The notes beneath the pieces are model-generated. The model was not told the DNA's origin. It did not search any database and saw only the letters and a program-made list of their open reading frames with translations. 64,000 nt of DNA from Sporohalobacter salinus (GTDB lineage Bacteria; Bacillota; Halanaerobiia; Halobacteroidales; Acetohalobiaceae): positions 1 through 64,000 of the forward strand of contig NZ_JAFBEG010000014.1 in NCBI RefSeq assembly GCF_016908635.1, read 5' to 3'. Made by a program: the position numbers and the translations under genes. This document shows, piece after piece, positions 1 through 64,000 of this stretch; positions within the stretch are counted from its first letter, which is position 1; each line of letters starts with the position of its first letter.

Positions 1-40
1 CATCCTAGCGGCAGGGGTTCGAATCCCCTTGGGGGTACCA
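1..40 (+). tRNA. tRNA, 3' part only (cut by window edge)
   Basis: The T-arm (AGGGG stem, TTCGAAT loop, CCCCT stem), a seven-base 3' acceptor strand, discriminator A and an encoded CCA end are visible. The anticodon lies outside the window, so the amino acid cannot be given. It is the first visible member of the tRNA cluster. Confidence 0.85.
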
Positions 41-112
41 CTTAAATCTAGTTGAAACTACTTTGATTTATCGTAAATAAGTAATTTTATTTTAGTTGCT
101 TTTTAAACTAGA

Positions 113-188
113 GGGCGAATAGCTCAGTTGGGAGAGCACCTGCCTTACAAGCAGGGGGTCACAGGTTCGAGCCCTGTTTCGCCCACCA
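113..188 (+). tRNA. tRNA-Val (UAC)
   Basis: A 76-base cloverleaf starts with GGGCGAA, paired to TTCGCCC at the 3' end, and ends with encoded CCA. The anticodon stem CCTGC/GCAGG encloses loop CTTACAA, giving anticodon TAC (valine). Confidence 0.95.
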
Positions 189-189
189 T

Positions 190-267
190 GGGGATGTAGT
201 AGAGCTGGTCAACAACGCCGGCCTGTCACGCCGGAGGACGCGGGTTCAAATCCCGTCATCCCCGCCA
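190..267 (+). tRNA. tRNA-Asp (GUC)
   Basis: The acceptor GGGGATG pairs with CATCCCC, and the discriminator is G as expected for tRNA-Asp. The anticodon stem CCGGC/GCCGG encloses CTGTCAC, giving anticodon GTC. CCA is encoded, and only one base separates it from the preceding tRNA. Confidence 0.95.
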
Positions 268-270
268 TGT

Positions 271-346
271 GCTGACGTAGCTCAATTGGCAGAGCAGCTG
301 ACTTGTAATCAGCAGGTTACCGGTTCAAGTCCGGTCGTCAGCTCCA
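271..346 (+). tRNA. tRNA-Thr (UGU)
   Basis: The acceptor GCTGACG pairs with CGTCAGC. The anticodon stem GCTGA/TCAGC holds loop CTTGTAA, giving anticodon TGT. CCA is encoded. Confidence 0.95.
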
Positions 347-355
347 TAAGAAAGT

Positions 356-431
356 GGGCCATTAGCTCAGCTGGAAGAGCATCGGACTTTTAATCCGAGT
401 GTCGGAGGTTCGATCCCTCCATGGCTCACCA
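356..431 (+). tRNA. tRNA-Lys (UUU)
   Basis: The acceptor GGGCCAT pairs with ATGGCTC (one G-U pair). The anticodon stem TCGGA/TCCGA encloses CTTTTAA, giving anticodon TTT. CCA is encoded. Confidence 0.95.
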
Positions 432-439
432 TTTATTAA

Positions 440-516
<77 letters not shown>

Positions 517-521
517 AATGT

Positions 522-597
522 GGCGAGATAGCTCAGTTGGTAGAGCAGTGGATTGAAAATCCTCGTGTCCCCGGTTCGAATCCGGGTCTTGCCACCA
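522..597 (+). tRNA. tRNA-Phe (GAA)
   Basis: The acceptor GGCGAGA pairs with TCTTGCC, and the anticodon loop TTGAAAA gives anticodon GAA. The anticodon stem GTGGA/TCCTC has one U-U mismatch. CCA is encoded. Confidence 0.93.
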
Positions 598-614
598 TCT
601 ATTTAACCTTTTGT

Positions 615-700
615 GCGAAGGTGGTGGAACTGGCAGACACGCTAGATTTAGGATCTAGTGGGTTAATCCCATGCGGGTTCGACTCCCGCCCTTCGCACCA
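615..700 (+). tRNA. tRNA-Leu (UAG)
   Basis: This is an 86-base class II tRNA with a long variable arm. The acceptor GCGAAGG pairs with CCTTCGC, and the anticodon stem CTAGA/TCTAG encloses TTTAGGA, giving anticodon TAG. CCA is encoded. Confidence 0.95.
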
Positions 701-710
701 TTTTTATTCT

Positions 711-787
711 GCGGGAATAGCTCAGTTGGCTAGAGCACCAGCCTTCCAAGCTGGGTGTCGCCGGTTCGAGTCCGGTTTCCCGCTCCA
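711..787 (+). tRNA. tRNA-Gly (UCC)
   Basis: The acceptor GCGGGAA pairs with TTCCCGC and the discriminator is T. The anticodon stem CCAGC/GCTGG encloses CTTCCAA, giving anticodon TCC. CCA is encoded. Confidence 0.95.
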
Positions 788-797
788 TTTTTATTAA

Positions 798-874
798 GCG
801 CCTGTAGCTCAGGTGGATAGAGCAATGGACTTCTAATCCATGAGTCGGGGGTTCGATTCCTCCCAGGCGTACCA
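798..874 (+). tRNA. tRNA-Arg (UCU)
   Basis: The acceptor GCGCCTG pairs with CAGGCGT (one G-U pair). The anticodon stem ATGGA/TCCAT encloses CTTCTAA, giving anticodon TCT. CCA is encoded. Confidence 0.95.
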
Positions 875-882
875 TTTTTTAT

Positions 883-960
883 GGTGGGTGTAGCTCAGTT
901 GGTTAGAGCGCAGGATTGTGGCTCCTGAGGTCGTGGGTTCAAGTCCCATCACTCACCCCA
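883..960 (+). tRNA. tRNA-His (GUG)
   Basis: The anticodon loop TTGTGGC gives anticodon GTG. An extra 5' G opposes discriminator C73, the histidine-tRNA signature, and the acceptor GTGGGTG pairs with CACTCAC. It is the last gene of the tRNA array. Confidence 0.95.
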
Positions 961-964
961 TTTT

Positions 965-982
965 AAATTCAAATTTGAATTT
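965..982. repeat. 18-bp perfect palindrome after tRNA-His
   Basis: AAATTCAAATTTGAATTT is its own reverse complement. It sits five bases after the last tRNA and directly abuts the terminator stem. It may be a processing element or an AT-rich terminator annex; no function is assigned. Confidence 0.5.
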
Positions 983-1030
983 AACCTCTAATATATGATG
1001 TTCATCATATATTAGAGGTTTTTTATTTTT
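983..1030 (+). terminator. intrinsic terminator of the tRNA operon
   Basis: Two 18-base arms (983-1000 and 1003-1020) are perfectly complementary around a two-base centre and are followed by TTTTATTTTT. This ends the tRNA transcript and separates it from the TPR gene. Confidence 0.9.
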
Positions 1031-1033
1031 TGC

Positions 1034-1058
1034 AGGGAATTAATAATATAGATAGAAT
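1034..1058 (+). promoter_or_regulatory. sigma-H-like promoter before TPR gene
   Basis: AGGG (1034-1037) and GAAT (1055-1058) are separated by 17 bases, with A/T-rich flanks. This matches the layout of the B. subtilis sigma-H consensus (RnAGGAwWW and RnnGAATww), except for G in place of A at the end of the -35 core. The same layout precedes six other transcription units in this window. It is a pattern match only. Confidence 0.5.
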
Positions 1059-1100
1059 AAATAGAATAGAAAGAAAATAAATATTTAGGTGGGGATCAAA

Positions 1101-1856
1101 ATGTTTAAAAAAGAGTTTAAGTTTATAATTATTAGCTTAATTGTGATTAATTTATTATTATGTACTGGTGCTGGTATAGCAGCTTCTAAGAATAAAGTAA
1201 GTAATTATGAATTGGGTTTAAAATATTTTAGAGCAGGAAAGTATCAATCTGCCGTTCCAAAATTAGTAGCAGCTGTATCAGAGAAACCTGATTTAATGTA
1301 TCCACACTATGTATTAGGGCTAGCTTATTATCGTTTGAATAAATATCAATTTGCTGAAACTCAACTAAAAAAAGCTCACGAAATTAACCCAAAAAATTAT
1401 CGAGTTATGATTAATTTAGGTAGAGTATATCTAAAAGAGGATAAAGTTAAAGAATCTATTAAAATTACTAAAAGAGCTATAGAAATTAATAAACAGTCTG
1501 ATGATAGTTATAATGTCTTAGGAATGGCCTATAGAAAAGATAGCAAGATTAAGAAAGCAATTGTTAATTTTAAGGAATCAATTAGATTAAATAATAAAAA
1601 TTATTATGCTTTAAATAACTTGGGATATACATATATTAAAATAGATCAATACAAAGAAGCGATTTCAGTTCTAAAGAAAGCGGTTGATTTAAGCCCAAAG
1701 ATTCCTTATATATATAATAATTTAGGATTTGCCTATGAAAAAGCAGGTAAATTAAAGAAAGCAAAAACAGCTTATAAAAAGGCCTTAGTTATAGATAGTA
1801 ACTATCACAAAGCTAAGATTAATTTAAAGCGAATAAAAAGATTATTAAAAGAATAA
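1101..1856 (+). CDS. secreted TPR-repeat protein
   Basis: The 251-residue product has an N-terminal signal or anchor segment (basic start MFKKEFKF, then about 20 hydrophobic residues ending near AGIAAS). The rest, from about residue 33, consists of six tandem tetratricopeptide repeats with the usual G-Y and A-P spacing and a basic final helix. TPR arrays are protein-binding scaffolds; the partner is unknown, and in a diderm cell the location would be the periplasm. The ATG at 1101 is chosen because AGGTGG ends eight bases upstream; the in-frame GTG at 1089 lies inside that ribosome site. The gene is monocistronic between two terminators and has a possible sigma-H-like promoter. There is no proper lipobox (LLLC lacks a small residue before Cys). 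Confidence 0.8.
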   Translation: MFKKEFKFIIISLIVINLLLCTGAGIAASKNKVSNYELGLKYFRAGKYQSAVPKLVAAVSEKPDLMYPHYVLGLAYYRLNKYQFAETQLKKAHEINPKNYRVMINLGRVYLKEDKVKESIKITKRAIEINKQSDDSYNVLGMAYRKDSKIKKAIVNFKESIRLNNKNYYALNNLGYTYIKIDQYKEAISVLKKAVDLSPKIPYIYNNLGFAYEKAGKLKKAKTAYKKALVIDSNYHKAKINLKRIKRLLKE

Positions 1857-1869
1857 AATATTTAAGTAA

Positions 1870-1900
1870 CCTTTAGTCTTTTAGATTAAAGGCGTTTTAT
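1870..1900 (+). terminator. intrinsic terminator after TPR gene
   Basis: CCTTTAGTCT (1870-1879) pairs with AGATTAAAGG (1883-1892) around a TTT loop, with one G-U pair, and is followed by CGTTTTATTA. It argues against starting the next gene as early as 1902. Confidence 0.7.
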
Positions 1901-1976
1901 TATGATAAAGAACATAAAGTTGTTCTTTTTTACACAGACTATTAATGACAACTTTCAGTATAGGATGTGTAAAAGT

Positions 1977-2948
1977 ATGAATAATAAGTATTCTTTTTTA
2001 TTAGGAGCAGGCGCATCAGTTCCAGCTGGTATCCCTTCATTAGAAAAATTATATAAATTATATCTTGAAAATTTAACCAAAAAAGAAATAAGTTTAATTA
2101 ATTTGATGGAGGAAAGGCTTGGTGAAAATAAAAATCAGGATTATAATTTTAATTTAAAATCTCTATTAAATATGTTAAACTTACTAAAAAAATTTGACCA
2201 AGAACCAATTAAATCTCTATTTTTTAATATAGAAAATGAATTAATAAATAATCTGAATTTAGTTCCAACTATGATAAGAAAATTAAAGAAAATAATTAGA
2301 AATAAATGTATGGCAGAGGAGAAAAATATAAATTATCTATTACCTTTGCGTAAATTTATTTATAATGCAAATAGTTTACAGATATTTACTTTGAATTATG
2401 ATTTAATTATTGAGACATTATGTGAACTTTATCGAATTGATTATACTGATGGTTTTAAATTAACTTGGCAGCCTGAATTATTTGAGGATGAAAGCTTTGA
2501 TTTACGATTATATAAACTTCACGGTTCAAGTATATGGTATGAAACAGAAAATGGAAAGAAATTAAAAATTCCTATTAGTAATTACAAAGGTGATTTAAAG
2601 TATTTTTTAGGTACAGAATTATCAAATTTATTAATTTATCCTCAAAAGAATAATCGTGAGCCATTTCAAAAATTATTGCATTACTTTGATCTACATTTAT
2701 TAGAAATAGATACTTTAATTAGTATTGGATATAGTTTTAATGATTCTTTAATTAGACAACGAGTACTTGATGGATTAAAGAATAATCCTCGGCTGCATAT
2801 TTATTTAATTAGTCCACATGCGGAGGAAACTTTAAATAAATATTTTAGTCATTATAAAGAAAGAATTTTTGTTTTTAATCAGGGCGTTAGAGAAGTTTTA
2901 GCTGATGATTTTTTGTATTTTAAAGTACAAGATTTTTTGCAAGAGTAA
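1977..2948 (+). CDS. stand-alone SIR2-like protein (putative NAD hydrolase)
   Basis: The 323-residue protein has the SIR2 nucleotide-binding signature LGAGASVPAGIPS near the N-terminus (about 9-21), a TLNYD motif at about 138-142 supplying the conserved Asn and Asp, and KLHGS at about 180-184 supplying the catalytic His. No zinc-binding cysteine quartet is seen, so it belongs with the SIR2-like domains of bacterial immune NADases (ThsA, DSR, SIR2-HerA types) rather than with protein deacetylases. The C-terminal third (DTLISIGYSFNDSLIR) fits the SIR2_2-like fold. There is no fused sensor or helicase domain. The start at 1977 is preferred (AGGA about 11 bases upstream); ATG 1965 and ATG 1902 are in frame, but 1902 overlaps the terminator. 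The lysO genes follow after 24 bases, so they may be co-transcribed. A role in phage defence is inference. Confidence 0.75.
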   Translation: MNNKYSFLLGAGASVPAGIPSLEKLYKLYLENLTKKEISLINLMEERLGENKNQDYNFNLKSLLNMLNLLKKFDQEPIKSLFFNIENELINNLNLVPTMIRKLKKIIRNKCMAEEKNINYLLPLRKFIYNANSLQIFTLNYDLIIETLCELYRIDYTDGFKLTWQPELFEDESFDLRLYKLHGSSIWYETENGKKLKIPISNYKGDLKYFLGTELSNLLIYPQKNNREPFQKLLHYFDLHLLEIDTLISIGYSFNDSLIRQRVLDGLKNNPRLHIYLISPHAEETLNKYFSHYKERIFVFNQGVREVLADDFLYFKVQDFLQE

Positions 2949-2972
2949 ATTTTATATAGGAGTGAAAGTAAA

Positions 2973-3266
2973 TTGATATTGATAATCTCTTCATTATTAT
3001 TAGGAGTATTACTTGGTTATTTTGAAATTTTACCCAAAAAAATTTTTGACTTAACTGATAAATTAATTATTATAGGTTTAGTATCATTATTATTTAGTAT
3101 GGGAGCAGAGATAGGATTGAATGATAAGATTATGGCTAACTTAGATAAGTTAGGACTTCAGGCCTTAGTTTTGGCAGTTGGAAGTATAATGGGAAGTTTA
3201 GGTTTAATTAAATTATTAGAAAATATGATAGCTGACTTTGGAAGGGAGGATAAGAGACAGAGATGA
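2973..3266 (+). CDS. LysO-family exporter, N-terminal half (small subunit)
   Basis: This hydrophobic 97-residue protein has about three membrane segments and the LLGVLLGYF and FSMGAEIG motifs typical of the first part of LysO/YbjE (DUF340) amino-acid exporters. It starts at TTG 2973 with AGGAGTG eight bases upstream. The downstream gene overlaps it by four bases and supplies the rest of the fold, so the exporter is a two-gene version of the usual ~300-residue single chain. The substrate is probably lysine or a related amino acid by family; this is not shown by the sequence. Confidence 0.7.
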   Translation: MILIISSLLLGVLLGYFEILPKKIFDLTDKLIIIGLVSLLFSMGAEIGLNDKIMANLDKLGLQALVLAVGSIMGSLGLIKLLENMIADFGREDKRQR

Positions 3267-3859
3267 CTATTTTAATTATATTATCGATGGTTAGTGGTAT
3301 TTTAGTTGGACAATTTTTTCTACCTCAACAGGTAGCTAATATATTAAATGAGACAACTATGTATTTTTTGGCTTTCCTATTATTAGGGGTTGGAATTGAT
3401 ATTGGACAAAATAAAGAAGTAATTTCCAAAATAAAAAAAATTGGTTGGAAGATCATATTAGTACCTTTAATGATAGGAATCGGGAGTATAATAGGAGCTA
3501 TTTTAAGTGGTTGGTTATTGACTTTGCCAGTGAATGAATCTAGTGCTATTGGAGCTGGGTTTGGTTGGTATAGTTTGTCCGGAGTATTGATAACAGAGAT
3601 TTATGATGTCCAAATAGGTAGTTTAGCCTTTTTAACTAATATATTTCGAGAATTATTGGCAGTTATTTTAATTCCATTGTTGGCTAAGAAGCAAGAAAGC
3701 TTGACCTTGATTGCTCCTGGAGGAGCAACTACAATGGATACTACCCTACCATTAATTGTTAAAAGTTCCACTTCTAAATTAGGAGTAATTGCTTTTATTA
3801 GTGGTGTAGTATTATCATTTTTAGTACCTATTTTAGTGCCAATATTAATTAAATTATAA
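3263..3859 (+). CDS. lysO: LysO-family lysine exporter, C-terminal half
   Basis: The 198-residue membrane protein has about six hydrophobic segments. It opens with a second MVSGILVGQF repeat-like unit and GVGIDIG, then carries the family core GAGFGWYSLSGVLITE and the conserved GGATTMDTTLPLIVK. These are characteristic of LysO exporters, which move lysine or toxic analogues out across the inner membrane. The ATG at 3263 overlaps the stop of the small-subunit gene (translational coupling). The following minus-strand small gene converges on it from 22 bases downstream. Confidence 0.75.
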   Translation: MTILIILSMVSGILVGQFFLPQQVANILNETTMYFLAFLLLGVGIDIGQNKEVISKIKKIGWKIILVPLMIGIGSIIGAILSGWLLTLPVNESSAIGAGFGWYSLSGVLITEIYDVQIGSLAFLTNIFRELLAVILIPLLAKKQESLTLIAPGGATTMDTTLPLIVKSSTSKLGVIAFISGVVLSFLVPILVPILIKL

Positions 3860-3880
3860 ATTTACTTACCTTCTTTAAGT

Positions 3881-4000
3881 TTACTTCTTTAATAATCCTT
3901 TAATCCATTTAAGAAAACTAGGTAATTTAAATCCTCCTCCCCATGATTTTAAGTCGTCTTCTTCATTTTTAGACCAAGCAAAAAAGAAATCGATTTTCAT
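3881..4000 (-). CDS. 39-residue small protein with cationic amphipathic C-terminus
   Basis: This minus-strand frame opens with ATG at 4000 and ends with TAA at 3881. A full AGGAGGG ribosome site lies six bases upstream (plus-strand 4007-4013), and a sigma-A-type promoter lies further up, so it looks like a real gene. The product begins MKIDFFFAWSKNEEDD (acidic), has a Trp-Gly-Gly-Gly hinge, and ends with a Lys/Trp/Leu-rich segment (FKLPSFLKWIKGLLKK) that would form a cationic amphipathic helix. I do not recognise a family. It could be a membrane-associated small protein or a peptide of antimicrobial or toxin type; no function is assigned. No cysteines and no leader-cleavage motif are seen. 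Confidence 0.65.
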   Translation of the reverse strand: MKIDFFFAWSKNEEDDLKSWGGGFKLPSFLKWIKGLLKK

Positions 4001-4037
4001 TTTTTTCCCTCCTCTATTTTATTCTCATTTATTAATT

Positions 4038-4066
4038 ATCATATGTGTAATTAGTAGAATAGTGAA
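4038..4066 (-). promoter_or_regulatory. sigma-A-like promoter of the 39-residue gene
   Basis: On the minus strand, TTCACT (4066-4061) and TATGAT (4043-4038) are separated by exactly 17 bases. The -10 hexamer matches TATAAT in five of six positions and the -35 matches TTGACA in four. The start codon is 38 bases further downstream. Confidence 0.55.
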
Positions 4067-4221
4067 AGATATTAATAACTTTTTAGTTTTAGGACAAAAT
4101 ATTAACATGTATTTTCCTGATTAAATCTTTATGTTAAATATCTATGACATATTATTTTGCTTTGTAAGGCAATAGTGGAATATATTATCCCATAATAATT
4201 AATATTTTCTTTAAAATTAAA

Positions 4222-4246
4222 AGGATTTTATATGTGAGCCTAGAAG
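4222..4246 (+). promoter_or_regulatory. sigma-H-like promoter before mraZ
   Basis: AGGA (4222-4225) followed by TTT, then GAAG (4243-4246) after a 17-base gap, matches the sigma-H layout with one -10 mismatch (GAAG for GAAT). The leader it would produce includes the MraZ-box-like repeats. The rest of the 3860-4320 interval holds the minus-strand small gene, its promoter and AT-rich DNA in which nothing else is recognised. Confidence 0.45.
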
Positions 4247-4259
4247 ACTTAAAATATAG

Positions 4260-4295
4260 TGGTAGATTGTGGGGGAGAATGGAGTAATTGTGGTT
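4260..4295 (+). promoter_or_regulatory. MraZ-box-like direct repeats
   Basis: Four TGG-starting units occur at 4260 (TGGTA), 4270 (TGGGG), 4280 (TGGAG) and 4291 (TGGTT), spaced 10, 10 and 11 bases apart. MraZ binds tandem TGGGN repeats with five-base spacers ahead of its own gene, so this is a likely autoregulatory operator of the dcw operon. The units are degenerate. Confidence 0.6.
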
Positions 4296-4323
4296 AATCG
4301 ATTAAATAAAGCGGGGATTTATT

Positions 4324-4755
4324 ATGTTAATGGGTGAATACATACATTCAATGGATAAAAAAGGACGAGTAATTATTCCTGCGAAATTTCGGGAAGAACT
4401 TGAGGATAAGTTTGTCGTGACTCGTGGTTTAGATGAGTGTCTCTTTATTTACCCTATGGAAGAATGGCAAGAATTAGAGGATAAATTACAGTCATTACCT
4501 TTAACCAAAAAAGATGTAAGGATCTTTGTTAGGTTTTTCTTTTCTGGAGCTACAGAATGTCAGTTGGATAAACAAGGGCGAATATCAATTCCCGCTAATT
4601 TAAGAGAGTATAGTAAACTTCAAAAGGAAGTTGTTATTGTTGGTGTTTCAGATAGAGTTGAGTTATGGAGTAAAGAAAAATGGGATGATTACTTGGCTGA
4701 AGCGGAGGATTCTTATGAAGACATAGCCGAAAAGATGGAAGAATTAGGAATTTGA
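4324..4755 (+). CDS. mraZ: MraZ transcriptional regulator / division protein
   Basis: The 143-residue protein has two SpoVT-AbrB-like swapped-hairpin halves: [22 protein letters not shown] near the start, and the second [14 protein letters not shown] at about 80. MraZ is a DNA-binding dodecamer-type regulator that represses the dcw operon. It is the first gene of the cluster, with rsmH 34 bases downstream. ATG 4324 gives the common MxMGEY start; ATG 4330 is two codons in. Likely operator repeats lie 29-64 bases upstream. Confidence 0.95.
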
Positions 4756-4789
4756 TATAAATTATTAGATAAATAAATTAGGTGATAAA

Positions 4790-5725
4790 ATGGATTTTGA
4801 TCATATACCAGTATTACTGACAGAAACAATTGAATTATTAAATTGTAAGAAAGATGGCATTTATGTTGATTGTACAGTAGGAGGGGGAGGACATGCTGTA
4901 GAGATTGCCAGTAATCTTACTGCAAATGGTACCTTAATTGGTATCGATCAAGATTTAGCAGCTATTAAAGCGGCTAAAGAATCTCTGTCTGAAGTTGAAT
5001 GTGAAGTAAAGTTAGTAAGAGATAATTATAAAAATGTTGATAAGGTTTTGAATAAGTTTAGGATAGATTCTGTTGATGGGTTATTATTTGATCTAGGATT
5101 TTCGTCGCATCAAATTGATACTGCTCAAAGAGGATTTAGTTATAGATATGAAGCACCATTAGATATGAGAATGGATCAACGAGCTTCGACAACTGCTGCT
5201 GATTTAGTAAATAATCTATCCCAATCAAAACTAACAGATATTATTGCTGAGTATGGAGAAGAAAAATGGGCTAGTAGAATTGCAGAATTTATAGTTAATC
5301 GTCGTCAAGAACAACCATTTGAATTAACTACAGAATTAGTGGAAACAATTAAAGCTGCAATTCCTGCTGGTGCTAGACGAAATGGGCCCCATCCAGCTAA
5401 ACGAACATTTCAAGCATTAAGAATTGCTGTTAATGATGAATTGGAAATTTTGTCTAAAACTTTAGATAAGATAGTACCTCTTTTAAGGTCTGAAGGAAGA
5501 ATTGCAGTTATTACTTTTCATTCTTTAGAAGATCGGATTGTTAAACATAAATTTAAAGAATTAGCTCAAGACTGTATATGTCCTCCGGACTTTCCAATTT
5601 GTGCTTGTGATGAAGAATCAAAAATAGAAATTATTAATAAACAGCCTATAACTGCTCAGCAAGAAGAAATAGATAATAATCCAAGAGCTCGAAGTGCAAA
5701 ATTAAGAGTAGCAGAAAAACTTTGA
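4790..5725 (+). CDS. rsmH: 16S rRNA m4C1402 methyltransferase RsmH
   Basis: The 311-residue protein opens with the family start DFDHIPVLLTETIELL, then carries the SAM-binding motif VDCTVGGGGH (about 25-34) and the family blocks FDLGFSSHQID and RTFQALRIAVNDELE. The conserved CICPPDFPICAC cysteine cluster and the end motif NPRARSAKLRVAE are present. It methylates N4 of C1402 in 16S rRNA. It normally follows mraZ, as here, and length is typical. Confidence 0.96.
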   Translation: MDFDHIPVLLTETIELLNCKKDGIYVDCTVGGGGHAVEIASNLTANGTLIGIDQDLAAIKAAKESLSEVECEVKLVRDNYKNVDKVLNKFRIDSVDGLLFDLGFSSHQIDTAQRGFSYRYEAPLDMRMDQRASTTAADLVNNLSQSKLTDIIAEYGEEKWASRIAEFIVNRRQEQPFELTTELVETIKAAIPAGARRNGPHPAKRTFQALRIAVNDELEILSKTLDKIVPLLRSEGRIAVITFHSLEDRIVKHKFKELAQDCICPPDFPICACDEESKIEIINKQPITAQQEEIDNNPRARSAKLRVAEKL

Positions 5726-5757
5726 TTTAGTTCTAAATTTAGGGGTAGGTGAATAAA

Positions 5758-6279
5758 GTGATAGTAGTAGAGAAGAAAACAAAAGATTATAAAAAAATAA
5801 ATTCTACTGCTAATGACGAGGAGAAGCAGAGAAGGCGGCAAAAGAAACGGCAGGATAATAATGGGTCTAATGGCGTCTTAATATATATGTTTATTGGTAT
5901 TTTAATTATTTTAATTACAGCTGTATTTGGGATTTTATATATCAATAAGTATGTAGAGATGAACAAGATTAGTTTGAAGATTAATCGAGTAGAAAAAGAA
6001 ATTGAGACTTTGAATGCTAAGAAGCAGAAATTGAAATTGAAGATTTCTCAACATAAATCTTTGCGCCGAGTAGAGAAGGTAGCCAAAACTCAGCTGGGAA
6101 TGGTAGAGCCAAAAGATATAAGGTATATTGCTATGAATCAACAAGAAACACATGATATTAAAAATAAGCTACCAGTTGACTCTAAAACTAAGAAATTCAA
6201 ATTAGGGAAATTAAGTCATAGAGTTATTAGCTGGTTACAGGGACTTACTGAAGTAGAAGCTGGAACATTAGAAGATTGA
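5758..6279 (+). CDS. ftsL: FtsL-type septum protein
   Basis: The 173-residue bitopic protein has a short basic cytoplasmic part rich in Lys, Arg and Gln, one membrane helix at about 42-64 (VLIYMFIGILIILITAVFGI), then a coiled coil (EKEIETLNAKKQKLKLKISQ) and a C-terminal tail. This plan, and its place between rsmH and the PBP gene, identify FtsL, which forms the FtsQLB complex that activates septal cell-wall synthesis. Start 5758 (GTG) is preferred because TAGGTG lies about seven bases upstream; GTG 5749 is within that site. It is longer than B. subtilis FtsL (about 117 residues), mainly in its basic N-terminus and its tail. Confidence 0.8.
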   Translation: MIVVEKKTKDYKKINSTANDEEKQRRRQKKRQDNNGSNGVLIYMFIGILIILITAVFGILYINKYVEMNKISLKINRVEKEIETLNAKKQKLKLKISQHKSLRRVEKVAKTQLGMVEPKDIRYIAMNQQETHDIKNKLPVDSKTKKFKLGKLSHRVISWLQGLTEVEAGTLED

Positions 6280-6330
6280 TAATGTAGGAGGAAAGTTCTT
6301 TAGCTCCTATACAGGTAAAGGGTGATTTAT

Positions 6331-8415
6331 ATGGATGAATCTAGACTACAAGTAAGAAAAAGAATTTTAATTCTTTTTCTTATTGTAGTTTTTGTTATGT
6401 TAGGAATTATTTTGAGATTAGCATGGATACAGCTCTTCAAGAATGACTTATATCAATCAAAGGCTTTAAACCAGCGGTTGAGAAAGTTAAAAGTTGAACC
6501 GAGGCGTGGACTCATCTATGATAGTAATGGAGAGGAATTGGCAATTAGTGGTAGTTCACAGACCGTAGTTGCTGTTCCTGCTGAAATTGAAAATCCAACT
6601 CAGGTAGCCGATAAATTGGCATTGATTTTAGATATGAAGCGTAGTAAAATTTATAAAAAGATTACTAAATCTGCCTATGCTGTTTATTTAGAACGTAAAA
6701 TTTCTGAAAAGAAGGTCAATAAAATTAAGTCTCTTGAATTATCAGGTATTACTTTTACTGAAGAAGCTAAACGTTTTTATCCTAAAGGGGAATTAGCAGC
6801 CCATATTTTAGGTTTTTCTGGTATTGATAATCAAGGGCTTAATGGCATAGAATTAGCTTATGATCAAGCTTTACGGGGCAAACCCGGACGAATAATGATT
6901 GAAAAGGATGCTACTGGTCGGATGATGCCGCAGGGGGTAGAAGAGTATTTAGATCCTGAAGATGGAAATAATCTTTATCTTACTATTGATCATGTAATTC
7001 AATATATTACTGAAAGAGAATTAGAAAAGGCTTTACGTGATAATGAAGCAGAAGGTGGTACAATTATTGTAATGGACCCCCAAACTGGTGGGGTTTTAGC
7101 TTTAGCAAATAGGCCTACTTATAATCCTAATCATTTTACTAAATATTCGCCAAGACGATGGCGGAATAGTGCTATTTCTGATACTTATGAACCAGGATCT
7201 ACTTTTAAAATTGTTACTATGTCAGCTGGATTGGAAGAGGAAGTAGTTAATCCTAAAGATCACTTCTATGATCCTGGGTATATTAAAGTAGAAGGTGAAC
7301 GAATTAAGTGTTGGAAACATGGAGGACATGGCAAACAAACTTTTGCCGAGGTAGTTGCTAATTCATGTAATCCTGGATTTGTTCAAGTAGGGCAGAGACT
7401 AGGAAAAGAAGATTTTTATCGGTATGTTAAAGCTTTTGGTTTTGGGGAAGAAACTGATATTAATCTCCCTGGAGAAGCAGACGGATTAGTTTATAAATAT
7501 GATGATATAGGACCGGTAGAATTGGCTACTATGTCTTTTGGACACGGGATTTCTGTAACACCAATTCAATTAATCACGGCTGTTTCAGCAGTAGCTAATG
7601 ATGGGGTGCTTTTAAAACCTAGATTAGTTGATAGAATCGAGAACGGAAATGGGGAAGTAATTAAAGATTTTGAACCTGAAGTAGTACGGGAAGTACTTTC
7701 TAAAGAAACAGCTAATACAGTTAGAAAATTATTGGAAGGAGTGGTAGCTGAAGGTTCGGGGAAGAAAGCTCAAGTTAAAGGATATCGAATTGGCGGTAAA
7801 ACAGGAACTGCTAAACATTATGGGGTTCATTCTTATGATTCATCATTTATTGGTATGCTGCCAATAAATGATCCTCAGCTTGTAATTTTAGTAGTAATGA
7901 AAGGAGTTACTAGTTACCCTTATTATGGTTCACAGGTAGCTGCGCCTGCATTTCAAAATGTAGCTAAGGATGTGGTACGTTATTTGGGAATTCCTCCTAC
8001 AGAGATGGAAGAAACAGATAAAGATAAGAAAGAAGAAAAATTAAAAGAAGTTAAAGTTCCAAATTTGACTAACCATTCCTTTGGTGAAGGACAGACTAAA
8101 TTACAGCAATTAGGATTGAATTTTAAATTTGAAGGTAAAGGGGATCAGATAGTAGATCAGATTCCTAAACCGGGGGCTTTAATTAAAAAGGGAAGTACAG
8201 TAATTCTCTTTTCTGAAGGGGGGGTAGGTCATAGAAAGCGTTATAAGGTTACTGTGCCTAACTTAGAAGGAAAAAAACTAGAGGAAACTAAGTCACTGTT
8301 AGCTGACTTAGAATTGGAATTAGATTGGGAAGGCAAAGGGAAAATTACTTCTCAACAGCCTAAGCCAGGTACTAGAGTTGAATCTGGTAGTACAATTAAA
8401 GTAAAGTTAAATTAA
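6331..8415 (+). CDS. ftsI: class B penicillin-binding protein (FtsI / SpoVD type) with two PASTA domains
   Basis: The 694-residue transpeptidase has an N-terminal membrane anchor (about 10-32), a PBP dimerisation domain and a transpeptidase domain. The active-site motifs are STFK (about residue 289, in YEPGSTFKIV), SCN (about 343) and KTGT (about 489). Two PASTA repeats fill the end (about 575-694). It cross-links septal or spore-cortex peptidoglycan. In Bacilli this slot holds pbpB and spoVD; only one copy is present, so it may serve vegetative division, sporulation, or both. ATG 6331 has AAAGGGTG upstream; GTG 6322 is in frame but too close to it. Confidence 0.93.
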   Translation: MDESRLQVRKRILILFLIVVFVMLGIILRLAWIQLFKNDLYQSKALNQRLRKLKVEPRRGLIYDSNGEELAISGSSQTVVAVPAEIENPTQVADKLALILDMKRSKIYKKITKSAYAVYLERKISEKKVNKIKSLELSGITFTEEAKRFYPKGELAAHILGFSGIDNQGLNGIELAYDQALRGKPGRIMIEKDATGRMMPQGVEEYLDPEDGNNLYLTIDHVIQYITERELEKALRDNEAEGGTIIVMDPQTGGVLALANRPTYNPNHFTKYSPRRWRNSAISDTYEPGSTFKIVTMSAGLEEEVVNPKDHFYDPGYIKVEGERIKCWKHGGHGKQTFAEVVANSCNPGFVQVGQRLGKEDFYRYVKAFGFGEETDINLPGEADGLVYKYDDIGPVELATMSFGHGISVTPIQLITAVSAVANDGVLLKPRLVDRIENGNGEVIKDFEPEVVREVLSKETANTVRKLLEGVVAEGSGKKAQVKGYRIGGKTGTAKHYGVHSYDSSFIGMLPINDPQLVILVVMKGVTSYPYYGSQVAAPAFQNVAKDVVRYLGIPPTEMEETDKDKKEEKLKEVKVPNLTNHSFGEGQTKLQQLGLNFKFEGKGDQIVDQIPKPGALIKKGSTVILFSEGGVGHRKRYKVTVPNLEGKKLEETKSLLADLELELDWEGKGKITSQQPKPGTRVESGSTIKVKLN

Positions 8416-8481
8416 TTAGTAATAAAGTAGTTGAGTTTTAAAATAATATATACCAGATGACATAAGAAGGAGGAAAGATTA

Positions 8482-9972
8482 GTGAAAAAATTAAGTGAAG
8501 TAGTAACTGGGCTAAATATTGAAGTTATAAAAGGAGATTTAGAGAATAAAATTGCTGGTATAGCTTATGATTCTAGAAAAGTTGAATCAAATTATTTATT
8601 TGTCTGTATTGAAGGGTTTACAAATGATGGTCATGATTATATAGAAGAAGCTATTAATTCGGGGGCAATGGCTCTTTTAGTGGAAAAAGAAGTTGAGGTA
8701 GATAGTGAAGTTACAGTTATTAAAACTAAAGATACACGATTGGGATTAGCTGAAGTTAGTGCAGCCTTTTATGATTATCCTTCCCAGAAGTTAAAAGTAA
8801 TCGGGGTTACAGGAACTAATGGTAAGACTACTAATACATATTTAATTGAGTCTATCCTTAAAAAGGCTGGATATAAAACAGGGTTAATTGGAACTATAAA
8901 GAATAAAGTTGGCGATCAAATTTTTGATTCGCAGAGAACAACTCCTGAAGCCTTGGATATAGAAGCTTTGTTTTCCCAGATGGCTGAGAAGGGAGTTACT
9001 CATGTAATAATGGAAGTTTCTTCTCATGCATTAGATTTAAAGCGGGTAGCTAAGATTGATTTCGATGTTGCTATATTTACCAATATTACGCAGGATCATT
9101 TAGATTTTCATGATTCTTTCAATGAATATTTAACGGCCAAAAAGAAACTATTTGCTGGATTACAGGATAGTAGTGAAAAAACAGCTATAATTAATATAGA
9201 TGATCCATATAGTGATGAGTTTTTGGAAACGGCTAAAGGTGAGATTCTAACTTATAGTATTGAAAAGGATGCTAATTTAAAAGCTAAAGATATTACTGTT
9301 AGTCCGACAGGTGTAGAATTCATATTAGAGAGTGCGAAAGGAAAGATAGAGTTAGATTTAAATATAACGGGTTTATTTAATGTGTATAATACTTTATCAG
9401 CTATTGGAGCTGGATTGAGTTTGGGGGTTGATTTGAAACAGATAAAAGATGGATTAGAAGAAATTCAGGGAATAGCTGGTAGATTTGAAATTATAAAAGA
9501 AGCTAAAGATTTCGGGGTTATTGTAGATTATGCTCATACTCCTGATAGTTTGCGTAATGTTTTGGAGACAGCTCATGATTTTGTAGAAGGTAGAATTATT
9601 GTTGTCTTTGGTTGTGGAGGAGATAGAGATAAGGATAAAAGACCTACTATGGGACAGGTAGCTACTGAGTTAGCTGATTTTGCCATTGTTACTTCTGATA
9701 ATCCGCGTAGTGAAGAACCAGCAGATATTATTGCTGATATTGAAGAAGGTATTAAAAAAGCAGATAAAGTTAAAGGAGAAAATAGCGATTATGTAGTAAT
9801 TGAAGATAGATCTAAAGCTATAAATTATGGAATTAAGTCAGCACAGCCTAATGATTTAGTCTTTATAGTAGGTAAAGGTCATGAAACATATCAGACCTTC
9901 AAGGATAAAACAATTTCTTTTGATGATCGAAAGGTAGCTCGTGAGTCTTTAGCTGAGCTTAGAGGTGAATAG
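8482..9972 (+). CDS. murE: UDP-MurNAc-L-Ala-D-Glu: meso-DAP ligase MurE
   Basis: The 496-residue Mur ligase has the ATP loop GVTGTNGKTT (about 110-119). A DNPR motif (about 407) is the specificity signature for meso-diaminopimelate rather than lysine, so the peptidoglycan is DAP-type. It adds the third amino acid to the cytoplasmic UDP-precursor. The GTG start has AAGGAGGAAAG upstream. It is followed immediately by murF, separated from its stop by one base. Confidence 0.96.
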   Translation: MKKLSEVVTGLNIEVIKGDLENKIAGIAYDSRKVESNYLFVCIEGFTNDGHDYIEEAINSGAMALLVEKEVEVDSEVTVIKTKDTRLGLAEVSAAFYDYPSQKLKVIGVTGTNGKTTNTYLIESILKKAGYKTGLIGTIKNKVGDQIFDSQRTTPEALDIEALFSQMAEKGVTHVIMEVSSHALDLKRVAKIDFDVAIFTNITQDHLDFHDSFNEYLTAKKKLFAGLQDSSEKTAIINIDDPYSDEFLETAKGEILTYSIEKDANLKAKDITVSPTGVEFILESAKGKIELDLNITGLFNVYNTLSAIGAGLSLGVDLKQIKDGLEEIQGIAGRFEIIKEAKDFGVIVDYAHTPDSLRNVLETAHDFVEGRIIVVFGCGGDRDKDKRPTMGQVATELADFAIVTSDNPRSEEPADIIADIEEGIKKADKVKGENSDYVVIEDRSKAINYGIKSAQPNDLVFIVGKGHETYQTFKDKTISFDDRKVARESLAELRGE

Positions 9973-9973
9973 A

Positions 9974-11368
9974 ATGGAAGTTATAACAGTTAAAGAGTTT
10001 ATTTCCGAAATAAATGGTAAATTAATAAATGGTAATCTAGAAGCTAAGATTCAGCAGGTATCAATTGATTCCAGAACAATTAACAGCGGAGAGCTATTCT
10101 TTGCTATTGAAGGAGAAAGATTTGATGGTCATAACTTTGTTATGGATGCTCTAGAATCAGGAGCTGTGGGGGCAGTAGTTAATATTGAAAAGGCTAGAAA
10201 ATATAATATTGATTCTGATAGAGTTATAATTTGTGTAAAAGATACTACTCAAGCGTTGCAAGATTTAGCAAAATATTATCGTAGCTTGTTTGATATTCCA
10301 GTTGTGGGGATAACAGGTAGCACAGGTAAGACTACAACTAAAGATTTAATAGCTTCTGTACTGGAGACTAAATTTAAAACCTTAAAGACAGAAGGCAACT
10401 ACAATAATGAATTTGGGTTGCCTTTAACTTTATTTAGATTGGATTCTACTTATGAAGCAGTAGTAGTGGAGTTAGCTATGAGGGGTTTGGGTGATATTGA
10501 GACTCTCTGTCAGATTGCTCAGCTACAGATTGGAGTTGTAACTAATGTAGGATTAACCCATTTAGAATGTTTGGGTAGCCAAGAAAACATAGCTAAAGCT
10601 AAAAGTGAGTTAGTAGAGAGTTTACCTTCGGGAGGAACGGCTATTTTAAATGGAGATGATAATTATGTGCGTCAGATGGCGGCCAAAACGGAATCGAAGG
10701 TCTTATATTATGGACGAAAAAGCAAGAATGATCTTCAGGTTAATAGAGTAAAAAAATTGGGAGAGAAAGGTTTAAAGTTTAAGGTAAAGCGAGAAATAGG
10801 AAATTTCAAGGTGAACTTACCATTGCCTGGAGAGTATAATGTTTATAATGCTTTGGCAGCTATCGGTGTAGGATTAGAATTTGGATTAAATATAGATAAA
10901 ATTAAACAAGGATTAGTTGAACCAAGTTTAACCGGTATGAGAGGTGAAATTAAAGAGCTTGAAGATAATATTACTCTTATCAATGATGCCTATAATGCCA
11001 ATCCTACTTCAATGGAAGCAGGTTTAGATTTATTAGTAGATGTAGGTACTAATAATGGATGTTTAATTGCTGTTTTAGGTGATATGTTGGAACTAGGTTC
11101 TGCTGCTGAAGATGTTCATCGTAAGGTAGGGGAGACAATTGTTAAGAATAAAGTTGATTATCTTTTAACAGTAGGGGATTTAGCTGCTTTAATCGGACAA
11201 GAAGCTATGAAACTTGGAATGGATAGTAGTAAAGTATTTATCTGTAATAACAATCAAGAAATTAACCGGCAGTTGTTGCAGTTGATTAAGCCAGATGATA
11301 CAATTTTACTTAAAGGATCAAGAGGAATGAAGTTAGAAGAAGTAGAAGAAGCACTACTTGAAAATTGA
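9974..11368 (+). CDS. murF: UDP-MurNAc-tripeptide: D-Ala-D-Ala ligase MurF
   Basis: The 464-residue Mur ligase carries the ATP loop GITGSTGKTTTKD (about 110-122), and the family's NDAYNANPTSM block near residue 340 binds nucleotide. It adds the dipeptide D-Ala-D-Ala made by Ddl (encoded 9 kb downstream). ATG 9974 is chosen with GAGGTG seven bases upstream; GTG 9965 is an in-frame alternative that overlaps murE. Confidence 0.95.
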   Translation: MEVITVKEFISEINGKLINGNLEAKIQQVSIDSRTINSGELFFAIEGERFDGHNFVMDALESGAVGAVVNIEKARKYNIDSDRVIICVKDTTQALQDLAKYYRSLFDIPVVGITGSTGKTTTKDLIASVLETKFKTLKTEGNYNNEFGLPLTLFRLDSTYEAVVVELAMRGLGDIETLCQIAQLQIGVVTNVGLTHLECLGSQENIAKAKSELVESLPSGGTAILNGDDNYVRQMAAKTESKVLYYGRKSKNDLQVNRVKKLGEKGLKFKVKREIGNFKVNLPLPGEYNVYNALAAIGVGLEFGLNIDKIKQGLVEPSLTGMRGEIKELEDNITLINDAYNANPTSMEAGLDLLVDVGTNNGCLIAVLGDMLELGSAAEDVHRKVGETIVKNKVDYLLTVGDLAALIGQEAMKLGMDSSKVFICNNNQEINRQLLQLIKPDDTILLKGSRGMKLEEVEEALLEN

Positions 11369-11384
11369 AGGAGGGTCTAAGATA

Positions 11385-12347
11385 ATGATTAACTTAATAT
11401 ATACTGCAGCTACTGCTTTTATTATAACTTTATTAATTGGTCCAGTTATGATTAGTTTATTACGTAGATTAAAATTTGGGCAGAATATTAGAGATTTAGG
11501 CCCTAAACGACATCTTGAGAAGAGTGGAACTCCAACTATGGGTGGAGTTATTATTTTGATATCTACTGTAGTTCCAGTTTTATTATTTACTGATATTACT
11601 CCGAAATTATTCTGGGCTTTATTTGTGACGTTAAGTTATGGCTGTTTGGGATTTTTGGATGATTCAATTAAGATTGTAGCTAATCGTTCATTAGGTTTGA
11701 GAGCTATGCATAAATTATTGGCTCAAATTTTAGTTGGAGGTTTACTTGGCTATAATGCTGTATATAATCTTAATATTAGTTCAGAGCTTATAATTCCTTA
11801 TGCGGGAACTGTAATAGATTTAGGGATTTATTTTATTCCCTTTGTGATTTTAGTGGTAGTAGGAACATCTAACGCTGTTAATTTGACTGATGGTCTTGAT
11901 GGTTTGGCAGCTGGAGTGACTATTATAGTATCTATTACTTATACGGTGATTAATTTAAAATTTGGTAATTATGATTTAGCTATCTTTACTACATCAATTG
12001 TGGGAGCTTGTCTAGGATTTGCTTGGTTTAATAGTTATCCAGCCCAGGTTTTTATGGGGGATACCGGGTCTTTAGCTTTAGGAGGAGCAATTGCAGTAGC
12101 TGCTGTTTTAACTCAAACTGAATTATTTTTAATAATCATTGGAGGAGTTTATGTAGTAGAAGCTTTATCAGTAATGATGCAAGTTATTTATTTTAAATTA
12201 ACTAGTGGAAAACGAATCTTTGAGATGAGTCCGCTGCATCATCATTTTGAATTGAAAGGTTGGAAAGAGACAAAAGTTGTAATTCGTTTCTGGATTGTAG
12301 CGGCTATTCTATCACTAGTAGGGCTATTAGGTTTACAAGGGATCTAA
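11385..12347 (+). CDS. mraY: phospho-MurNAc-pentapeptide transferase MraY
   Basis: The 320-residue polytopic enzyme has about ten membrane helices. It carries the Mg-binding aspartate motifs GFLDDSIKI and NLTDGLDGLAAG, FMGDTGSLALGG, and the conserved MSPLHHHFE loop. It loads the UDP-precursor onto undecaprenyl phosphate to form lipid I. The start at ATG 11385 follows GGAGGG by nine bases; an in-frame upstream ATG (11358) lies inside murF and is unlikely. Confidence 0.96.
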   Translation: MINLIYTAATAFIITLLIGPVMISLLRRLKFGQNIRDLGPKRHLEKSGTPTMGGVIILISTVVPVLLFTDITPKLFWALFVTLSYGCLGFLDDSIKIVANRSLGLRAMHKLLAQILVGGLLGYNAVYNLNISSELIIPYAGTVIDLGIYFIPFVILVVVGTSNAVNLTDGLDGLAAGVTIIVSITYTVINLKFGNYDLAIFTTSIVGACLGFAWFNSYPAQVFMGDTGSLALGGAIAVAAVLTQTELFLIIIGGVYVVEALSVMMQVIYFKLTSGKRIFEMSPLHHHFELKGWKETKVVIRFWIVAAILSLVGLLGLQGI

Positions 12348-12371
12348 TGAAAAAGGCAGGGTGGTATTGAA

Positions 12372-13736
12372 ATGGATTTAGCAGATAAAAAAGTAGTAGT
12401 TATAGGATTAGGTAAGAGAACTGGAATAGCTGCAGCAGAATTTTTAATTGAACAAAAAGCAGAGGTTTTAGTTAGTGATATTAAACCAGCTAAGGATTTA
12501 CAGGATGAATTAGAAGAATTATCTGAGTATGACATAGATTTTGATTTAGGTGGTCATGGCAGCAAGGTGATTGATGATACTGATTTAATAGTTATTAGTC
12601 CAGGAGTTCCTAGTGATATTCCAATCTTAAAAGAAGCCCGGCATTTAGGAATTCCGGTTATCAGTGAAATAGAGTTGGCTTATCGTTTTTGCAAAGCTCC
12701 TATCATGGCTATTACCGGAACTAATGGTAAAACAACAACTACTACCTTAACTGGTGAAATGTTTACTGCAGCTAAGGAAGAAGTAAAAGTTCGAGGTAAT
12801 ATTGGGGATCCATTGATTGAGGATATAACTTCACTAAGTGATAAGGGAGTAGTAGTTGCTGAAATTAGTTCTTTTCAATTAGAGAATATTCAGTATTTTA
12901 GACCTAAGATTAGTTTAATTTTAAATTTAACTCCTGATCATTTGAATCGTCACGGCACTTTTGAAAATTATATAGCAGCGAAAAAAAAGATATTTTTTAA
13001 TCAACAAAAAAGTGACTATACAGTTTTAAATTATGATGATGAATTAACTAGAAAATTGGCAAATGAAACTGAAGGACAGGTTATTTATTTTAGTAGACAT
13101 GACAAATTGAATAATGGAGTTTATGTAGAAAATGGAAAGATAATTAATAACTTAACTGCTGATAATGAATCTTTAATAAAAATAGATGAGACTGGAATTA
13201 AGGGACCACATAATTTGGAGAATGCCTTGGGAGCGGTAACAATTGCTTTACTCGGCGGGATTAATCTTGGAGTGATTCAAAAAGTGTTGAAGGAATTTAG
13301 TGGCATAGAGCATCGGATTGAAGAAGTAGCAGTGATTGAAGGCATAAAATATATTGATGATTCTAAAGCTACTAACCCTGCAGCAGCAATTAAAGCATTA
13401 GAGACTTTTGCTGCTCCTATAACTTTAATTGCTGGAGGTATGGATAAGAATGCTGATCTTACAGAATTTGCTGTTAAAATAGCTGAAAAAGTTCAAAACC
13501 TTATTTTATTAGGAGAGACAGCAGAGAAAATTAAAGAATCAGTTTCCAATCTTGGACTTGATAATATTAAGCAAGTAAAAGCTATTGATGAAGCAGTAAG
13601 AGTTGCTGAAAAAATAAGTGTTAAGGGAGATATAGTCTTATTAGCTCCTGGCTGTGCTAGTTGGGATATGTTTGATAGTTATAAGCAAAGGGGCAATGAA
13701 TTTAAGAAAGAAGTAATGAACTTAAGGAGGAAGTAG
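12372..13736 (+). CDS. murD: UDP-MurNAc-L-Ala: D-Glu ligase MurD
   Basis: The 454-residue Mur ligase has an N-terminal Rossmann unit (KVVVIGLGKRTGIAAAEFL), the ATP loop AITGTNGKTTTTTL (about 114-127) and the late family motif YIDDSKATNPAA. It adds D-glutamate to UDP-MurNAc-L-Ala. It sits tightly between mraY and the SEDS polymerase gene, which begins one base after its stop. Confidence 0.96.
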   Translation: MDLADKKVVVIGLGKRTGIAAAEFLIEQKAEVLVSDIKPAKDLQDELEELSEYDIDFDLGGHGSKVIDDTDLIVISPGVPSDIPILKEARHLGIPVISEIELAYRFCKAPIMAITGTNGKTTTTTLTGEMFTAAKEEVKVRGNIGDPLIEDITSLSDKGVVVAEISSFQLENIQYFRPKISLILNLTPDHLNRHGTFENYIAAKKKIFFNQQKSDYTVLNYDDELTRKLANETEGQVIYFSRHDKLNNGVYVENGKIINNLTADNESLIKIDETGIKGPHNLENALGAVTIALLGGINLGVIQKVLKEFSGIEHRIEEVAVIEGIKYIDDSKATNPAAAIKALETFAAPITLIAGGMDKNADLTEFAVKIAEKVQNLILLGETAEKIKESVSNLGLDNIKQVKAIDEAVRVAEKISVKGDIVLLAPGCASWDMFDSYKQRGNEFKKEVMNLRRK

Positions 13737-13737
13737 A

Positions 13738-14823
13738 ATGGGGAAGGTAAAACCACCTGACTTAATTATCTTTTTTACAATGATAACTTTATTAGGAATT
13801 GGAGTTGTAATGGTGTTTAGTTCTACTTCAATCCGAGCTTATGTTAATTATGGTGATAGTTTTTACTTTCTTAAAAAGCAGTTTGTTTGGTCAATAATTG
13901 GAATTGGAGCTATGATTTTTTTTGCAACTATAAATTACAATTTATATAAAGGAATGGCTAGATTAGGAATTTTAGTTAGTATTGGTCTCTTAATTGCAGT
14001 CTTAATTTTTGGTAAGGTAGTGGGAGGTTCGCAGCGTTGGTTGAATTTTGGGTTTATGCGGATGCAGCCCTCGGAGATGATTAAGTTATCGATTGTTATT
14101 TATATGGCTAGATATTTATCGGTTAAACAGAATAAGCTAGATGATTTTTTAAAAGGATTGGGACCGGCGTTAGTTGTTTTAGGATTAATCTGTGGGTTAA
14201 TTTTATTACAGCCTGATTTAGGTACGGCAGTAGCTATTGGTGGTACAGTGATGGTAATGTTTATAGCGGCTGGAGTTAGATTTAAACATTTATTTTACTT
14301 AGCATCATCTGGTATTTTAGGTGTTGTTTATCTAATATTTAGTGCTCCGTATCGTATGCAAAGATTTTTAGCTTTTCTTGATCCGTGGGAAGATCCTTTA
14401 GGTTCAGGGTTTCATATTATTCAATCGCTTTATGCATTAGGTTCAGGAGGTTTATTTGGAGCTGGGATTGGTCAAAGTAAGCAGAAATTCTTTTATTTAC
14501 CGGAACCAGGAACTGACTTTATTTTTGCTATTATTGGAGAAGAATTAGGATTTTTAGGTTCAATAGTTGTAGTTTTATTATTCTTTCTTTTTGCCTGGCG
14601 TGGATTGAGAATAGCAGTAGAAGCTCCTGATGTATTTGGTAGTTTATTAGCTGTAGGAATTACTACTATGATTACTTTACAGGCAGTGATCAATATTGGA
14701 GTAGTAACAGGTTCGATGCCAGTGACTGGAATGACCTTGCCTTTTATTAGTTATGGAGGTTCTTCATTAGTTATTATGTTATCAGGAGTAGGAATTTTAC
14801 TGAATATATCGCGTCATATTTAG
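13738..14823 (+). CDS. ftsW: SEDS peptidoglycan polymerase FtsW / SpoVE
   Basis: The 361-residue SEDS protein has about ten membrane helices. Family blocks include GGSQRWLNFGFMRMQPSEMIK, LLQPDLGTA, the extracellular loop LDPWEDPLGSGFHIIQS with the essential Asp, and PVTGMTLPFISYGGSS at the end. It polymerises glycan strands with the cognate class B PBP encoded upstream. In B. subtilis the murD-murG slot is occupied by spoVE, so it may also act in spore-cortex synthesis. Confidence 0.93.
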   Translation: MGKVKPPDLIIFFTMITLLGIGVVMVFSSTSIRAYVNYGDSFYFLKKQFVWSIIGIGAMIFFATINYNLYKGMARLGILVSIGLLIAVLIFGKVVGGSQRWLNFGFMRMQPSEMIKLSIVIYMARYLSVKQNKLDDFLKGLGPALVVLGLICGLILLQPDLGTAVAIGGTVMVMFIAAGVRFKHLFYLASSGILGVVYLIFSAPYRMQRFLAFLDPWEDPLGSGFHIIQSLYALGSGGLFGAGIGQSKQKFFYLPEPGTDFIFAIIGEELGFLGSIVVVLLFFLFAWRGLRIAVEAPDVFGSLLAVGITTMITLQAVINIGVVTGSMPVTGMTLPFISYGGSSLVIMLSGVGILLNISRHI

Positions 14824-14837
14824 TTAGGAGTGGTTAG

Positions 14838-15944
14838 ATGAAGGTTATTATTACTGGCGGTGGGACTGGCGGCCACATTTATCCTGGTTTAGCTATTGCT
14901 TGTAATATTGAAGAGGAATATGAGGATGCAAAAATATTATTTGTAGGTAATGAAGAAGGGTTAGAAGCAGAAATTATACCTCAGACTGGATATGAATTAA
15001 GGACTGTTCCCTGTCAGGGTTTACCTCGAAAATTATCTTTAAAGATTTTAGAGAGCTTATTTTTAACTGGAATTGGAGTTTGGAAAGCAAAAAAAATAAT
15101 ATCTTCTTTTCAGCCGGATATAGTAATTGGAACCGGTGGTTATGTTAGCGGGCCAGTAGTATTAGCAGCTGTTTTAGGAGGAAGAAAAACAATTATTCAG
15201 GAACAGAATGCTTATCCTGGTTTAACTAATAGATTATTGGCTTATTTAGTAGATAAGGTTGCTTTAAGTCATCAAGATGCCGAGAATTACTTTACTGATA
15301 GTGCTGACCTTATTTGGACGGGGAATCCTATTCGTCCGGAGATTATTAAGGCTAAGAAGAAACAAAGTTGTGAAAGATTGGGGTTAGATAGTAATCGTAA
15401 GATTATTTTAAGTTTTGGTGGTAGTCGGGGAGCTAGAAGTATTAATCAGTCAATGAAAGAAGTTTATAAATTAGCTCGGGATAATTCTAAGTTGCAGATT
15501 CTTCATATAACTGGTAAAAATGAATTTGATCGTGTGCAGAAGTCTGCTGCAAAGCTGGGTATAACTGAGCTAGAAAATGGAAATGTTATTATTAAGCCTT
15601 ATCTTTATGATATGGCAGCTGGATTAGCAGCGGCTGATTTAGTTATTTCTCGAGCAGGCGCTACAGGATTATCTGAGATAACAGCTCGGGGTATTCCAGC
15701 TATTTTGATACCTTACCCTTATGCTGCTGAAAATCATCAGGAGTATAATGCTCGATCTTTAGAAAAAAGAGGTGCAGCAAAAGTGATTTTAGATCAAGAG
15801 TTAACAGGGGAGCGTTTAGTGGAAGAAGTAAAAGGCTTGATTTTTGCTGATGATAAGTTAGATAAGATGGCTCAAGCTAGTAAAAAATTGGGGAAGCCGC
15901 AGGCTGGAGCAAATATACTTCGATTAGTTAAAGAATTAGTTTGA
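14838..15944 (+). CDS. murG: GlcNAc transferase MurG (lipid II synthesis)
   Basis: The 368-residue GT-B glycosyltransferase has the glycine-rich start ITGGGTGGHIYPGLAIA, GTGGYVSGPVVLAA, and the UDP-GlcNAc-binding region LVISRAGATGLSEI with IPYPYAAENHQEYNA. It converts lipid I to lipid II at the inner face of the membrane. A 137-base gap rich in A/T follows, the first break in the tight dcw operon; no clear promoter or terminator is seen in it. Confidence 0.96.
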   Translation: MKVIITGGGTGGHIYPGLAIACNIEEEYEDAKILFVGNEEGLEAEIIPQTGYELRTVPCQGLPRKLSLKILESLFLTGIGVWKAKKIISSFQPDIVIGTGGYVSGPVVLAAVLGGRKTIIQEQNAYPGLTNRLLAYLVDKVALSHQDAENYFTDSADLIWTGNPIRPEIIKAKKKQSCERLGLDSNRKIILSFGGSRGARSINQSMKEVYKLARDNSKLQILHITGKNEFDRVQKSAAKLGITELENGNVIIKPYLYDMAAGLAAADLVISRAGATGLSEITARGIPAILIPYPYAAENHQEYNARSLEKRGAAKVILDQELTGERLVEEVKGLIFADDKLDKMAQASKKLGKPQAGANILRLVKELV

Positions 15945-16081
15945 TTTTTAATTTGTTTTGGGATATAGTAAATTAAATTAGTTTCTTATAAATTTGGACA
16001 AGTTTAATTTAACGTTTTAATTAATCATTGCATATTATAGCATATGTGATAAGGTTGGATAAAAAAGGAGTGAAAAGGGCT

Positions 16082-17488
16082 ATGGTGGAGAGGGATAGGG
16101 TTCATTTAATTGGTGTTGGAGGTATTGGTATGAGTGGTATTGCCAATATTTTGATTGACTCAGGATATAAAGTAAGTGGTTCAGATATGAAGAATTCAGA
16201 TATAATTGCTGATTTACAACAGAAAGGTGCCGAAATAAATATTGGTCATAATTCTGACAATGTAGAAGGTGCAGATAAAGTGGTTATTTCTTCAGCAATT
16301 CCTGATGATAATCCTGAATTAATTAAGGCAAAGGAGAAAGGATTACCTATTTTAAAAAGAGCAGAGATGGTTGCTAAGTTAATGTCTAAACAGCAAGGAA
16401 TAGCTATCTCAGGAACCCATGGGAAAACAACAACAACTGGAATGACAGCTACAGTTTTAGAAAAGAATCATTTAGATCCTACAATATTAGTTGGCGGTAA
16501 CTTGGGGTTGATATCTGGTAATGCTAAATCAGGTACTGGAGATTATTTTGTAACAGAAGCCGATGAAAGTGATGGTTCGTTATTATTTATGGATCCAAAG
16601 ATAGGGGTTGTAACTAATATAGAAGAGGATCATTTAGATTATTATGAATCTCGTGGTGAAATAATGAGTACGTTCAGTAAGTTTTTAAATAACTTACCAG
16701 ATGATGGAGTAGGAATAGTTTCTGTAGATGACAAGGGAATATCAGCTATGATTGAAAATGTAAATAGTAATCTAATAACTTATGGTTTAGATACTGAAGC
16801 TGAAATAACGGCTAAAGATATTGAATTACAGGAGTTTGGTTCGAAATCTGTTGTTTATAGGCATCAAAATAAATTAGGTGAATTAAATCTAAATGTACCA
16901 GGTAAACATAATTTATCTAATGCTTTAGCAGTTATTGGAATTGGGCTGTATATTGGTTTAGAGTTTTCAGAGATTGCTAGAGCTTTAAAGAATTTTAAGG
17001 GAGTACAACGTCGTTTTGAAGAGCAAGGAAGATATCGCGGGGCTGTTTTAGTTGATGATTATGCTCATCATCCGACAGAATTAGAAGCTACTTTAGCAGC
17101 AGCTAATAATATGGGGTTTGAACGATTGATTGCTGTTTTTCAGCCACACCGTTATACGCGGACTAAGTTTTTGTTAGAAGAATTCAGTCAGGCTTTTGAT
17201 GATGCTGATGAAGTAATTATTACCGACATTTATGCCAGTGGGGAGGAACCGATTCCTGGAGTAAATGCAGAAAAAATTGCTGAGTTAATTAATCAGCATG
17301 TATTTAAAAAAGCAAAATTCATTGCTGAATTAGATGAAGTTTATGATTATTTGAAAGAACATATTGGTTCAGGAGATTTAGTCTTAACTTTAGGAGCAGG
17401 TGATGTTTGGAAGGTAGGAAATAGATTAGCTTCTAATCGGATAGAGACTTTTTTAAATAGTCCTGAGGAGTTAACTATGGAGGTTTAA
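16082..17488 (+). CDS. murC: UDP-MurNAc: L-Ala ligase MurC
   Basis: The 468-residue Mur ligase carries HLIGVGGIGMSGIA at the start, the ATP loop ISGTHGKTTTTGM (about 110-122) and VDDYAHHPTE near residue 330. It attaches L-alanine to UDP-MurNAc, the first step of stem-peptide assembly. ATG 16082 is chosen with AAGGAGTG nine bases upstream; an in-frame ATG at 16028 would add 18 poorly fitting residues. murB follows after three bases. Confidence 0.95.
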   Translation: MVERDRVHLIGVGGIGMSGIANILIDSGYKVSGSDMKNSDIIADLQQKGAEINIGHNSDNVEGADKVVISSAIPDDNPELIKAKEKGLPILKRAEMVAKLMSKQQGIAISGTHGKTTTTGMTATVLEKNHLDPTILVGGNLGLISGNAKSGTGDYFVTEADESDGSLLFMDPKIGVVTNIEEDHLDYYESRGEIMSTFSKFLNNLPDDGVGIVSVDDKGISAMIENVNSNLITYGLDTEAEITAKDIELQEFGSKSVVYRHQNKLGELNLNVPGKHNLSNALAVIGIGLYIGLEFSEIARALKNFKGVQRRFEEQGRYRGAVLVDDYAHHPTELEATLAAANNMGFERLIAVFQPHRYTRTKFLLEEFSQAFDDADEVIITDIYASGEEPIPGVNAEKIAELINQHVFKKAKFIAELDEVYDYLKEHIGSGDLVLTLGAGDVWKVGNRLASNRIETFLNSPEELTMEV

Positions 17489-17491
17489 TTT

Positions 17492-18400
17492 ATGAAAGAA
17501 TCTATTAAACAAGAATTGACGTTAAAGGTTAAGGGAAAGATAAGTTTTGAAGAACCATTAAAAAAGCATACTTCCTTTCAAGTAGGAGGAGCTGCTGAAG
17601 TTTTTATTATTCCTCAGGATGTTGCTGATTTACAGCAGCTTATGGGTTATTTAAATAAAACTGGAATTAATCAGACAGTAATTGGTAATGGAACAAACTT
17701 ATTAATATCTGATCAAGGAATTTCAGGAGTGGTAATTAAATTAGTAGGTGGAATAGATGAAATTGAGATTAAAGGACAGAGGCTTATTGCTGGTGGGGGT
17801 GCTTCCTTACCTGTAGTTGCTAAACAGGCTGCAGAAGCAGGATTAAGTGGTTTAGAGTTTGCTTCAGGACTTCCGGCGACAGTTGGAGGGGCTACAGTAA
17901 TGAATGCTGGGCTTAAGAGTTTGAATGATATGAGTCGAATTATAGATAAAGTTAGAGTAGTTTCCTCTACTGGTAAATTACAGGTGTTTGATTCTGATGA
18001 ATGTAGCTTTGGTTACAGACAAAGTAGATTTCAGAGGGATGATTCGATTATAGTTGGAGTAGAGATGGAGCTTAAACCTAAAGATAAAGAAGAGATTGAG
18101 GCTAAAATGAAAGAATTGATTACTAATCGTAAAGAGAATCAGCCGCTAAAAGTGCCTAATGCTGGATGTATCTTTAAGAATCCTGTTTCTGATTCAGCAG
18201 GAAGATTAATTGATGAAGCTGGTGGAAAGGGAATGCAGATAGGAGGGGCTGAAGTTTCAGATAAACATGCTAATTTTATTATAAATAAAGGTAATGCAAC
18301 GGCTCAAGATATACTGGATTTAATTATTGAAGTAGAAAATTTGGTTAAAGAAAAGTATGGTTTAGAATTGGAACGTGAGGTTCAGATTCTGTCTGGATAG
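17492..18400 (+). CDS. murB: UDP-N-acetylenolpyruvoylglucosamine reductase MurB
   Basis: The 302-residue FAD enzyme has the FAD-binding block VIGNGTNLLISDQGISGVVI, GLEFASGLPATVGGA and the active-site GYRQSRF, whose Ser is the proton donor. Late residues NAGCIFKNP also match the family. It makes UDP-MurNAc with NADPH, using the product of MurA, whose gene follows. Its length and missing insert fit the shorter type II enzymes of Firmicutes. Confidence 0.95.
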   Translation: MKESIKQELTLKVKGKISFEEPLKKHTSFQVGGAAEVFIIPQDVADLQQLMGYLNKTGINQTVIGNGTNLLISDQGISGVVIKLVGGIDEIEIKGQRLIAGGGASLPVVAKQAAEAGLSGLEFASGLPATVGGATVMNAGLKSLNDMSRIIDKVRVVSSTGKLQVFDSDECSFGYRQSRFQRDDSIIVGVEMELKPKDKEEIEAKMKELITNRKENQPLKVPNAGCIFKNPVSDSAGRLIDEAGGKGMQIGGAEVSDKHANFIINKGNATAQDILDLIIEVENLVKEKYGLELEREVQILSG

Positions 18401-18412
18401 GAGGTGAAATGG

Positions 18413-19666
18413 ATGTCTAGTTTTATAGTTGAAGGTGGTAATCGTTTAACTGGTGAAATAGAAATTAGCGGAGCTAAGAATGCTGTGCTTCCTATTTTAG
18501 CTGGAACTGCATTATCGTCAGGAGAAAACTCTATTCAGCAAGTTCCTAAGCTGCGCGATGTACGAGTAATGAAAGAAGTTCTAGAAAGCCTAGGGGCTAA
18601 GGTAAGTCAAGAAGATAATGTTATTACTGTCAATTCACGATTAATAGATTCCTGTGAAATTTCTGAGTCGTTAATGCGAAAGATGCGGGCAACTGTTTTT
18701 TTGATGGGACCATTATTAGCCCGTTTTAATCAAGTTCGTATTTCACAACCAGGCGGTTGTAGTATTGGTCCACGACCAATTGATTTACATATCAAGGGGT
18801 TGAAAGCATTAGGAGCTGAATTTACAGAGGGGAATGGATATTTAGAAGGAAAAGCTGAAGAATTAGTAGGAGCAGAAATTCATCTTGATTTTCCTAGTGT
18901 TGGTGCAACAGAGAATATTATGATGGCTTCTACTAAAGCTAAAGGAACAACAGTTATTAGGAATGCTGCTAAGGAGCCTGAAATTATAGATTTACAGAAT
19001 TTTTTAAACGGTATGGGAGCTAAAATTCGAGGTGCTGGAACTGATGTAATCAAGATAAAAGGTGTTGAAGAATTAAATTCAATTAATTATACAGTGATCC
19101 CTGACCGGATTGAGACAGGGACCTTTATGGTAGCTGCTGCAGTGACTAATGGTGATGTATTATTACAGAATGTAATTCCTGAGCATATAGAGCCGATTAT
19201 TGCTAAATTATTGGAAATGGGTGTTGATGTAAAACATAATCAGGACCAGATTAAGGTAGTAGGTGTTCCAAAAATAAAAGGAGTTGATGTTAAAACTCTG
19301 CCCTATCCTGGTTTTCCAACAGATATGCAGCCTCAATTTATGACTTTATTATCAGTTGCTGATGGTACTAGTGTAATTACTGAGACTATTTTTGAGAATA
19401 GATTCAAACATGCTGATGAATTAAGAAGAATGGGAGCTGATATAAAGATAGAAAGTAGATCTGCTATTATTAAAGGGATTGATAATTTATCTGGGACAAT
19501 TGTGGAGGCAAGTGATTTACGGGCTGGAGCAGCCTTAGTTTTAGCAGGATTAGTTGCAGAAGATAAAACAGAAGTAAGGAACATATATCATATTGATCGT
19601 GGATATGAAGATTTAGAAGCAAAGATAAGTAAATTAGGTGGTCAGATTAATAGAGTATCAAAATAA
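18413..19666 (+). CDS. murA: UDP-GlcNAc enolpyruvyl transferase MurA
   Basis: The 417-residue EPSP-synthase-fold enzyme has the ISGAKNAVLPILAG substrate block and the catalytic-loop Cys in QPGGCSIGPRPIDLH, the residue alkylated by fosfomycin, so the enzyme should be drug-sensitive by this criterion. It performs the committed step of peptidoglycan synthesis. ATG 18413 follows AGGAGG by eight bases; a GTG at 18404 is part of that ribosome site. Confidence 0.95.
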   Translation: MSSFIVEGGNRLTGEIEISGAKNAVLPILAGTALSSGENSIQQVPKLRDVRVMKEVLESLGAKVSQEDNVITVNSRLIDSCEISESLMRKMRATVFLMGPLLARFNQVRISQPGGCSIGPRPIDLHIKGLKALGAEFTEGNGYLEGKAEELVGAEIHLDFPSVGATENIMMASTKAKGTTVIRNAAKEPEIIDLQNFLNGMGAKIRGAGTDVIKIKGVEELNSINYTVIPDRIETGTFMVAAAVTNGDVLLQNVIPEHIEPIIAKLLEMGVDVKHNQDQIKVVGVPKIKGVDVKTLPYPGFPTDMQPQFMTLLSVADGTSVITETIFENRFKHADELRRMGADIKIESRSAIIKGIDNLSGTIVEASDLRAGAALVLAGLVAEDKTEVRNIYHIDRGYEDLEAKISKLGGQINRVSK

Positions 19667-19705
19667 GAAATTAATTAAAGCAAGACTCCAGAAAGGAGGG
19701 GTTTG

Positions 19706-20641
19706 ATGAATAAGAAAGTAGCTGTTATTCGGGGGGGTAGGTCTAAGGAACGTGATATTTCTCTGAAGACGGGGAAAGCGGTTTATAAAGCTTTAAAATC
19801 AAAAGGGGTAGATGTTATAGCTTTGGACCCTGAAGAAGAGAATTTTTATCAGAAATTAACAGATAAAGATATAGATGTGGCTTTTATTGCTCTTCATGGA
19901 AGATATGGTGAAGATGGTACAATTCAGGGATTGTTTGAAATGATGGATATTCCTTATGCTGGTTCGGGAGTTTTATCTAGTTCTTTAGCTATGGATAAGG
20001 TAGTTTCAAAAAAAATATTTAAACAGGAAGGAATTTTGACTCCTGAATTTAAAGTCTTAAATAGGGAAAGTTGGAAACAGCAATCCCAAAAGTTATTAAG
20101 CGAATTAAAGGCTGAATTTAATTTTCCTTTAGTAGTTAAGCCTGCTTTGGAAGGTTCAAGTTTGGGATTGTCGATTATAAAGAAAAAGGAAAATTTAGCT
20201 AAAGCAGTTGATGAAGCTTTTGAATATGATAGTGAAATTTTAATTGAAAAGTATATTGAGGGAAAAGAGATTACTGTGGGAATTTTAGGCAATCAAGATT
20301 TAGTAGTGTTACCAATAATAGAGATTAAACCCAAAAACGGAGTTTATGATTTTGAAGCTAAATATACTAAGGGAATGACAGAATTTATTATTCCTGCTCG
20401 ATTAGAGGAAGAAATTTATAATTGGGCTCAAGAAATGGCTAATAAAGCCTATAAAGTTTTAAAGTGTTCAGGAATGGCTAGAGTTGATTTAATTGTTTCA
20501 AAAGAAGGTAAGCCATATGTGCTGGAAGTCAATACTATTCCTGGAATGACAGAAACTAGTCTTCTACCACAAGCTGCAAAGGCAGCAGAAATTGAATTTC
20601 CGGATTTAGTACTTAAAATTTTGGAATATGCTGTAGAGTGA
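19706..20641 (+). CDS. ddl: D-alanine: D-alanine ligase
   Basis: The 311-residue ATP-grasp ligase opens with VAVIRGGRSKERDISLKTG and carries the KPALEGSSLG loop, the EKYIEGKEITVGIL segment, and VLEVNTIPGMTETSL with the Mg-binding Glu and Asn. It makes D-Ala-D-Ala for MurF. ATG 19706 is placed six bases after AGGAGG; TTG 19703 is an alternative. A hairpin with a short T run follows the gene. Confidence 0.94.
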   Translation: MNKKVAVIRGGRSKERDISLKTGKAVYKALKSKGVDVIALDPEEENFYQKLTDKDIDVAFIALHGRYGEDGTIQGLFEMMDIPYAGSGVLSSSLAMDKVVSKKIFKQEGILTPEFKVLNRESWKQQSQKLLSELKAEFNFPLVVKPALEGSSLGLSIIKKKENLAKAVDEAFEYDSEILIEKYIEGKEITVGILGNQDLVVLPIIEIKPKNGVYDFEAKYTKGMTEFIIPARLEEEIYNWAQEMANKAYKVLKCSGMARVDLIVSKEGKPYVLEVNTIPGMTETSLLPQAAKAAEIEFPDLVLKILEYAVE

Positions 20642-20656
20642 TTTATATTCAGCTAT

Positions 20657-20696
20657 AAAGGCGTAGAAACTAAAATTTCTGCGCCTTTTAGCGCTT
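20657..20696 (+). terminator. hairpin after ddl (possible weak terminator)
   Basis: AAAGGCG (20657-20663) pairs with CGCCTTT (20682-20688), extended inwards by AGAAA/TTTCT around a short loop. Only a broken T run (TTAGCGCTTTT) follows, so it may attenuate rather than stop transcription before ftsQ. Confidence 0.55.
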
Positions 20697-20742
20697 TTGT
20701 GAAGGAGTCTGATGAAAGTTTTAGCGTAGGAGAGTGAGTTTA

Positions 20743-21444
20743 GTGGAGAGAAAGGATTATTTTATTTTATCTTTGAGTTTAATTATGATTGTGGCTGTAT
20801 TAACTTTTATTAATTCAAATTTTTTTTCTTTAACTAGTGTAGTTGTTAAGGGAAATCAAGTTTTAACAGATAGAGAAATAATTCAGGCTGCTGGCTTAGA
20901 TAAAGAGAAGAATATATTTCAAATAAATTTTGAAGATGTAAGTGCAAGGCTAATGGAAAAGCATCAGATTAAGGGAGTAGTTTTAAAACGGAAGTTGCCT
21001 GCAACAGTAGAAATTAAACTGGATGAACGGAGACCATTATTGGCTGTGATAAGAAATAATAGATACTTATTACTTAATAAAAGTGGCTGGGTATTAACTA
21101 AAATCGAAAAGATATCTGATGTTACTTATCCGATTTTAAGAGATGCGGAAGTAAAAATAATTGATAATAAAATTAAATTAACCAAGCATTTACAGATTAG
21201 TCTGCAGTATTTAACTAAAATCGAAAGAAAGTTTTTAAGTCAAATAGATTATATAAAATTTGATGAAAAAGATAATATTACTCTTCGCCTCAAATCTGGA
21301 ATAGTTAAATTTGGACATCCTGTTAAAATAGATTATAAGGTGAAATTGTTTAATCAAATTTATCATGATTTAGAAGAAAAACAAGGAAAGATAGAATATA
21401 TAAACTTAAAGTACTACCAGAATCCAGTAGTTAGATTTAAATAA
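20743..21444 (+). CDS. ftsQ: division protein FtsQ / DivIB
   Basis: The 233-residue bitopic protein has one N-terminal membrane helix (about 6-26), a POTRA domain (LTSVVVKGNQVLTDREIIQAAGL) with the typical ADxRxPxxVEIKLDERRPL-like block, and a beta domain. It bridges FtsL and FtsB to the divisome. GTG 20743 is chosen because AGGAGA lies about eight bases upstream, while GTG 20734 is almost inside it. The overall divergence is usual for this family. Confidence 0.85.
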   Translation: MERKDYFILSLSLIMIVAVLTFINSNFFSLTSVVVKGNQVLTDREIIQAAGLDKEKNIFQINFEDVSARLMEKHQIKGVVLKRKLPATVEIKLDERRPLLAVIRNNRYLLLNKSGWVLTKIEKISDVTYPILRDAEVKIIDNKIKLTKHLQISLQYLTKIERKFLSQIDYIKFDEKDNITLRLKSGIVKFGHPVKIDYKVKLFNQIYHDLEEKQGKIEYINLKYYQNPVVRFK

Positions 21445-21477
21445 ACAGATTTTTATTAAAAATTCTGCTATAAAAAG

Positions 21478-21502
21478 AGGAAATTCATTATTTATGTTGA
21501 AA
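21478..21502 (+). promoter_or_regulatory. sigma-H-like promoter before ftsAZ
   Basis: AGGAAATT begins at 21478 and GAAAAT at 21499, giving AGGA-N17-GAAA. B. subtilis ftsAZ is known to have a sigma-H promoter (P2), so the position is biologically consistent. A TATAAT at 21626-21631 could be a separate sigma-A -10 box, but no good -35 is seen for it. Confidence 0.5.
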
Positions 21503-21678
21503 ATATCACATAAGGTAAGTGGAATTATGTGTTTGTTTACCTATTTAATACATAGCTTAGTTGGAATAATTAAGGGGTTATTTTTTGATTTTTAGCAGAT
21601 GATTTTATTTGAATTTATATAAGAATATAATCTATTGATTAAGTAAAAATCGATCATTTCTAGAGAGGAGGACATCTA

Positions 21679-22965
21679 GTGTCACAACGAAGAATAGTAA
21701 CTGGCTTAGATATAGGAACTACAAAAATATGTGCTATCATAGCTGAAGTCAGTGATAATGAAATTTTAGATATAATTGGAATTGGGACTAGCCCTTCTAT
21801 TGGTCTTAGAAAAGGGGTAGTTGTTGATATTGAAGATACTGTTAATTCAATAGAATCGGCAATTGAGAAAGCAGAACGAATGGCTGGAATTGAAGTAGAT
21901 TCTGTTTATGTTGGAATAGCTGGTTCTCATATTTCTTCTATGAATAGCCAAGGAGTTGTTGCTATTACTGGTGAAGATAAAGAAATTACTCAAAAAGATA
22001 TTGATAGGGTTATTGAAGCTTCTCAGATTGTAGCTATTCCTCCTGAACGTGAAATTTTGCATGTTTTGCCACGGGGCTTTGTAATAGATGGGTGTCAGAA
22101 GGTGAAACACCCTCGAGGAATGTCTGGAGTGAGATTAAAAGTTGAGACACATATTGTAACTGGATCTATAACTTCAATTGAGAATTTAGTAAAAAGTGTA
22201 AATAAATTAGGGATAGATGTCGAAGATGTAGTTTTAGAACCATTAGCAGCTAGTGAATCTGTTCTTTCAAATAGTGAAAGGGAATTAGGAGTTGTATTAG
22301 TGGATATTGGTGGAGGAACTACCGATGTTGCTATTTTTAAAGAAGGAAGTATCTGGTATACTGCTGTTTTACCTGTTGGGGGGGATCACATAACTAATGA
22401 TATTGCAGTTGGTCTTAGAACACCAATAACAAACGCTGAAAGAATTAAAATTAAAGAAGGTAGTGCTTTAGCGGGTGGAGTAAGTGAAAAGGAAAAGATT
22501 GATGTATTAACTACTAGTGGTAAAGAGACTAAAACTGCTTCCCGTAAATTACTTTGTGAAATTATTGAGCCTAGAGTTGATGAAATATTTAGTTTAGTTC
22601 AACAAGAAATTTATGAATCAGGTTATGACGGTTTAATTCCAGCTGGTTTAGTAATTACTGGAGGAGCTTCATTGATGCCGTCACTTCCAGACCTGGCATC
22701 TGAAAAATTGGATTTGCCAGTAAGGCGAGGAATTCCTGATAAAATAGATGATTTAGCTAATTTTGTTGATGATAATATTTATTCTGTTGGCCAGGAAGAA
22801 GTTAATATTTCTGAAGATAGTACTGCTATTTTTGCTACAGGAGTAGGATTGGTTTGTTACGGAAGTCAACAAGATTATGAGAACCCCTTAGTCTCTAAGG
22901 AGGATGAAGAGAGAGAAGGGGATTTATTGGATAAAGTTAAAGATTGGTTTGATGGTACTTTTTAA
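21679..22965 (+). CDS. ftsA: division protein FtsA
   Basis: The 428-residue actin-like ATPase begins with the phosphate-1 motif GLDIGTTKICAIIAE, has the SHS2 1C domain (about 85-165), the phosphate-2 motif VLVDIGGGTTDVAIF and the adenosine motif ITGGASLMP. The last residues (DLLDKVKDWFDGTF) form the amphipathic membrane-targeting helix. It tethers FtsZ to the membrane. The GTG start follows GAGGAGGACATCTA; ftsZ is 50 bases downstream. Confidence 0.95.
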   Translation: MSQRRIVTGLDIGTTKICAIIAEVSDNEILDIIGIGTSPSIGLRKGVVVDIEDTVNSIESAIEKAERMAGIEVDSVYVGIAGSHISSMNSQGVVAITGEDKEITQKDIDRVIEASQIVAIPPEREILHVLPRGFVIDGCQKVKHPRGMSGVRLKVETHIVTGSITSIENLVKSVNKLGIDVEDVVLEPLAASESVLSNSERELGVVLVDIGGGTTDVAIFKEGSIWYTAVLPVGGDHITNDIAVGLRTPITNAERIKIKEGSALAGGVSEKEKIDVLTTSGKETKTASRKLLCEIIEPRVDEIFSLVQQEIYESGYDGLIPAGLVITGGASLMPSLPDLASEKLDLPVRRGIPDKIDDLANFVDDNIYSVGQEEVNISEDSTAIFATGVGLVCYGSQQDYENPLVSKEDEEREGDLLDKVKDWFDGTF

Positions 22966-23015
22966 TTCTATTATATATTCATTTGGTAAATTAGACTAAG
23001 AAGGAGGTAGTAACT

Positions 23016-24113
23016 ATGTTTGAATTTTGTGCTGAAACAGATCAATTTGCTGATATAAAAGTTGTTGGAGTTGGCGGTGGTGGTAATAATGCTATTAACC
23101 GTATGATTGAATCCAGTCTTGAAGGAGTAGAATTTGTAGCTATTAATACTGATGCTCAGGCTTTAGTTTCATCTGAAGCTAGCAGTACAATTCAGATTGG
23201 TGAAAAGTTAACTCAAGGTTTAGGTGCTGGTGCTAACCCTGAATTAGGACAGAAAGCTGCTGAAGAGAGCCGTGAGATGATTGCTGAAACATTAAAAGGG
23301 ACTGATATGGTCTTTATTACTGCCGGTATGGGCGGCGGTACTGGAACTGGAGCAGCTCCTATTGTAGCTGAAGTAGCTAAAGAATTGGGGGCTTTGACGG
23401 TAGCAGTTGTAACTAAACCCTTTACCGTTGAAGGTAGGAAACGAATGGAGAAGGCTGAGTATGGTGTAGAAAATTTAAAGGAAAAGGTTGATACCTTAAT
23501 TGTTATTCCAAATGATAGATTATTAGAAACAGTGGAAAAGCAGACTTCTTTAGTGGAAGCATTTGAGGTTGCTGATGATGTTTTACGTCAAGGAGTACAG
23601 GGGATTTCTGATTTAATTACTATTACTGGTTTGATTAATTTAGACTTTGCTGATGTGAAGACAATTATGACTGATGCTGGTTCAGCTTTAATGGGAATCG
23701 GTACTGCCGATAGTGAAGATAGAGCAGCTGAGGCAGCTAAACAGGCTATTTCTTCTCCATTACTGGAAGCTTCTATTGAAGGAGCTAAAGGAGTATTATT
23801 AAATATTACTGGTGGTGTAGATTTAGGCTTACATGAAGCTAATGAAGCAGCTAAAATTGTATCTGAGGTAGCTGACTCTAATGCTAATATTATTTTAGGG
23901 GCAGTGGTAGATGAAAATTTAGAAGAAGAAGTAAAAGTAACTGTTATTGCTACTGGCTTTGATGAAGCTGAAGAAAGAAATGTACAGGTAGAAGAAAGTA
24001 CTGCTGATGCCGATATAAATAAAAGAAAATCTCAAGAGGATCTCGATAATATCGAATCATTTGCTAATGATGATTTAGATATACCAGCATTTTTACGTAG
24101 AAAAGAAGGATAA
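23016..24113 (+). CDS. ftsZ: division GTPase FtsZ
   Basis: The 365-residue tubulin homologue has [15 protein letters not shown] at the start, the signature GTP loop [12 protein letters not shown] (about 105-116), the T7 loop [11 protein letters not shown] and a C-terminal peptide [11 protein letters not shown] that binds FtsA and other partners. It forms the Z-ring. AGGAGG sits ten bases before the ATG. A strong terminator ends the dcw operon just after it. Confidence 0.98.
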
Positions 24114-24120
24114 TTTATTA

Positions 24121-24159
24121 AATCTCGATCTCCTAGAATGAGGGGATCGAGATTTTTTA
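24121..24159 (+). terminator. intrinsic terminator of ftsAZ / dcw operon
   Basis: AATCTCGATC (24121-24130) and GATCGAGATT (24145-24154) form a perfect ten-base stem, extended by T-G and CCT/AGG, followed by TTTTATTTT. Confidence 0.92.
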
Positions 24160-24203
24160 TTTTCGCAAATAATGACAAGGAAATTATTTAGGTGATAAAA
24201 AAA

Positions 24204-24274
24204 CCATCAAAAATATAAATAATTATTTTTTAGTTCAATATTTTCAAATAATTTACAAAAAATAAATTTGATGG
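24204..24274. repeat. inverted repeat arms upstream of spoIIGA
   Basis: CCATCAAA (24204-24211) and TTTGATGG (24267-24274) are perfect inverted arms separated by 55 A/T-rich bases, lying between the ftsZ terminator and spoIIGA. They may be a regulatory or looped element; no consensus Spo0A box (TGNCGAA) was convincingly found nearby. Confidence 0.3.
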
Positions 24275-24330
24275 GAGGCAGGTAATTTTTTCTTTTTGAT
24301 TTAATATATATACTATAGAGGGGAAAATAA

Positions 24331-25239
24331 ATGGAATTAACAATCTATCTTGATTTATTGGTAATAATTAATTTACTTATGAATTATTTGTTGTTATGGA
24401 CTACAGGAAGATTAATAAAGATTGATTATAAAATTTGGAGATTAATATTAAGTGCATTTTTTGGTACATTATATACTATCTTAATTTTATTTCCCCAGTG
24501 GCAGTTTTGGAATAATATTTTTATCTATTTTTTTGTTTCAGTTTTAATGGTCTTTCTTGCTTACTGGCCTTTATGGTGGAAGCGTTTACTCAAAGCTCTA
24601 GGCTATTTTTATCTAATGACTTTTTTAACTGCTGGAGTGTTAATGGCAGGTTATAGCCTAAATCTTCAATCTCAATTTAGAGAAGCAGTTGATATTTTTA
24701 ATCTTTCTTTGCAGGATAGCTGGATATTATTATTAGGCATTTCAGTATTAGGATTATTAGGTAAATTTGGCTGGAGTCTTTTTCAAAGAAAGGTTCCAGC
24801 AGAAGGTGCGATAGTACCTTTAATTATTGAATTTGAAGGGAAGAAATTAGAAGTAGAGGCTTTAATTGATACTGGTAACCAATTATGTGATCCGTTAACA
24901 GAAGCTCCTGTAATTATTGTGGAATTAGAATCATTATTAACTGTTTTGCCTAAAGAGATTAAAAATATTTTTAAAAGTTATGATTTAGTATTGAGTAGAG
25001 ATAAGATGGCTACTGCTGTAGGGGATACATACTGGGCTAATCGCTTTAGATTAATTCCTTTTTCAGCCATTGGGAGTCAACAGGAATTATTAGTTGGTTT
25101 AAAACCGGATGAGATTAGCTTTAAATTCAAAGGTGATACAATTACAACTGATCATGTGATTGTAGGAGTGGAAGATCAAAAATTTAGCCATGCTGAGGAT
25201 TATACTGCTCTTATGAATCCGGAATTATTTGATGTTTAA
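24331..25239 (+). CDS. spoIIGA: sporulation sigma-E factor-processing protease SpoIIGA
   Basis: The 302-residue protein has five N-terminal membrane helices (to about residue 155) followed by a cytoplasmic aspartic-protease-like domain with the active-site motif [13 protein letters not shown]. It cleaves the pro-sequence of sigma-E in the mother cell after septation. The sigE gene starts 50 bases downstream, the classical spoIIG pair. It is good evidence that the organism forms, or recently formed, endospores. Confidence 0.93.
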
Positions 25240-25288
25240 ATTTAAGCCTGAGGTTGTAAGTAATAAAAATAAAAAAGGGGGGGGAAAT

Positions 25289-26032
25289 TTGTTAGCATTA
25301 GCACGAAGATTGAAATTATCTTTTAGAATCCAAATTGTAAAATTATTGCAAAAACTAGGGGTGGATGTAAGGGAAAGTATCTTCTATGTAGGAAGTAGTG
25401 AGGCTTTACCACCACCGCTATCAAATGAAGAAGAAAGTTATTTATTGTCTAAGCTTGAAGAGGGGGATAAGGCTGTACGCAGTGTTCTTATTGAACGAAA
25501 TTTAAGATTAGTAGTTTATATAGCGCGTAAATTTGAGAATACTGGTATTGATATTGAAGATTTAGTATCTATTGGGACTATTGGTTTAATTAAGGCGGTA
25601 AATACTTTTGATGTTAGCAAAAGAATTAAGTTAGCTACTTATGCTTCACGATGTATTGAAAATGAAATTTTAATGTATCTACGTCGAAATAATAAGAAAA
25701 AGTCAGAAATATCCTTTGATGAACCGCTTAATATCGATTGGGATGGAAATGAACTTAAGTTGTCCGATGTACTAGGAACTGATATAGACTTGATTTATCA
25801 GTATATAGAAGAGGATGTTGATAGAGAATTACTGATTCAAGCCATGGAAGTTTTAAGTGATAGAGAGAGAAAAATAATGATTTTAAGATTTGGTTTAGGA
25901 GAGAATAGAGAGGAGATGACCCAAAAAGAAGTAGCAGATATTTTAGGGATTTCTCAATCATATATTTCTAGATTAGAGAAAAGGATTATTAATAAACTAC
26001 AGAAGGAGATTTCTAAAATGCAGTCACAATAA
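25289..26032 (+). CDS. sigE: sporulation sigma factor SigE (pro-sigma-E)
   Basis: The 247-residue sigma-70 protein has a basic amphipathic pro-region (about 1-30), then [13 protein letters not shown], region 2 ([30 protein letters not shown]), region 2.4 with [39 protein letters not shown], and a region 4 helix-turn-helix ([22 protein letters not shown]). These match SigE closely. It directs early mother-cell transcription. A TTG start at 25289 is chosen because a run of eight G lies seven bases upstream; ATG 25232 overlaps spoIIGA and would add 19 residues. Confidence 0.95.
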
Positions 26033-26072
26033 AGATGAAATTAGGGGAAAATTAAATTAGGGGGCGAATAAT

Positions 26073-26378
26073 TTGAAAATCTCTACTGATCAGATCTGGA
26101 CTACTACTGAAATAATGAGGGATTTATTTTCTATGCCTAATCGATTAATATTTAATATGCCAGAGAGAGAAAGATATAATCATATACATATATATTTATA
26201 TCAACTAGTAAAAGAGGGAGAAGCAACTTCAGTAGGTAAATTAGAAGTTAATAAGCAAGAATGTTATGGCTTTAATTTTCAGGATGAGTTATATATAGTG
26301 CCGATTAAATTTCTGCTTGAAGATGGAACAGAAAAAGAAAGTATAGCTTCTAGTGGAAAGAAAGTAATTTCCCTATAA
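26073..26378 (+). CDS. small conserved-looking protein of unknown function
   Basis: The 101-residue soluble protein starts at TTG 26073 with AGGGGG eight bases before it, 40 bases after sigE. It is rich in aromatic and charged residues (IWTTTEIMRDLF, ERERYNHIHIYLYQLVKEG) and has no signal, membrane helix or motif I recognise. A compact N-terminal helical part resembling a small winged-helix layout (YLYQLVKEGEATSVG) is possible but unproven. Position suggests it is transcribed with spoIIGA-sigE; the B12 riboswitch region begins after it. Confidence 0.6.
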   Translation: MKISTDQIWTTTEIMRDLFSMPNRLIFNMPERERYNHIHIYLYQLVKEGEATSVGKLEVNKQECYGFNFQDELYIVPIKFLLEDGTEKESIASSGKKVISL

Positions 26379-26409
26379 AAGAGAATTAGAAAGAAAATTT
26401 TTTTCAGGC

Positions 26410-26434
26410 AGGACTCTTTTAGTTTACATTGAAT
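26410..26434 (+). promoter_or_regulatory. sigma-H-like promoter of B12 riboswitch 1
   Basis: GCAGGACTC contains AGGA at 26410-26413, and TTGAATAA contains GAAT at 26431-26434, with 17 bases between. Transcription from here would begin about 40 bases before the aptamer. Confidence 0.55.
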
Positions 26435-26481
26435 AAGTAGTATAGTGGAGATAGTTAAGGTCTTAAAAATATAAATATATT

Positions 26482-26710
26482 TTAAATAGGTGATTTATTA
26501 GTTAGAGAAGAAAATTCACTAGCTGATGAATTTAAAAGGGAAGTCTGCATGAGGAGAATCAAAATTATAAATATAAAAATTTCTTGTGACAGCGCGGTCC
26601 CGCCACTGTAAACAGCGTAAACTTTTTTAATTACTACCACCTGATTATGGTTTAAATAATTGGGGAAGGAAGAAGAAAGGAGGCTGTAGCCAGGAAACCT
26701 GCCTATTTAA
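26482..26710 (+). ncRNA. cobalamin riboswitch 1 (bza-cobT-cblTS operon)
   Basis: The closing helix is TTAAATAGG (26482-26490) with CCTATTTAA (26702-26710). The core GGTCCCGCCACTGTAA and the B12 box GCCAGGAAACCTGCC are present. It binds adenosyl- or methylcobalamin and, with the terminator that follows, should stop transcription when B12 is ample. Its peripheral stems differ from those of riboswitches 2 to 4. Confidence 0.93.
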
Positions 26711-26737
26711 GTCGGACCTGTTAGTCTGGATGATGGT

Positions 26738-26778
26738 AAAGTCCACGATTCCTTTAAAGGAATCGTGGACTTTTTCTA
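26738..26778 (+). terminator. riboswitch 1 terminator
   Basis: Two 18-base arms (26738-26755 and 26756-26773) form a perfect uninterrupted palindrome followed by TTTTTC. It is the expression platform that aborts transcription before bzaA. Confidence 0.9.
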
Positions 26779-26810
26779 TTTTAAATCTATATTTTAAGGA
26801 GGTAATAAGA

Positions 26811-28091
26811 ATGACTCAATTAATTAAAGCTAGGTCAGGTAAGATAACTTATGAAATGAAACAGATAGCTACAAAAGAAGGGGTGACTCCAGAACTTGTT
26901 AGAGAAGAAGTGGTAGCAGGACGACTTGTAATACCAAAGAACAAAAAACGTGAGACTGATTTTAGTCAGGGGTTTGGAGCTGGAGTTAAAACTAAGATAA
27001 GTACTAGTGTAGGACTTTATGAAGATTATACTGATTTTGAAACAGAGTTGGATAAAGTAGATTTAGCAGTAGAATTAGGTACTGATGCTGTGATGGATTT
27101 AAGTAAAGATGGAGATATAGATAAGATGAGGCGTCAGGTTTTAGATCGTACTGAACTTCCGGTAGGTACATTACCTATTTATCAGGCAGCTAAGGAGAGT
27201 CAAGAAGCAAAAGGATCGATTCTAGATATGACAGTAGATGATATATTCGCTATAGTAGAAAAACAAGCAGCAGATGGTGTGGATTTCATGGGAATTCATG
27301 CTGGATTGAAACGCAGTATTTTGGATAAGTTGAAATTTGAGGGGAGAACAGATGGTTTGGTCAGTCACGGAGGCCAGATTTTAGCTGGCTGGATGTTACA
27401 TAAAGATTCTGAAAATCCTTTTTATGAACATTATGACAGGCTGTTAGAGATAGCTAAAGAATATGATGTAACTATTAGTTTAGCTGATACTTTTCGACCA
27501 GGAGCGATTGATGACTCTTTAGACCGGGCTCAGGTACAGGAGTTGATTATTTTAGGAGAATTAGTAGAACGTGGACGTGATAAAGGGGTTCAGATGATGG
27601 TTAAGGGTCCAGGTCATGTCCCACTAGATCAGATTGAGAGTACTGTTCAATTACAGAAGGAACTTTGTCATGGAGCTCCTTACTTTATTTTTGGTCCTTT
27701 AGTGACAGATTTAGCTACCGGTTATGATGATATTAATTCTGCTATTGGGGGAGCTCATGCTGCAGCAGCAGGAGCTGACTTTTTATGTTATGTGACACCA
27801 GTAGAGCATCTTGATTTTCCTACTAAAGAAGATATCAAACAAGGAGTAATGGCAGCTAAAATTGCAGCTCAAGTAGGAGATTTATCAAAAGGATATCAAA
27901 AAGCTTGGCAGCTAGAGGAAGAGATGGCTCAGGCTAGAAAAGAATTAGATTGGAAAGAGGAGATAGAATTAGCTTTAAATCCTAAACATGCAGAAGAAAT
28001 TAGAAGTAAAAGAAATCCTGCTGGTAGTGATGGTTGTGCTATGTGTGGAGAGTATTGTGCAATAAAAGTAGTCAACGAATATTTGAACTAG
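26811..28091 (+). CDS. bzaA: ThiC-like 5-hydroxybenzimidazole synthase subunit (BzaA-type)
   Basis: The 426-residue ThiC-family radical SAM protein ends with a cysteine motif (C409, C412, C416; CAMCGEYC) that holds the [4Fe-4S] cluster. Central blocks such as MVKGPGHVPLDQI and CYVTPVEHL match ThiC. It lies behind a cobalamin riboswitch (not a TPP one), pairs with a second ThiC paralogue and precedes cobT, the arrangement of anaerobic bza operons, where BzaA and BzaB convert aminoimidazole ribotide to 5-hydroxybenzimidazole. The ATG at 26811 follows AAGGAGG. The A/B naming follows gene order and is tentative. Thiamine synthesis is the less likely alternative. Confidence 0.8.
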   Translation: MTQLIKARSGKITYEMKQIATKEGVTPELVREEVVAGRLVIPKNKKRETDFSQGFGAGVKTKISTSVGLYEDYTDFETELDKVDLAVELGTDAVMDLSKDGDIDKMRRQVLDRTELPVGTLPIYQAAKESQEAKGSILDMTVDDIFAIVEKQAADGVDFMGIHAGLKRSILDKLKFEGRTDGLVSHGGQILAGWMLHKDSENPFYEHYDRLLEIAKEYDVTISLADTFRPGAIDDSLDRAQVQELIILGELVERGRDKGVQMMVKGPGHVPLDQIESTVQLQKELCHGAPYFIFGPLVTDLATGYDDINSAIGGAHAAAAGADFLCYVTPVEHLDFPTKEDIKQGVMAAKIAAQVGDLSKGYQKAWQLEEEMAQARKELDWKEEIELALNPKHAEEIRSKRNPAGSDGCAMCGEYCAIKVVNEYLN

Positions 28092-28117
28092 TTATCAAAT
28101 AGTTAGGGGGTATATAA

Positions 28118-29398
28118 ATGACTCAATTATTAAAGGCTAAGGAAGGTATTATTACTAAAGAGATGGAAATAGTAGCTGAAGATGAAGGATTATCACCAGA
28201 AGATATTAGAAAGGGAGTAGCTAAAGGAGAGATTGTTATTCCCAGTAATGTAAATCGTAATCAAATAAATTATGTGGGGATTGGTAGTAATCTACGAACA
28301 AAGGTTAATGCCAGTATTGGTTCATCAGAGGATTATCCAGACCCAGAGCGGGAGAAAGAGAAGTTACAGGCTGCTTTAACAACAGGTGCTGATGCTATTA
28401 TGGATCTTTCTACTGGAGGAGATATAGATTTAGTACGGAAGAATACTCTTGATATAGCTGATGTACCAGTAGGTACAGTTCCGATTTATCAAGCAGGAAT
28501 TAAGAGCATAGAGGAGCATGGGTCAGTAGTAGAAATGAAAGCTGAGGATATTTTTGACGAGATTGAAAGACAAGCAGAAGCTGGTGTAGATTTTATGGCT
28601 ATTCATTGTGGAATGACTTTGGAAGTATTAGATAGATTAAAGCAGGAAGGCCGGGTTACGGATATTGTTAGTCGTGGGGGCGGTTTTTTAACCGGCTGGA
28701 TGTTACACCACAATCAGGAAAATCCACTTTATACAGATTATGATCGAGTGTTGGAAATTGCTAAGGAGCATGATGTTACTTTAAGCTTAGGTGATGGAAT
28801 CAGACCTGGTGCAGTAGTAGATTCATTGGACCGAGCTCAAGTACAGGGATTATTAACTACTGGTGAGTTAGTACAGAAAGCACGAGAAGCTGGAGTTCAA
28901 GTGATGGTTGAAGGTCCTGGTCATGTTCCATTAAACCAGATTGATACAACTATTCAGCTGCAAAAGGAGTTATGTCATCAGGCGCCATTCTTTATTTTAG
29001 GTATGTTAGTTACTGATTTAGCTGCTGGGTATGATCATATAGTAGCTGCTATTGGAGGAGCTAGATCTACCTGGGCTGGTGCTGATTTTGTTTGTTATGT
29101 TACTCCTGCTGAACATCTGGGATTACCTACACCAGAGGATATAAAAGAAGGGGTGACAGCTGCAAAAATTGCTACTCATGCTGGAGATATAGCTAAACGG
29201 GATGAAGAAGTCAAAAAGTTGGATCGAAAGATGGCTGAAGCTAGAATTAAGGATGATTGGCAAGAACAGATTAAATTAGCAATTAATGCGGATAAGATAG
29301 ATAGTAGAAAAGGAGCAGAATTAACAGATGATATGAAAATAATGGATCAAAAAAAGGCAGAGCCAATGGAGATTGCAGCTAACTATTTAAATAATTAA
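28118..29398 (+). CDS. bzaB: ThiC-like 5-hydroxybenzimidazole synthase subunit (BzaB-type), lacks C-terminal Cys motif
   Basis: This second ThiC paralogue is also 426 residues, collinear with the first for about 385 residues (for example MVEGPGHVPLNQI and CYVTPAEHL). Its C-terminus ends KAEPMEIAANYLNN, with no Cys-X2-Cys-X3/4-Cys motif, so it probably cannot bind the radical-SAM cluster itself and may act as the partner of the upstream subunit. No BzaC, D or E methyltransferase follows, so the expected product is 5-hydroxybenzimidazole rather than 5,6-dimethylbenzimidazole, unless those genes lie elsewhere. The start has AGGGGG nine bases upstream. Confidence 0.8.
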   Translation: MTQLLKAKEGIITKEMEIVAEDEGLSPEDIRKGVAKGEIVIPSNVNRNQINYVGIGSNLRTKVNASIGSSEDYPDPEREKEKLQAALTTGADAIMDLSTGGDIDLVRKNTLDIADVPVGTVPIYQAGIKSIEEHGSVVEMKAEDIFDEIERQAEAGVDFMAIHCGMTLEVLDRLKQEGRVTDIVSRGGGFLTGWMLHHNQENPLYTDYDRVLEIAKEHDVTLSLGDGIRPGAVVDSLDRAQVQGLLTTGELVQKAREAGVQVMVEGPGHVPLNQIDTTIQLQKELCHQAPFFILGMLVTDLAAGYDHIVAAIGGARSTWAGADFVCYVTPAEHLGLPTPEDIKEGVTAAKIATHAGDIAKRDEEVKKLDRKMAEARIKDDWQEQIKLAINADKIDSRKGAELTDDMKIMDQKKAEPMEIAANYLNN

Positions 29399-29407
29399 AG
29401 GGAGTTG

Positions 29408-30463
29408 ATGGTAGTGGAATTATTAGAGAATACAGTAGCAGAAATTGATAAGTTGGATGAAGGAAAAATGGCTGAGGCTAAAGAAAAATTAGATAGTTTA
29501 ACCAAACCTCCTGGAAGTTTAGGTAAGTTAGAAGAGATTGCTATTAAATTAGCAGGAATGAGCCAAAATTTATATTCTAAAGTAGATAGGAAAGCACATA
29601 TTGTGATGGCTGGTGATCATGGTGTGGTTAGTGAAGGAGTTAGTGCTGTACCACAGGAGGTAACAGTTCAAATGATCCATAATTTCTTGAATGAAGGTGC
29701 AGCTATTAATGTACTTGCTAATCAGATGGAAGTAGAAGTAACTATTGTTGATATAGGAGTAGCTAGTGAATTAGAAATAGATGGAGTGGTGGATAAGAAG
29801 GTGAAATTTGGAACTAATAATTTGCTTCAGGGACCGGCTATGACTCGTCAGGAAGCTGTAGCTAGTATTGAAACAGGTATTGAAGTGGTAACTGAAAAAA
29901 TTGAAAATGGAGCTAATTTAATTGGAACAGGAGAGATGGGAGTTGGGAATACTACTCCGAGTAGTGTTATTTTAACAGCTATGACGGATTTACCTCTTGA
30001 TGATACTGTAGGGTTCGGGACAGGCATTAATGATGAACAATTAGAGAAAAAGAAAGAAATAGTTGCTCAGGCTTTAGATATTAATCAGCCAGATGTGAGT
30101 GACGGCTTAGATATTTTGACTAAAGTAGGTGGTTTAGAGATAGGTGGAATGGCTGGAGTTATGTTAGGGGCAGCAGCAGCTAATAGACCGGTAATGGTTG
30201 ATGGCTTTATTTCTGGAGCTGCAGCATTGATTGCTCAAAAATTAGAACCAAAAGTAACAGATTATTTAATCCCTTCTCATAAGTCTGTGGAGCCTGGGCA
30301 TATCAGGATGTATGAAATTTTAGGATTGGAACCGATGTTGGATATGGATATGAGGTTAGGTGAAGGAACAGGGGCAATTTTAGGTATGAATTTGGTAGAA
30401 GCAGCAACGCGGATTATTAGTCAAATGGCTACTTTTGAAGAGGCAGGAGTAGCAGAATGTTAA
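29408..30463 (+). CDS. cobT: nicotinate-nucleotide: benzimidazole phosphoribosyltransferase CobT
   Basis: The 351-residue CobT-family enzyme has KPPGSLGKLEEIAI near the start, MAGDHGVVSEGVSAVPQEVT, the substrate loop GTGEMGVGNTTPSS and LGEGTGAILGM near the end with the catalytic Glu region. It joins the lower-ligand base to ribose phosphate, making alpha-ribazole phosphate (or the 5-hydroxy analogue) for cobamide assembly. Start choice is uncertain: ATG 29408 is close to GGGAG, and GTG 29414 has better spacing. Confidence 0.94.
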   Translation: MVVELLENTVAEIDKLDEGKMAEAKEKLDSLTKPPGSLGKLEEIAIKLAGMSQNLYSKVDRKAHIVMAGDHGVVSEGVSAVPQEVTVQMIHNFLNEGAAINVLANQMEVEVTIVDIGVASELEIDGVVDKKVKFGTNNLLQGPAMTRQEAVASIETGIEVVTEKIENGANLIGTGEMGVGNTTPSSVILTAMTDLPLDDTVGFGTGINDEQLEKKKEIVAQALDINQPDVSDGLDILTKVGGLEIGGMAGVMLGAAAANRPVMVDGFISGAAALIAQKLEPKVTDYLIPSHKSVEPGHIRMYEILGLEPMLDMDMRLGEGTGAILGMNLVEAATRIISQMATFEEAGVAEC

Positions 30464-30486
30464 AGTAAGATAAGGAGGTAATATTG

Positions 30487-31005
30487 ATGTCTTTTAAAAC
30501 TGAAATTAATTCTCGAACTAAAAAAGATAATTTTTGGCAGGCAAGTAATTTAGTTAAAATGGCACTATTTATAGCTTTAAGTGGGATAGGGGCTTGGTTT
30601 CCCTTTCCTAGTCCAATTGGAACAGTAGCTTTAGATGCAGCTCCGGGATATTTTTTAAGTCTTATGGCTGGTGGATGGCAAGGTGCTATTGTACTCTGTT
30701 TGGGTCATCTAATTTCTGCTTTTAAAATGGGATTTCCCCTAGGTCCAATTCATATTTTGATTGGTTTTTTGATGGGAGGTTGTGGATTAGTGGTTAGTTA
30801 TTTACATCAGAGATTTAATAGAGTAATTATCATAGTTGTAGGTGCTTTGTTAAATGGAGTAGGAGTAACTGGATTATTAATTCCTTTGGTAGGGATGGGC
30901 TTTTTTGTAGGGATGACTCCTGTTTTATTACTAGCTTCGGTGGTCAATATTACTTTGGCAGTTTTACTTTATCGTTTATTAAAAGAAAAAGTTGACCAAA
31001 TTTAG
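30487..31005 (+). CDS. cblT: ECF-type S component CblT (alpha-ribazole / lower-ligand uptake)
   Basis: The 172-residue membrane protein has about five hydrophobic segments after a short polar start, rich in Gly and Pro, and lies between cobT and cblS. This size, topology and context fit CblT, the substrate-binding S component proposed for alpha-ribazole uptake. It would need the shared ECF ATPase and T subunit encoded elsewhere. AGGAGGTAATATTG precedes ATG 30487. Confidence 0.8.
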   Translation: MSFKTEINSRTKKDNFWQASNLVKMALFIALSGIGAWFPFPSPIGTVALDAAPGYFLSLMAGGWQGAIVLCLGHLISAFKMGFPLGPIHILIGFLMGGCGLVVSYLHQRFNRVIIIVVGALLNGVGVTGLLIPLVGMGFFVGMTPVLLLASVVNITLAVLLYRLLKEKVDQI

Positions 31006-31017
31006 GAGGTAGAAGAG

Positions 31018-31743
31018 ATGGAGCGTGATGTTTCAGTTATAGACTTATCAACTAAGCAGAAATTAGTTATAGGCTGTGATTCTTTAGGCGGGATTGGTTC
31101 AAAAGAGGAAGATATAGTTAAAGTTAATAGTAGGATAGCAGGTAAATTTAGTGCTAGGGTAGCCTTAATGGAAGTTTTAGCTGTTGGAGCTATTCCTATC
31201 TCTTTGATTAATACTCTCAGTGTAGAATATGAGCCGACTGGTAAAGAGATTATTGCCGGCATTCAAGAAGAGGTTGATCTTCTTAGTTTAACTAAAAATA
31301 ATATTGTAACCGGAAGTACTGAAGAGAATATTCCTACTGTTCAGACTGGAGTAGGAATTACTGTTATTGGAAAAGCAGCTACAGAAAAATTAAGATTGGC
31401 CAACTCTCAATCTGGAGATTTATTAGTAGCTTTAGGGCTTCCCAAAGTAGGAAATGAAGTGCTGGATTCTTTAGAAAATGTTGTAAATTTAACAGATATG
31501 CAGCGGTTATTAGAATTAGATTATATACATGATATTTTACCGGTGGGTTCAAAAGGAATTAGATATGAGGCAGAGTTGTTAGCTGAGTTAAACGGATTAA
31601 ATTTAGAGTTTGAAGAAAAAGAAATAGATCTGGAAAAGTCTGCTGGGCCAGCAACAGTTTTATTATTAACTTTATCTGAAGAATATTGGATTGAGCTGCA
31701 GGAATTATTTGATAAGCCGCTTAATTTAGTGGGAAGGATGTGA
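31018..31743 (+). CDS. cblS: alpha-ribazole kinase CblS (PurM/AIR-synthase-like)
   Basis: The 241-residue protein has features of the AIR-synthase (PurM) superfamily: IGCDSLGGIGSKEEDIV, a helix with ALMEVLAVGAIPISLINTLSVE, and a glycine-rich phosphate region GVGITVIG. It is shorter than full PurM. Next to cblT this identifies CblS, which phosphorylates salvaged alpha-ribazole to re-enter cobamide synthesis. AGGAGG lies eight bases before the ATG; the next gene begins seven bases after the stop. Confidence 0.8.
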   Translation: MERDVSVIDLSTKQKLVIGCDSLGGIGSKEEDIVKVNSRIAGKFSARVALMEVLAVGAIPISLINTLSVEYEPTGKEIIAGIQEEVDLLSLTKNNIVTGSTEENIPTVQTGVGITVIGKAATEKLRLANSQSGDLLVALGLPKVGNEVLDSLENVVNLTDMQRLLELDYIHDILPVGSKGIRYEAELLAELNGLNLEFEEKEIDLEKSAGPATVLLLTLSEEYWIELQELFDKPLNLVGRM

Positions 31744-31749
31744 AAGTAG

Positions 31750-32673
31750 GTGGAACAGTTATTTAATTTTAGCATCTATACTTTAGAGTGGTTTAAAAAT
31801 GATTGGCAACAGGTGATTGATTTCTGCAATGATCAGGAATTTGCTGGAATAGAATTATTATCTGTAGGCTTAAATGAAACTCAAGTTAAAAATGAGATAC
31901 CTAATGATTTAGTAAAAGGAATGCATCTTTCTTATTATTTAAATTGGCTGCCGTCAACGAGTAATAAAAATGATAAGTTGAATTTGGATGAAATTATTAC
32001 TGATTATAAAGAAGAATTAAGTTTAGCTGAGCAACTGGATGTGGATTATGTTGTCTTTCATGCTAGTAGCTTAAAACCTGAAAATATATTTACGGAAAAT
32101 TTTGCTAAGTCTAATTCGATTATCCTATCTGAGGTAGCAGAAGTAATTAATAAAGTAATGGATGGATTGGAGGTAGAGTTTAAGCTGTTATTTGAAAACC
32201 TTTGGTGGGGAGGATTAACTTTTTTAGATAGAAGTGAAGCTTTAGAATTTATTCGTCAAGTTGCTTATGAGAATGTAGGTTTTTTAGTTGATACTGGCCA
32301 TTTGATGAATACTAATGTTGAATTAAGTACCGAAGTTGAAGCGCTCTGTTATCTTAAAAATGTGCTAATGGATTTTAAAGATATAGCTGATTTATTCTAT
32401 GGAGTTCATTTACATAAATCACATTCAGGTTCTTATCGACAAAAGAATCATGCTGTGCTGCATAATGAATTTAAAAGCACTAACAGATATGAAGAGAAGA
32501 CTGAAATTGTGGGAGAGTTTATTTCTAATATTGATCAGCATCTACCGTTTAGCCATGTTTCTCCTCGAGGAATCTTAGAATTAATTGAACCTAAGTATTT
32601 AACTCATGAATTTACTTGTTATAAAAAAGAAAGATTTATTGAATTTTTAGAGATACAGAAGAATATATTGTAA
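31750..32673 (+). CDS. TIM-barrel protein, xylose-isomerase / AP-endonuclease-2 type, in cobamide operon
   Basis: The 307-residue protein shows an alternating beta-alpha pattern with likely metal ligands: MHLSYYLNW, YVVFHASS, LLFENLWWGG (Glu), FLVDTGHLMNT (Asp, His), YGVHLHKSH (His) and ILELIEPK (Glu). These match the layout of xylose-isomerase-like TIM barrels, which are divalent-metal isomerases, phosphodiesterases or lyases. It is the last gene of the riboswitch-1 operon, so a role in lower-ligand or alpha-ribazole metabolism (for example a phosphatase or a ring-processing step) is inferred. No exact function is recognised. The GTG start has only a weak ribosome site. Confidence 0.6.
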   Translation: MEQLFNFSIYTLEWFKNDWQQVIDFCNDQEFAGIELLSVGLNETQVKNEIPNDLVKGMHLSYYLNWLPSTSNKNDKLNLDEIITDYKEELSLAEQLDVDYVVFHASSLKPENIFTENFAKSNSIILSEVAEVINKVMDGLEVEFKLLFENLWWGGLTFLDRSEALEFIRQVAYENVGFLVDTGHLMNTNVELSTEVEALCYLKNVLMDFKDIADLFYGVHLHKSHSGSYRQKNHAVLHNEFKSTNRYEEKTEIVGEFISNIDQHLPFSHVSPRGILELIEPKYLTHEFTCYKKERFIEFLEIQKNIL

Positions 32674-32724
32674 TTTAGAAGTTTAGAATAAGTTCTTTTT
32701 ATGTTAATATCGTTAATATTGAGG

Positions 32725-33258
32725 CTAGAGTAAAGAGGTCTGGGCTGATTCAAGCTGGAGTAATTTCCTTTTGATTTCTAATCCAGCAGCATATCCAGTT
32801 AATTTACCATTACTACCGATTACTCGATGACAGGGAATTAAGATAGAAATAGGATTCTGATTATTAGCTCTACCAACAGCGCGGGCATAATTAGCTCCAC
32901 CTATTTGTAGTGCTAATTCTTTATAGGTAGTGGTTTTGCCATAAGGAATCTGTAGTAACTTTTTCCAGACTTTCTTCTGGAAGTCAGTACCTTGTAAATC
33001 CAGTGTAACTTCAAAATTATGACGTTTTGCTGCTAGATATTCCTGAAGCTGTTCAAAAACTGCTTGGTGGTATTTTTGGCAGTGTAAGTGATTATAATCT
33101 GAAAAATGTCTATTAAGCCAGTTAAAGAAGTTTGAACTATTAGTTAAGGATAAAGCACAGATGCCTTTAGGACTAGAAGCAATATATAGTTGGGCTAAAG
33201 GAAGAGTGTAAGTACTATAATAGATTTTTAACTGATCATTTTGCTTTTCAAATGACAT
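32725..33258 (-). CDS. ogt: methylated-DNA-protein cysteine methyltransferase (MGMT/Ogt)
   Basis: The 177-residue protein has the suicide active site IPCHRVIG in its C-terminal half, the preceding PYGKTTTYKELA wing and ARAVGRANNQNP, and the GYAAGLEIKRKLL end. It repairs O6-methylguanine by irreversible transfer to its Cys. It is transcribed opposite to its neighbours, with AAAGGAG upstream and its own sigma-A-like promoter. It separates the riboswitch-1 and riboswitch-2 operons and has no visible link to B12. Confidence 0.95.
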   Translation of the reverse strand: MSFEKQNDQLKIYYSTYTLPLAQLYIASSPKGICALSLTNSSNFFNWLNRHFSDYNHLHCQKYHQAVFEQLQEYLAAKRHNFEVTLDLQGTDFQKKVWKKLLQIPYGKTTTYKELALQIGGANYARAVGRANNQNPISILIPCHRVIGSNGKLTGYAAGLEIKRKLLQLESAQTSLL

Positions 33259-33293
33259 TTTGAATTCTCCTTTGATTATTAAACAGTTAAGTT

Positions 33294-33322
33294 ATTATAT
33301 CATTTCTTTTTATGGGAGTAAA
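33294..33322 (-). promoter_or_regulatory. sigma-A promoter of ogt
   Basis: On the minus strand, TTTACT (33322-33317) and TATAAT (33299-33294, preceded by TGA) are 17 bases apart. This is a near-consensus housekeeping promoter about 35 bases before the ogt start. Confidence 0.7.
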
Positions 33323-33383
33323 TTATAGGTTAGCTGTTATAGGTAAATTTATTTAATGATTATAATTTTTTGAGTTTAGAAGC

Positions 33384-33408
33384 AGGACTTTTGGAATGAA
33401 TAAAGAAT
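33384..33408 (+). promoter_or_regulatory. sigma-H-like promoter of B12 riboswitch 2
   Basis: GCAGGACTT holds AGGA at 33384-33387, and AAAGAATG holds GAAT at 33405-33408, a 17-base gap. It resembles the elements before riboswitches 1, 3 and 4. Confidence 0.55.
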
Positions 33409-33460
33409 GATTATAATTGCAAGATAGATGTTAATGGGGATTAATTACAATAAAATAACG

Positions 33461-33675
33461 TAATAATTAGGTGCCTTTAGCTACGGCTAGGGGAGAATAG
33501 GGAATCAGGTGTGAATCCTGAACGGGTCCGCCACTGTAATTGGTAAGTTAGACTCGATATACCACTTGAATATGATAAATGTTCAGGGAAGGTAGAGTCT
33601 AACGAGAAACCAAAAGTCAGGAGACCTGCCTAATTATTACCTGCTGGATCTTCGATGACAAGTAAAGTGGGTGAT
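33461..33675 (+). ncRNA. cobalamin riboswitch 2 (class III ribonucleotide reductase)
   Basis: The closing helix TAATAATTAGG (33461-33471) pairs with CCTAATTATTA (33629-33639). CCGCCACTGTAA and the B12 box GTCAGGAGACCTGCC are present. A following hairpin (ATTACCTGCT / AGTGGGTGAT, 33636-33675) shares three bases with the closing helix and is conserved in riboswitches 3 and 4; it probably carries the kissing loop. Confidence 0.93.
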
Positions 33676-33691
33676 TAGTGTAGATTAATTG

Positions 33692-33725
33692 CCTTAATCT
33701 TGTTTTAGGGTTAAGGTTTTTTAAT
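33692..33725 (+). terminator. riboswitch 2 terminator, first
   Basis: CCTTAATC pairs with GGTTAAGG (one T-G pair) and is followed by TTTTTTAATTTTT. Confidence 0.8.
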
Positions 33726-33744
33726 TTTTAGAAGATATATTTAT

Positions 33745-33778
33745 CCCAATCTTGTTATCGAGACTGGGGTTTTTTATT
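33745..33778 (+). terminator. riboswitch 2 terminator, second
   Basis: CCCA and TCTTG (33745-33755) pair with CGAGA and TGGG around loop TTAT, with one internal mismatch, followed by TTTTTTATTTT. Tandem terminators should make OFF-state repression tight. Confidence 0.75.
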
Positions 33779-33873
33779 TTATTATAACAGGAGGGCTAAT
33801 AGAGCTAATAATGAGAGTATATATTATTTATTAAAATCGCTGAAACTAATAAAAAGGAGAGGAAGTATTTATA

Positions 33874-35913
33874 ATGAAAGAATATAGAGTAAATAAAAGA
33901 GATGGACGAGAGGTAATTTACAATATAAATAAAGTTAAGAATGCTGTTTATAGAGCATCTATAGCCTGTGATCTATCCAAAACTAAAGGAAATAGACTGG
34001 CATCTGAAGTAGCTACTGCTGTTGATGCGGAGGTGAAAGATTATTGGAGTAGAGAAAAGAAAAATATAGATGTTGAAGAGATTCAGGATTATGTTGAACT
34101 TGAGTTAATGAATAGAGAGCCTAAAGTAGCTAAATCTTATATTATTTACCGCTATCAACATGAAAAGATTCGAAAGCTGGATCAGAAATTTGAAGATGCT
34201 ATGCATGTTATTGACGATTATCTTAATTTAGATGATTGGAAGGTAAAGGAAAATAGTAACATGAGTTATTCACTCCAAGGTCTTAATAATCATATCTCAT
34301 CTGAGATTACTGCACAATATTGGTTACAAGAGGTTTACTCTGAAGAAATTAGTAAGCATCATCAATCTGGCGATATACATATTCATGATTTAAGTCAGCT
34401 ATCTGTTTATTGTTGCGGTTGGGATTTACAGGATTTACTGCTTACTGGTTTTGGTGGCGTTGATTCAAAAGTTGAGAGTGATCCTCCAAAACATTTTGAT
34501 ACTGCTTTGATGCAGACAGTTAACTTTCTTTATACGCTACAAGGAGAGAGTTCTGGTGCACAGGCTTTTTCAAACTTTGACACTTATTTAGCTCCTTTTA
34601 TTTATTATGATGATTTAAGTTATGAGGAAGTTAAACAAGCGATGCAGGAATTTATTTATAATTTGAATGTTCCTACTCGGGTTGGATTTCAAACTCCATT
34701 TACGAATATAACGATGGATTTAAATGTTCCTGACATTTTAGCTGATCAGCCGGTGATTATTGGTGGAGAGCAGAAAGATAGAACTTATAGTGAGTTTGAA
34801 GAGGAGCTAGATATATTCAATCGGGCTTTTGCTGAGGTAATGTTAGAAGGAGATAAGAAAGGACGAGTATTTTCTTTTCCAATTCCAACTTATAACATTA
34901 CTCCTGATTTCGAATGGGATAAGGAAGCATTGAATCCTATTTGGGAGATGACTGCTAAATATGGAATACCTTATTTTTCTAACTTTGTTAATTCAGATAT
35001 GGAACCTGAAGATGTAAGGAGTATGTGCTGTCGGCTTAGATTATCCAATAAAAAACTCAGAAAACGCGGTGGAGGTTTGTTTGGTGCTAATCCTATGACT
35101 GGTAGTATTGGAGTGGTAACAATTAATTTAGCTCGAATTGGTTATTTAGCTGAAACAGAAGAAGAGTTTTTACAGCGATTATCTCGGTTAATGGATATTG
35201 CCAGAGATAGTCTTGAAACTAAGCGCCGGGTGTTGGAGAAATTGACGGATCGAGGTTTATATCCTTATGCTCAATTCTATTTACGTAAGGTCAATGAACG
35301 TTTTGATGAGTATTGGAAGAATCATTTTAATACTATTGGTATTTTGGGGATGAATGAGGCGCTGCTTAACTTCATAGGAGAAAATATTGCTTCTGAATCC
35401 GGAAGAGAGTTTGCTTTGCAGGCGATGGACTTTATGCGTCAAAAGCTGCGTGATTATCAAGAAGAAACTGGTAATATTTATAATTTAGAGGCTACTCCGG
35501 GAGAGAGTACAACCTATCGTTTTGCTAAATTAGATAAAGAAGAGTACGGCTCAAATATTATTTCTGCTAATGAAGATAGAGTACGAGAAGATAATGCAGA
35601 ACCATATTATACTAACTCTACCCAGTTGCCTGTAGGATATACAGACGATATCTTTACGGCTCTTAAACTACAGGATGAATTATTAACAAAGTATACTGGC
35701 GGCTGCGTTCACCATGGTTTTGTGGGAGAAAGAATGCCTGATATTGAGAGTACTAAGTTATTGGTAAAACGAATAGCAGAAAATTTCAGTTTGCCATATT
35801 ACTCGATTACTCCAACTTTCAGTATCTGCCCAATTCATGGTTATTTGGAAGGGGCTCATGAATATTGCCCTAAGTGTGATGCAGAACAGGGTTATACGGC
35901 AGCTGATAGATAG
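33874..35913 (+). CDS. nrdD: anaerobic (class III) ribonucleoside-triphosphate reductase, catalytic chain without glycyl-radical domain
   Basis: The 679-residue protein has an N-terminal ATP-cone (about 1-95), then the class III barrel with IHIHDLSQLSVYCCGWDL (Cys180/181), GAQAFSNFDTYLAPF and LFGANPMTGSIGVV, and an end zinc site (ICPIHGY and YCPKCD). The chain stops after EQGYTAADR, just past the zinc site, so the C-terminal glycyl-radical segment (RVxGY/F) is missing. That segment is encoded separately after nrdG. The enzyme makes deoxynucleotides without oxygen and without B12. Control by a cobalamin riboswitch suggests it replaces a B12-dependent class II enzyme when cobalamin is scarce. 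Confidence 0.93.
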   Translation: MKEYRVNKRDGREVIYNINKVKNAVYRASIACDLSKTKGNRLASEVATAVDAEVKDYWSREKKNIDVEEIQDYVELELMNREPKVAKSYIIYRYQHEKIRKLDQKFEDAMHVIDDYLNLDDWKVKENSNMSYSLQGLNNHISSEITAQYWLQEVYSEEISKHHQSGDIHIHDLSQLSVYCCGWDLQDLLLTGFGGVDSKVESDPPKHFDTALMQTVNFLYTLQGESSGAQAFSNFDTYLAPFIYYDDLSYEEVKQAMQEFIYNLNVPTRVGFQTPFTNITMDLNVPDILADQPVIIGGEQKDRTYSEFEEELDIFNRAFAEVMLEGDKKGRVFSFPIPTYNITPDFEWDKEALNPIWEMTAKYGIPYFSNFVNSDMEPEDVRSMCCRLRLSNKKLRKRGGGLFGANPMTGSIGVVTINLARIGYLAETEEEFLQRLSRLMDIARDSLETKRRVLEKLTDRGLYPYAQFYLRKVNERFDEYWKNHFNTIGILGMNEALLNFIGENIASESGREFALQAMDFMRQKLRDYQEETGNIYNLEATPGESTTYRFAKLDKEEYGSNIISANEDRVREDNAEPYYTNSTQLPVGYTDDIFTALKLQDELLTKYTGGCVHHGFVGERMPDIESTKLLVKRIAENFSLPYYSITPTFSICPIHGYLEGAHEYCPKCDAEQGYTAADR

Positions 35914-35923
35914 GAGGAATAAA

Positions 35924-36631
35924 ATGCGGATAAGTGGTATACGGAAGACTAGTTTGATAGATTATGCTGGTCAGATTGTAACTACTGTCTTTACACAGGG
36001 ATGTAATCTTAGATGTGCTTACTGTCATAATGCTGAGTTAATTGATTTTTGGACTGATGATAAGCCTGTCTTTAATTCAGATGATATTTTGGATTTTATC
36101 TCAAGGCGAAAAGAATTAATTGACGGGGTTTGCATTACTGGTGGAGAGCCGACGTTACAACGGGGGTTAATTGATTTTATTAGAGAAATAAAGGAGTTGG
36201 GATTGAAAGTTAAGTTAGATACTAATGGGAGTCGACCTGAAATAATTGCCGAGTTAATTAGGGCTGATTTAATAGATTATATAGCTATGGATATAAAGGC
36301 TGCTTTTGATAATCTAGATTTAACAGGACTTAGAAATGAAGCTAAAAAGTTATATAGAGAGAATGTTGAACAAAGTATAGATTTAATTATGGAGTCTGAA
36401 GTTGGTTATGAATTTAGGACGACAGTAGTACCTGGAATTCATAGTGAGTTGGATATAGAAGCAATAGCAGAAAGAATTGCAGAAGCAGATAAGTATTACA
36501 TTCAGAACTTTACTCCTAATAATCCAGTAGATTCTAAATTAGAAGAAATAACTGGATTTTCTGAGACTAAATTAGATGAGTTTAAGAAAATAGCTGATTC
36601 ATATGTAGAACAGGTAAAAATTCGTAATTAA
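35924..36631 (+). CDS. nrdG: class III ribonucleotide reductase activase NrdG (radical SAM)
   Basis: The 235-residue radical SAM protein has QGCNLRCAYCHN (Cys27, 31 and 34 in the CX3CX2C motif), CITGGEPTLQRG and LKVKLDTNGSRP. It generates the glycyl radical on the reductase. ATG 35924 follows AGGAGG by seven bases, 10 bases after the nrdD stop; an upstream in-frame ATG lies inside nrdD. Its target glycine is on the next, separate gene. Confidence 0.92.
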   Translation: MRISGIRKTSLIDYAGQIVTTVFTQGCNLRCAYCHNAELIDFWTDDKPVFNSDDILDFISRRKELIDGVCITGGEPTLQRGLIDFIREIKELGLKVKLDTNGSRPEIIAELIRADLIDYIAMDIKAAFDNLDLTGLRNEAKKLYRENVEQSIDLIMESEVGYEFRTTVVPGIHSELDIEAIAERIAEADKYYIQNFTPNNPVDSKLEEITGFSETKLDEFKKIADSYVEQVKIRN

Positions 36632-36657
36632 TTATAAAATTAAAAGGGGGTGTAGAT

Positions 36658-36816
36658 ATGACTGTTAAAAATCAAGATGAAGCTCAAGGTAGAACTAAAT
36701 GTGAAGTCTATTCTAGAGTTGTTGGCTTCTTAACACCAGTTTCACACTGGAATCCTGGTAAAAAGGAAGAGTTTAAAGCACGTAAGACTTATGATAAAGC
36801 TTTAAATTTAGAATAG
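36658..36816 (+). CDS. detached NrdD C-terminal glycyl-radical domain (52 residues)
   Basis: This short gene encodes 52 residues: a polar start, then Cys15, the glycyl-radical motif SRVVGF (Gly23), TPVSHWNPGK and EEFKARKTYD. This matches the end of standard class III reductases (RVxGY, then xPVxxWNxGKxxEFxxRKTY), which the main NrdD here lacks. It has its own strong ribosome site (AAAGGGGGTG) 26 bases after nrdG. It probably binds NrdD and carries the radical, as YfiD does for pyruvate formate-lyase, but as an obligate rather than spare part. No frameshift joins it to nrdD, since nrdG lies between. Identity of the domain is secure by motif; the assembly is inference. Confidence 0.85.
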   Translation: MTVKNQDEAQGRTKCEVYSRVVGFLTPVSHWNPGKKEEFKARKTYDKALNLE

Positions 36817-36857
36817 ATAATTGGGTGGGGACAGGAAATAAATTGCAAAAGATACAA

Positions 36858-36882
36858 AGGTGTATTTTTAATAACAAAGAAT
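36858..36882 (+). promoter_or_regulatory. sigma-H-like promoter of B12 riboswitch 3
   Basis: AGGT (36858-36861) and GAAT (36879-36882) are 17 bases apart. The element is aligned with the one before riboswitch 4 (TATTT-TAATA--AAAGAATA-ATGT), so the whole leader seems to be duplicated. Confidence 0.5.
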
Positions 36883-36929
36883 ATATGTCTATAGATATCT
36901 AAAATAATGTTAATTAAAAAATAAATATG

Positions 36930-37146
36930 AAATGATTAGGTGCTTTTAGCCAATGCTAAAGGAGAATAGGGAATCAGGTGTGAGTCCTGAACGAGCCCGT
37001 CACTGTAAGTAGCTAGTTGGACTAGTATACCATTTGGATATTTTAAATATCATGAGGAAATAGAGTCTGATGTGAAGCTATAAGTCAGGAGACCTGCCTA
37101 ATCATTTTACCTGCTTATCTTCGGTGGCAAGGGAAGTAGGGGGTTA
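36930..37146 (+). ncRNA. cobalamin riboswitch 3 (Nik/Opp-type ABC importer)
   Basis: The closing helix AAATGATTAGG (36930-36940) pairs with CCTAATCATTT (37097-37107). CCCGTCACTGTAA (one base off the usual CCGCCACTGTAA) and the box GTCAGGAGACCTGCC are present. A trailing hairpin TACCTGCTT / AAGTAGGGGGT, with TCTTCGGTGGCAA within it, resembles those of riboswitches 2 and 4. Confidence 0.92.
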
Positions 37147-37156
37147 ATCTATGGAA

Positions 37157-37197
37157 TAAAAATCCTCAATCTTGTTGATCGAGATTGAGGATTTTTA
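37157..37197 (+). terminator. riboswitch 3 terminator
   Basis: AAATCCTCAATCT pairs with AGATTGAGGATTT around TGTTGATCG, followed by TTTATTT. This is the only terminator in this leader. Confidence 0.9.
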
Positions 37198-37270
37198 TTT
37201 ATATATAATGATATTGCTAAATAATTAATTTGATTTTCTAAGATTTTATAACCTAAAAGGATGATATGAA

Positions 37271-38890
37271 ATGTTTAATCAAAAAAGGTTTAGATTAATT
37301 TTAGTTTTAATATTGGTATTTTCTTTATCAATGACAGCTGGAGCTTGGTGGCTTCTTGGTGAAGATAATAAGGAAGAATCAGCTGCTAAAAGAATTACTA
37401 TAGCTTCTAGTTCAGATCTTGGATTGGATAAATTAGATGCTGCTTCATATGAGGGATCGATGCAGTCTTATCCACTTGTGTATGATGCATTAGTTGAATA
37501 TGATAAAAACGGTAAAATAGTTCCTAGTTTAGCAAAAAGCTGGGAGATTTCATCGGATGGAAAAGTTTATACTTTTCATTTGAGAAAAGGAGTGAAATTT
37601 TCTGATGGAACTCCTTTTAATGCAGAGGCAGTAAAGTTTTCTGTTAAGAGATGGGCAAATAAAGATGAACATTCCTGGCTAAAGGTTGCTAAAAATTTAA
37701 ATAAAGTAGAGGTTGTTGATAAATATACTGTGAAATTACATTTCAGTGAAAGTTATCATCGTACATTAGCTGAGTTAAGTTATCCAAGACCATTAAGGAT
37801 TATGTCTCCTGCTGCAGTAGACCCGAAAGGTGATCCAGAGGGTAAATTCGTAAAGCCTGTTGGAACAGGGCCTTGGATGGTGAAAGAATATGTGGAGGAT
37901 CAAAAGGGAGTATTTATTAAAAATCAAAATTATTGGGGAGAAGAACCTAAAGAAGATAAACTTGTAATTAAGGTTATTCCAGAACCTCAAACTAGGGTAC
38001 TTGCTTTACAGGGTAAAGAGGTGGATTTATCTGGTGGACAGATGGGAAGTATTCCTTTAGGAAGTATGGATGTGTTTGAACAAGAAGATAATTTAGAAAT
38101 AAAATCTACCGATAGTACTACATCTTATTTTTTAATATTTAATAATAAGAGAGATATATTTAAGAAAACAAATATAAGAAGGGCATTAAATTATGCTATA
38201 AACAAGGATAATATTGCAGAAAAATTATTCAATGGGAGAGGAAAACCGGCTAAGGGATTATTTCAATTTACAGTTCCTTATGTAACAGAAGAGAATAATA
38301 AGGGTTATGAATATAATCCGGAAAAGGCTAAAAATTTATTGAAGAATTCTGGATGGACAGATTCTAATAATGATGGTATCTTAGATAAGAATGGAAGATC
38401 GTTTAAAATTTCTCTTCTGTTTCAGGTAGAAGAATTTCCAGAATGGAAACCAATATGTGAGATAATACAGTCTGATTTGTCGAAAGTAGGAATTGATGTG
38501 GAATTAAAGATTTTAGAAAAAGCAGCGTATTATGATGCACTTTGGGAGAATAAAAATTATGATTTAGTAATGTATCGTACATATTCTGATGCATGGAACC
38601 CATATGGATTCTTAACTTCTCTCTTTCATGCCAGTAATGGAGAGTCAGCTGTAGCTTATGGGGACGAAAGGTTAGATTTATTGATAGATAAAATAGAAAC
38701 TGCAGAGAATGATGAAAAAAGACAGAAGATTTATGATAAAATATTTAATTTAATGCATGATAAAGCTGTTTGTATTCCAGTTTATTATCCAGAAAAGATC
38801 TTTATTAAAAATTTGAAAATAAAAGGATTTGAATTTGGAAATACTACATATCGTCCTGTTATTTGGAAAAATCTTAAGGTAGAAGAGTAA
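37271..38890 (+). CDS. ABC importer substrate-binding protein, NikA/CntA-like (family 5)
   Basis: The 539-residue periplasmic binding protein has an N-terminal signal or anchor (about 7-28, no lipobox) and family-5 blocks: LVYDALVEYDKNGKIVPSLAKSW, HLRKGVKFSDGTPFNAEAVKF and RRALNYAINKD. Near residue 435 the segment YRTYSDAWNPYGFLTSLF aligns with the NikA/CntA RTxGxPYDPHxFLSSM region; the His that helps bind nickel in NikA appears as Tyr here. The B12 riboswitch suggests cobalt, a cobalt chelate or a corrinoid-linked ligand rather than peptides. The exact substrate is not known. Confidence 0.8.
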   Translation: MFNQKRFRLILVLILVFSLSMTAGAWWLLGEDNKEESAAKRITIASSSDLGLDKLDAASYEGSMQSYPLVYDALVEYDKNGKIVPSLAKSWEISSDGKVYTFHLRKGVKFSDGTPFNAEAVKFSVKRWANKDEHSWLKVAKNLNKVEVVDKYTVKLHFSESYHRTLAELSYPRPLRIMSPAAVDPKGDPEGKFVKPVGTGPWMVKEYVEDQKGVFIKNQNYWGEEPKEDKLVIKVIPEPQTRVLALQGKEVDLSGGQMGSIPLGSMDVFEQEDNLEIKSTDSTTSYFLIFNNKRDIFKKTNIRRALNYAINKDNIAEKLFNGRGKPAKGLFQFTVPYVTEENNKGYEYNPEKAKNLLKNSGWTDSNNDGILDKNGRSFKISLLFQVEEFPEWKPICEIIQSDLSKVGIDVELKILEKAAYYDALWENKNYDLVMYRTYSDAWNPYGFLTSLFHASNGESAVAYGDERLDLLIDKIETAENDEKRQKIYDKIFNLMHDKAVCIPVYYPEKIFIKNLKIKGFEFGNTTYRPVIWKNLKVEE

Positions 38891-38936
38891 AATATATTTT
38901 AAGATAAGAGATTTGGATTATAAGGGGAGGTTTTTG

Positions 38937-39896
38937 TTGAAGGAGTATATACTTAAACGGTTATTATGCATTATACCTGTAATCATAGGTGTATCTATGT
39001 TTACTTTTATATTGATTAATTTAGCTCCAGGAGATCCTGCAGAAATAATTTTAAGATCAAAAGGAATAGAGCCAAATGAAAAAGCTGTGGAAACATTAAG
39101 AGAAGAAATGGGATTAAATAAGTCTATACATATTAGGTATATTAAGTGGTTTTGGAATATTTGTCATTTGAGGTTTGGTGATTCTTATAAAAGTGGTAGA
39201 CCTGTCTTACAAGAAATAGCCAAAAGGTTTCCTGCTACTTTAGAGTTGTCAATAACATCAATGATTATTACATTTATGGTTGCTATACCAGTTGGCATAA
39301 TATCTGCTCTTTATAAGCATAGTTTTTTAGATCATATTATTAGATTAGCTGCATTGATTGGGGCTTCTACTCCTAGTTTTTGGTTAGGGTTTTTATTAAT
39401 ATATTTTTTTGCCGTAAGAATGAATTTTTTTCCTATAATGGGAAGGGGAGGCATAGATCATATAGTTCTGCCAGCTATTACTCTTGGTATGAGTATGACA
39501 GCCGTGTATATAAGAATGCTTAGAGCAAGTATGATTGAAATTTTGGGTCAAGATTTTATAAAGGTGACTAAGGCAAAGGGGCTTAAAAGAAAATGGATTA
39601 TAGGAAGACATGCATTTAAAAATTCATTACTACCTATAATTACATTGTTTGGTATGGGGTTAGGTGATTTATTGGGAGGAGCTATGATAGTTGAGACTAT
39701 TTTTTCCTGGCCTGGAATAGGGAAGTATGTGATAGATGCTATTTTTGCTAGAGATTATCCAGTTATTCAAGCCTTTGTTATATTTATGGCAATTATATTT
39801 GTGCTTTTAAATTTATTAGTTGATATATCTTATGCGGTTATAGACCCTAGTATATGTATAAAGAAGGAGAATAGTTATGATCGATATAAAAACTAA
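38937..39896 (+). CDS. ABC importer permease, NikB/DppB-like
   Basis: The 319-residue permease has about six membrane helices, the start YILKRLLCIIPVIIGVSMFTF and GDPAEIILR of the DppB/NikB family, and the EAA-like loop DFIKVTKAKGLKRKWIIGRHAFKNSLLP that contacts the ATPase. TTG 38937 is chosen with AGGGGAGG six bases upstream; an adjacent TTG at 38934 is possible. It overlaps the next gene by 20 bases. Confidence 0.85.
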   Translation: MKEYILKRLLCIIPVIIGVSMFTFILINLAPGDPAEIILRSKGIEPNEKAVETLREEMGLNKSIHIRYIKWFWNICHLRFGDSYKSGRPVLQEIAKRFPATLELSITSMIITFMVAIPVGIISALYKHSFLDHIIRLAALIGASTPSFWLGFLLIYFFAVRMNFFPIMGRGGIDHIVLPAITLGMSMTAVYIRMLRASMIEILGQDFIKVTKAKGLKRKWIIGRHAFKNSLLPIITLFGMGLGDLLGGAMIVETIFSWPGIGKYVIDAIFARDYPVIQAFVIFMAIIFVLLNLLVDISYAVIDPSICIKKENSYDRYKN

Positions 39897-40749
39897 AGAT
39901 CTAAAGAAAGATTGCCAGTCAGTTTTTAAAAGGCTTACTAAGAATAAATTAGCATTTTTAGGGTTTATAATTATATTATTATTTGTTTTGGTAGGAATAT
40001 TTGCTCCTTATTTAGCTCCTAATAATCCCAATAAATTAAACTTGGAACATAGACTTAGTTTACCAACTGTTAATTATCCTTTTGGTACTGATCATTTGGG
40101 ACGATGCGTTTTTTCTAGGATTATATATGGAACTAGAATTTCAATATTTACTTCATTATTAATGTTATTTGTAATTATATTTATTAGTGTGCCTGTCGGG
40201 ATTGTTTCAGGATATATTGGGGGAAAAGTTGATAGTATTATCATGAGAATTATAGATGTTTTTCTTGCCTTTCCTAGTATTTTACTGGCAATTGTAATTG
40301 CTGGTTTTTTGGGGCCAAGCTTAGTAAATACAATGATTGCATTGGCGTCTGTATGGTGGGTGCGATATGTAAGGGTGATAAGAGGAAAGGTTTTATCTAT
40401 TAAGCAGAAAGACTTCATTATAGCAAATAAAGCCTGTGGAACTTCTGATCTAAATATCATTATTAGACATATTATACCTAATATATCATCTACTATAATA
40501 GTTTTGGCTACTATTGATATGGGGGAATTAATTTTATCTCTTTCTGGTCTTTCATTTTTGGGATTAGGAGCTCAACCTCCTACTCCTGAATGGGGAGTTA
40601 TGTTAAGTGAATCTAGAGACTATATGCAAGTAGCGTCATGGGGTATGATATTTCCTGGAGCTACTATTATGACAGCATCATTGGCATTTAATCTGTTTGG
40701 CGATGGATTAAGAGATGTATTAGATCCTAGGAGCGGTATTAAGAGGTAG
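39877..40749 (+). CDS. ABC importer permease, NikC/DppC-like
   Basis: The 290-residue permease has an N-terminal TM then the family segment GTDHLGRCVFSRIIYGTRIS, the coupling loop DFIIANKACGTSDLNIIIRHIIPN, and GLSFLGLGAQPPTPEWGVMLSE near the end. It pairs with the upstream NikB-like chain. AGAAGGAGA precedes the ATG, which lies inside the preceding coding sequence (translational coupling). Confidence 0.87.
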   Translation: MIDIKTKDLKKDCQSVFKRLTKNKLAFLGFIIILLFVLVGIFAPYLAPNNPNKLNLEHRLSLPTVNYPFGTDHLGRCVFSRIIYGTRISIFTSLLMLFVIIFISVPVGIVSGYIGGKVDSIIMRIIDVFLAFPSILLAIVIAGFLGPSLVNTMIALASVWWVRYVRVIRGKVLSIKQKDFIIANKACGTSDLNIIIRHIIPNISSTIIVLATIDMGELILSLSGLSFLGLGAQPPTPEWGVMLSESRDYMQVASWGMIFPGATIMTASLAFNLFGDGLRDVLDPRSGIKR

Positions 40750-40766
40750 AGAGTGGGGTTGAATAT

Positions 40767-41729
40767 ATGTATAATGATGCATTGTTGAAGGTAAGGGATT
40801 TAAAAACAGTTTTTCATACTTCCAAAGGAGTTGTGGAAGCTGTCAATGGAGTTAGTTTTGATGTTAAGAGAGGTGAAATTTTAGCAATAGTAGGTGAAAG
40901 TGGATGTGGAAAGAGTGTTACTTCTTTATCTATTCTTGACTTGATAGATTATCCAGGGGAGATTGTAAGTGGCGAGGTGTTTTTAGAAAATAAAGAGATA
41001 TTTAATTTATCTAAAGAAGAATTGAGAAGCATACGAGGTAAGGGAATTTCTATCATATTTCAGAATCCAATGACTTCTCTTGATCCGATAATAGATATAG
41101 GGACTCAAATAATTGAGACGATAATGAGTCATGAAGATGTAAATAAAAAGGAAGCCCAAATTAGAGCTATTAATACATTAAATAAATTAGGATTTAGAAA
41201 TCCCAAAAGATTACTTAGGAAGTATCCCTTTGAATTAAGTGGAGGAATGAATCAAAGAGTAATGATTGCGATGGCTCTCTGTTTAAATCCCAAGGTTTTA
41301 ATTGCTGATGAACCTACTACTGCTTTAGATATGACGGTACAGGCTCAGATATTACTACAGTTAAAATATTTAAAAGAAGAATTGAATGCAGGCATAATAC
41401 TTATAACTCATGATTTAGGAGTTGTAGCCCAATTAGCTGATGAAGTGGCAGTTATGTATGCGGGATCAATAGTAGAGTATGGTAGGGTTGATGATATTTT
41501 TCATAGTCCAGCACATCCCTATACAAAAGGATTATTAGAATCTATTCATGATATAGGTAAAAATCAAGCTTTAAATCCTATGAGTAAACAGCCTCCAAGT
41601 TTATTAAATTTACCGAAGGGATGTAGTTTTATTTCACGATGTCCACTAGCAAGTAAAAAATGTAAAGCTGAAATGCCGGAATTAAAAAAGATAGGAAAAG
41701 ATCATAAGGTAGCATGTTTTCAGTTATAA
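40767..41729 (+). CDS. ABC importer ATPase, NikD/DppD-like
   Basis: The 320-residue ATPase has Walker A GESGCGKS (about 39-46), signature LSGGMNQRV, Walker B VLIADEPTTALD, and the switch His in ITHDLGVV. The C-terminal oligopeptide/nickel transporter domain with CSFISRCPLASKKCKAEMP carries the Cys motif that binds an Fe-S cluster in some relatives. It powers the import complex. Confidence 0.87.
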   Translation: MYNDALLKVRDLKTVFHTSKGVVEAVNGVSFDVKRGEILAIVGESGCGKSVTSLSILDLIDYPGEIVSGEVFLENKEIFNLSKEELRSIRGKGISIIFQNPMTSLDPIIDIGTQIIETIMSHEDVNKKEAQIRAINTLNKLGFRNPKRLLRKYPFELSGGMNQRVMIAMALCLNPKVLIADEPTTALDMTVQAQILLQLKYLKEELNAGIILITHDLGVVAQLADEVAVMYAGSIVEYGRVDDIFHSPAHPYTKGLLESIHDIGKNQALNPMSKQPPSLLNLPKGCSFISRCPLASKKCKAEMPELKKIGKDHKVACFQL

Positions 41730-41750
41730 AAACCAGGGAGAATAAAGATT

Positions 41751-42716
41751 ATGGAGCTTTTAAAGATAGCGGAAGTATCTAAATATTATACGAATAAGCA
41801 AGGAATATTTTTTAAAAATAAAGAGATAGTTAAAGCTGTAGATAAGGTTACATTATTGCTTAATAAAGGTGAAACTTTAGGTTTAGTAGGTGAAAGTGGA
41901 TGTGGGAAGAGTACTTTAGCGTTAATAATTATGATGCTAGAGTTTCCTAGTAGTGGAAAAATAATATTTAAGGGAGATGATATTACAAATTTAAAAGAAG
42001 AAAAATTAAAAGATTTTCGAAAGAGTGTACAAATTATTTTTCAAGATTCTTATTCAAGTTTAAATCCTAGACAGACTGCATTAGATATTATAGGTGAACC
42101 TCTAAAGAATTTTTATGAAATGTCTAATGATAAATATATAGCCAAGATTAGAAATCTTATGGAGCTTGTAGGACTTAATTCTGATGATATATTTAAATAT
42201 CCTCATGAATTTAGTGGTGGACAGAGACAAAGGATAAACATAGCTAGAGCCTTAGCCTTAAAACCTGAACTTGTAATATGTGATGAACCTGTTTCTAATT
42301 TAGATGTTTCAGTTCAGGCCCAGATTTTAAATCTTTTAAAAGATTTAAAAAAGAAATTTAAACTATCATACATTTTTATTTCTCATGATTTATCAGCAGT
42401 TGATTATATCAGTGATAGAATAGCAGTAATGTATTTAGGCAAAATAGTAGAGGTTTTTAAAAAGAATAAACTTTTAAAGGATAAACATCATCCTTATACT
42501 AAAACTCTTTTAGAGGTTATACCTTTACCTAATCCAGATTCTAAAATGAACTGGGAATATATAAAGAAAAGTAGTCCTTCTAAAGCTGTTGATGTACAGA
42601 AAGGATGTAGATTTTCTTCTCGATGTGTATATAGTAAAGAGATATGCAGACATGAGGAACCTGAATTGAAAAAAATTAATGATGATCATTGGATTGCATG
42701 CCATTTTATTAAATGA
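41751..42716 (+). CDS. ABC importer ATPase, NikE/DppF-like
   Basis: The 321-residue ATPase has Walker A GESGCGKST, signature FSGGQRQRI, Walker B LVICDEPVSNLD and SHDLSAVDYIS, plus the C-terminal segment KGCRFSSRCVYSKEICRHEEPEL. It completes the five-gene importer. A methyltransferase gene starts 34 bases after it. Confidence 0.87.
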   Translation: MELLKIAEVSKYYTNKQGIFFKNKEIVKAVDKVTLLLNKGETLGLVGESGCGKSTLALIIMMLEFPSSGKIIFKGDDITNLKEEKLKDFRKSVQIIFQDSYSSLNPRQTALDIIGEPLKNFYEMSNDKYIAKIRNLMELVGLNSDDIFKYPHEFSGGQRQRINIARALALKPELVICDEPVSNLDVSVQAQILNLLKDLKKKFKLSYIFISHDLSAVDYISDRIAVMYLGKIVEVFKKNKLLKDKHHPYTKTLLEVIPLPNPDSKMNWEYIKKSSPSKAVDVQKGCRFSSRCVYSKEICRHEEPELKKINDDHWIACHFIK

Positions 42717-42750
42717 GAAAATAATCAAAAATAGAGTGGAGGGGAATAAA

Positions 42751-43497
42751 ATGGGGTTTAAAAAAAGAAATGAGAAATATTGGGATGACGGATCTGAAAT
42801 TTATAGTGAATTAATAGAAGATGAATTAGATAGCTTTAAAAAAGACGCGTGGAAAGAATTAATTAGGAAAAATACAGAAGAGGATTATAAAACTGTATTA
42901 GATGTTGGGACTGGACCAGGGTTTTTTGCTATTATTATGACTGAAATGGGTTATGAAGTAACTGCTGTAGATTCATCAGAGAAGATGATAAACCAAGCTA
43001 AACAGAATGCTTATAAAGCAGGAGTAGATGTGAAGTTTATAAAAGATGATATTAAAAATATGAATTTTTCAAAAGAAAGCTTTGATATTATCATAAGTAG
43101 GAATGTAACTTGGACTCTTAAGGAACCAGTAGAAGTATATAAAAACTGGCATAAATTATTAAAGAAAGATGGTAAGTTAATTATTTTTGATGCTAATTGG
43201 AATAGAAGATTAATAGATCCTCAGATACAGAAGCAGTATGAAAAAGATTTGAGATTAGCGAAATCTATGGGATATGATATAGAAATTAGTGATGAACTAG
43301 AAGAGGAAGGAGATGACATAGCATTAAAACTTCCATTAACTTATGAATTTCGTCCAGATTGGGATGAAGAAATATTGACTGATATTGGTTTTAAAGAAAT
43401 TTTAATTGAAGAGTTTATTGATGAATTTATATATACAGAAGCTGAAAAAATAGTTAATAATACTACACCTACTTTTTGTATATCTGCTAAGAAATAA
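42751..43497 (+). CDS. class I SAM-dependent methyltransferase linked to the importer
   Basis: The 248-residue protein has a SAM-binding motif I VLDVGTGPGFFAII (about 50-63), motif II VTAVDSSEKMINQA, SRNVTWTLKEP and KDGKLIIFDANW. The N-terminal part (YWDDGSEIYSELIEDEL) and the end give no clear substrate clue. ATG 42751 follows GGAGGGGAATAAA; an upstream in-frame ATG lies in the ATPase gene. It is the last gene of the riboswitch-3 operon, so it may modify a metallophore or a corrinoid-linked molecule handled by the importer. This is inference. Confidence 0.8.
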   Translation: MGFKKRNEKYWDDGSEIYSELIEDELDSFKKDAWKELIRKNTEEDYKTVLDVGTGPGFFAIIMTEMGYEVTAVDSSEKMINQAKQNAYKAGVDVKFIKDDIKNMNFSKESFDIIISRNVTWTLKEPVEVYKNWHKLLKKDGKLIIFDANWNRRLIDPQIQKQYEKDLRLAKSMGYDIEISDELEEEGDDIALKLPLTYEFRPDWDEEILTDIGFKEILIEEFIDEFIYTEAEKIVNNTTPTFCISAKK

Positions 43498-43553
43498 GAA
43501 AGGATTTCAGATTAGATTTATATAAAAGAAGAGTAAAAATTATAAAAATATGA

Positions 43554-43578
43554 AGGACTATTTCTAATAGTAAAGAAT
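43554..43578 (+). promoter_or_regulatory. sigma-H-like promoter of B12 riboswitch 4
   Basis: GAAGGACTA gives AGGA at 43554-43557, and AAAGAATAC gives GAAT at 43575-43578, with 17 bases between. Confidence 0.55.
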
Positions 43579-43640
43579 ACATGTATAGGTGTTATAAAGT
43601 AATAAGGAAGTTTGATACGGAATAAAATCGAAAATATGTG

Positions 43641-43853
43641 ATGGTTAGGTGCCTTTAGTTACGGCTAAGGGATAATAGGGAATCAGGTGTAAATCCTGAA
43701 CGGACCCGCCACTGTAACTAGCTAATTAAGCTCAATATACCACTTGAATATTAAAATATTCAGGGAAGGTAGAGCTTTATAATAAGGCTAGGAGTCAGGA
43801 GACCTGTCTAACCATTTACCTACTAGTTCTTCGATGGTAAGGAGAGTAGGTAA
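43641..43853 (+). ncRNA. cobalamin riboswitch 4 (btuFCD-TonB operon)
   Basis: The closing helix ATGGTTAG (43641-43648) pairs with CTAACCAT (43808-43815). CCCGCCACTGTAA and GTCAGGAGACCTGTC are present. The downstream hairpin TTACCTACT (43816-43824) / AGTAGGTAA (43845-43853) is perfect; its inner TGGTA can pair with TACCA in the aptamer (about 43738-43742), a likely kissing interaction. Confidence 0.93.
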
Positions 43854-43872
43854 TTAGTGTTGGCTAATTATC

Positions 43873-43903
43873 CTCAATCTCGTTATCGGGATTGAGATTT
43901 TTA
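43873..43903 (+). terminator. riboswitch 4 terminator, first
   Basis: CTCAATCTCG pairs with CGGGATTGAG around TTAT (one T-G pair), followed by ATTTTTAATT. Confidence 0.8.
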
Positions 43904-43922
43904 ATTGTTATAATAGCTAATT

Positions 43923-43960
43923 ATCCTCAACCTTTTCTATCGAGGTTGGGGATTTTTATT
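43923..43960 (+). terminator. riboswitch 4 terminator, second
   Basis: ATCCTCAACCT pairs with AGGTTGGGGAT (one T-G pair), followed by TTTTATTT. It forms a tandem pair with the first terminator. Confidence 0.8.
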
Positions 43961-43988
43961 TATATATAGAAGGAGTTTAAATATTATT

Positions 43989-44930
43989 ATGAAGAGAGTA
44001 ATGAAATTCAGAAAGATATTTATTGGACTATTACTGGTGACTATTTTTTTGGCTGGCTGTGCAGTAGGAGGGAGAACATCCTATGATAAAGACTATTTTG
44101 CTAAGATTACTGATGATTTAAATAGAGAGGTGGTAATTGATAATAAGCCACAGCGAATAGTTTCTTTAGCTCCAAGCCATACTGAAACTTTATTTGCTTT
44201 GAAAGCTGGTAATAGAATTGTAGGTGTAACTGAGTATGCTGATTATCCGCAGGAGGCTAATAAGCTTGATAAGATCGGTACTATTAAGGAGCCAAATGTA
44301 GAAAAGATAATTAAGTTGCAGCCGGATTTAGTTTTAGCAGCAGGAATTACGCCTAAAGAGGTAATAACTAGATTAAGTGAATTGGGAATTGATGTTATTG
44401 GATTAAATCCAAAGAATGTAAGTGAAATTATAGAGTCAATTTCGTTGATTGGGAAGGTAACTGGTCAAGTTAAAAAAGCAAATACAATAACATCTGAAAT
44501 GAAAAATAGATTAGAAGATATTACTGAAACTGTAGATGAGCATATAAAAGATAATCAACGTCCAAAGGTTTTCTATGAAATTTGGCGAGACCCTCTTTAT
44601 ACAGCTGGTCCCAAGACATTTATCGATGATTTGATTCATTTAGCTGGTGGTATTAATATTGCTCATCAGGCAGAAGGAATGTGGCCGCAGTATAGTTTTG
44701 AGGTTTTGTTGTTTGAGAATCCTGATGTTTATATTGCTTCTCAGCATAGTTGGAAGCATCAGGTGAGTAAAGAATCAATTTTACAACGTAAAAGATTTCA
44801 ACAGATTAAGGCTATTAAGAATAAAAGAGTCTATATTATTGATCAAGATATTGTTAATCGAGCTTCACCAAGAATTATTACTGCTTTAGAGAAAATCGCT
44901 AAAGCAGTTCATCCTAAATTATTTAACTAA
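43989..44930 (+). CDS. btuF: cobalamin ABC importer binding lipoprotein BtuF
   Basis: The 313-residue class III binding protein has a lipoprotein signal with lipobox LAGC (Cys at about 25), then PQRIVSLAPSHTETLFAL, VGVTEYADYP and KIGTIKEPNVEKIIKLQPDLVLA, the usual BtuF/FecB blocks. The ABC partners and riboswitch support cobalamin or cobinamide as ligand. The AGGAG is 13 bases from the ATG, rather far, but no better start is seen. Confidence 0.88.
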   Translation: MKRVMKFRKIFIGLLLVTIFLAGCAVGGRTSYDKDYFAKITDDLNREVVIDNKPQRIVSLAPSHTETLFALKAGNRIVGVTEYADYPQEANKLDKIGTIKEPNVEKIIKLQPDLVLAAGITPKEVITRLSELGIDVIGLNPKNVSEIIESISLIGKVTGQVKKANTITSEMKNRLEDITETVDEHIKDNQRPKVFYEIWRDPLYTAGPKTFIDDLIHLAGGINIAHQAEGMWPQYSFEVLLFENPDVYIASQHSWKHQVSKESILQRKRFQQIKAIKNKRVYIIDQDIVNRASPRIITALEKIAKAVHPKLFN

Positions 44931-44945
44931 AAGAGTTGATATTAA

Positions 44946-45992
44946 ATGAAGGAAAATAAATTAAAGTGGCGGGGAATTATTGTTAGTTTATTAATTTTAT
45001 TAGTTATAACAGTAGTCCTAGGTACTAGTTTAGGAGCAGTTCAAATTTCTTTTCAAGAGGTAGTTAAAGTATTAGCAAAAAGAATTCCCTTAATTAAGGA
45101 TATGATTGATTTAGGCCAGAAAGCAGGAGTTAATGAGACAATTATTTTTAAAATTAGATTTCCTAGAGTGATATTGGCTGGCTTAGTGGGATTAGCTTTG
45201 GCAACTTCAGGGACTGTTTTTCAGGCTTTGCTAAAGAATCCTATGGCTGATCCTTATGTAATTGGTATTTCTTCTGGGGCTTCATTAGGAGCAACTTTAG
45301 CGATGATTGGGGATTTGCAGTTTGATTTATTAGGATTAAATAGTATTCCGGTGTTTGCTTTTATAGGAGCTTTAGTGACTACATTTATTGTTTATAATCT
45401 AGCAAAAGTAGGTAAAAGAATTTCGGTAACTACTCTGTTATTGGCAGGGATAGCAGTTGGTTCTACTTTATCGGCAGTTGTATCTTTACTTATGGTTTTT
45501 AATGATCAGAATATGCATCAGATTGTTTTTTGGATTATGGGGAGTTTAGCATCAAAAAGTTGGACTGATGTAAATATGATCTGGATTTATATTCTAATTG
45601 GTTATATTATTGTTCATATTTTGGCTCAAGATTTAAATATTATGCTACTTGGAGATGATTCAGCTCAGAGCCTAGGAGTAGATGTGGAACGATTAAAGAA
45701 GATTCTTCTAGTAACTGGAGCTTTATTAGCCGGAGCTGCTGTAGCTGGCAGTGGGGTTATCGGTTTTGTAGGTTTGATAATTCCTCATATTGTTCGTTTA
45801 TTAGTTGGACCAGACCATAGAATCTTGATTCCTAGTTCAGCTTTGATCGGAGCGATATTTTTGATTTTAACTGATACTTTTGCTCGAACTGTGATTGCGC
45901 CGACAGAAATTCCAGTAGGGATTATAACTTCTTTATTTGGTGGGCCATTTTTTATTTACTTGTTAAATAAGAAGAAGGGAACAGGATTTTAG
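44946..45992 (+). CDS. btuC: cobalamin ABC importer permease BtuC
   Basis: The 348-residue FecCD/BtuC-family permease has about ten membrane helices. It carries RFPRVILAGLVGLALATSGTVFQALLKNPMADPYVIGISSGAS-type blocks (about 70-115), LGDDSAQSLGVDVER, and GVIGFVGLIIPHIVRLLVGPDHR near the end. It forms the membrane channel with BtuD. Typical length. Confidence 0.92.
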   Translation: MKENKLKWRGIIVSLLILLVITVVLGTSLGAVQISFQEVVKVLAKRIPLIKDMIDLGQKAGVNETIIFKIRFPRVILAGLVGLALATSGTVFQALLKNPMADPYVIGISSGASLGATLAMIGDLQFDLLGLNSIPVFAFIGALVTTFIVYNLAKVGKRISVTTLLLAGIAVGSTLSAVVSLLMVFNDQNMHQIVFWIMGSLASKSWTDVNMIWIYILIGYIIVHILAQDLNIMLLGDDSAQSLGVDVERLKKILLVTGALLAGAAVAGSGVIGFVGLIIPHIVRLLVGPDHRILIPSSALIGAIFLILTDTFARTVIAPTEIPVGIITSLFGGPFFIYLLNKKKGTGF

Positions 45993-46003
45993 GAGGATGT
46001 CCA

Positions 46004-47266
46004 ATGACTATAAAGCTTGAAGTGGATGAATTAAGTTATAAATATGATAATTTAAAAGTTTTGCAGGAGGTTAGCTTCAGTGTTTCGCGGGGAGAATTTA
46101 TAGGATTAATAGGGCCTAATGGATCTGGAAAGTCAACTTTACTTAAAAATATAAATTCTATTCTTTACCCTGATGCTGGTAAGGTTTATCTTGATAATTT
46201 TAATCTTCAGGATTTAGGTAAAAAGGAGATTGCTAAAAAGTTAGCTGTTGTACCTCAGAATAATAATGTTAATTTTGATTTTACAGTGGAAGAAATTGTA
46301 TTGATGGGGCGGGCTCCTTACATAGGTAGATTTGAAAGCGAGAGTACCAAAGATTACAAGATAGTAAGAGAAGCTATGGAACTGACTAATACTCTAAAGT
46401 TAGCTGAAAGACCGATTAGCCAGCTTAGTGGTGGAGAGAGACAGCGGGTGATTTTAGCTAGAAGTCTAGCTCAGCAGCCGGAGGTTCTTTTATTAGATGA
46501 ACCAACTTCTAATCTAGATATTAATTATCAACTAGAAATTATGAATTTGCTTAAAAAGTTTAATTGTGAACATGATTTAACTGTAATAGTAGTTCTTCAT
46601 GATTTAAATTTGGCTTCGGAGTATTGTGATAAGTTATTGTTGCTTGAGGATGGAGAAATTTATGATCACGGTTCGCCAGAAGAAATAATTACAGCTGAGA
46701 ATATAGAGGAAGTCTATGGTTCAGAGGTGATTATTAGAAAGCATTATCCTAGCAATCGTCCTCATATTACTATGTTGGATAGTCAATATATTCCTAAAAC
46801 TCAGTTAAATCATAAAGTACATATTATCTGTGGAGGAGGAACAGGTAGGGAATTAATTGAAACACTAGTAGAACAGGGCTTTCAGGTAAGCTGTGGTGTA
46901 CTGAATAAACGGGATTCAGATTGGGAAGTAGCTAAATCATGTGATGTTGGGATTGTAGATGAAGAACCTTTTGCTCCTATCAGTCAAGAAAGCCATAAAC
47001 TTAACTTATCTAAAATTGAAGATGTTGATACAGTAATTTTGACTGAGATCCCCTTTGGGACAGGTAATTTATTGAATTTAAAGGCTGCATTTTGGGCAGC
47101 AGAGAATGGCAAAGAAGTGATAGTTATGGATCAAAAGAAATTAACTAAACGAGATTATACTAATGGAAAAGGGAATAAATTATATAAAAAAATGTTAGAT
47201 AGCGGAGTAACGGTGGTTGAAAATAATTATGAAATTTTAGATAAATTAATTAAGTCTAAAAAATAA
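46004..47266 (+). CDS. btuD: cobalamin ABC importer ATPase BtuD with unrecognised C-terminal domain
   Basis: Residues 1 to about 255 are a standard FecE/BtuD ATPase: Walker A GPNGSGKST (about 37-45), Q-loop VPQNNNV, signature LSGGERQRV, Walker B LLLDEPTSNLD and switch HDLNLAS. About 165 further residues follow, beginning HKVHIICGGGTGRELIETLV, which resemble a Rossmann-like nucleotide- or small-molecule-binding unit with ILTEIPFGTGNLLNLKAAFW and EVIVMDQKK. Normal BtuD ends near 255 to 265. The extension is not CbiZ or any regulator I know. It could sense nucleotide or corrinoid; no function is claimed. Confidence 0.88.
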   Translation: MTIKLEVDELSYKYDNLKVLQEVSFSVSRGEFIGLIGPNGSGKSTLLKNINSILYPDAGKVYLDNFNLQDLGKKEIAKKLAVVPQNNNVNFDFTVEEIVLMGRAPYIGRFESESTKDYKIVREAMELTNTLKLAERPISQLSGGERQRVILARSLAQQPEVLLLDEPTSNLDINYQLEIMNLLKKFNCEHDLTVIVVLHDLNLASEYCDKLLLLEDGEIYDHGSPEEIITAENIEEVYGSEVIIRKHYPSNRPHITMLDSQYIPKTQLNHKVHIICGGGTGRELIETLVEQGFQVSCGVLNKRDSDWEVAKSCDVGIVDEEPFAPISQESHKLNLSKIEDVDTVILTEIPFGTGNLLNLKAAFWAAENGKEVIVMDQKKLTKRDYTNGKGNKLYKKMLDSGVTVVENNYEILDKLIKSKK

Positions 47267-47287
47267 TTATAGGGGAGGGGAGTAAAA

Positions 47288-49132
47288 GTGAGTAGGAAAT
47301 TAAGAATCATCTTAATTTTAGCTTTATTAGTGAATTTATTAGCAGCACCAATGGTATTGGCTAAAGATACTGGTAAGAAAGAGGACGAAGAAACTTATAC
47401 GCTGGATGAATTAGTAGTAATTGCCTCTAAACATCCGGAGAAGTTATCGGAAGCGCCGGTGAGTGTGGAAGTAATTGATGAAAAGGATATTTCTAAGAAG
47501 AATGCGCAGAACGTGGCTGATCTGTTGCGAGATGTTTCAAGTGTTAATATTAGTGATCATGGTGGTCCTGCTGGACAGAAGACGATTAGTATTCGCGGCT
47601 CAGATTCTTCACAAGTTTTGGTTTTAATTGATGGTCAGCCGATTAATAGTCGTCAAAATGGACAGGTGGATTTAGGACAATTACCTATTGATCAAATAAA
47701 AAAAATTGAAGTATTAAAAGGACCTGCTTCGAGTCTATATGGAGCTAATGCTTTAGGTGGGGTAGTTGATATTACTACAAAGAGTGGTAGTGAACAACCG
47801 ATTACTAATGTAGAAACTAATTTTGGTTCTTTTAAAACTAGAGAAATGAATTTAACTCATATGGGAAGTGTAGGAGATTTAAGATATAATATATCAGCTT
47901 TTAAGAAGAAAACTGATGGTCATCGTGAAAATAGCTGGGTAGACCAAGATAAAGTATTTATAAAGTTTAATTATCGATTGGATGATTATTCAGATTTAAG
48001 TTTGTCATTAAAGTATAATGATTCTGAAAAAGGCTCACCAGGTCCAAGTAATTCTCCATCTCTTAATGCTGAACAAAATGATGAAGATATGAATGTGAAT
48101 TTACAGTGGAAAAGACAGACTGAAAATAGAGATCAAAATTTAAATGTTTATTATAATCAGCATGAAAATATTTATGAAAATCCTGATCTTTTTGAATATA
48201 GCAATCATGAGACAGAGAAGTCTGGATTTATTTTTGGTCAGACAAATTATTATCAGAATAATATTTTAACTTATGGAGTAGATATTAACAAAAATGAAAT
48301 TGATAGTAATGAGAATGGGGAACATGACTTTTTAAATAAATCAATTTTTATTCAAGATGAATGGGAATTTATTTCTCCTCTAAAGTTTAATTTTGGAGGG
48401 CGGTATGATGATCATGAGAAATTTGGTACTGAATTTAGTCCTCGTTTAGGAGCAGTCTATACTATTAGTTCTAATCTTAATTTTCATACTTCAATTGGAG
48501 AAGCTTATAGAGCTCCAACCTTTAATGAGTTATATTGGCCATACATGGATTATGGTTCTTATGGAATATATGAAGGAAATCCAGATTTAGATCCTGAAAC
48601 TGCTACAGCTTATGAAACAGGCTTGAGATATTCAGATGAAGATTTAAAAGGAGAAATAAATTTATTTAAAAAAGATGTAGATGATTTAATTAAGTTTGAT
48701 CAAGGAAGTGATGGAGTTAATAGACCATATAATGTTAATTCAGCTGAAATTACAGGTGTTGAATTAATTTTAAGTAAAAAGTTAACTTCTAATTATTCTA
48801 CAGATTTTAATTATACTTATTTAGATGCTAGGAATGAAGAGACTGATGAACGGTTAGATGATAAACCTTATCATACAGCTAATTTAGGTTTGAATTATTA
48901 TCAAAATGATATTGAGATAAATTTAGATGGGAAATTAGTTAGTGGTAGATATAAAAATGGAAATGACTTTCCAAGTTATTTTGTCACAGATTTAAAATTA
49001 AGTAAAGAATTAGAAAAGAATACTAAAGTGGCATTAGAAATGAATAATTTATTTGATCGAGATTATCAAGTTTTAGATGGATATCCAATGCCCGGTCGTA
49101 ACGTAATGATAAATTTAAGTAGAGAGTTTTAA
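47288..49132 (+). CDS. btuB: TonB-dependent outer-membrane receptor, BtuB-like
   Basis: The 614-residue protein has a signal peptide (about 1-26), a TonB box (DELVVIASK at about 41), a plug domain (VADLLRDVSSVNISDHGG and VLVLIDGQPINSRQ with LKGPASSLYGANALGGVVDI), and a beta-barrel ending in Phe (MINLSREF), the outer-membrane assembly signal. BtuB-size and the B12 operon suggest cobalamin uptake. It proves an outer membrane in this Firmicute. The GTG start has GGGGAGGGGAG upstream. Confidence 0.92.
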   Translation: MSRKLRIILILALLVNLLAAPMVLAKDTGKKEDEETYTLDELVVIASKHPEKLSEAPVSVEVIDEKDISKKNAQNVADLLRDVSSVNISDHGGPAGQKTISIRGSDSSQVLVLIDGQPINSRQNGQVDLGQLPIDQIKKIEVLKGPASSLYGANALGGVVDITTKSGSEQPITNVETNFGSFKTREMNLTHMGSVGDLRYNISAFKKKTDGHRENSWVDQDKVFIKFNYRLDDYSDLSLSLKYNDSEKGSPGPSNSPSLNAEQNDEDMNVNLQWKRQTENRDQNLNVYYNQHENIYENPDLFEYSNHETEKSGFIFGQTNYYQNNILTYGVDINKNEIDSNENGEHDFLNKSIFIQDEWEFISPLKFNFGGRYDDHEKFGTEFSPRLGAVYTISSNLNFHTSIGEAYRAPTFNELYWPYMDYGSYGIYEGNPDLDPETATAYETGLRYSDEDLKGEINLFKKDVDDLIKFDQGSDGVNRPYNVNSAEITGVELILSKKLTSNYSTDFNYTYLDARNEETDERLDDKPYHTANLGLNYYQNDIEINLDGKLVSGRYKNGNDFPSYFVTDLKLSKELEKNTKVALEMNNLFDRDYQVLDGYPMPGRNVMINLSREF

Positions 49133-49162
49133 CTTTAACTAAGAAGATGAGGGGGAGGAATA

Positions 49163-50134
49163 ATGAGGTTATTAAAAAAGATAAAGAACCGAATAACTCC
49201 GCTTAAGGTAGCCTTTATTATAGCAGTAGGAATTCATCTGGCGTTTTTTAACCTTGGGGCATCTATAGCTAAATTAGATAATTTAGCTCATTCTAAAGGG
49301 GACTTTAGCCAGCAGGTAAGGTTCAAGATGGCTGCTGCTAGTACAGAAGCTTCTCCTTCATCTTCTTCTGTTGACAAACAGGAAGAAAAAGAGATTAAGA
49401 AGCAGAAAGATCAGTCTGAAACAAAAACTAAAAAGAAACGAGATCTAAAAGAAGAAAAGGTTGAAGAAGTAGTTAGAGAAGAAGAGACTTCCAAAAAAGA
49501 AGCTGAAATTGATGAAGAAGTGGAGAAAGAAGAACCAAAAGAGAAGAAGAAAGAAATAAAAAAAGAGCAAGAAGGAATAGAAAAGAAAGAAAAAGCGATT
49601 AAAAAGAAAGATAAATTAGAAGAAAAAATAAATAAAGAAACTGAGAAGAGGATATCAAAGACAGAGAAAAAACAAAAGAATAAACTTGAACAAAAAAAGA
49701 ATAATGAAAAAGAGAAATTAGAAAAAGAAAATAAATCAGTAAAGAATGAGAAAACGTCACAAAATAATAAATCTATAGAAGCAAATAATTCTGCCAAGGC
49801 ACCTGGCCAGAGTAGTCAAGAAACAAAACAAGTAGACTTAACTGCTGGTAGTAAGCAGGGAGTTAAGAAACCGTCGCTACTTGACTATAATCAGCCTGTT
49901 TATCCCGAGCAAATGAAGAAACGAGAGATTGAAGGGAAAGTTGTTCTTAAGGTATTGATTGATCATGAAGGTCAGGTAGATAAAATTAAGATTAAAAAGT
50001 CATCAGGTTATAAGCGGCTTGATTTAGCAGCTAAGAAAGCAGTGACAAAATGGCGTTTTAATCCTGCTCGTAAGAATCATCAAAAGATTGGAAGCTGGAT
50101 TTTAGTGCCGGTCAGATTTAGATTAGAAGCATAG
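49163..50134 (+). CDS. tonB: TonB energy transducer
   Basis: The 323-residue protein has an N-terminal membrane anchor (LKVAFIIAVGIHLAFFNLG), a long Lys/Glu-rich linker (about 75-225) in place of the usual Pro-rich spacer, and a C-terminal TonB domain (YPEQMKKREIEGKVVLKVLI, VDKIKIKKSSGYKRLD, VTKWRFNPAR). It transmits inner-membrane proton-motive force to the receptor. The charged linker, probably a periplasm-spanning helix, may fit a high-salt or wide periplasm. Confidence 0.92.
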   Translation: MRLLKKIKNRITPLKVAFIIAVGIHLAFFNLGASIAKLDNLAHSKGDFSQQVRFKMAAASTEASPSSSSVDKQEEKEIKKQKDQSETKTKKKRDLKEEKVEEVVREEETSKKEAEIDEEVEKEEPKEKKKEIKKEQEGIEKKEKAIKKKDKLEEKINKETEKRISKTEKKQKNKLEQKKNNEKEKLEKENKSVKNEKTSQNNKSIEANNSAKAPGQSSQETKQVDLTAGSKQGVKKPSLLDYNQPVYPEQMKKREIEGKVVLKVLIDHEGQVDKIKIKKSSGYKRLDLAAKKAVTKWRFNPARKNHQKIGSWILVPVRFRLEA

Positions 50135-50147
50135 AGAGGTGGCATAA

Positions 50148-50765
50148 ATGCAGTATTTATTATCTAAAGGCGGAGTAATCATTTATCCGTTATTAGCTTG
50201 TTCGATAATAGTAGTAACATTGGCTTTAGAACGTTTATATCAATTTTCTAGAATATCTAAGGAATTACCTAATAATTTAATGAATCAGATTAAAGATAGG
50301 ATCAGTTCTAATAAAATTGATAAAGCAGTTGAACTTTGCGAAGGGATTAGAGGCCCTATCGGTAAGATCTTAAAACAGGGAATTATTCATTTGGATAAAG
50401 AGTCTGATGAGATAGAAGAACAGATGGCTGAAGTTGAATTAGAAGAGTTTCCTAAATTAGAAAAGCATTTAGGCCTGTTAAATTTTATTGGTAAGATTAG
50501 TCCTTCTTTAGGATTATTAGGAACTGTAACAGGAATGATAAAAACATTTCATGTGTTATCTATGAATGGGAAACCAGAACAGTTAGCTCAAGGGATTTCT
50601 GAGGCTTTAACTACTACAGCAACTGGGTTAATTATTTCTATTCCAGCGTTAGGTGCTTATTATTATTTTACAAATAAATTGCAGCAGATTGTTTTACATA
50701 CTGAAAAACGTGAGAAAGAATTAATTAATTATGTTAAAGAGGTAGGGGCTAGTGATGAAGTATAA
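50148..50765 (+). CDS. exbB: ExbB (TonB motor)
   Basis: The 205-residue MotA/TolQ/ExbB-family protein has three membrane helices, PLLACSIIVVTLALERLYQF at the start, and the conserved SPSLGLLGTVTGMIKTF and LTTTATGLIISIPALGAYY. It forms the pentameric channel core with ExbD. It lies 13 bases after tonB and overlaps exbD by 11 bases. Confidence 0.94.
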   Translation: MQYLLSKGGVIIYPLLACSIIVVTLALERLYQFSRISKELPNNLMNQIKDRISSNKIDKAVELCEGIRGPIGKILKQGIIHLDKESDEIEEQMAEVELEEFPKLEKHLGLLNFIGKISPSLGLLGTVTGMIKTFHVLSMNGKPEQLAQGISEALTTTATGLIISIPALGAYYYFTNKLQQIVLHTEKREKELINYVKEVGASDEV

Positions 50766-51156
50766 GTTTAAAAGGGATGACTTAGAATTGAATTTGGCTC
50801 CTATGATTGATGTAGTCTTTTTATTACTTATTTTCTTTATAGTGGCATCCACGTTGAATTTAAGAGAGGTAAAGTCTAATATTCGTCTTCCTGATACGCA
50901 GGTAGTTGAAGAGAAGAAAGAAACGGAAGTGAATATCTCAGTTACTAAAAAAGGTAAGGTATATTTGGGAAAAGAAAGAGTTAGACTTAGTAAATTAGAA
51001 GATAGGCTGCGTAAAAAGCTAGCTAATAATTCAGTTAAGACCTTAACAGTCTTTGCTGATAAGGAAGTAGCTTTTCAAAAAGTAATTCGAGTGATGGATA
51101 TTGCCAAGAAAATAAAAGTTAAAAATTTAAATTTTGCTTTACATAAATCAGAATAA
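50755..51156 (+). CDS. exbD: ExbD (TonB motor)
   Basis: The 133-residue protein has one membrane helix beginning LNLAPMIDVVFLLLIFFIVAST, whose Asp carries protons, and a small periplasmic domain with VKTLTVFADKEVAFQKVIRVMD. This is a normal ExbD length. The ATG at 50755 overlaps the end of exbB (coupled translation). Confidence 0.94.
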   Translation: MKYKFKRDDLELNLAPMIDVVFLLLIFFIVASTLNLREVKSNIRLPDTQVVEEKKETEVNISVTKKGKVYLGKERVRLSKLEDRLRKKLANNSVKTLTVFADKEVAFQKVIRVMDIAKKIKVKNLNFALHKSE

Positions 51157-51174
51157 AATAAGGAGATGATTTAA

Positions 51175-51537
51175 ATGAAGACAGGAGTTGTTATTTTAGG
51201 CCACGGTAGTAGAGCTGAAGAGGCAAAAAGAGTATTTAATGAGATAATAAGCATGATTAAAGAAAAGGTGAATTATGAAATAGTTAGAGGTGCTTCAATG
51301 GAGCTGGCAGAACCTAATCTTGAACAAACAATAGAAACAATAGCAGATAAAGTAGATAAGATATCAATTGTACCCCTATTTTTATTTCCAGGAATACATA
51401 TTCAGGAAGATATTCCAGGATTGATTGATGAATTAAGAGAAGAATATCCAGAAATTGAATTTGAGTTTGGAGAAAATATTGGAGCTGATGAAAAGATAGC
51501 TGATATTATGGTTGATCGGATTGAAAAAGTAGTTTAA
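51175..51537 (+). CDS. cbiX: short sirohydrochlorin cobaltochelatase CbiX
   Basis: The 120-residue class II chelatase opens with VVILGHGSRAEEAK (active His) and has LFLFPGIHIQEDIP with the second metal-binding His. This single-domain short form (CbiX-S) inserts cobalt into sirohydrochlorin early in anaerobic corrin synthesis; some relatives insert nickel. The B12-regulated context favours cobalt. It is the last gene of the riboswitch-4 operon and is followed by a terminator. Confidence 0.88.
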   Translation: MKTGVVILGHGSRAEEAKRVFNEIISMIKEKVNYEIVRGASMELAEPNLEQTIETIADKVDKISIVPLFLFPGIHIQEDIPGLIDELREEYPEIEFEFGENIGADEKIADIMVDRIEKVV

Positions 51538-51623
51538 AAATCATATTAAAAGATGGTTTATATAATATATATGAGTTTATTAAATAGGATAATTAATTTT
51601 AAATAAAAAAGAAGTGTGGATTA

Positions 51624-51668
51624 AAAATCCTTGATCTTGTTTAATTGAGATTGAGGATTTTTTATTTT
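51624..51668 (+). terminator. intrinsic terminator after cbiX operon
   Basis: AAATCCTTGATCT pairs with AGATTGAGGATTT (two G-U pairs) around a ten-base loop, followed by TTTTATTTT. It ends the B12 uptake operon. Confidence 0.85.
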
Positions 51669-51758
51669 GATCTAAAAAATATTAATTTAGATAATTAGCT
51701 TAATAAAGTTTAGATTAACTGCATAGAATGTAATAAATAGAAGGGAGTAGGCTAGAAA

Positions 51759-52523
51759 GTGGTAGAAAGAAGAAGAGTAAAAGTACTTGATAATACTGTC
51801 GATATTTTAATGTTATTTTTAAAACATAAGAAACCATTAGGAATTACTGAAATAAGCAATTTGCTTCAAACTTACAAAAGTTCTGTTCATCGGATTTTGA
51901 CAACGCTTAAGTATAGAGGATTTATTCGTCAGAATTCTGAGACAAAAAAATATTGGTTAGGTAGTAAGTTCTTTTCATTAGGAATGCTCTATCAACAGGA
52001 ATTCAAATTACAGGATTTAGCAAGGCCTTACCTCCAACAGTTAGCAGCAGAATGTGGGGAAACAGTTCATTTAGCTATCTTTGATGAACTTGACTATACT
52101 AAGACGGTAACTATTGATAAAATTGAAGCATCTAATCGTTTGAGTATTTCACCATCAGCTGGCTCTCAAACTCCTGTCCACGCTACAGCAGTAGGTAAAG
52201 TGTTAGTAGCTTATTCTACTCATGAAATTCAAGAAACAGTTCTGACTTCATCATTAGAAAGGTTTACTGAAAATACTATTACTGATCAGAGTGGCTTTAA
52301 AGCAGAGTTAAAAGAGATTAATGAGCAGGGTTATGCTATAGATGATGAAGAATTAGAACCAGGCTTAACCTGTTTTGCCGCCCCCATTATTGGTGGTCAG
52401 AAGCAAGAGGTAGTAGCTAGTTTTAGCATTTCAGGCCCGCGAGTAAGAATGTTTGATAATCAAACTAAAATGATCGATAGTATTAAGATCACTGCTCATC
52501 AAATTAGTTCTGAATTGAAATAA
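51759..52523 (+). CDS. IclR-family transcriptional regulator
   Basis: The 254-residue protein has an N-terminal winged helix-turn-helix (LGITEISNLLQTYKSSVHRILTTL, about 24-47) and a C-terminal IclR effector domain with TVHLAIFDELDY and PVHATAVGKVLVAY. It is probably the local repressor or activator of the adjoining buk-ptb pathway, whose promoter has a perfect palindrome at 52576-52594. The effector is unknown. The GTG start has AAGGGAG about 11 bases upstream. Confidence 0.88.
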   Translation: MVERRRVKVLDNTVDILMLFLKHKKPLGITEISNLLQTYKSSVHRILTTLKYRGFIRQNSETKKYWLGSKFFSLGMLYQQEFKLQDLARPYLQQLAAECGETVHLAIFDELDYTKTVTIDKIEASNRLSISPSAGSQTPVHATAVGKVLVAYSTHEIQETVLTSSLERFTENTITDQSGFKAELKEINEQGYAIDDEELEPGLTCFAAPIIGGQKQEVVASFSISGPRVRMFDNQTKMIDSIKITAHQISSELK

Positions 52524-52566
52524 AAATCAGTTAAATCTGTTAAAATAACTTAGCAGAAATATTTAT

Positions 52567-52596
52567 TGTTTAAAATTTAGAACGCTGTTCTAAAAT
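52567..52596 (+). promoter_or_regulatory. buk promoter with palindromic operator (52576-52594)
   Basis: TTTAGAAC-GCT-GTTCTAAA is a perfect inverted repeat with eight-base arms. It lies inside the spacer between TTGTTT (52567-52572) and TAAAAT (52591-52596), an 18-base promoter spacing, so a bound dimer would block RNA polymerase. The IclR gene directly upstream is the natural candidate; binding is inferred. Confidence 0.55.
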
Positions 52597-52624
52597 AATG
52601 AATTAAAAGAAGGGGGGGATTAGA

Positions 52625-53737
52625 ATTAAATCTAAGGTATTAGTAATTAATCCCGGTTCTACTTCTACTAAGTTGGCTGTTTTTAGCGGGAAGAGTGAAG
52701 CTTGGAGTGATTTAATAGAACATACGAGTGAAGACTTGAAAGGGTTTGAGAGAATAGTTGATCAACTGGATTGGCGTCGGCAATTAATAGTAAATGCAGT
52801 AAAAGAGGAGGATTTTAGTTTAGAAAATTTTGCTGCTATTGTAGCTCGTGGTGGATTATTAGATCCTATTCCTGGCGGAACTTACCGGATTGATGAAACT
52901 ATGATTGATGATCTTCGGACAGGTAAGAATGGAGAACATGCTTCAAATTTAGCGGGAATTATTGCTTATAATTTAGCTCGAGAAAAAGGTATTTCTGCTT
53001 TTACTGTAGATCCTATTGGAGTAGATGAGTTTGAACCATTAGCTCGTTTATCAGGGCTGCCGGAATTGCAGCGTAGATGTCAGTCTCATGCTTTGAACTT
53101 AAAGGCTATTGCTCGTAAGACAGCAGATACTTTAGGAACAGAATTAGAGAAAGTGAATTTAATAGGTGCTCATCTAGGGGGCGGCTTTTCTATTGCTGCT
53201 ATGAAACAAGGGAGAATTGTTGATGTTAATAATGCTAATCAGGGTGGGCCTTATTCTCCGGAACGTGTTGGAACCCTTCCTATTCTTGATTTAGTTGAAT
53301 ATGTCTATCAATCGGATCTAGATTTACAAAGTCTTAAAAAACGTTTAATTGGTAAAGGAGGGTTAGCAGCTTATTTAGGCACTACTGATGGTCGCAAGAT
53401 AGAAAAGATGATTGAGAATGGTAATAAAAAGGCTGAATTAGTTTATGAAGGTATGATTTATCAAATTGCTAAAGAAATTAGTGCCATGGCTGGGGTATTG
53501 TCAGGTAAGGTTGATGGTATTTTTTTAACTGGGGGATTAGCTCATTCTATATATGTAATGCACGGAGTTAAAAAAAGAGTTAAGTTTTTGGCACCGGTTA
53601 GGATTTATCCCGGGGCTGAAGAATTAAGACATTTGGCCTATGGAGCATTGCGAGTACTACAAGGAGTAGAAGAGGCTAAAGATTACGATGAAGAAAGGAG
53701 GAAACTTGATGCTCAACAATTTCAATCAATTAATTAA
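52625..53737 (+). CDS. buk: butyrate kinase (branched-chain/short-chain acyl kinase)
   Basis: The 370-residue acetate/butyrate kinase-family protein has VLVINPGSTSTKLAVF at the start, RGGLLDPIPGG, GAHLGGGFSIAA and GGLAHSIYVM. It converts acyl phosphate plus ADP to acid plus ATP. The only start that includes the essential N-terminal phosphate loop is ATT at 52625 (six bases after AGGGGGGG, followed by AAA TCT AAG); ATT 52619 is also in frame. The first in-frame usual start (TTG 52673) would remove that motif. The overlapping ptb gene begins 29 bases before its end. Confidence 0.9.
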   Translation: MKSKVLVINPGSTSTKLAVFSGKSEAWSDLIEHTSEDLKGFERIVDQLDWRRQLIVNAVKEEDFSLENFAAIVARGGLLDPIPGGTYRIDETMIDDLRTGKNGEHASNLAGIIAYNLAREKGISAFTVDPIGVDEFEPLARLSGLPELQRRCQSHALNLKAIARKTADTLGTELEKVNLIGAHLGGGFSIAAMKQGRIVDVNNANQGGPYSPERVGTLPILDLVEYVYQSDLDLQSLKKRLIGKGGLAAYLGTTDGRKIEKMIENGNKKAELVYEGMIYQIAKEISAMAGVLSGKVDGIFLTGGLAHSIYVMHGVKKRVKFLAPVRIYPGAEELRHLAYGALRVLQGVEEAKDYDEERRKLDAQQFQSIN

Positions 53738-54614
53738 TTTGGCCCAAAAGAAGAAAAAATTAAGGTTAGCTGTGGCTGCTGCGGAAGATCCAGTAGTTCT
53801 TTCTAGTATTAAGCAAGCAGTAGAATTGGAATTAATTGATCCAATTTTAATTGGAGATAGCGAAAAGATAGAAAAGCAGACGGAAGAAATAGGTTATAAG
53901 CCGAATAAAATTGTCGGGACTAATTCCAAATTGGAATCAGCTCAAACTGCTATGTCTTTGATTGCTAAAGGAGAATCTGATTACCCAATGAAGGGCTTGC
54001 TTAGTTCCAAAACTATTCTTAGGGCTTTATTAGATAAAGAATATGGATTGCGAAGAAATAGGCTCTTAAGTGTAGTGACATTAATTAATTTAGAACAGCA
54101 AAATAGAATGATAATTATGACCGATGGAGGAATGAATATAGCTCCTGACTTAGAGGAAAAGATACAGATTATTGAGAATGCCGTAGAAATAGCTCGGGCA
54201 CTTGGAATTGAAAAGGCGAAAGTAGCAGCATTAGCAGCTGTTGAAGATGTGAATCCTAAGATGCCAGTAACTAAGGAAGCAGCAACTTTAGCAAAAATGT
54301 CAGATCGTGATCAAATTGAGGGAGCTATTGTTGATGGCCCACTAGCTTTGGATAATGCTATCAGTAAAGAAGCTGCTAAACATAAAGGAATAGATAGTCC
54401 AGTAGCAGGTGAAGCTGATATTCTTTTGGTGCCTAATATTGAAGTAGGAAATGTACTCTATAAGTCATTAGTCTTCTATGCTGGACATGATTCAGCTAGT
54501 TTAGTTATGGGAGCTAAAGTACCTTTAGTCTTTACTTCTCGGGCTGATAAGACTATGACTAAATTTCATTCTATTCTGTTAGGGAAAATGGCAGCCTTAG
54601 ATATATTAGATTGA
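53709..54614 (+). CDS. ptb: phosphate butyryltransferase
   Basis: The 301-residue Pta/Ptb-family enzyme has KLRLAVAAAEDPVVLSSI near the start, GDSEKIEKQTEEIGY, KGLLSSKTILRALL and ADILLVPNIEVGNVLYKSL. It interconverts acyl-CoA and acyl phosphate. The order buk-ptb is reversed relative to Clostridium acetobutylicum ptb-buk. ATG 53709 follows AGGAGG; an in-frame ATG 53688 overlaps the ribosome site. Confidence 0.93.
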   Translation: MLNNFNQLINLAQKKKKLRLAVAAAEDPVVLSSIKQAVELELIDPILIGDSEKIEKQTEEIGYKPNKIVGTNSKLESAQTAMSLIAKGESDYPMKGLLSSKTILRALLDKEYGLRRNRLLSVVTLINLEQQNRMIIMTDGGMNIAPDLEEKIQIIENAVEIARALGIEKAKVAALAAVEDVNPKMPVTKEAATLAKMSDRDQIEGAIVDGPLALDNAISKEAAKHKGIDSPVAGEADILLVPNIEVGNVLYKSLVFYAGHDSASLVMGAKVPLVFTSRADKTMTKFHSILLGKMAALDILD

Positions 54615-54714
54615 GTATATTTTAGTTACTGTTGTTAGTCACTTATAAGTTTAATTAAGTTGAATTTTAGGTTATTTATATATGATTAGAATTAATAATA
54701 AGGGGGGATTTGTA

Positions 54715-55785
54715 ATGGATATTTTCGATGAAATGAAAGAACGGGGTCATGAACAGATTATCTTTAATTATGATGAGGAGACTGACTTAAAGATGATTAT
54801 TGCTATTCATGACACAACTTTAGGACCGGCGCTCGGTGGTTGTAGAATGAAGAATTATGAAAGTCAGGAAGAAGCACTGGATGATGTAATGCGGCTTTCT
54901 AAAGGAATGACTTATAAGTGTGGTGTAGCCGAAGTTGACTTTGGTGGTGCTAAAGCAATTATCTGGGGAGATCCGGAGGAAGATAAAAGCAAGGCAATGA
55001 TGAGAGCTGTTGGCCGCTTTGTGGAGACATTGGATAATCGCTTCTATACTGGTACTGATGTTGGTACTTATAGTGAAGACTTTATTTATTCTAATTGTGA
55101 GTCAGATCATATTGTAGGATTGCCGGAGTCTTATGGTGGTGGAGGTAATTCTGCAATTATTACAGCTTATGGTACTTACCGAGCTATTAAAGCAACAGCT
55201 AAGGAGGCTTTTGGTGATGATTCCTTAGAAGGATTAACAATATCTGTTCAGGGCTTGGGTAAGGTAGGTTATCGACTTTTAGACCATCTTCATGATGAAG
55301 GTGCAGAGTTGATAGGTACTGATGTTAAAGAGGAATATATTGAGCGGGCTAAAGAAGAGTATCCTATTGAGATTGTAGATCCTGATGAAATCTTTGGTGT
55401 TGAATGTGATATCTTTTCTCCTAATGCTTTAGGAGCAATTCTAGATGACGAAACGATTCCACAATTGAAGTGTAAAGCAATTGCTGGAGCAGCTAATAAT
55501 CAACTGGCTGAACCGCGCCATGGTGATAAATTGCATGAATTAGATATAGTTTATGCGCCGGATTATATCGCTAATGCTGGTGGATTAATGCAGGTAGCTG
55601 ATGAAGTAATCGGTTATAATGAGGAACGGGTTAAACAGCAGGCTACTAATATTTACGATATATTGTTAGAAATTTATGAAGTTTCTAACAAAAAGAATAT
55701 ACCTACTTATCAAGCAGCAGATGAAATGGTAGAAAATGATATCGAAACTATTAGCAGATTAAAAACTAATTATGTTGAAAAATAG
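54715..55785 (+). CDS. Leu/Val/Phe-type amino-acid dehydrogenase
   Basis: The 356-residue protein has LGPALGGCRMKNYES, SKGMTYKCGVAEVDFGGAKA with the catalytic Lys, and a C-terminal Rossmann domain ISVQGLGKVGYRLLDHL. These are features of leucine/valine dehydrogenases, which oxidatively deaminate branched-chain amino acids to 2-oxo acids with NAD. Glutamate or phenylalanine specificity cannot be excluded. ATG 54715 follows AGGGGGG. It precedes iorAB in the pathway order. Confidence 0.88.
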   Translation: MDIFDEMKERGHEQIIFNYDEETDLKMIIAIHDTTLGPALGGCRMKNYESQEEALDDVMRLSKGMTYKCGVAEVDFGGAKAIIWGDPEEDKSKAMMRAVGRFVETLDNRFYTGTDVGTYSEDFIYSNCESDHIVGLPESYGGGGNSAIITAYGTYRAIKATAKEAFGDDSLEGLTISVQGLGKVGYRLLDHLHDEGAELIGTDVKEEYIERAKEEYPIEIVDPDEIFGVECDIFSPNALGAILDDETIPQLKCKAIAGAANNQLAEPRHGDKLHELDIVYAPDYIANAGGLMQVADEVIGYNEERVKQQATNIYDILLEIYEVSNKKNIPTYQAADEMVENDIETISRLKTNYVEK

Positions 55786-55810
55786 AATATTTAGTTAAGA
55801 TTTTAGAGCC

Positions 55811-55866
55811 TAATACTTCTCTCTTTCTTAAGTATTTACTTTAGTAGCAGAAAGAGGGAAGTATTA
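55811..55866 (+). promoter_or_regulatory. long hairpin between dehydrogenase and iorA
   Basis: An 18-base stem (55811-55828 with 55849-55866, one G-U pair) encloses a 20-base loop and is followed only by ATTCTATT. It is a weak terminator or an RNA-processing or stabilising structure that could set different levels of the two genes. Confidence 0.5.
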
Positions 55867-55953
55867 ATTCTATTAGCATTAGTAACTGGGAATTATTAGC
55901 AAAGAATAATAAGAATTTTTTTAATATTAAGACATAAATAAGGAGGAACAAAT

Positions 55954-57717
55954 ATGGCAGAAGAATTACTTTTATCTGGTAATGAGGCCATTGCTAGAGG
56001 AGCTTATGAGGCTGGGGTTAGAGTAGCGACTGCTTATCCTGGAACACCTAGCACAGAAATTTTAGAAAATATTGTTGATTATAAAGAGGATATCTATTGC
56101 CAGTGGTCTCCAAATGAAAAAGTTGCTATGGAAGTAGCTATTGGTGCTGCTTTTGGTGGAGTGCGGACATTAGTGGCAATGAAGCATGTGGGTTTAAATG
56201 TGGCAGCAGATCCCTTTATGACACTTTCATATACCGGTGTTAGAGGTGGATTAGTAATTGTTACTGCTGATGATCCTAGTATGCATAGTTCGCAGAATGA
56301 ACAGGATAATCGCCATTATGCTCGGTTTGCTAAGGTACCAATGTTAGAGCCTAGTGATAGTCAGGAAGCAAAGGATTTCGTTGGTTATGCTTTGGATATC
56401 AGTGAAGAGTTTGATACACCGGTTATTTTACGAGTAACTACTAGAATTTCTCATGCTAAGACGGTAGTTGAGCCTGCTAAGAGAGAAGAGCAGCCAGTGC
56501 CAGAAGAGTTTGAGAAGGATCCAGAAAAATTTGTTATGGTTCCAGCTAATGCTCGCAAGCGGCATCCAATAGTCGAAGATCGACTTGAGAAAATTAGTCA
56601 GTATGGAGAAGAAGCATCAATAAATCAAGTTGAAAAAAATAGTCACCAGCTAGGTGTTATCACTAGCGGTATTAGTTATAACTATGTTAAGGAGGTCTTT
56701 TCTGGAGCTTCAATTTTGAAGTTAGGTTTGAGTTATCCACTGCCAAAACAGAAGATTAAGAATTTTGCAAAGCAAGTTGATAAAATCTATGTTATTGAAG
56801 AATTGGATCCTTTCTTAGAAAATCAGATTAAAGCTATGGGGATTGAGGTAATAGGTAAAGATAAACTTCCAGCTATCTATGAATTCAATACTAAAATAAT
56901 TCGGGATAGCTTATTAGAAGAACAGGAAGAGCTTGAAGTAGAACCAGTAGAAGATTTGCCTCCTAGACCGCCTGCTCTTTGTCCTGGTTGCCCGCACCGA
57001 GGTGTCTTTTATACCTTAAATAAGTTAGGAGTAGCAGTTACTGGTGATATTGGTTGCTATGCTTTAGGAGTAGTGCCGCCGCTATCAGCTATGGATACAG
57101 TAGTTTGTATGGGGGCTAGTGTTGGTAATGCCTTTGGAATGGAACTTGCCTTAGGAGATAAAATTAAAGGGGATATAGTAGGGGTAATAGGAGACTCTAC
57201 CTTTATGCATTCAGGAATTACAGGGTTAATCGATATTATGTATAATAAAGGTGCTTCTACTATTGTAATTTTAGATAATCGAATTACTGCTATGACAGGG
57301 CATCAGGAAAATCCAGTTACTGGAAAGACATTAATGGATGAGGAAACAGTATGTATTGATTTAGCTGAGTTAAGCACAGCTTTAGGTGTTAAAGAGGAGA
57401 ATGTGCGTACTATTGACCCTTATCATCTTAAAGCTACTAATAATGCAATAAAAGAAGAATTAGCTAAGGACGAAATTTCTATTGTTGTAGCTCAGCGTTC
57501 TTGTGCTCTCTTGAAGAGTGTTGATTTTAAAGAACCTTATTATGTAGATTCTGATAAATGTAAGGATTGTGGTCAGTGTCTTGATTTAGGTTGTCCGGCT
57601 ATAGTGAAAGAAGATGGTAAGGCTAAGATTAATGACTATCTCTGTACTGGTTGTGGAGTTTGTACTCAGGTATGCTCCTTTGATGCTATAGTAAGGGAGG
57701 GAGATAATGATGAGTAA
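55954..57717 (+). CDS. iorA: indolepyruvate ferredoxin oxidoreductase alpha subunit IorA
   Basis: The 587-residue protein has LLSGNEAIARGAYEAGVRVATAYPGTPSTEI, the CPGCPHRGVFY block, the TPP-binding GDSTFMHSGITGLIDIMYNKG with LDNRITAMTGHQENP, and two C-terminal [4Fe-4S] clusters (CKDCGQCLDLGCP and CTGCGVCTQVC). It oxidises aryl- and possibly other 2-oxo acids to acyl-CoA with ferredoxin. The stop overlaps iorB. Confidence 0.94.
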   Translation: MAEELLLSGNEAIARGAYEAGVRVATAYPGTPSTEILENIVDYKEDIYCQWSPNEKVAMEVAIGAAFGGVRTLVAMKHVGLNVAADPFMTLSYTGVRGGLVIVTADDPSMHSSQNEQDNRHYARFAKVPMLEPSDSQEAKDFVGYALDISEEFDTPVILRVTTRISHAKTVVEPAKREEQPVPEEFEKDPEKFVMVPANARKRHPIVEDRLEKISQYGEEASINQVEKNSHQLGVITSGISYNYVKEVFSGASILKLGLSYPLPKQKIKNFAKQVDKIYVIEELDPFLENQIKAMGIEVIGKDKLPAIYEFNTKIIRDSLLEEQEELEVEPVEDLPPRPPALCPGCPHRGVFYTLNKLGVAVTGDIGCYALGVVPPLSAMDTVVCMGASVGNAFGMELALGDKIKGDIVGVIGDSTFMHSGITGLIDIMYNKGASTIVILDNRITAMTGHQENPVTGKTLMDEETVCIDLAELSTALGVKEENVRTIDPYHLKATNNAIKEELAKDEISIVVAQRSCALLKSVDFKEPYYVDSDKCKDCGQCLDLGCPAIVKEDGKAKINDYLCTGCGVCTQVCSFDAIVREGDNDE

Positions 57718-58288
57718 TACTACTAACATTATGTTAGCCGGTGTAGGGGGGCAAGGAATTTTATTGGCCAGTGAGGTAATTTCTAAAGCAGCTTTGAAAG
57801 AGGGCTTTGATGTTAAAAAGTCTGAGGTACATGGTATGGCTCAGCGAGGTGGTAGTGTAGTTAGTAATGTAACTTATGGAGAGAAGGTTTATTCTCCGCT
57901 GATAGCTAAAGGAGAAGCAGATTTGCTGCTTGGTTTTGAACCGCTTGAAGCTTTAAGGTGGGGATATTATTTGAAATCAGATGGGGCAATCATTACTAAT
58001 ACTCAGCGGATAGATCCACTACCCGTTGCTGCTGGTAAGATAGAATATCCTGATAATGTAATTGATAGGTTAAAAACAATTGGTCAGCAAGTAATTAGTT
58101 TTGATGCTCTACAGTTAGCTCGTGATTTAGGAAATCAAAGAGTAGTGAATACTATTTTAATTGGAAAGTTTGCCAATTTCTCTGATATTTCCAATGGTTC
58201 ATTTAAAGAAATTATTGCTGAAAATGTACCTCCTAAAACCGTTGAACTTAATTTAAAGGCCTTTGAGGTTGGGAATGAACAGGAATAA
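57707..58288 (+). CDS. iorB: indolepyruvate ferredoxin oxidoreductase beta subunit IorB
   Basis: The 193-residue gamma-type POR domain begins NIMLAGVGGQGILLASEVI and has SEVHGMAQRGGSVVSNVTYG. It completes the enzyme with IorA. It overlaps iorA by 11 bases and starts with two consecutive ATG codons (57707 and 57710), preceded by AAGGGAGGGAG. Confidence 0.94.
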   Translation: MMSNTTNIMLAGVGGQGILLASEVISKAALKEGFDVKKSEVHGMAQRGGSVVSNVTYGEKVYSPLIAKGEADLLLGFEPLEALRWGYYLKSDGAIITNTQRIDPLPVAAGKIEYPDNVIDRLKTIGQQVISFDALQLARDLGNQRVVNTILIGKFANFSDISNGSFKEIIAENVPPKTVELNLKAFEVGNEQE

Positions 58289-58377
58289 GAAAAAAGGATT
58301 GTAGCTAAGAAGTGAGTAGGGGGATTTTTAGGTGAGTTAGATTTGATTAAATAGTAGCGAAAGGGGAGCAGATAAAG

Positions 58378-59874
58378 ATGGCTGAAGAAGAGCAGTGGCA
58401 AAGCCGGTTAGGTTTTATCTTAGCAGTGATAGGTTCGGCAGTCGGGTTGGGGAATATTTGGCGTTTTAGTTATGTGGTTTATGATAATGGCGGTGGTGCC
58501 TTTTTAATTCCTTATTTAGTTGCTCTTTTTATAGTCGGAATTCCGGTTTTAATTTTGGAATTTAGTTTTGGGCAGAAGATGAGGAGTTCAGCTGCTTTAG
58601 CTTTTAGGCGTTTTTCTAGTAAATGGGAGTGGTTAGGTTGGTGGCCTTCTTTAGCTACTTTAGTTTTAGTTATCTATTACATGGCAATCATTGGTTGGAG
58701 TTTAAACTATGTAATTTATTCTTTAGGTCTTAATTGGGGAGCTAATCCTGAAGCCTTTTTCTATAATTCCCATTTGCAGTTAACTTCCGGTCCTATGGAA
58801 ATTGGGGGGATAAATTGGATAATCTTTGCTAGTGTTTTAGTTATTTGGTTAATCAATTATTGGATTATCTATAATGGTATCGAATCTGGCATTGAGAAAG
58901 CAGCTAAAATTTTCATGCCCTTGCTAGGAGTTTTAATGGTAATTATTACAATTCGAGGACTGACTCTTCCGGGAGCAACTAATGGCGTCATTAAATATCT
59001 AAAACCTGATTTTTCACAGTTAATGAACGTCAAAGTCTGGATTGCAGCTTTCAGTCAGATCTTTTTTACACTTAGTATTGGCTGGGCTGTAATGATTACT
59101 TACTCTAGCTATCAGCCTAAAGATTCTGATGTAGTCGGTAATGCCTTTATTGCTAGTTTTTCTAACTGCGGTTTCAGTATCATTGTTGGTTTAGGAGTTT
59201 TTGGAATTCTCGGCTATATGGCAACCCAGACGGGACAGCCGATAGATGAATTGGTAACTCAAAGCATTGGTTTAGCTTTTATAGCATTTCCCAAGGCAAT
59301 CAACATGTTGCCTGCTTTCAAAACATTATTTGCTTTTCTCTTCTTCAGTTCATTAGTAATTGCTGGTCTATCGTCTAGTATTTCGATGATTGAAGCTACA
59401 GTAGCTAATATCCAGGATAAATTTGCGTTAACTCGGCAGAAGTCAGCTACAATAGTTTGTAGTTTAGGCTTTATAGCTAGTATTCTCTTTACCACTGGAG
59501 CTGGATTATATCTACTGGATATCATTGACCACTTTTTGATGGAGTTCGGAGCAGGATTAGCAGCCATTTTCTTTTGTTTGGTGCTAGGCTGGCAGTATGG
59601 GGCAAAGCGGCTGCGAAAGTTTATGAACCCTATTTCTGATTTAAAAGTTGGTATTTGGTGGGACAGCATGATTAAATTTATAACTCCGGCCATCTTGATA
59701 GTATTATTTATTAAAGGAATATTTACAGATTTAACAGAAGGTTATGCTGGTTATCCTTTTAAAGCATTATCGATAGGATTGGTTGTAGCTATTGGAGTTA
59801 TCCTGCTTGGGATTTATCTTTCCACCTTATCTTGGAAGGATGAAGAGCTAATCAATTTTAAGGATAAAGTATAA
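58378..59874 (+). CDS. sodium-dependent transporter (NSS/SNF family)
   Basis: The 498-residue membrane protein opens with RLGFILAVIGSAVGLGNIWRFSY, containing the TM1 sodium and substrate site, then GGGAFLIPYLVALFIVGIPVLILEF, and has about 11-12 helices with FFTLSIGWAVMITYSSY. Bacterial NSS members (LeuT, MhsT, TnaT types) import amino acids with sodium. Here it probably supplies branched-chain or aromatic substrates for the nearby catabolic enzymes, suited to a halophile. AAAGGGGAGC precedes its ATG by about eight bases. Confidence 0.9.
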   Translation: MAEEEQWQSRLGFILAVIGSAVGLGNIWRFSYVVYDNGGGAFLIPYLVALFIVGIPVLILEFSFGQKMRSSAALAFRRFSSKWEWLGWWPSLATLVLVIYYMAIIGWSLNYVIYSLGLNWGANPEAFFYNSHLQLTSGPMEIGGINWIIFASVLVIWLINYWIIYNGIESGIEKAAKIFMPLLGVLMVIITIRGLTLPGATNGVIKYLKPDFSQLMNVKVWIAAFSQIFFTLSIGWAVMITYSSYQPKDSDVVGNAFIASFSNCGFSIIVGLGVFGILGYMATQTGQPIDELVTQSIGLAFIAFPKAINMLPAFKTLFAFLFFSSLVIAGLSSSISMIEATVANIQDKFALTRQKSATIVCSLGFIASILFTTGAGLYLLDIIDHFLMEFGAGLAAIFFCLVLGWQYGAKRLRKFMNPISDLKVGIWWDSMIKFITPAILIVLFIKGIFTDLTEGYAGYPFKALSIGLVVAIGVILLGIYLSTLSWKDEELINFKDKV

Positions 59875-60102
59875 TTAAATTAAAATAAATGCCTCCTTAC
59901 TATGGAATCATTTAGCCTTCTTCATGAGAAAAATTTTCGTTTAATAAAGTTCAAAATTTAAAGTAATAAATATTTTTAATTTCAAATAAAGTTATGTTTA
60001 GATTGTTTTTGAATGATTAAGTATTTTTTATTATTTTAATTACCAGAATATATAAAGGAGGTATTAATACTTTTTAAGAAGTTATCATAAAAGGAGGCTA
60101 AA

Positions 60103-61083
60103 ATGATGACTTGTCCAAAGGTATATGTTACTCGTGAATTGCCCCAAAAAGCCTTAAGCATGCTTAAGGAAGAATGTGAAGTGGAAGTAAATCCCCATGA
60201 TCGACCGTTAACTAGATTAGAGTTAAAGAAAGCAATAGAGGATGTTGATGGTCTATTATGTTTACTGACTGATCAGATTGATGCTGAGCTTTTAGATCTT
60301 AATCCAAAATTAAAGGTGATCGCTAATTATGCTGTAGGTTATGATAATATTGAACTTAAGGCCTGTACTGAACGGGGAATTGCTGTTTCTAATACTCCAG
60401 GAGTGTTGACTGAAACTACAGCAGATTTAACTTGGGCTTTGCTGATGTCTGTTGCAAGGAGAATTGTAGAAGGTGACAAATTTACTCGAGCTGGAAATTA
60501 TGAAAATTGGGGTCCAATGATGTTATTAGGAAAAGATATTTCGGGTAAGACATTAGGAATTGTAGGTATGGGAAGAATAGGTGAAGCTGTAGCGAAGAGA
60601 GCTAAAGGATTTGATATGGAAGTGCTCTATTATGATCTTGAGCGAAAAGATAGAGTTAAAGAACAAGAACTAAGTATTAAATATAGAGAGTTTGATACTT
60701 TATTACAGGAAGCTGATTTTATTAGTTTACATGTCCCGCTTAATTCTGCTACTGAGAACTTAATTAGTGAACGAGAGCTGGAATTAATGAAAGAATCGGC
60801 CTACTTGATTAATACTTCTCGGGGAGCAGTAATTGATGAACAAGTTTTAGTTTATGCTCTTAGAAATGGAGAAATAGCTGGAGCTGGATTAGATGTGTAT
60901 GAGGATGAACCAAAATTAACTCCTGGATTAGCTAAATTGAATAATGTAGTTGTAACTCCTCATATTGGGAGTGCAAGTATAGATACAAGAACTAAAATGG
61001 CTACAATGGCGGCGGAAAATCTATTAGCTGGTCTTCAAGATGAAGAAATGCCTAATCTTTTGAACCCTGAAGTATTAGACTAA
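60103..61083 (+). CDS. D-2-hydroxyacid dehydrogenase (glyoxylate/hydroxypyruvate reductase type)
   Basis: The 326-residue protein has VGYDNIELKACTERGIAVSNTPGVLTETTADL, the NAD motif GIVGMGRIGEAVAKRAKG (about 150-167), INTSRGAVIDE with the catalytic Arg, and TPHIGSAS with the catalytic His. It reduces 2-oxo acids to D-2-hydroxy acids. The family fits GyaR; with its neighbours it may dispose of 2-oxo acids or balance NADH. ATG 60106 is an alternative with better spacing from AGGAGG. The 228 bases before it are AT-rich; AAAGGAGGTATTAA at 60057 is a second ribosome-like site with no real frame. Confidence 0.9.
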   Translation: MMTCPKVYVTRELPQKALSMLKEECEVEVNPHDRPLTRLELKKAIEDVDGLLCLLTDQIDAELLDLNPKLKVIANYAVGYDNIELKACTERGIAVSNTPGVLTETTADLTWALLMSVARRIVEGDKFTRAGNYENWGPMMLLGKDISGKTLGIVGMGRIGEAVAKRAKGFDMEVLYYDLERKDRVKEQELSIKYREFDTLLQEADFISLHVPLNSATENLISERELELMKESAYLINTSRGAVIDEQVLVYALRNGEIAGAGLDVYEDEPKLTPGLAKLNNVVVTPHIGSASIDTRTKMATMAAENLLAGLQDEEMPNLLNPEVLD

Positions 61084-61153
61084 AAATTAAGTTGCATGAA
61101 TTTTATTGTCTTTGTTATGTTAAATTTTTTATATTGAAAGGAGGTGACTAGAG

Positions 61154-61978
61154 ATTAAATTAGACTTTGTTAAGTTAAGTCCAGCAGAGAATACTACTGT
61201 CTTGATAACCAATTATGTACAGAGGGAGTTATATTCAGAATTGGCAGCTAAAGTTATGGACTATATCCATATACATGCTGAGCAGGTTGGTTTCATTACT
61301 GAACCACAGAATGAAGAAGCTACTTTGAGGTTGGAGATGTCTGGAGGAGAGTTTTGTGGGAATGGAGTATTAGCAGCTGGGGCTTTGGCTGGATATCTAG
61401 GGATGAATAATAGTAATTCTTTCAGAATTGAGTCTTCTGGAGTTGACGAGACTTTAGAATGTACTATTAGACAAAATGACGAAAGAAGTTATGTGGTTAA
61501 CTCTTCTATGCCCTTGGATTATAATTATAGGGAGTGGAAAGATGTAGTACAGGGAAGAGACCTTACAGGAATGCTTATTGAATTTAGAGGAATAACTCAT
61601 TTGTTGATCCAGGATGATGTTTTAGATGATGAGTTGATAGAGATGATTGTAAAGAGATTAGCTCAGCAGCTTTCAGTTGAAGCTTTGGGAGTAATTTCTT
61701 ATAAAGAATCGACAGGAGGCTATAGAATAAAGCCTTGTGTCTATGTTCCTGGAACCGGAAGTTTAGTTTTTGAAAGGGGATGTGGTTCGGGGACTTTAGC
61801 TTTAGGTTTACATATATCAAATCAGAAGAAAGAGTCGATGGAACTTAATGTAAAGCAGCCAGGTGGTACTATTAAAGTAGAGATAATTCTTTCTACTTCT
61901 GAAGAAGAGATTATTATTGAAGATGCTTTTTTAGAAACAGAGATAGAGATTACTTGTGAAGGGAAAGTTTTGATTTGA
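61154..61978 (+). CDS. DapF-superfamily amino-acid racemase, CntK-like
   Basis: The 274-residue protein has the two DapF-fold active cysteines: MSGGEFCGNG (Cys at about 68) and FERGCGSGTLALG (about 210). EQVGFI, YVPGTGSLVFERGCGSGT and QPGGTIKVE resemble CntK (histidine racemase of staphylopine synthesis) more than standard DapF. It racemises or epimerises an unidentified amino acid. The frame begins with ATT at 61154 (IKLDFVKLSPAENTTV), six bases after AGGAGGTGA; the first standard start (TTG 61202) would delete the conserved N-terminal strand. It follows the 2-hydroxyacid dehydrogenase by 70 bases. Confidence 0.75.
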   Translation: MKLDFVKLSPAENTTVLITNYVQRELYSELAAKVMDYIHIHAEQVGFITEPQNEEATLRLEMSGGEFCGNGVLAAGALAGYLGMNNSNSFRIESSGVDETLECTIRQNDERSYVVNSSMPLDYNYREWKDVVQGRDLTGMLIEFRGITHLLIQDDVLDDELIEMIVKRLAQQLSVEALGVISYKESTGGYRIKPCVYVPGTGSLVFERGCGSGTLALGLHISNQKKESMELNVKQPGGTIKVEIILSTSEEEIIIEDAFLETEIEITCEGKVLI

Positions 61979-62005
61979 AAAATGGAAATTTTTTAATTAT
62001 TTAGC

Positions 62006-62034
62006 TTGACTAGTTAACAAAGTTGAGTTACAAT
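62006..62034 (+). promoter_or_regulatory. sigma-A promoter of B12 riboswitch 5
   Basis: TTGACT (62006-62011) and TACAAT (62029-62034) are 17 bases apart. It is near-consensus and unlike the sigma-H-like elements before the other four riboswitches. Confidence 0.75.
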
Positions 62035-62060
62035 GTATATAGAATAAGTGAATATAATCA

Positions 62061-62231
62061 ACGTTTTAGGTTCAGTAGTTATACTACTGATTAAAAGGGA
62101 AGAGCGGTGCAAATCCGCCACGGTCCCGCCACTGTAACTGATAAATTAGGTTTAGATGCCACTTGAATAAGTAATTCAGGGAAGGTTGAGTCTAATATTA
62201 AGTCAGAAGTCAGGAGACCTGCCTAAAATGT
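62061..62231 (+). ncRNA. cobalamin riboswitch 5 (cobO)
   Basis: The closing helix ACGTTTTAGG (62061-62070) pairs with CCTAAAATGT (62222-62231, one G-U pair). GGTGCAAATCCGCCACGGTCCCGCCACTGTAA-type core elements (from 62106) and the B12 box GTCAGGAGACCTGCC are present. Downstream CTCACGAGGATGA can pair with TCATCC and CGTGAG of the terminator region, a plausible antiterminator. Confidence 0.94.
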
Positions 62232-62287
62232 CGGTAATATCACTCACGAGGATGAGAGATGTTAGTAATTAGCAAGTAGCTTAAGTC

Positions 62288-62320
62288 ATCCTTTCTCTGT
62301 CGTGAGAAAGGATTTTTGAT
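62288..62320 (+). terminator. riboswitch 5 terminator
   Basis: ATCCTTTCTC (62288-62297) and GAGAAAGGAT (62304-62313) form a perfect ten-base stem around TGTCGT, followed by TTTTGATTTT. Confidence 0.9.
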
Positions 62321-62354
62321 TTTAAATTGAGGTGTAATAGGAGGAGAATAAGCT

Positions 62355-62870
62355 ATGGAAGAAGGATGTATTCAAGTTTATACAGGTAACGGCAAAGGAA
62401 AGACAACAGCCTCCTTAGGATTGGCACTTAGAGCTGTTTGTGCAGGTAAAAAAGTTTATTTTGGTCAATTTGTTAAGGGAATGGAATATAGTGAAGTTAA
62501 AGCTGAGGATTATTTATCCAATTTTGAGATTCATCAATTTGGTAGAAACTGTTTTATTTATGATGAACCAACTGATGAGGATATAGAAATAGCTCGACAA
62601 GGACTTAATAAATGTCAAGAAGTTTTAGCCAGTGGAGAGTATGATGTAGTGGTATTAGATGAGATTAATATTGCTTTATATTTTGAGCTTTTTTCTGTTG
62701 AAGAAGTTCTTGAAGTATTAGAAACTAAGGCTTCTGGAGTAGAAGCTATTTTGACAGGGAGATATGCTCCTGAAGAGATAATTGAAAAAGCAGATTTAGT
62801 TACAAATATGGATGAGGTCAAGCATTATTATTATCAGGGAGTTGCAGCTAGAAAAGGAATTGAAAATTAA
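62355..62870 (+). CDS. cobO: cob(I)yrinic acid a,c-diamide adenosyltransferase CobO
   Basis: The 171-residue CobA/CobO/BtuR-type protein has the P-loop YTGNGKGKTTASLGLALRA (about 9-27), VVLDEINIAL and LTGRYAPEEIIEKADLVTNM. It transfers the 5'-deoxyadenosyl group of ATP to cobalt, making coenzyme B12 forms. AGGAGG is nine bases before the ATG. It is the only intact gene of the riboswitch-5 unit. Confidence 0.95.
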   Translation: MEEGCIQVYTGNGKGKTTASLGLALRAVCAGKKVYFGQFVKGMEYSEVKAEDYLSNFEIHQFGRNCFIYDEPTDEDIEIARQGLNKCQEVLASGEYDVVVLDEINIALYFELFSVEEVLEVLETKASGVEAILTGRYAPEEIIEKADLVTNMDEVKHYYYQGVAARKGIEN

Positions 62871-62935
62871 TGAGTTTATTAAATTTATAGATTTTTAATT
62901 TTGTTAATCCCATAATATAAAATGCAATTTGATTT

Positions 62936-62972
62936 TTCTCAACCCCATAAAATAGGGTTGAGAATTTTTTTA
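62936..62972 (+). terminator. intrinsic terminator after cobO
   Basis: TTCTCAACCC (62936-62945) and GGGTTGAGAA (62955-62964) form a perfect stem, followed by TTTTTTTAG. Confidence 0.9.
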
Positions 62973-63020
62973 GAATAACAGCAGGACAGCTGGAAAAAAT
63001 CAAAAGTGAACAGGAGTTTA

Positions 63021-63321
63021 ATTAAAAATATTAAATATAATACCTTCAAGTGATCTTGATTTAAAACATCAATTGGAAGTGTTGAATGTAGTTAAAGATC
63101 AAGTGAATCAGGGAATTTCAGCAATAATAGCAATTCATGATCTCAGTTTAGCTGGTAGGTATTGTGATAAAATAGTAATGCTTGATAATGGATGTGTTTT
63201 TGATGCTGGTGGTTTAGAAATTTTGACACCGAAGAATATTGAAACTGTTTATGATGTAAAAGTTAGTGTTAAGAATCATTATGGAAGAAGATTGGTAGTA
63301 TCTGAAGAGCCAATAGCATAA
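63021..63321 (+). pseudogene. internally deleted ABC ATPase (FecE/BtuD-like)
   Basis: After AGGAGTTTA an ATT-initiated stub reads IKNIKYN, like the start of an ABC ATPase. In another frame from 63040 the text continues as PSSDLDLKHQLEVLNVV, IAIHDLSLAGRYCDKIVML and VYDVKVSVKNHYG, which is the end of a cobalamin/iron-type ATPase from just after the Walker B motif. Walker A, Q-loop, signature and Walker B are missing, so about 140 codons were deleted. A TTG at 63073 could in theory start an 82-residue peptide, but it would lack nucleotide-binding motifs. It may be the remnant of a second B12/iron importer beside cobO. Confidence 0.7.
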
Positions 63322-63369
63322 GTGTTTTTTCCATAAATAATAAGATTATCATCAAAGGAGTGGTAAGTA

Positions 63370-63762
63370 ATGAGTTTTGAATCTATTGGTATTATAGAAA
63401 GTAAATTTGATGAACCAGTTGATCCAGAAGAAATGCGAAAAGAAGAGAGTACTATTGTAATTGATTCGGAGTATAGGGAAGGGCTTTATCGAATCGAAGA
63501 TAATGATTATTTACAGGTATTATTCCAGTTTCATTTGTCTGATAGTTATAAACTTAAAGCTCCTCGTCATCATGGTAAAATAAGAGGAGTTTTTGCTTCT
63601 CGCAGTCCTAACCGCCCTAGTTCTATAGGGGTTACTTGTGTTGAATTACTAGAAAGGAACGGAAGAAGACTTAGGGTAAAAGGTTTGGATGCTGTAGATG
63701 GAACTCCAGTACTTGATCTTAAGCCGTATGCAGCATCTATGGATAATCCAGATAAGGATTAG
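63370..63762 (+). CDS. trmO: tRNA m6t6A37 methyltransferase TrmO (TsaA family)
   Basis: The 130-residue protein has SIGIIESKFDEP at the start, LQVLFQFHLSD, APRHHGKIRGVFASRSPNRPSSIGVTCVELL and VDGTPVLDLKPYAAS, the TsaA/TrmO-fold blocks. It methylates N6 of threonylcarbamoyl-adenosine in some tRNAs, using SAM. The frame ends with TAG in NPDKD; another frame running past this stop stays open for about 30 more codons. GGAGTGG lies before the ATG. Confidence 0.88.
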   Translation: MSFESIGIIESKFDEPVDPEEMRKEESTIVIDSEYREGLYRIEDNDYLQVLFQFHLSDSYKLKAPRHHGKIRGVFASRSPNRPSSIGVTCVELLERNGRRLRVKGLDAVDGTPVLDLKPYAASMDNPDKD

Positions 63763-63852
63763 CTGTCAAAAAGAGAATCCTGGAGAAAAGATTAATCATT
63801 TTTATGATCAAATGCAAAAAGCTTTTGGAGGTTATAAACAAATTAAATAAAA

Positions 63853-63883
63853 AACTCGTCTATTTAATGGGCGAGTTCTTTTG
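63853..63883 (+). terminator. intrinsic terminator after trmO
   Basis: AACTCGTC (63853-63860) pairs with GGCGAGTT (63870-63877, one T-G pair), followed by CTTTTGAT. The T run is short. Confidence 0.6.
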
Positions 63884-63980
63884 ATAGGATTAAATATATA
63901 TTTAAGAAGGGGTTTTTTTAGCTATATAGAACTAAATTGCATAGTGATATAAACCAGAAGTTCTGGAGGAATAAGATAAG

Positions 63981-64000
63981 ATGTCTAATTTAGAAGCTAA
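63981..64000 (+). CDS. start of an unidentified gene (cut by window edge)
   Basis: ATG at 63981 follows GGAGGA (63965-63970) with about ten bases between. Only MSNLEA is visible, so no product can be named. A small hairpin CCAGAA-G-TTCTGG (63954-63966) overlaps the ribosome site and may affect translation. Confidence 0.45.

Follow-up and report, generated by a model that had tools for sequence, protein, structure and literature searches.

Butyrate kinase and racemase genes with putative ATT starts

The window analysed here is a 64,000-nt stretch (contig NZ_JAFBEG010000014.1) of Sporohalobacter salinus, a salt-loving anaerobe. It carries two intact, full-length open reading frames, buk and a racemase gene, for both of which an initial annotation had claimed an ATT start codon, together with the remnant of an ABC transporter gene. 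The features concerned are as follows.

52604 to 52606, + strand: in-frame stop TAA upstream of buk, which shuts off starts farther upstream (from the sequence)
52610 to 52618, + strand: Shine-Dalgarno (SD) sequence AAGGGGGGG of buk, computed pairing -12.3 kcal/mol, aligned spacing 8
52625 to 52627, + strand: ATT, putative start codon of buk, from SD spacing and from homologues with TTG/ATG at or beside the codon
52625 to 53737, + strand: buk, butyrate kinase, 370 aa counted from the ATT (TIGR02707; PDB 1saz)
61137 to 61147, + strand: SD sequence AAAGGAGGTGA of the racemase gene, containing an in-frame stop TGA at 61145, computed pairing -20.7 kcal/mol, aligned spacing 9
61154 to 61156, + strand: ATT, putative start codon of the racemase gene; the aligned codon is ATT in G009, ATC in G006, TTG in G020 and GTG in G049
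61154 to 61978, + strand: DapF-fold racemase, histidine-racemase-like, 274 aa from the ATT (NF052224, NF033599; PDB 9cr6)
63028 to 63321, + strand: ABC ATPase remnant, C-terminal third only (profile match); the ATTAAA at 63021 is outside its frame

The buk SD is followed by ATTAGA and then by ATT AAA TCT at 52625. After the in-frame TAA, the first canonical codon is a TTG at 52673, 16 codons into the conserved fold; an ATG at 52598 is in the buk frame but has AAT TAA directly after it. In a profile search, residues 4-352 matched positions 1-350 of the TIGR02707 butyrate kinase profile (E 2.8e-142), and in a structure-database comparison residue 4 paired with chain residue 3 of PDB 1saz/1x9j. 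The racemase gene reads ATT AAA TTA at 61154, its next canonical start is a TTG at 61202, 16 codons downstream, and the histidine racemase of PDB 9cr6 aligns from residue 3. The absence of ATG, GTG or TTG between the SD and the conserved strand, as claimed in the initial annotation, thus holds for both genes. The spacings of 8 and 9 nt compare with a peak at 7-8 nt for the ATG genes of the genome, whose median SD pairing is -12.3 kcal/mol. SD spacing, the upstream stop and the starts of homologues bear out the buk start at 52625, and the SD, the in-frame TGA and the homologue start codons do the same for the racemase start at 61154.

The racemase matched NF052224 (E 1e-39) and the CntK family NF033599 (E 1.6e-38), both under the curated cut-offs (132.7 bits against 300 for CntK, 136.8 bits against 400 for HisR). 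By these scores it would be a DapF-fold enzyme related to CntK and HisR that falls below the cut-offs of both.

Several other features were seen nearby. Between the gene for an IclR-type regulator (51759-52523) and buk lies a perfect inverted repeat, TTTAGAAC-GCT-GTTCTAAA (52576-52594), which is probably the operator of that regulator; its core, GAACAGCGTTC, is also found upstream of buk in locus L025. Downstream of buk is ptb, which has an ATG start, and the ATT could set buk output below that of ptb. Beyond the racemase gene, a cobalamin riboswitch (RF00174, 123 bits) at 62051-62240 precedes a CobA/BtuR-like gene at 62355.

A third ATT start, at the ATTAAA of 63021, had been proposed for the ABC gene. 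This proposal fails on the reading frame: 63021 falls in frame 0 (modulo 3) and the ABC sequence in frame 1, and 15 stops interrupt the frame of the ATT. What is left in the ABC frame matches a FecE/BtuD-type ATPase profile only over its C-terminal third (about positions 170-252 of 261), so that the gene is a remnant.

Start codons of homologues

The initial annotation had suggested comparing the start codons of orthologues. Some 40 buk homologues nearly always have TTG or ATG behind an SD, at most 2 codons from the aligned site, as in ggaggagataaac TTG AAA TCA against ATT AAA TCT here; a non-canonical buk start is consequently not conserved among them. Among 61 relatives the racemase was found in only 6, and in one of these the match is weak. 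At its aligned site the codon is ATT, ATC, TTG or GTG, with an SD before each, and the start is non-canonical in three genomes (ATT, ATT and ATC) that span two families. It had also been asked whether orthologues lack the residues upstream of the TTG codons; these residues are instead conserved in all homologues of both proteins. Because Ile, Met, Leu and Val swap easily in proteins, and Ile codons are themselves ATH, the codon alignment by itself is weaker than it appears, and SD register and upstream stops bear much of the case.

AUU, AUA and AUC starts across the sampled genome

The sample comprised 1.26 Mb of the genome (47%), read as separate stretches. We trained a hexamer coding model, kept 1143 good open reading frames and scored SD sequences by anti-SD pairing. 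Where a strong SD was left without a canonical codon, ATT, ATA or ATC (AUH in the mRNA, for AUU/AUA/AUC) occurred in 15 of 56 cases, against a coding background of 9.6% (binomial p=2e-4). None of the other near-cognates (CTG, ACG, AAG) stood out at such orphan SDs in the sampled genome. After review by eye, which enters all counts called credible here, about 13 of the 1143 sampled genes (1.1%) retained an AUH start. The following genes, with buk and the racemase gene, make up this list; their names are our reading of the sequences, the family libraries having been run for the genes of the window only.

C5:24964: sigma-70-like factor, start ATT
C5:79858: sigma-28-like factor, start ATA
C1:274183: PilC, start ATT
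C10:69124: SpoVB-like flippase, start ATT
C1:3976: P-type ATPase, start ATC
C8:35808: YkuD-LysM protein, start ATT, with a GTG inside its SD as the alternative
C7:48281: mutarotase-like protein
C4:24354: large lipoprotein-like protein
C6:45932: baseplate-like protein
C6:71988: amidohydrolase-like protein
C11:37019: 77-aa protein, start ATA

The repeated use of ATT that had been claimed is therefore real and wider than stated, and extrapolation would give some 25-30 AUH-start genes per genome. A genome-wide search for an SD followed by ATTAAA, also proposed earlier, showed no enrichment: GGAGG-N4-9-ATTAAA occurred 30 times against 69 for the reversed control, so that the motif by itself is of no use as a marker. 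A comparison of SD strength between AUH and canonical starts (p=0.012) was set aside, because the search threshold biases it. Also dropped on review were the cases TTG-ATT and ATG-ATA-ATT, an internal ABC match and the copies of a repeat in genome G005. The G005 copies, near C1:51408 and C1:84337, are two almost identical genes whose poly-A runs beside the start are one A apart in length, a pattern suggestive of a mobile element that slips or frameshifts.

Several of these starts could be followed across two families. The SpoVB-like start in 8 genomes is ATT, ATC, ATT, ATC, ATC, ATA, ATA and ATA; that of PilC is ATT in 5 genomes, ATC in G003 and ATG in G004; and that of the P-type ATPase is ATC, ATT, ATT and ATT, with a stop 2-3 codons upstream in two of them. 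The sigma-28-like start is ATA in 5 genomes of family f1 and ATG in 3 of f2, the 77-aa protein has ATA twice, ATC once and ATG four times, and the sigma-70-like start is ATT in three genomes, the fourth (G001) having an ATG one codon upstream. The A and the T are thus usually kept and the third base drifts among T, C, A and G. An initiator tRNA that accepts a mismatch at the third base would predict such drift, which would be harder to explain with translation starting elsewhere.

Where translation of buk and the racemase begins

The anatomy of the two starts, the absence of canonical alternatives, the conservation in orthologues and an ordinary initiator tRNA (see below) all point the same way: very probably, as judged from sequence, buk and the racemase gene are intact genes translated from ATT, and belong to a minor, conserved class of AUH-start genes whose third base drifts. 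Were translation to begin instead at the downstream TTG codons (52673 and 61202), which are the first in-frame canonical ones, the proteins would be shorter than their relatives. For the racemase TTG an upstream pairing of -10 kcal/mol at a spacing of 11 can be computed, whereas the buk TTG has just -5.5 kcal/mol at a spacing of 16. A start there would cost buk its VINPGSTSTK and the racemase its first strand, both of which every homologue conserves, and the strong upstream SDs would then serve nothing; we hold this reading to be very unlikely indeed. Only a little easier to credit, and still very unlikely, is a start that has decayed by a recent change of ATG or TTG to ATT, with loss of expression, or that was misread in sequencing. 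Since the buk ATT is known from one genome, and near relatives, including those of the same genus, have no close orthologue, a base error has some small chance in that gene. Both open reading frames are nevertheless intact and of full length, two further genera or species share an AUH start in the racemase gene (G009 with ATT, G006 with ATC), and neither decay nor error can account for the other AUH starts that are conserved over two families.

Entry from a canonical start farther upstream, followed by stop readthrough or frameshifting, is barely credible. It could draw on the ATG AAT TAA at 52598 in the buk frame, and slippage does account for the two false candidates of G005, copies of a repeat whose poly-A runs are unequal in length. 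However, the ATG at 52598 has no SD, the strong SD comes after the stop, in the racemase gene a TGA lies 9 nt before the ATT and that ATG has no counterpart, and the homologues are without such an upstream start.

Initiation in the lineage

The initial annotation had further suggested that initiation is relaxed or regulated in the lineage. Relaxation, for instance through an altered IF3, would give many AUH starts and would add to translation from ATT, with which it is compatible. We examined two controls with the same filter. In 800 kb of the clostridial Acetoanaerobium noterae, 5 matches were found among 712 genes, of which about 4 were credible, including an RNase Y-like gene with ATT ATA behind AAGGAGGTGG; the record used, NZ_CP154629.1 (2.63 Mb), is filed as a plasmid and is probably a chromosome. 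Three outgroup Halanaerobiia (G019, G014 and G028) gave about 2 credible starts among 376 genes. With controls this small and counts reviewed by eye, 13 of 1143 differs significantly neither from about 4 of 712 (p=0.32) nor from about 2 of 376 (p=0.38). The unreviewed rates of the strict filter were similar across the sampled genomes, with about 1.2-1.5% for six of them and 0.7% for A. noterae, and the matches were therefore reviewed by eye.

The initiation machinery was inspected as well. The initiator tRNA is ordinary:

440 to 516, + strand: initiator tRNA, CAU anticodon, GGG/CCC anticodon stem

A special initiator tRNA was looked for and discarded: among the tRNA loci that were readable (those of 30 of the 50 tRNA matches were truncated), the only initiator tRNAs had CAU and a normal stem. 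IF3 is full length, which rules out a broken factor. At G000:C31:10060-10314 (L001) and in the family f1 relatives it carries Asp where E. coli IF3 has Arg147, and Asn in place of Arg112, two arginines that we take to contact the 30S subunit. These substitutions are a correlation only and, from the sequence, a possible lead on start-codon discrimination.

Relaxation of the lineage thus has in its favor the IF3 of family f1 and AUH starts at about 1% both here and in G001; against it stand rates not significantly different from those of the two small controls, an ordinary initiator tRNA and the failure of CTG, ACG and AAG to stand out. We think it rather unlikely: repeated use holds, and a relaxation particular to this lineage does not follow from the rates. 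A literature search on start codons in Halobacteroidales returned nothing.

Proposed mechanism and significance

For translation from ATT, the strong SD pairing (about -12 and -21 kcal/mol) would anchor the mRNA and set the AUU in the ribosomal P site, where initiator tRNA-fMet (CAU) would pair with the A and the U and be mismatched at the third base. The proteins would then begin with formyl-Met. Efficiency would presumably be lower, in the range of about 10-30% of AUG that AUU and AUA give in S. aureus, and by analogy AUH starts may be sensitive to IF3. Their likely purpose is a low, tunable output. A bolder reading, which we put forward tentatively and with more doubt than belief, is that each genome of the order keeps some 25-30 AUH-start genes, a conserved set (the sigma factors, the SpoVB-like flippase, PilC, the P-type ATPase, buk and the racemase among them) that forms a shared IF3-responsive regulon, in which the third start base is free to drift across families.

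Gene callers normally permit ATG, GTG and TTG only, so that AUH genes receive a clipped N-terminus or pass as pseudogenes. If about 1% of genes have AUH starts at sites conserved in orthologues, near-cognate initiation would be a broad layer of expression control, beyond a curiosity of infC. The SpoVB-like, PilC and sigma-28-like orthologue sets offer a simple comparative test for AUH genes in other phyla.

Comparison with known systems

The classic case is infC, which encodes IF3, starts with AUU, AUA or AUC and is autoregulated by IF3. The genes described here share with it an AUH codon behind a strong SD, and the organism's own infC starts with ATA or ATT (AGGAGGTGTGTA ATA ATT). They differ in being metabolic, cell-wall and sigma-factor genes, whereas the link to IF3 is known for infC. 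Also comparable are the S. aureus genes cvfC1 (AUU), ccpN (AUA) and citZ (AUA), which have extended SDs; in reporters, AUU or AUA with an extended SD gave about 10% of AUG output, and ccpN up to 30% in rich medium (PMC13009471). Both sets combine AUH codons with extended SDs, and cvfC1 and ccpN are likewise conserved between species (PMC13009471). The S. aureus set numbers only four including infC and comes with ribosome profiling (PMC13009471), whereas here about 13 genes in half a genome were found from sequence alone, and the third start base varies between orthologues.

E. coli pcnB, as cited in PMC13009471, is alike in being an enzyme gene kept low by AUU and unlike in being an unrelated gene with, according to that citation, experimental proof. 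Streptomyces sigR has a GUC start that is repressed by IF3 (PMC5472188). There too a non-canonical start holds a potent protein low, a sigma factor under IF3, and two sigma-like factors here have AUU or AUA; its codon is however GUC, and IF3 dependence is proven for sigR (PMC5472188), whereas the present case is drawn from the DNA. In Salmonella, Ribo-RET detected one AUU-initiated N-terminal proteoform (PMC11005335). The phenomenon is thus already known in kind; what is new is the size of the AUH set and its conservation among orthologues.
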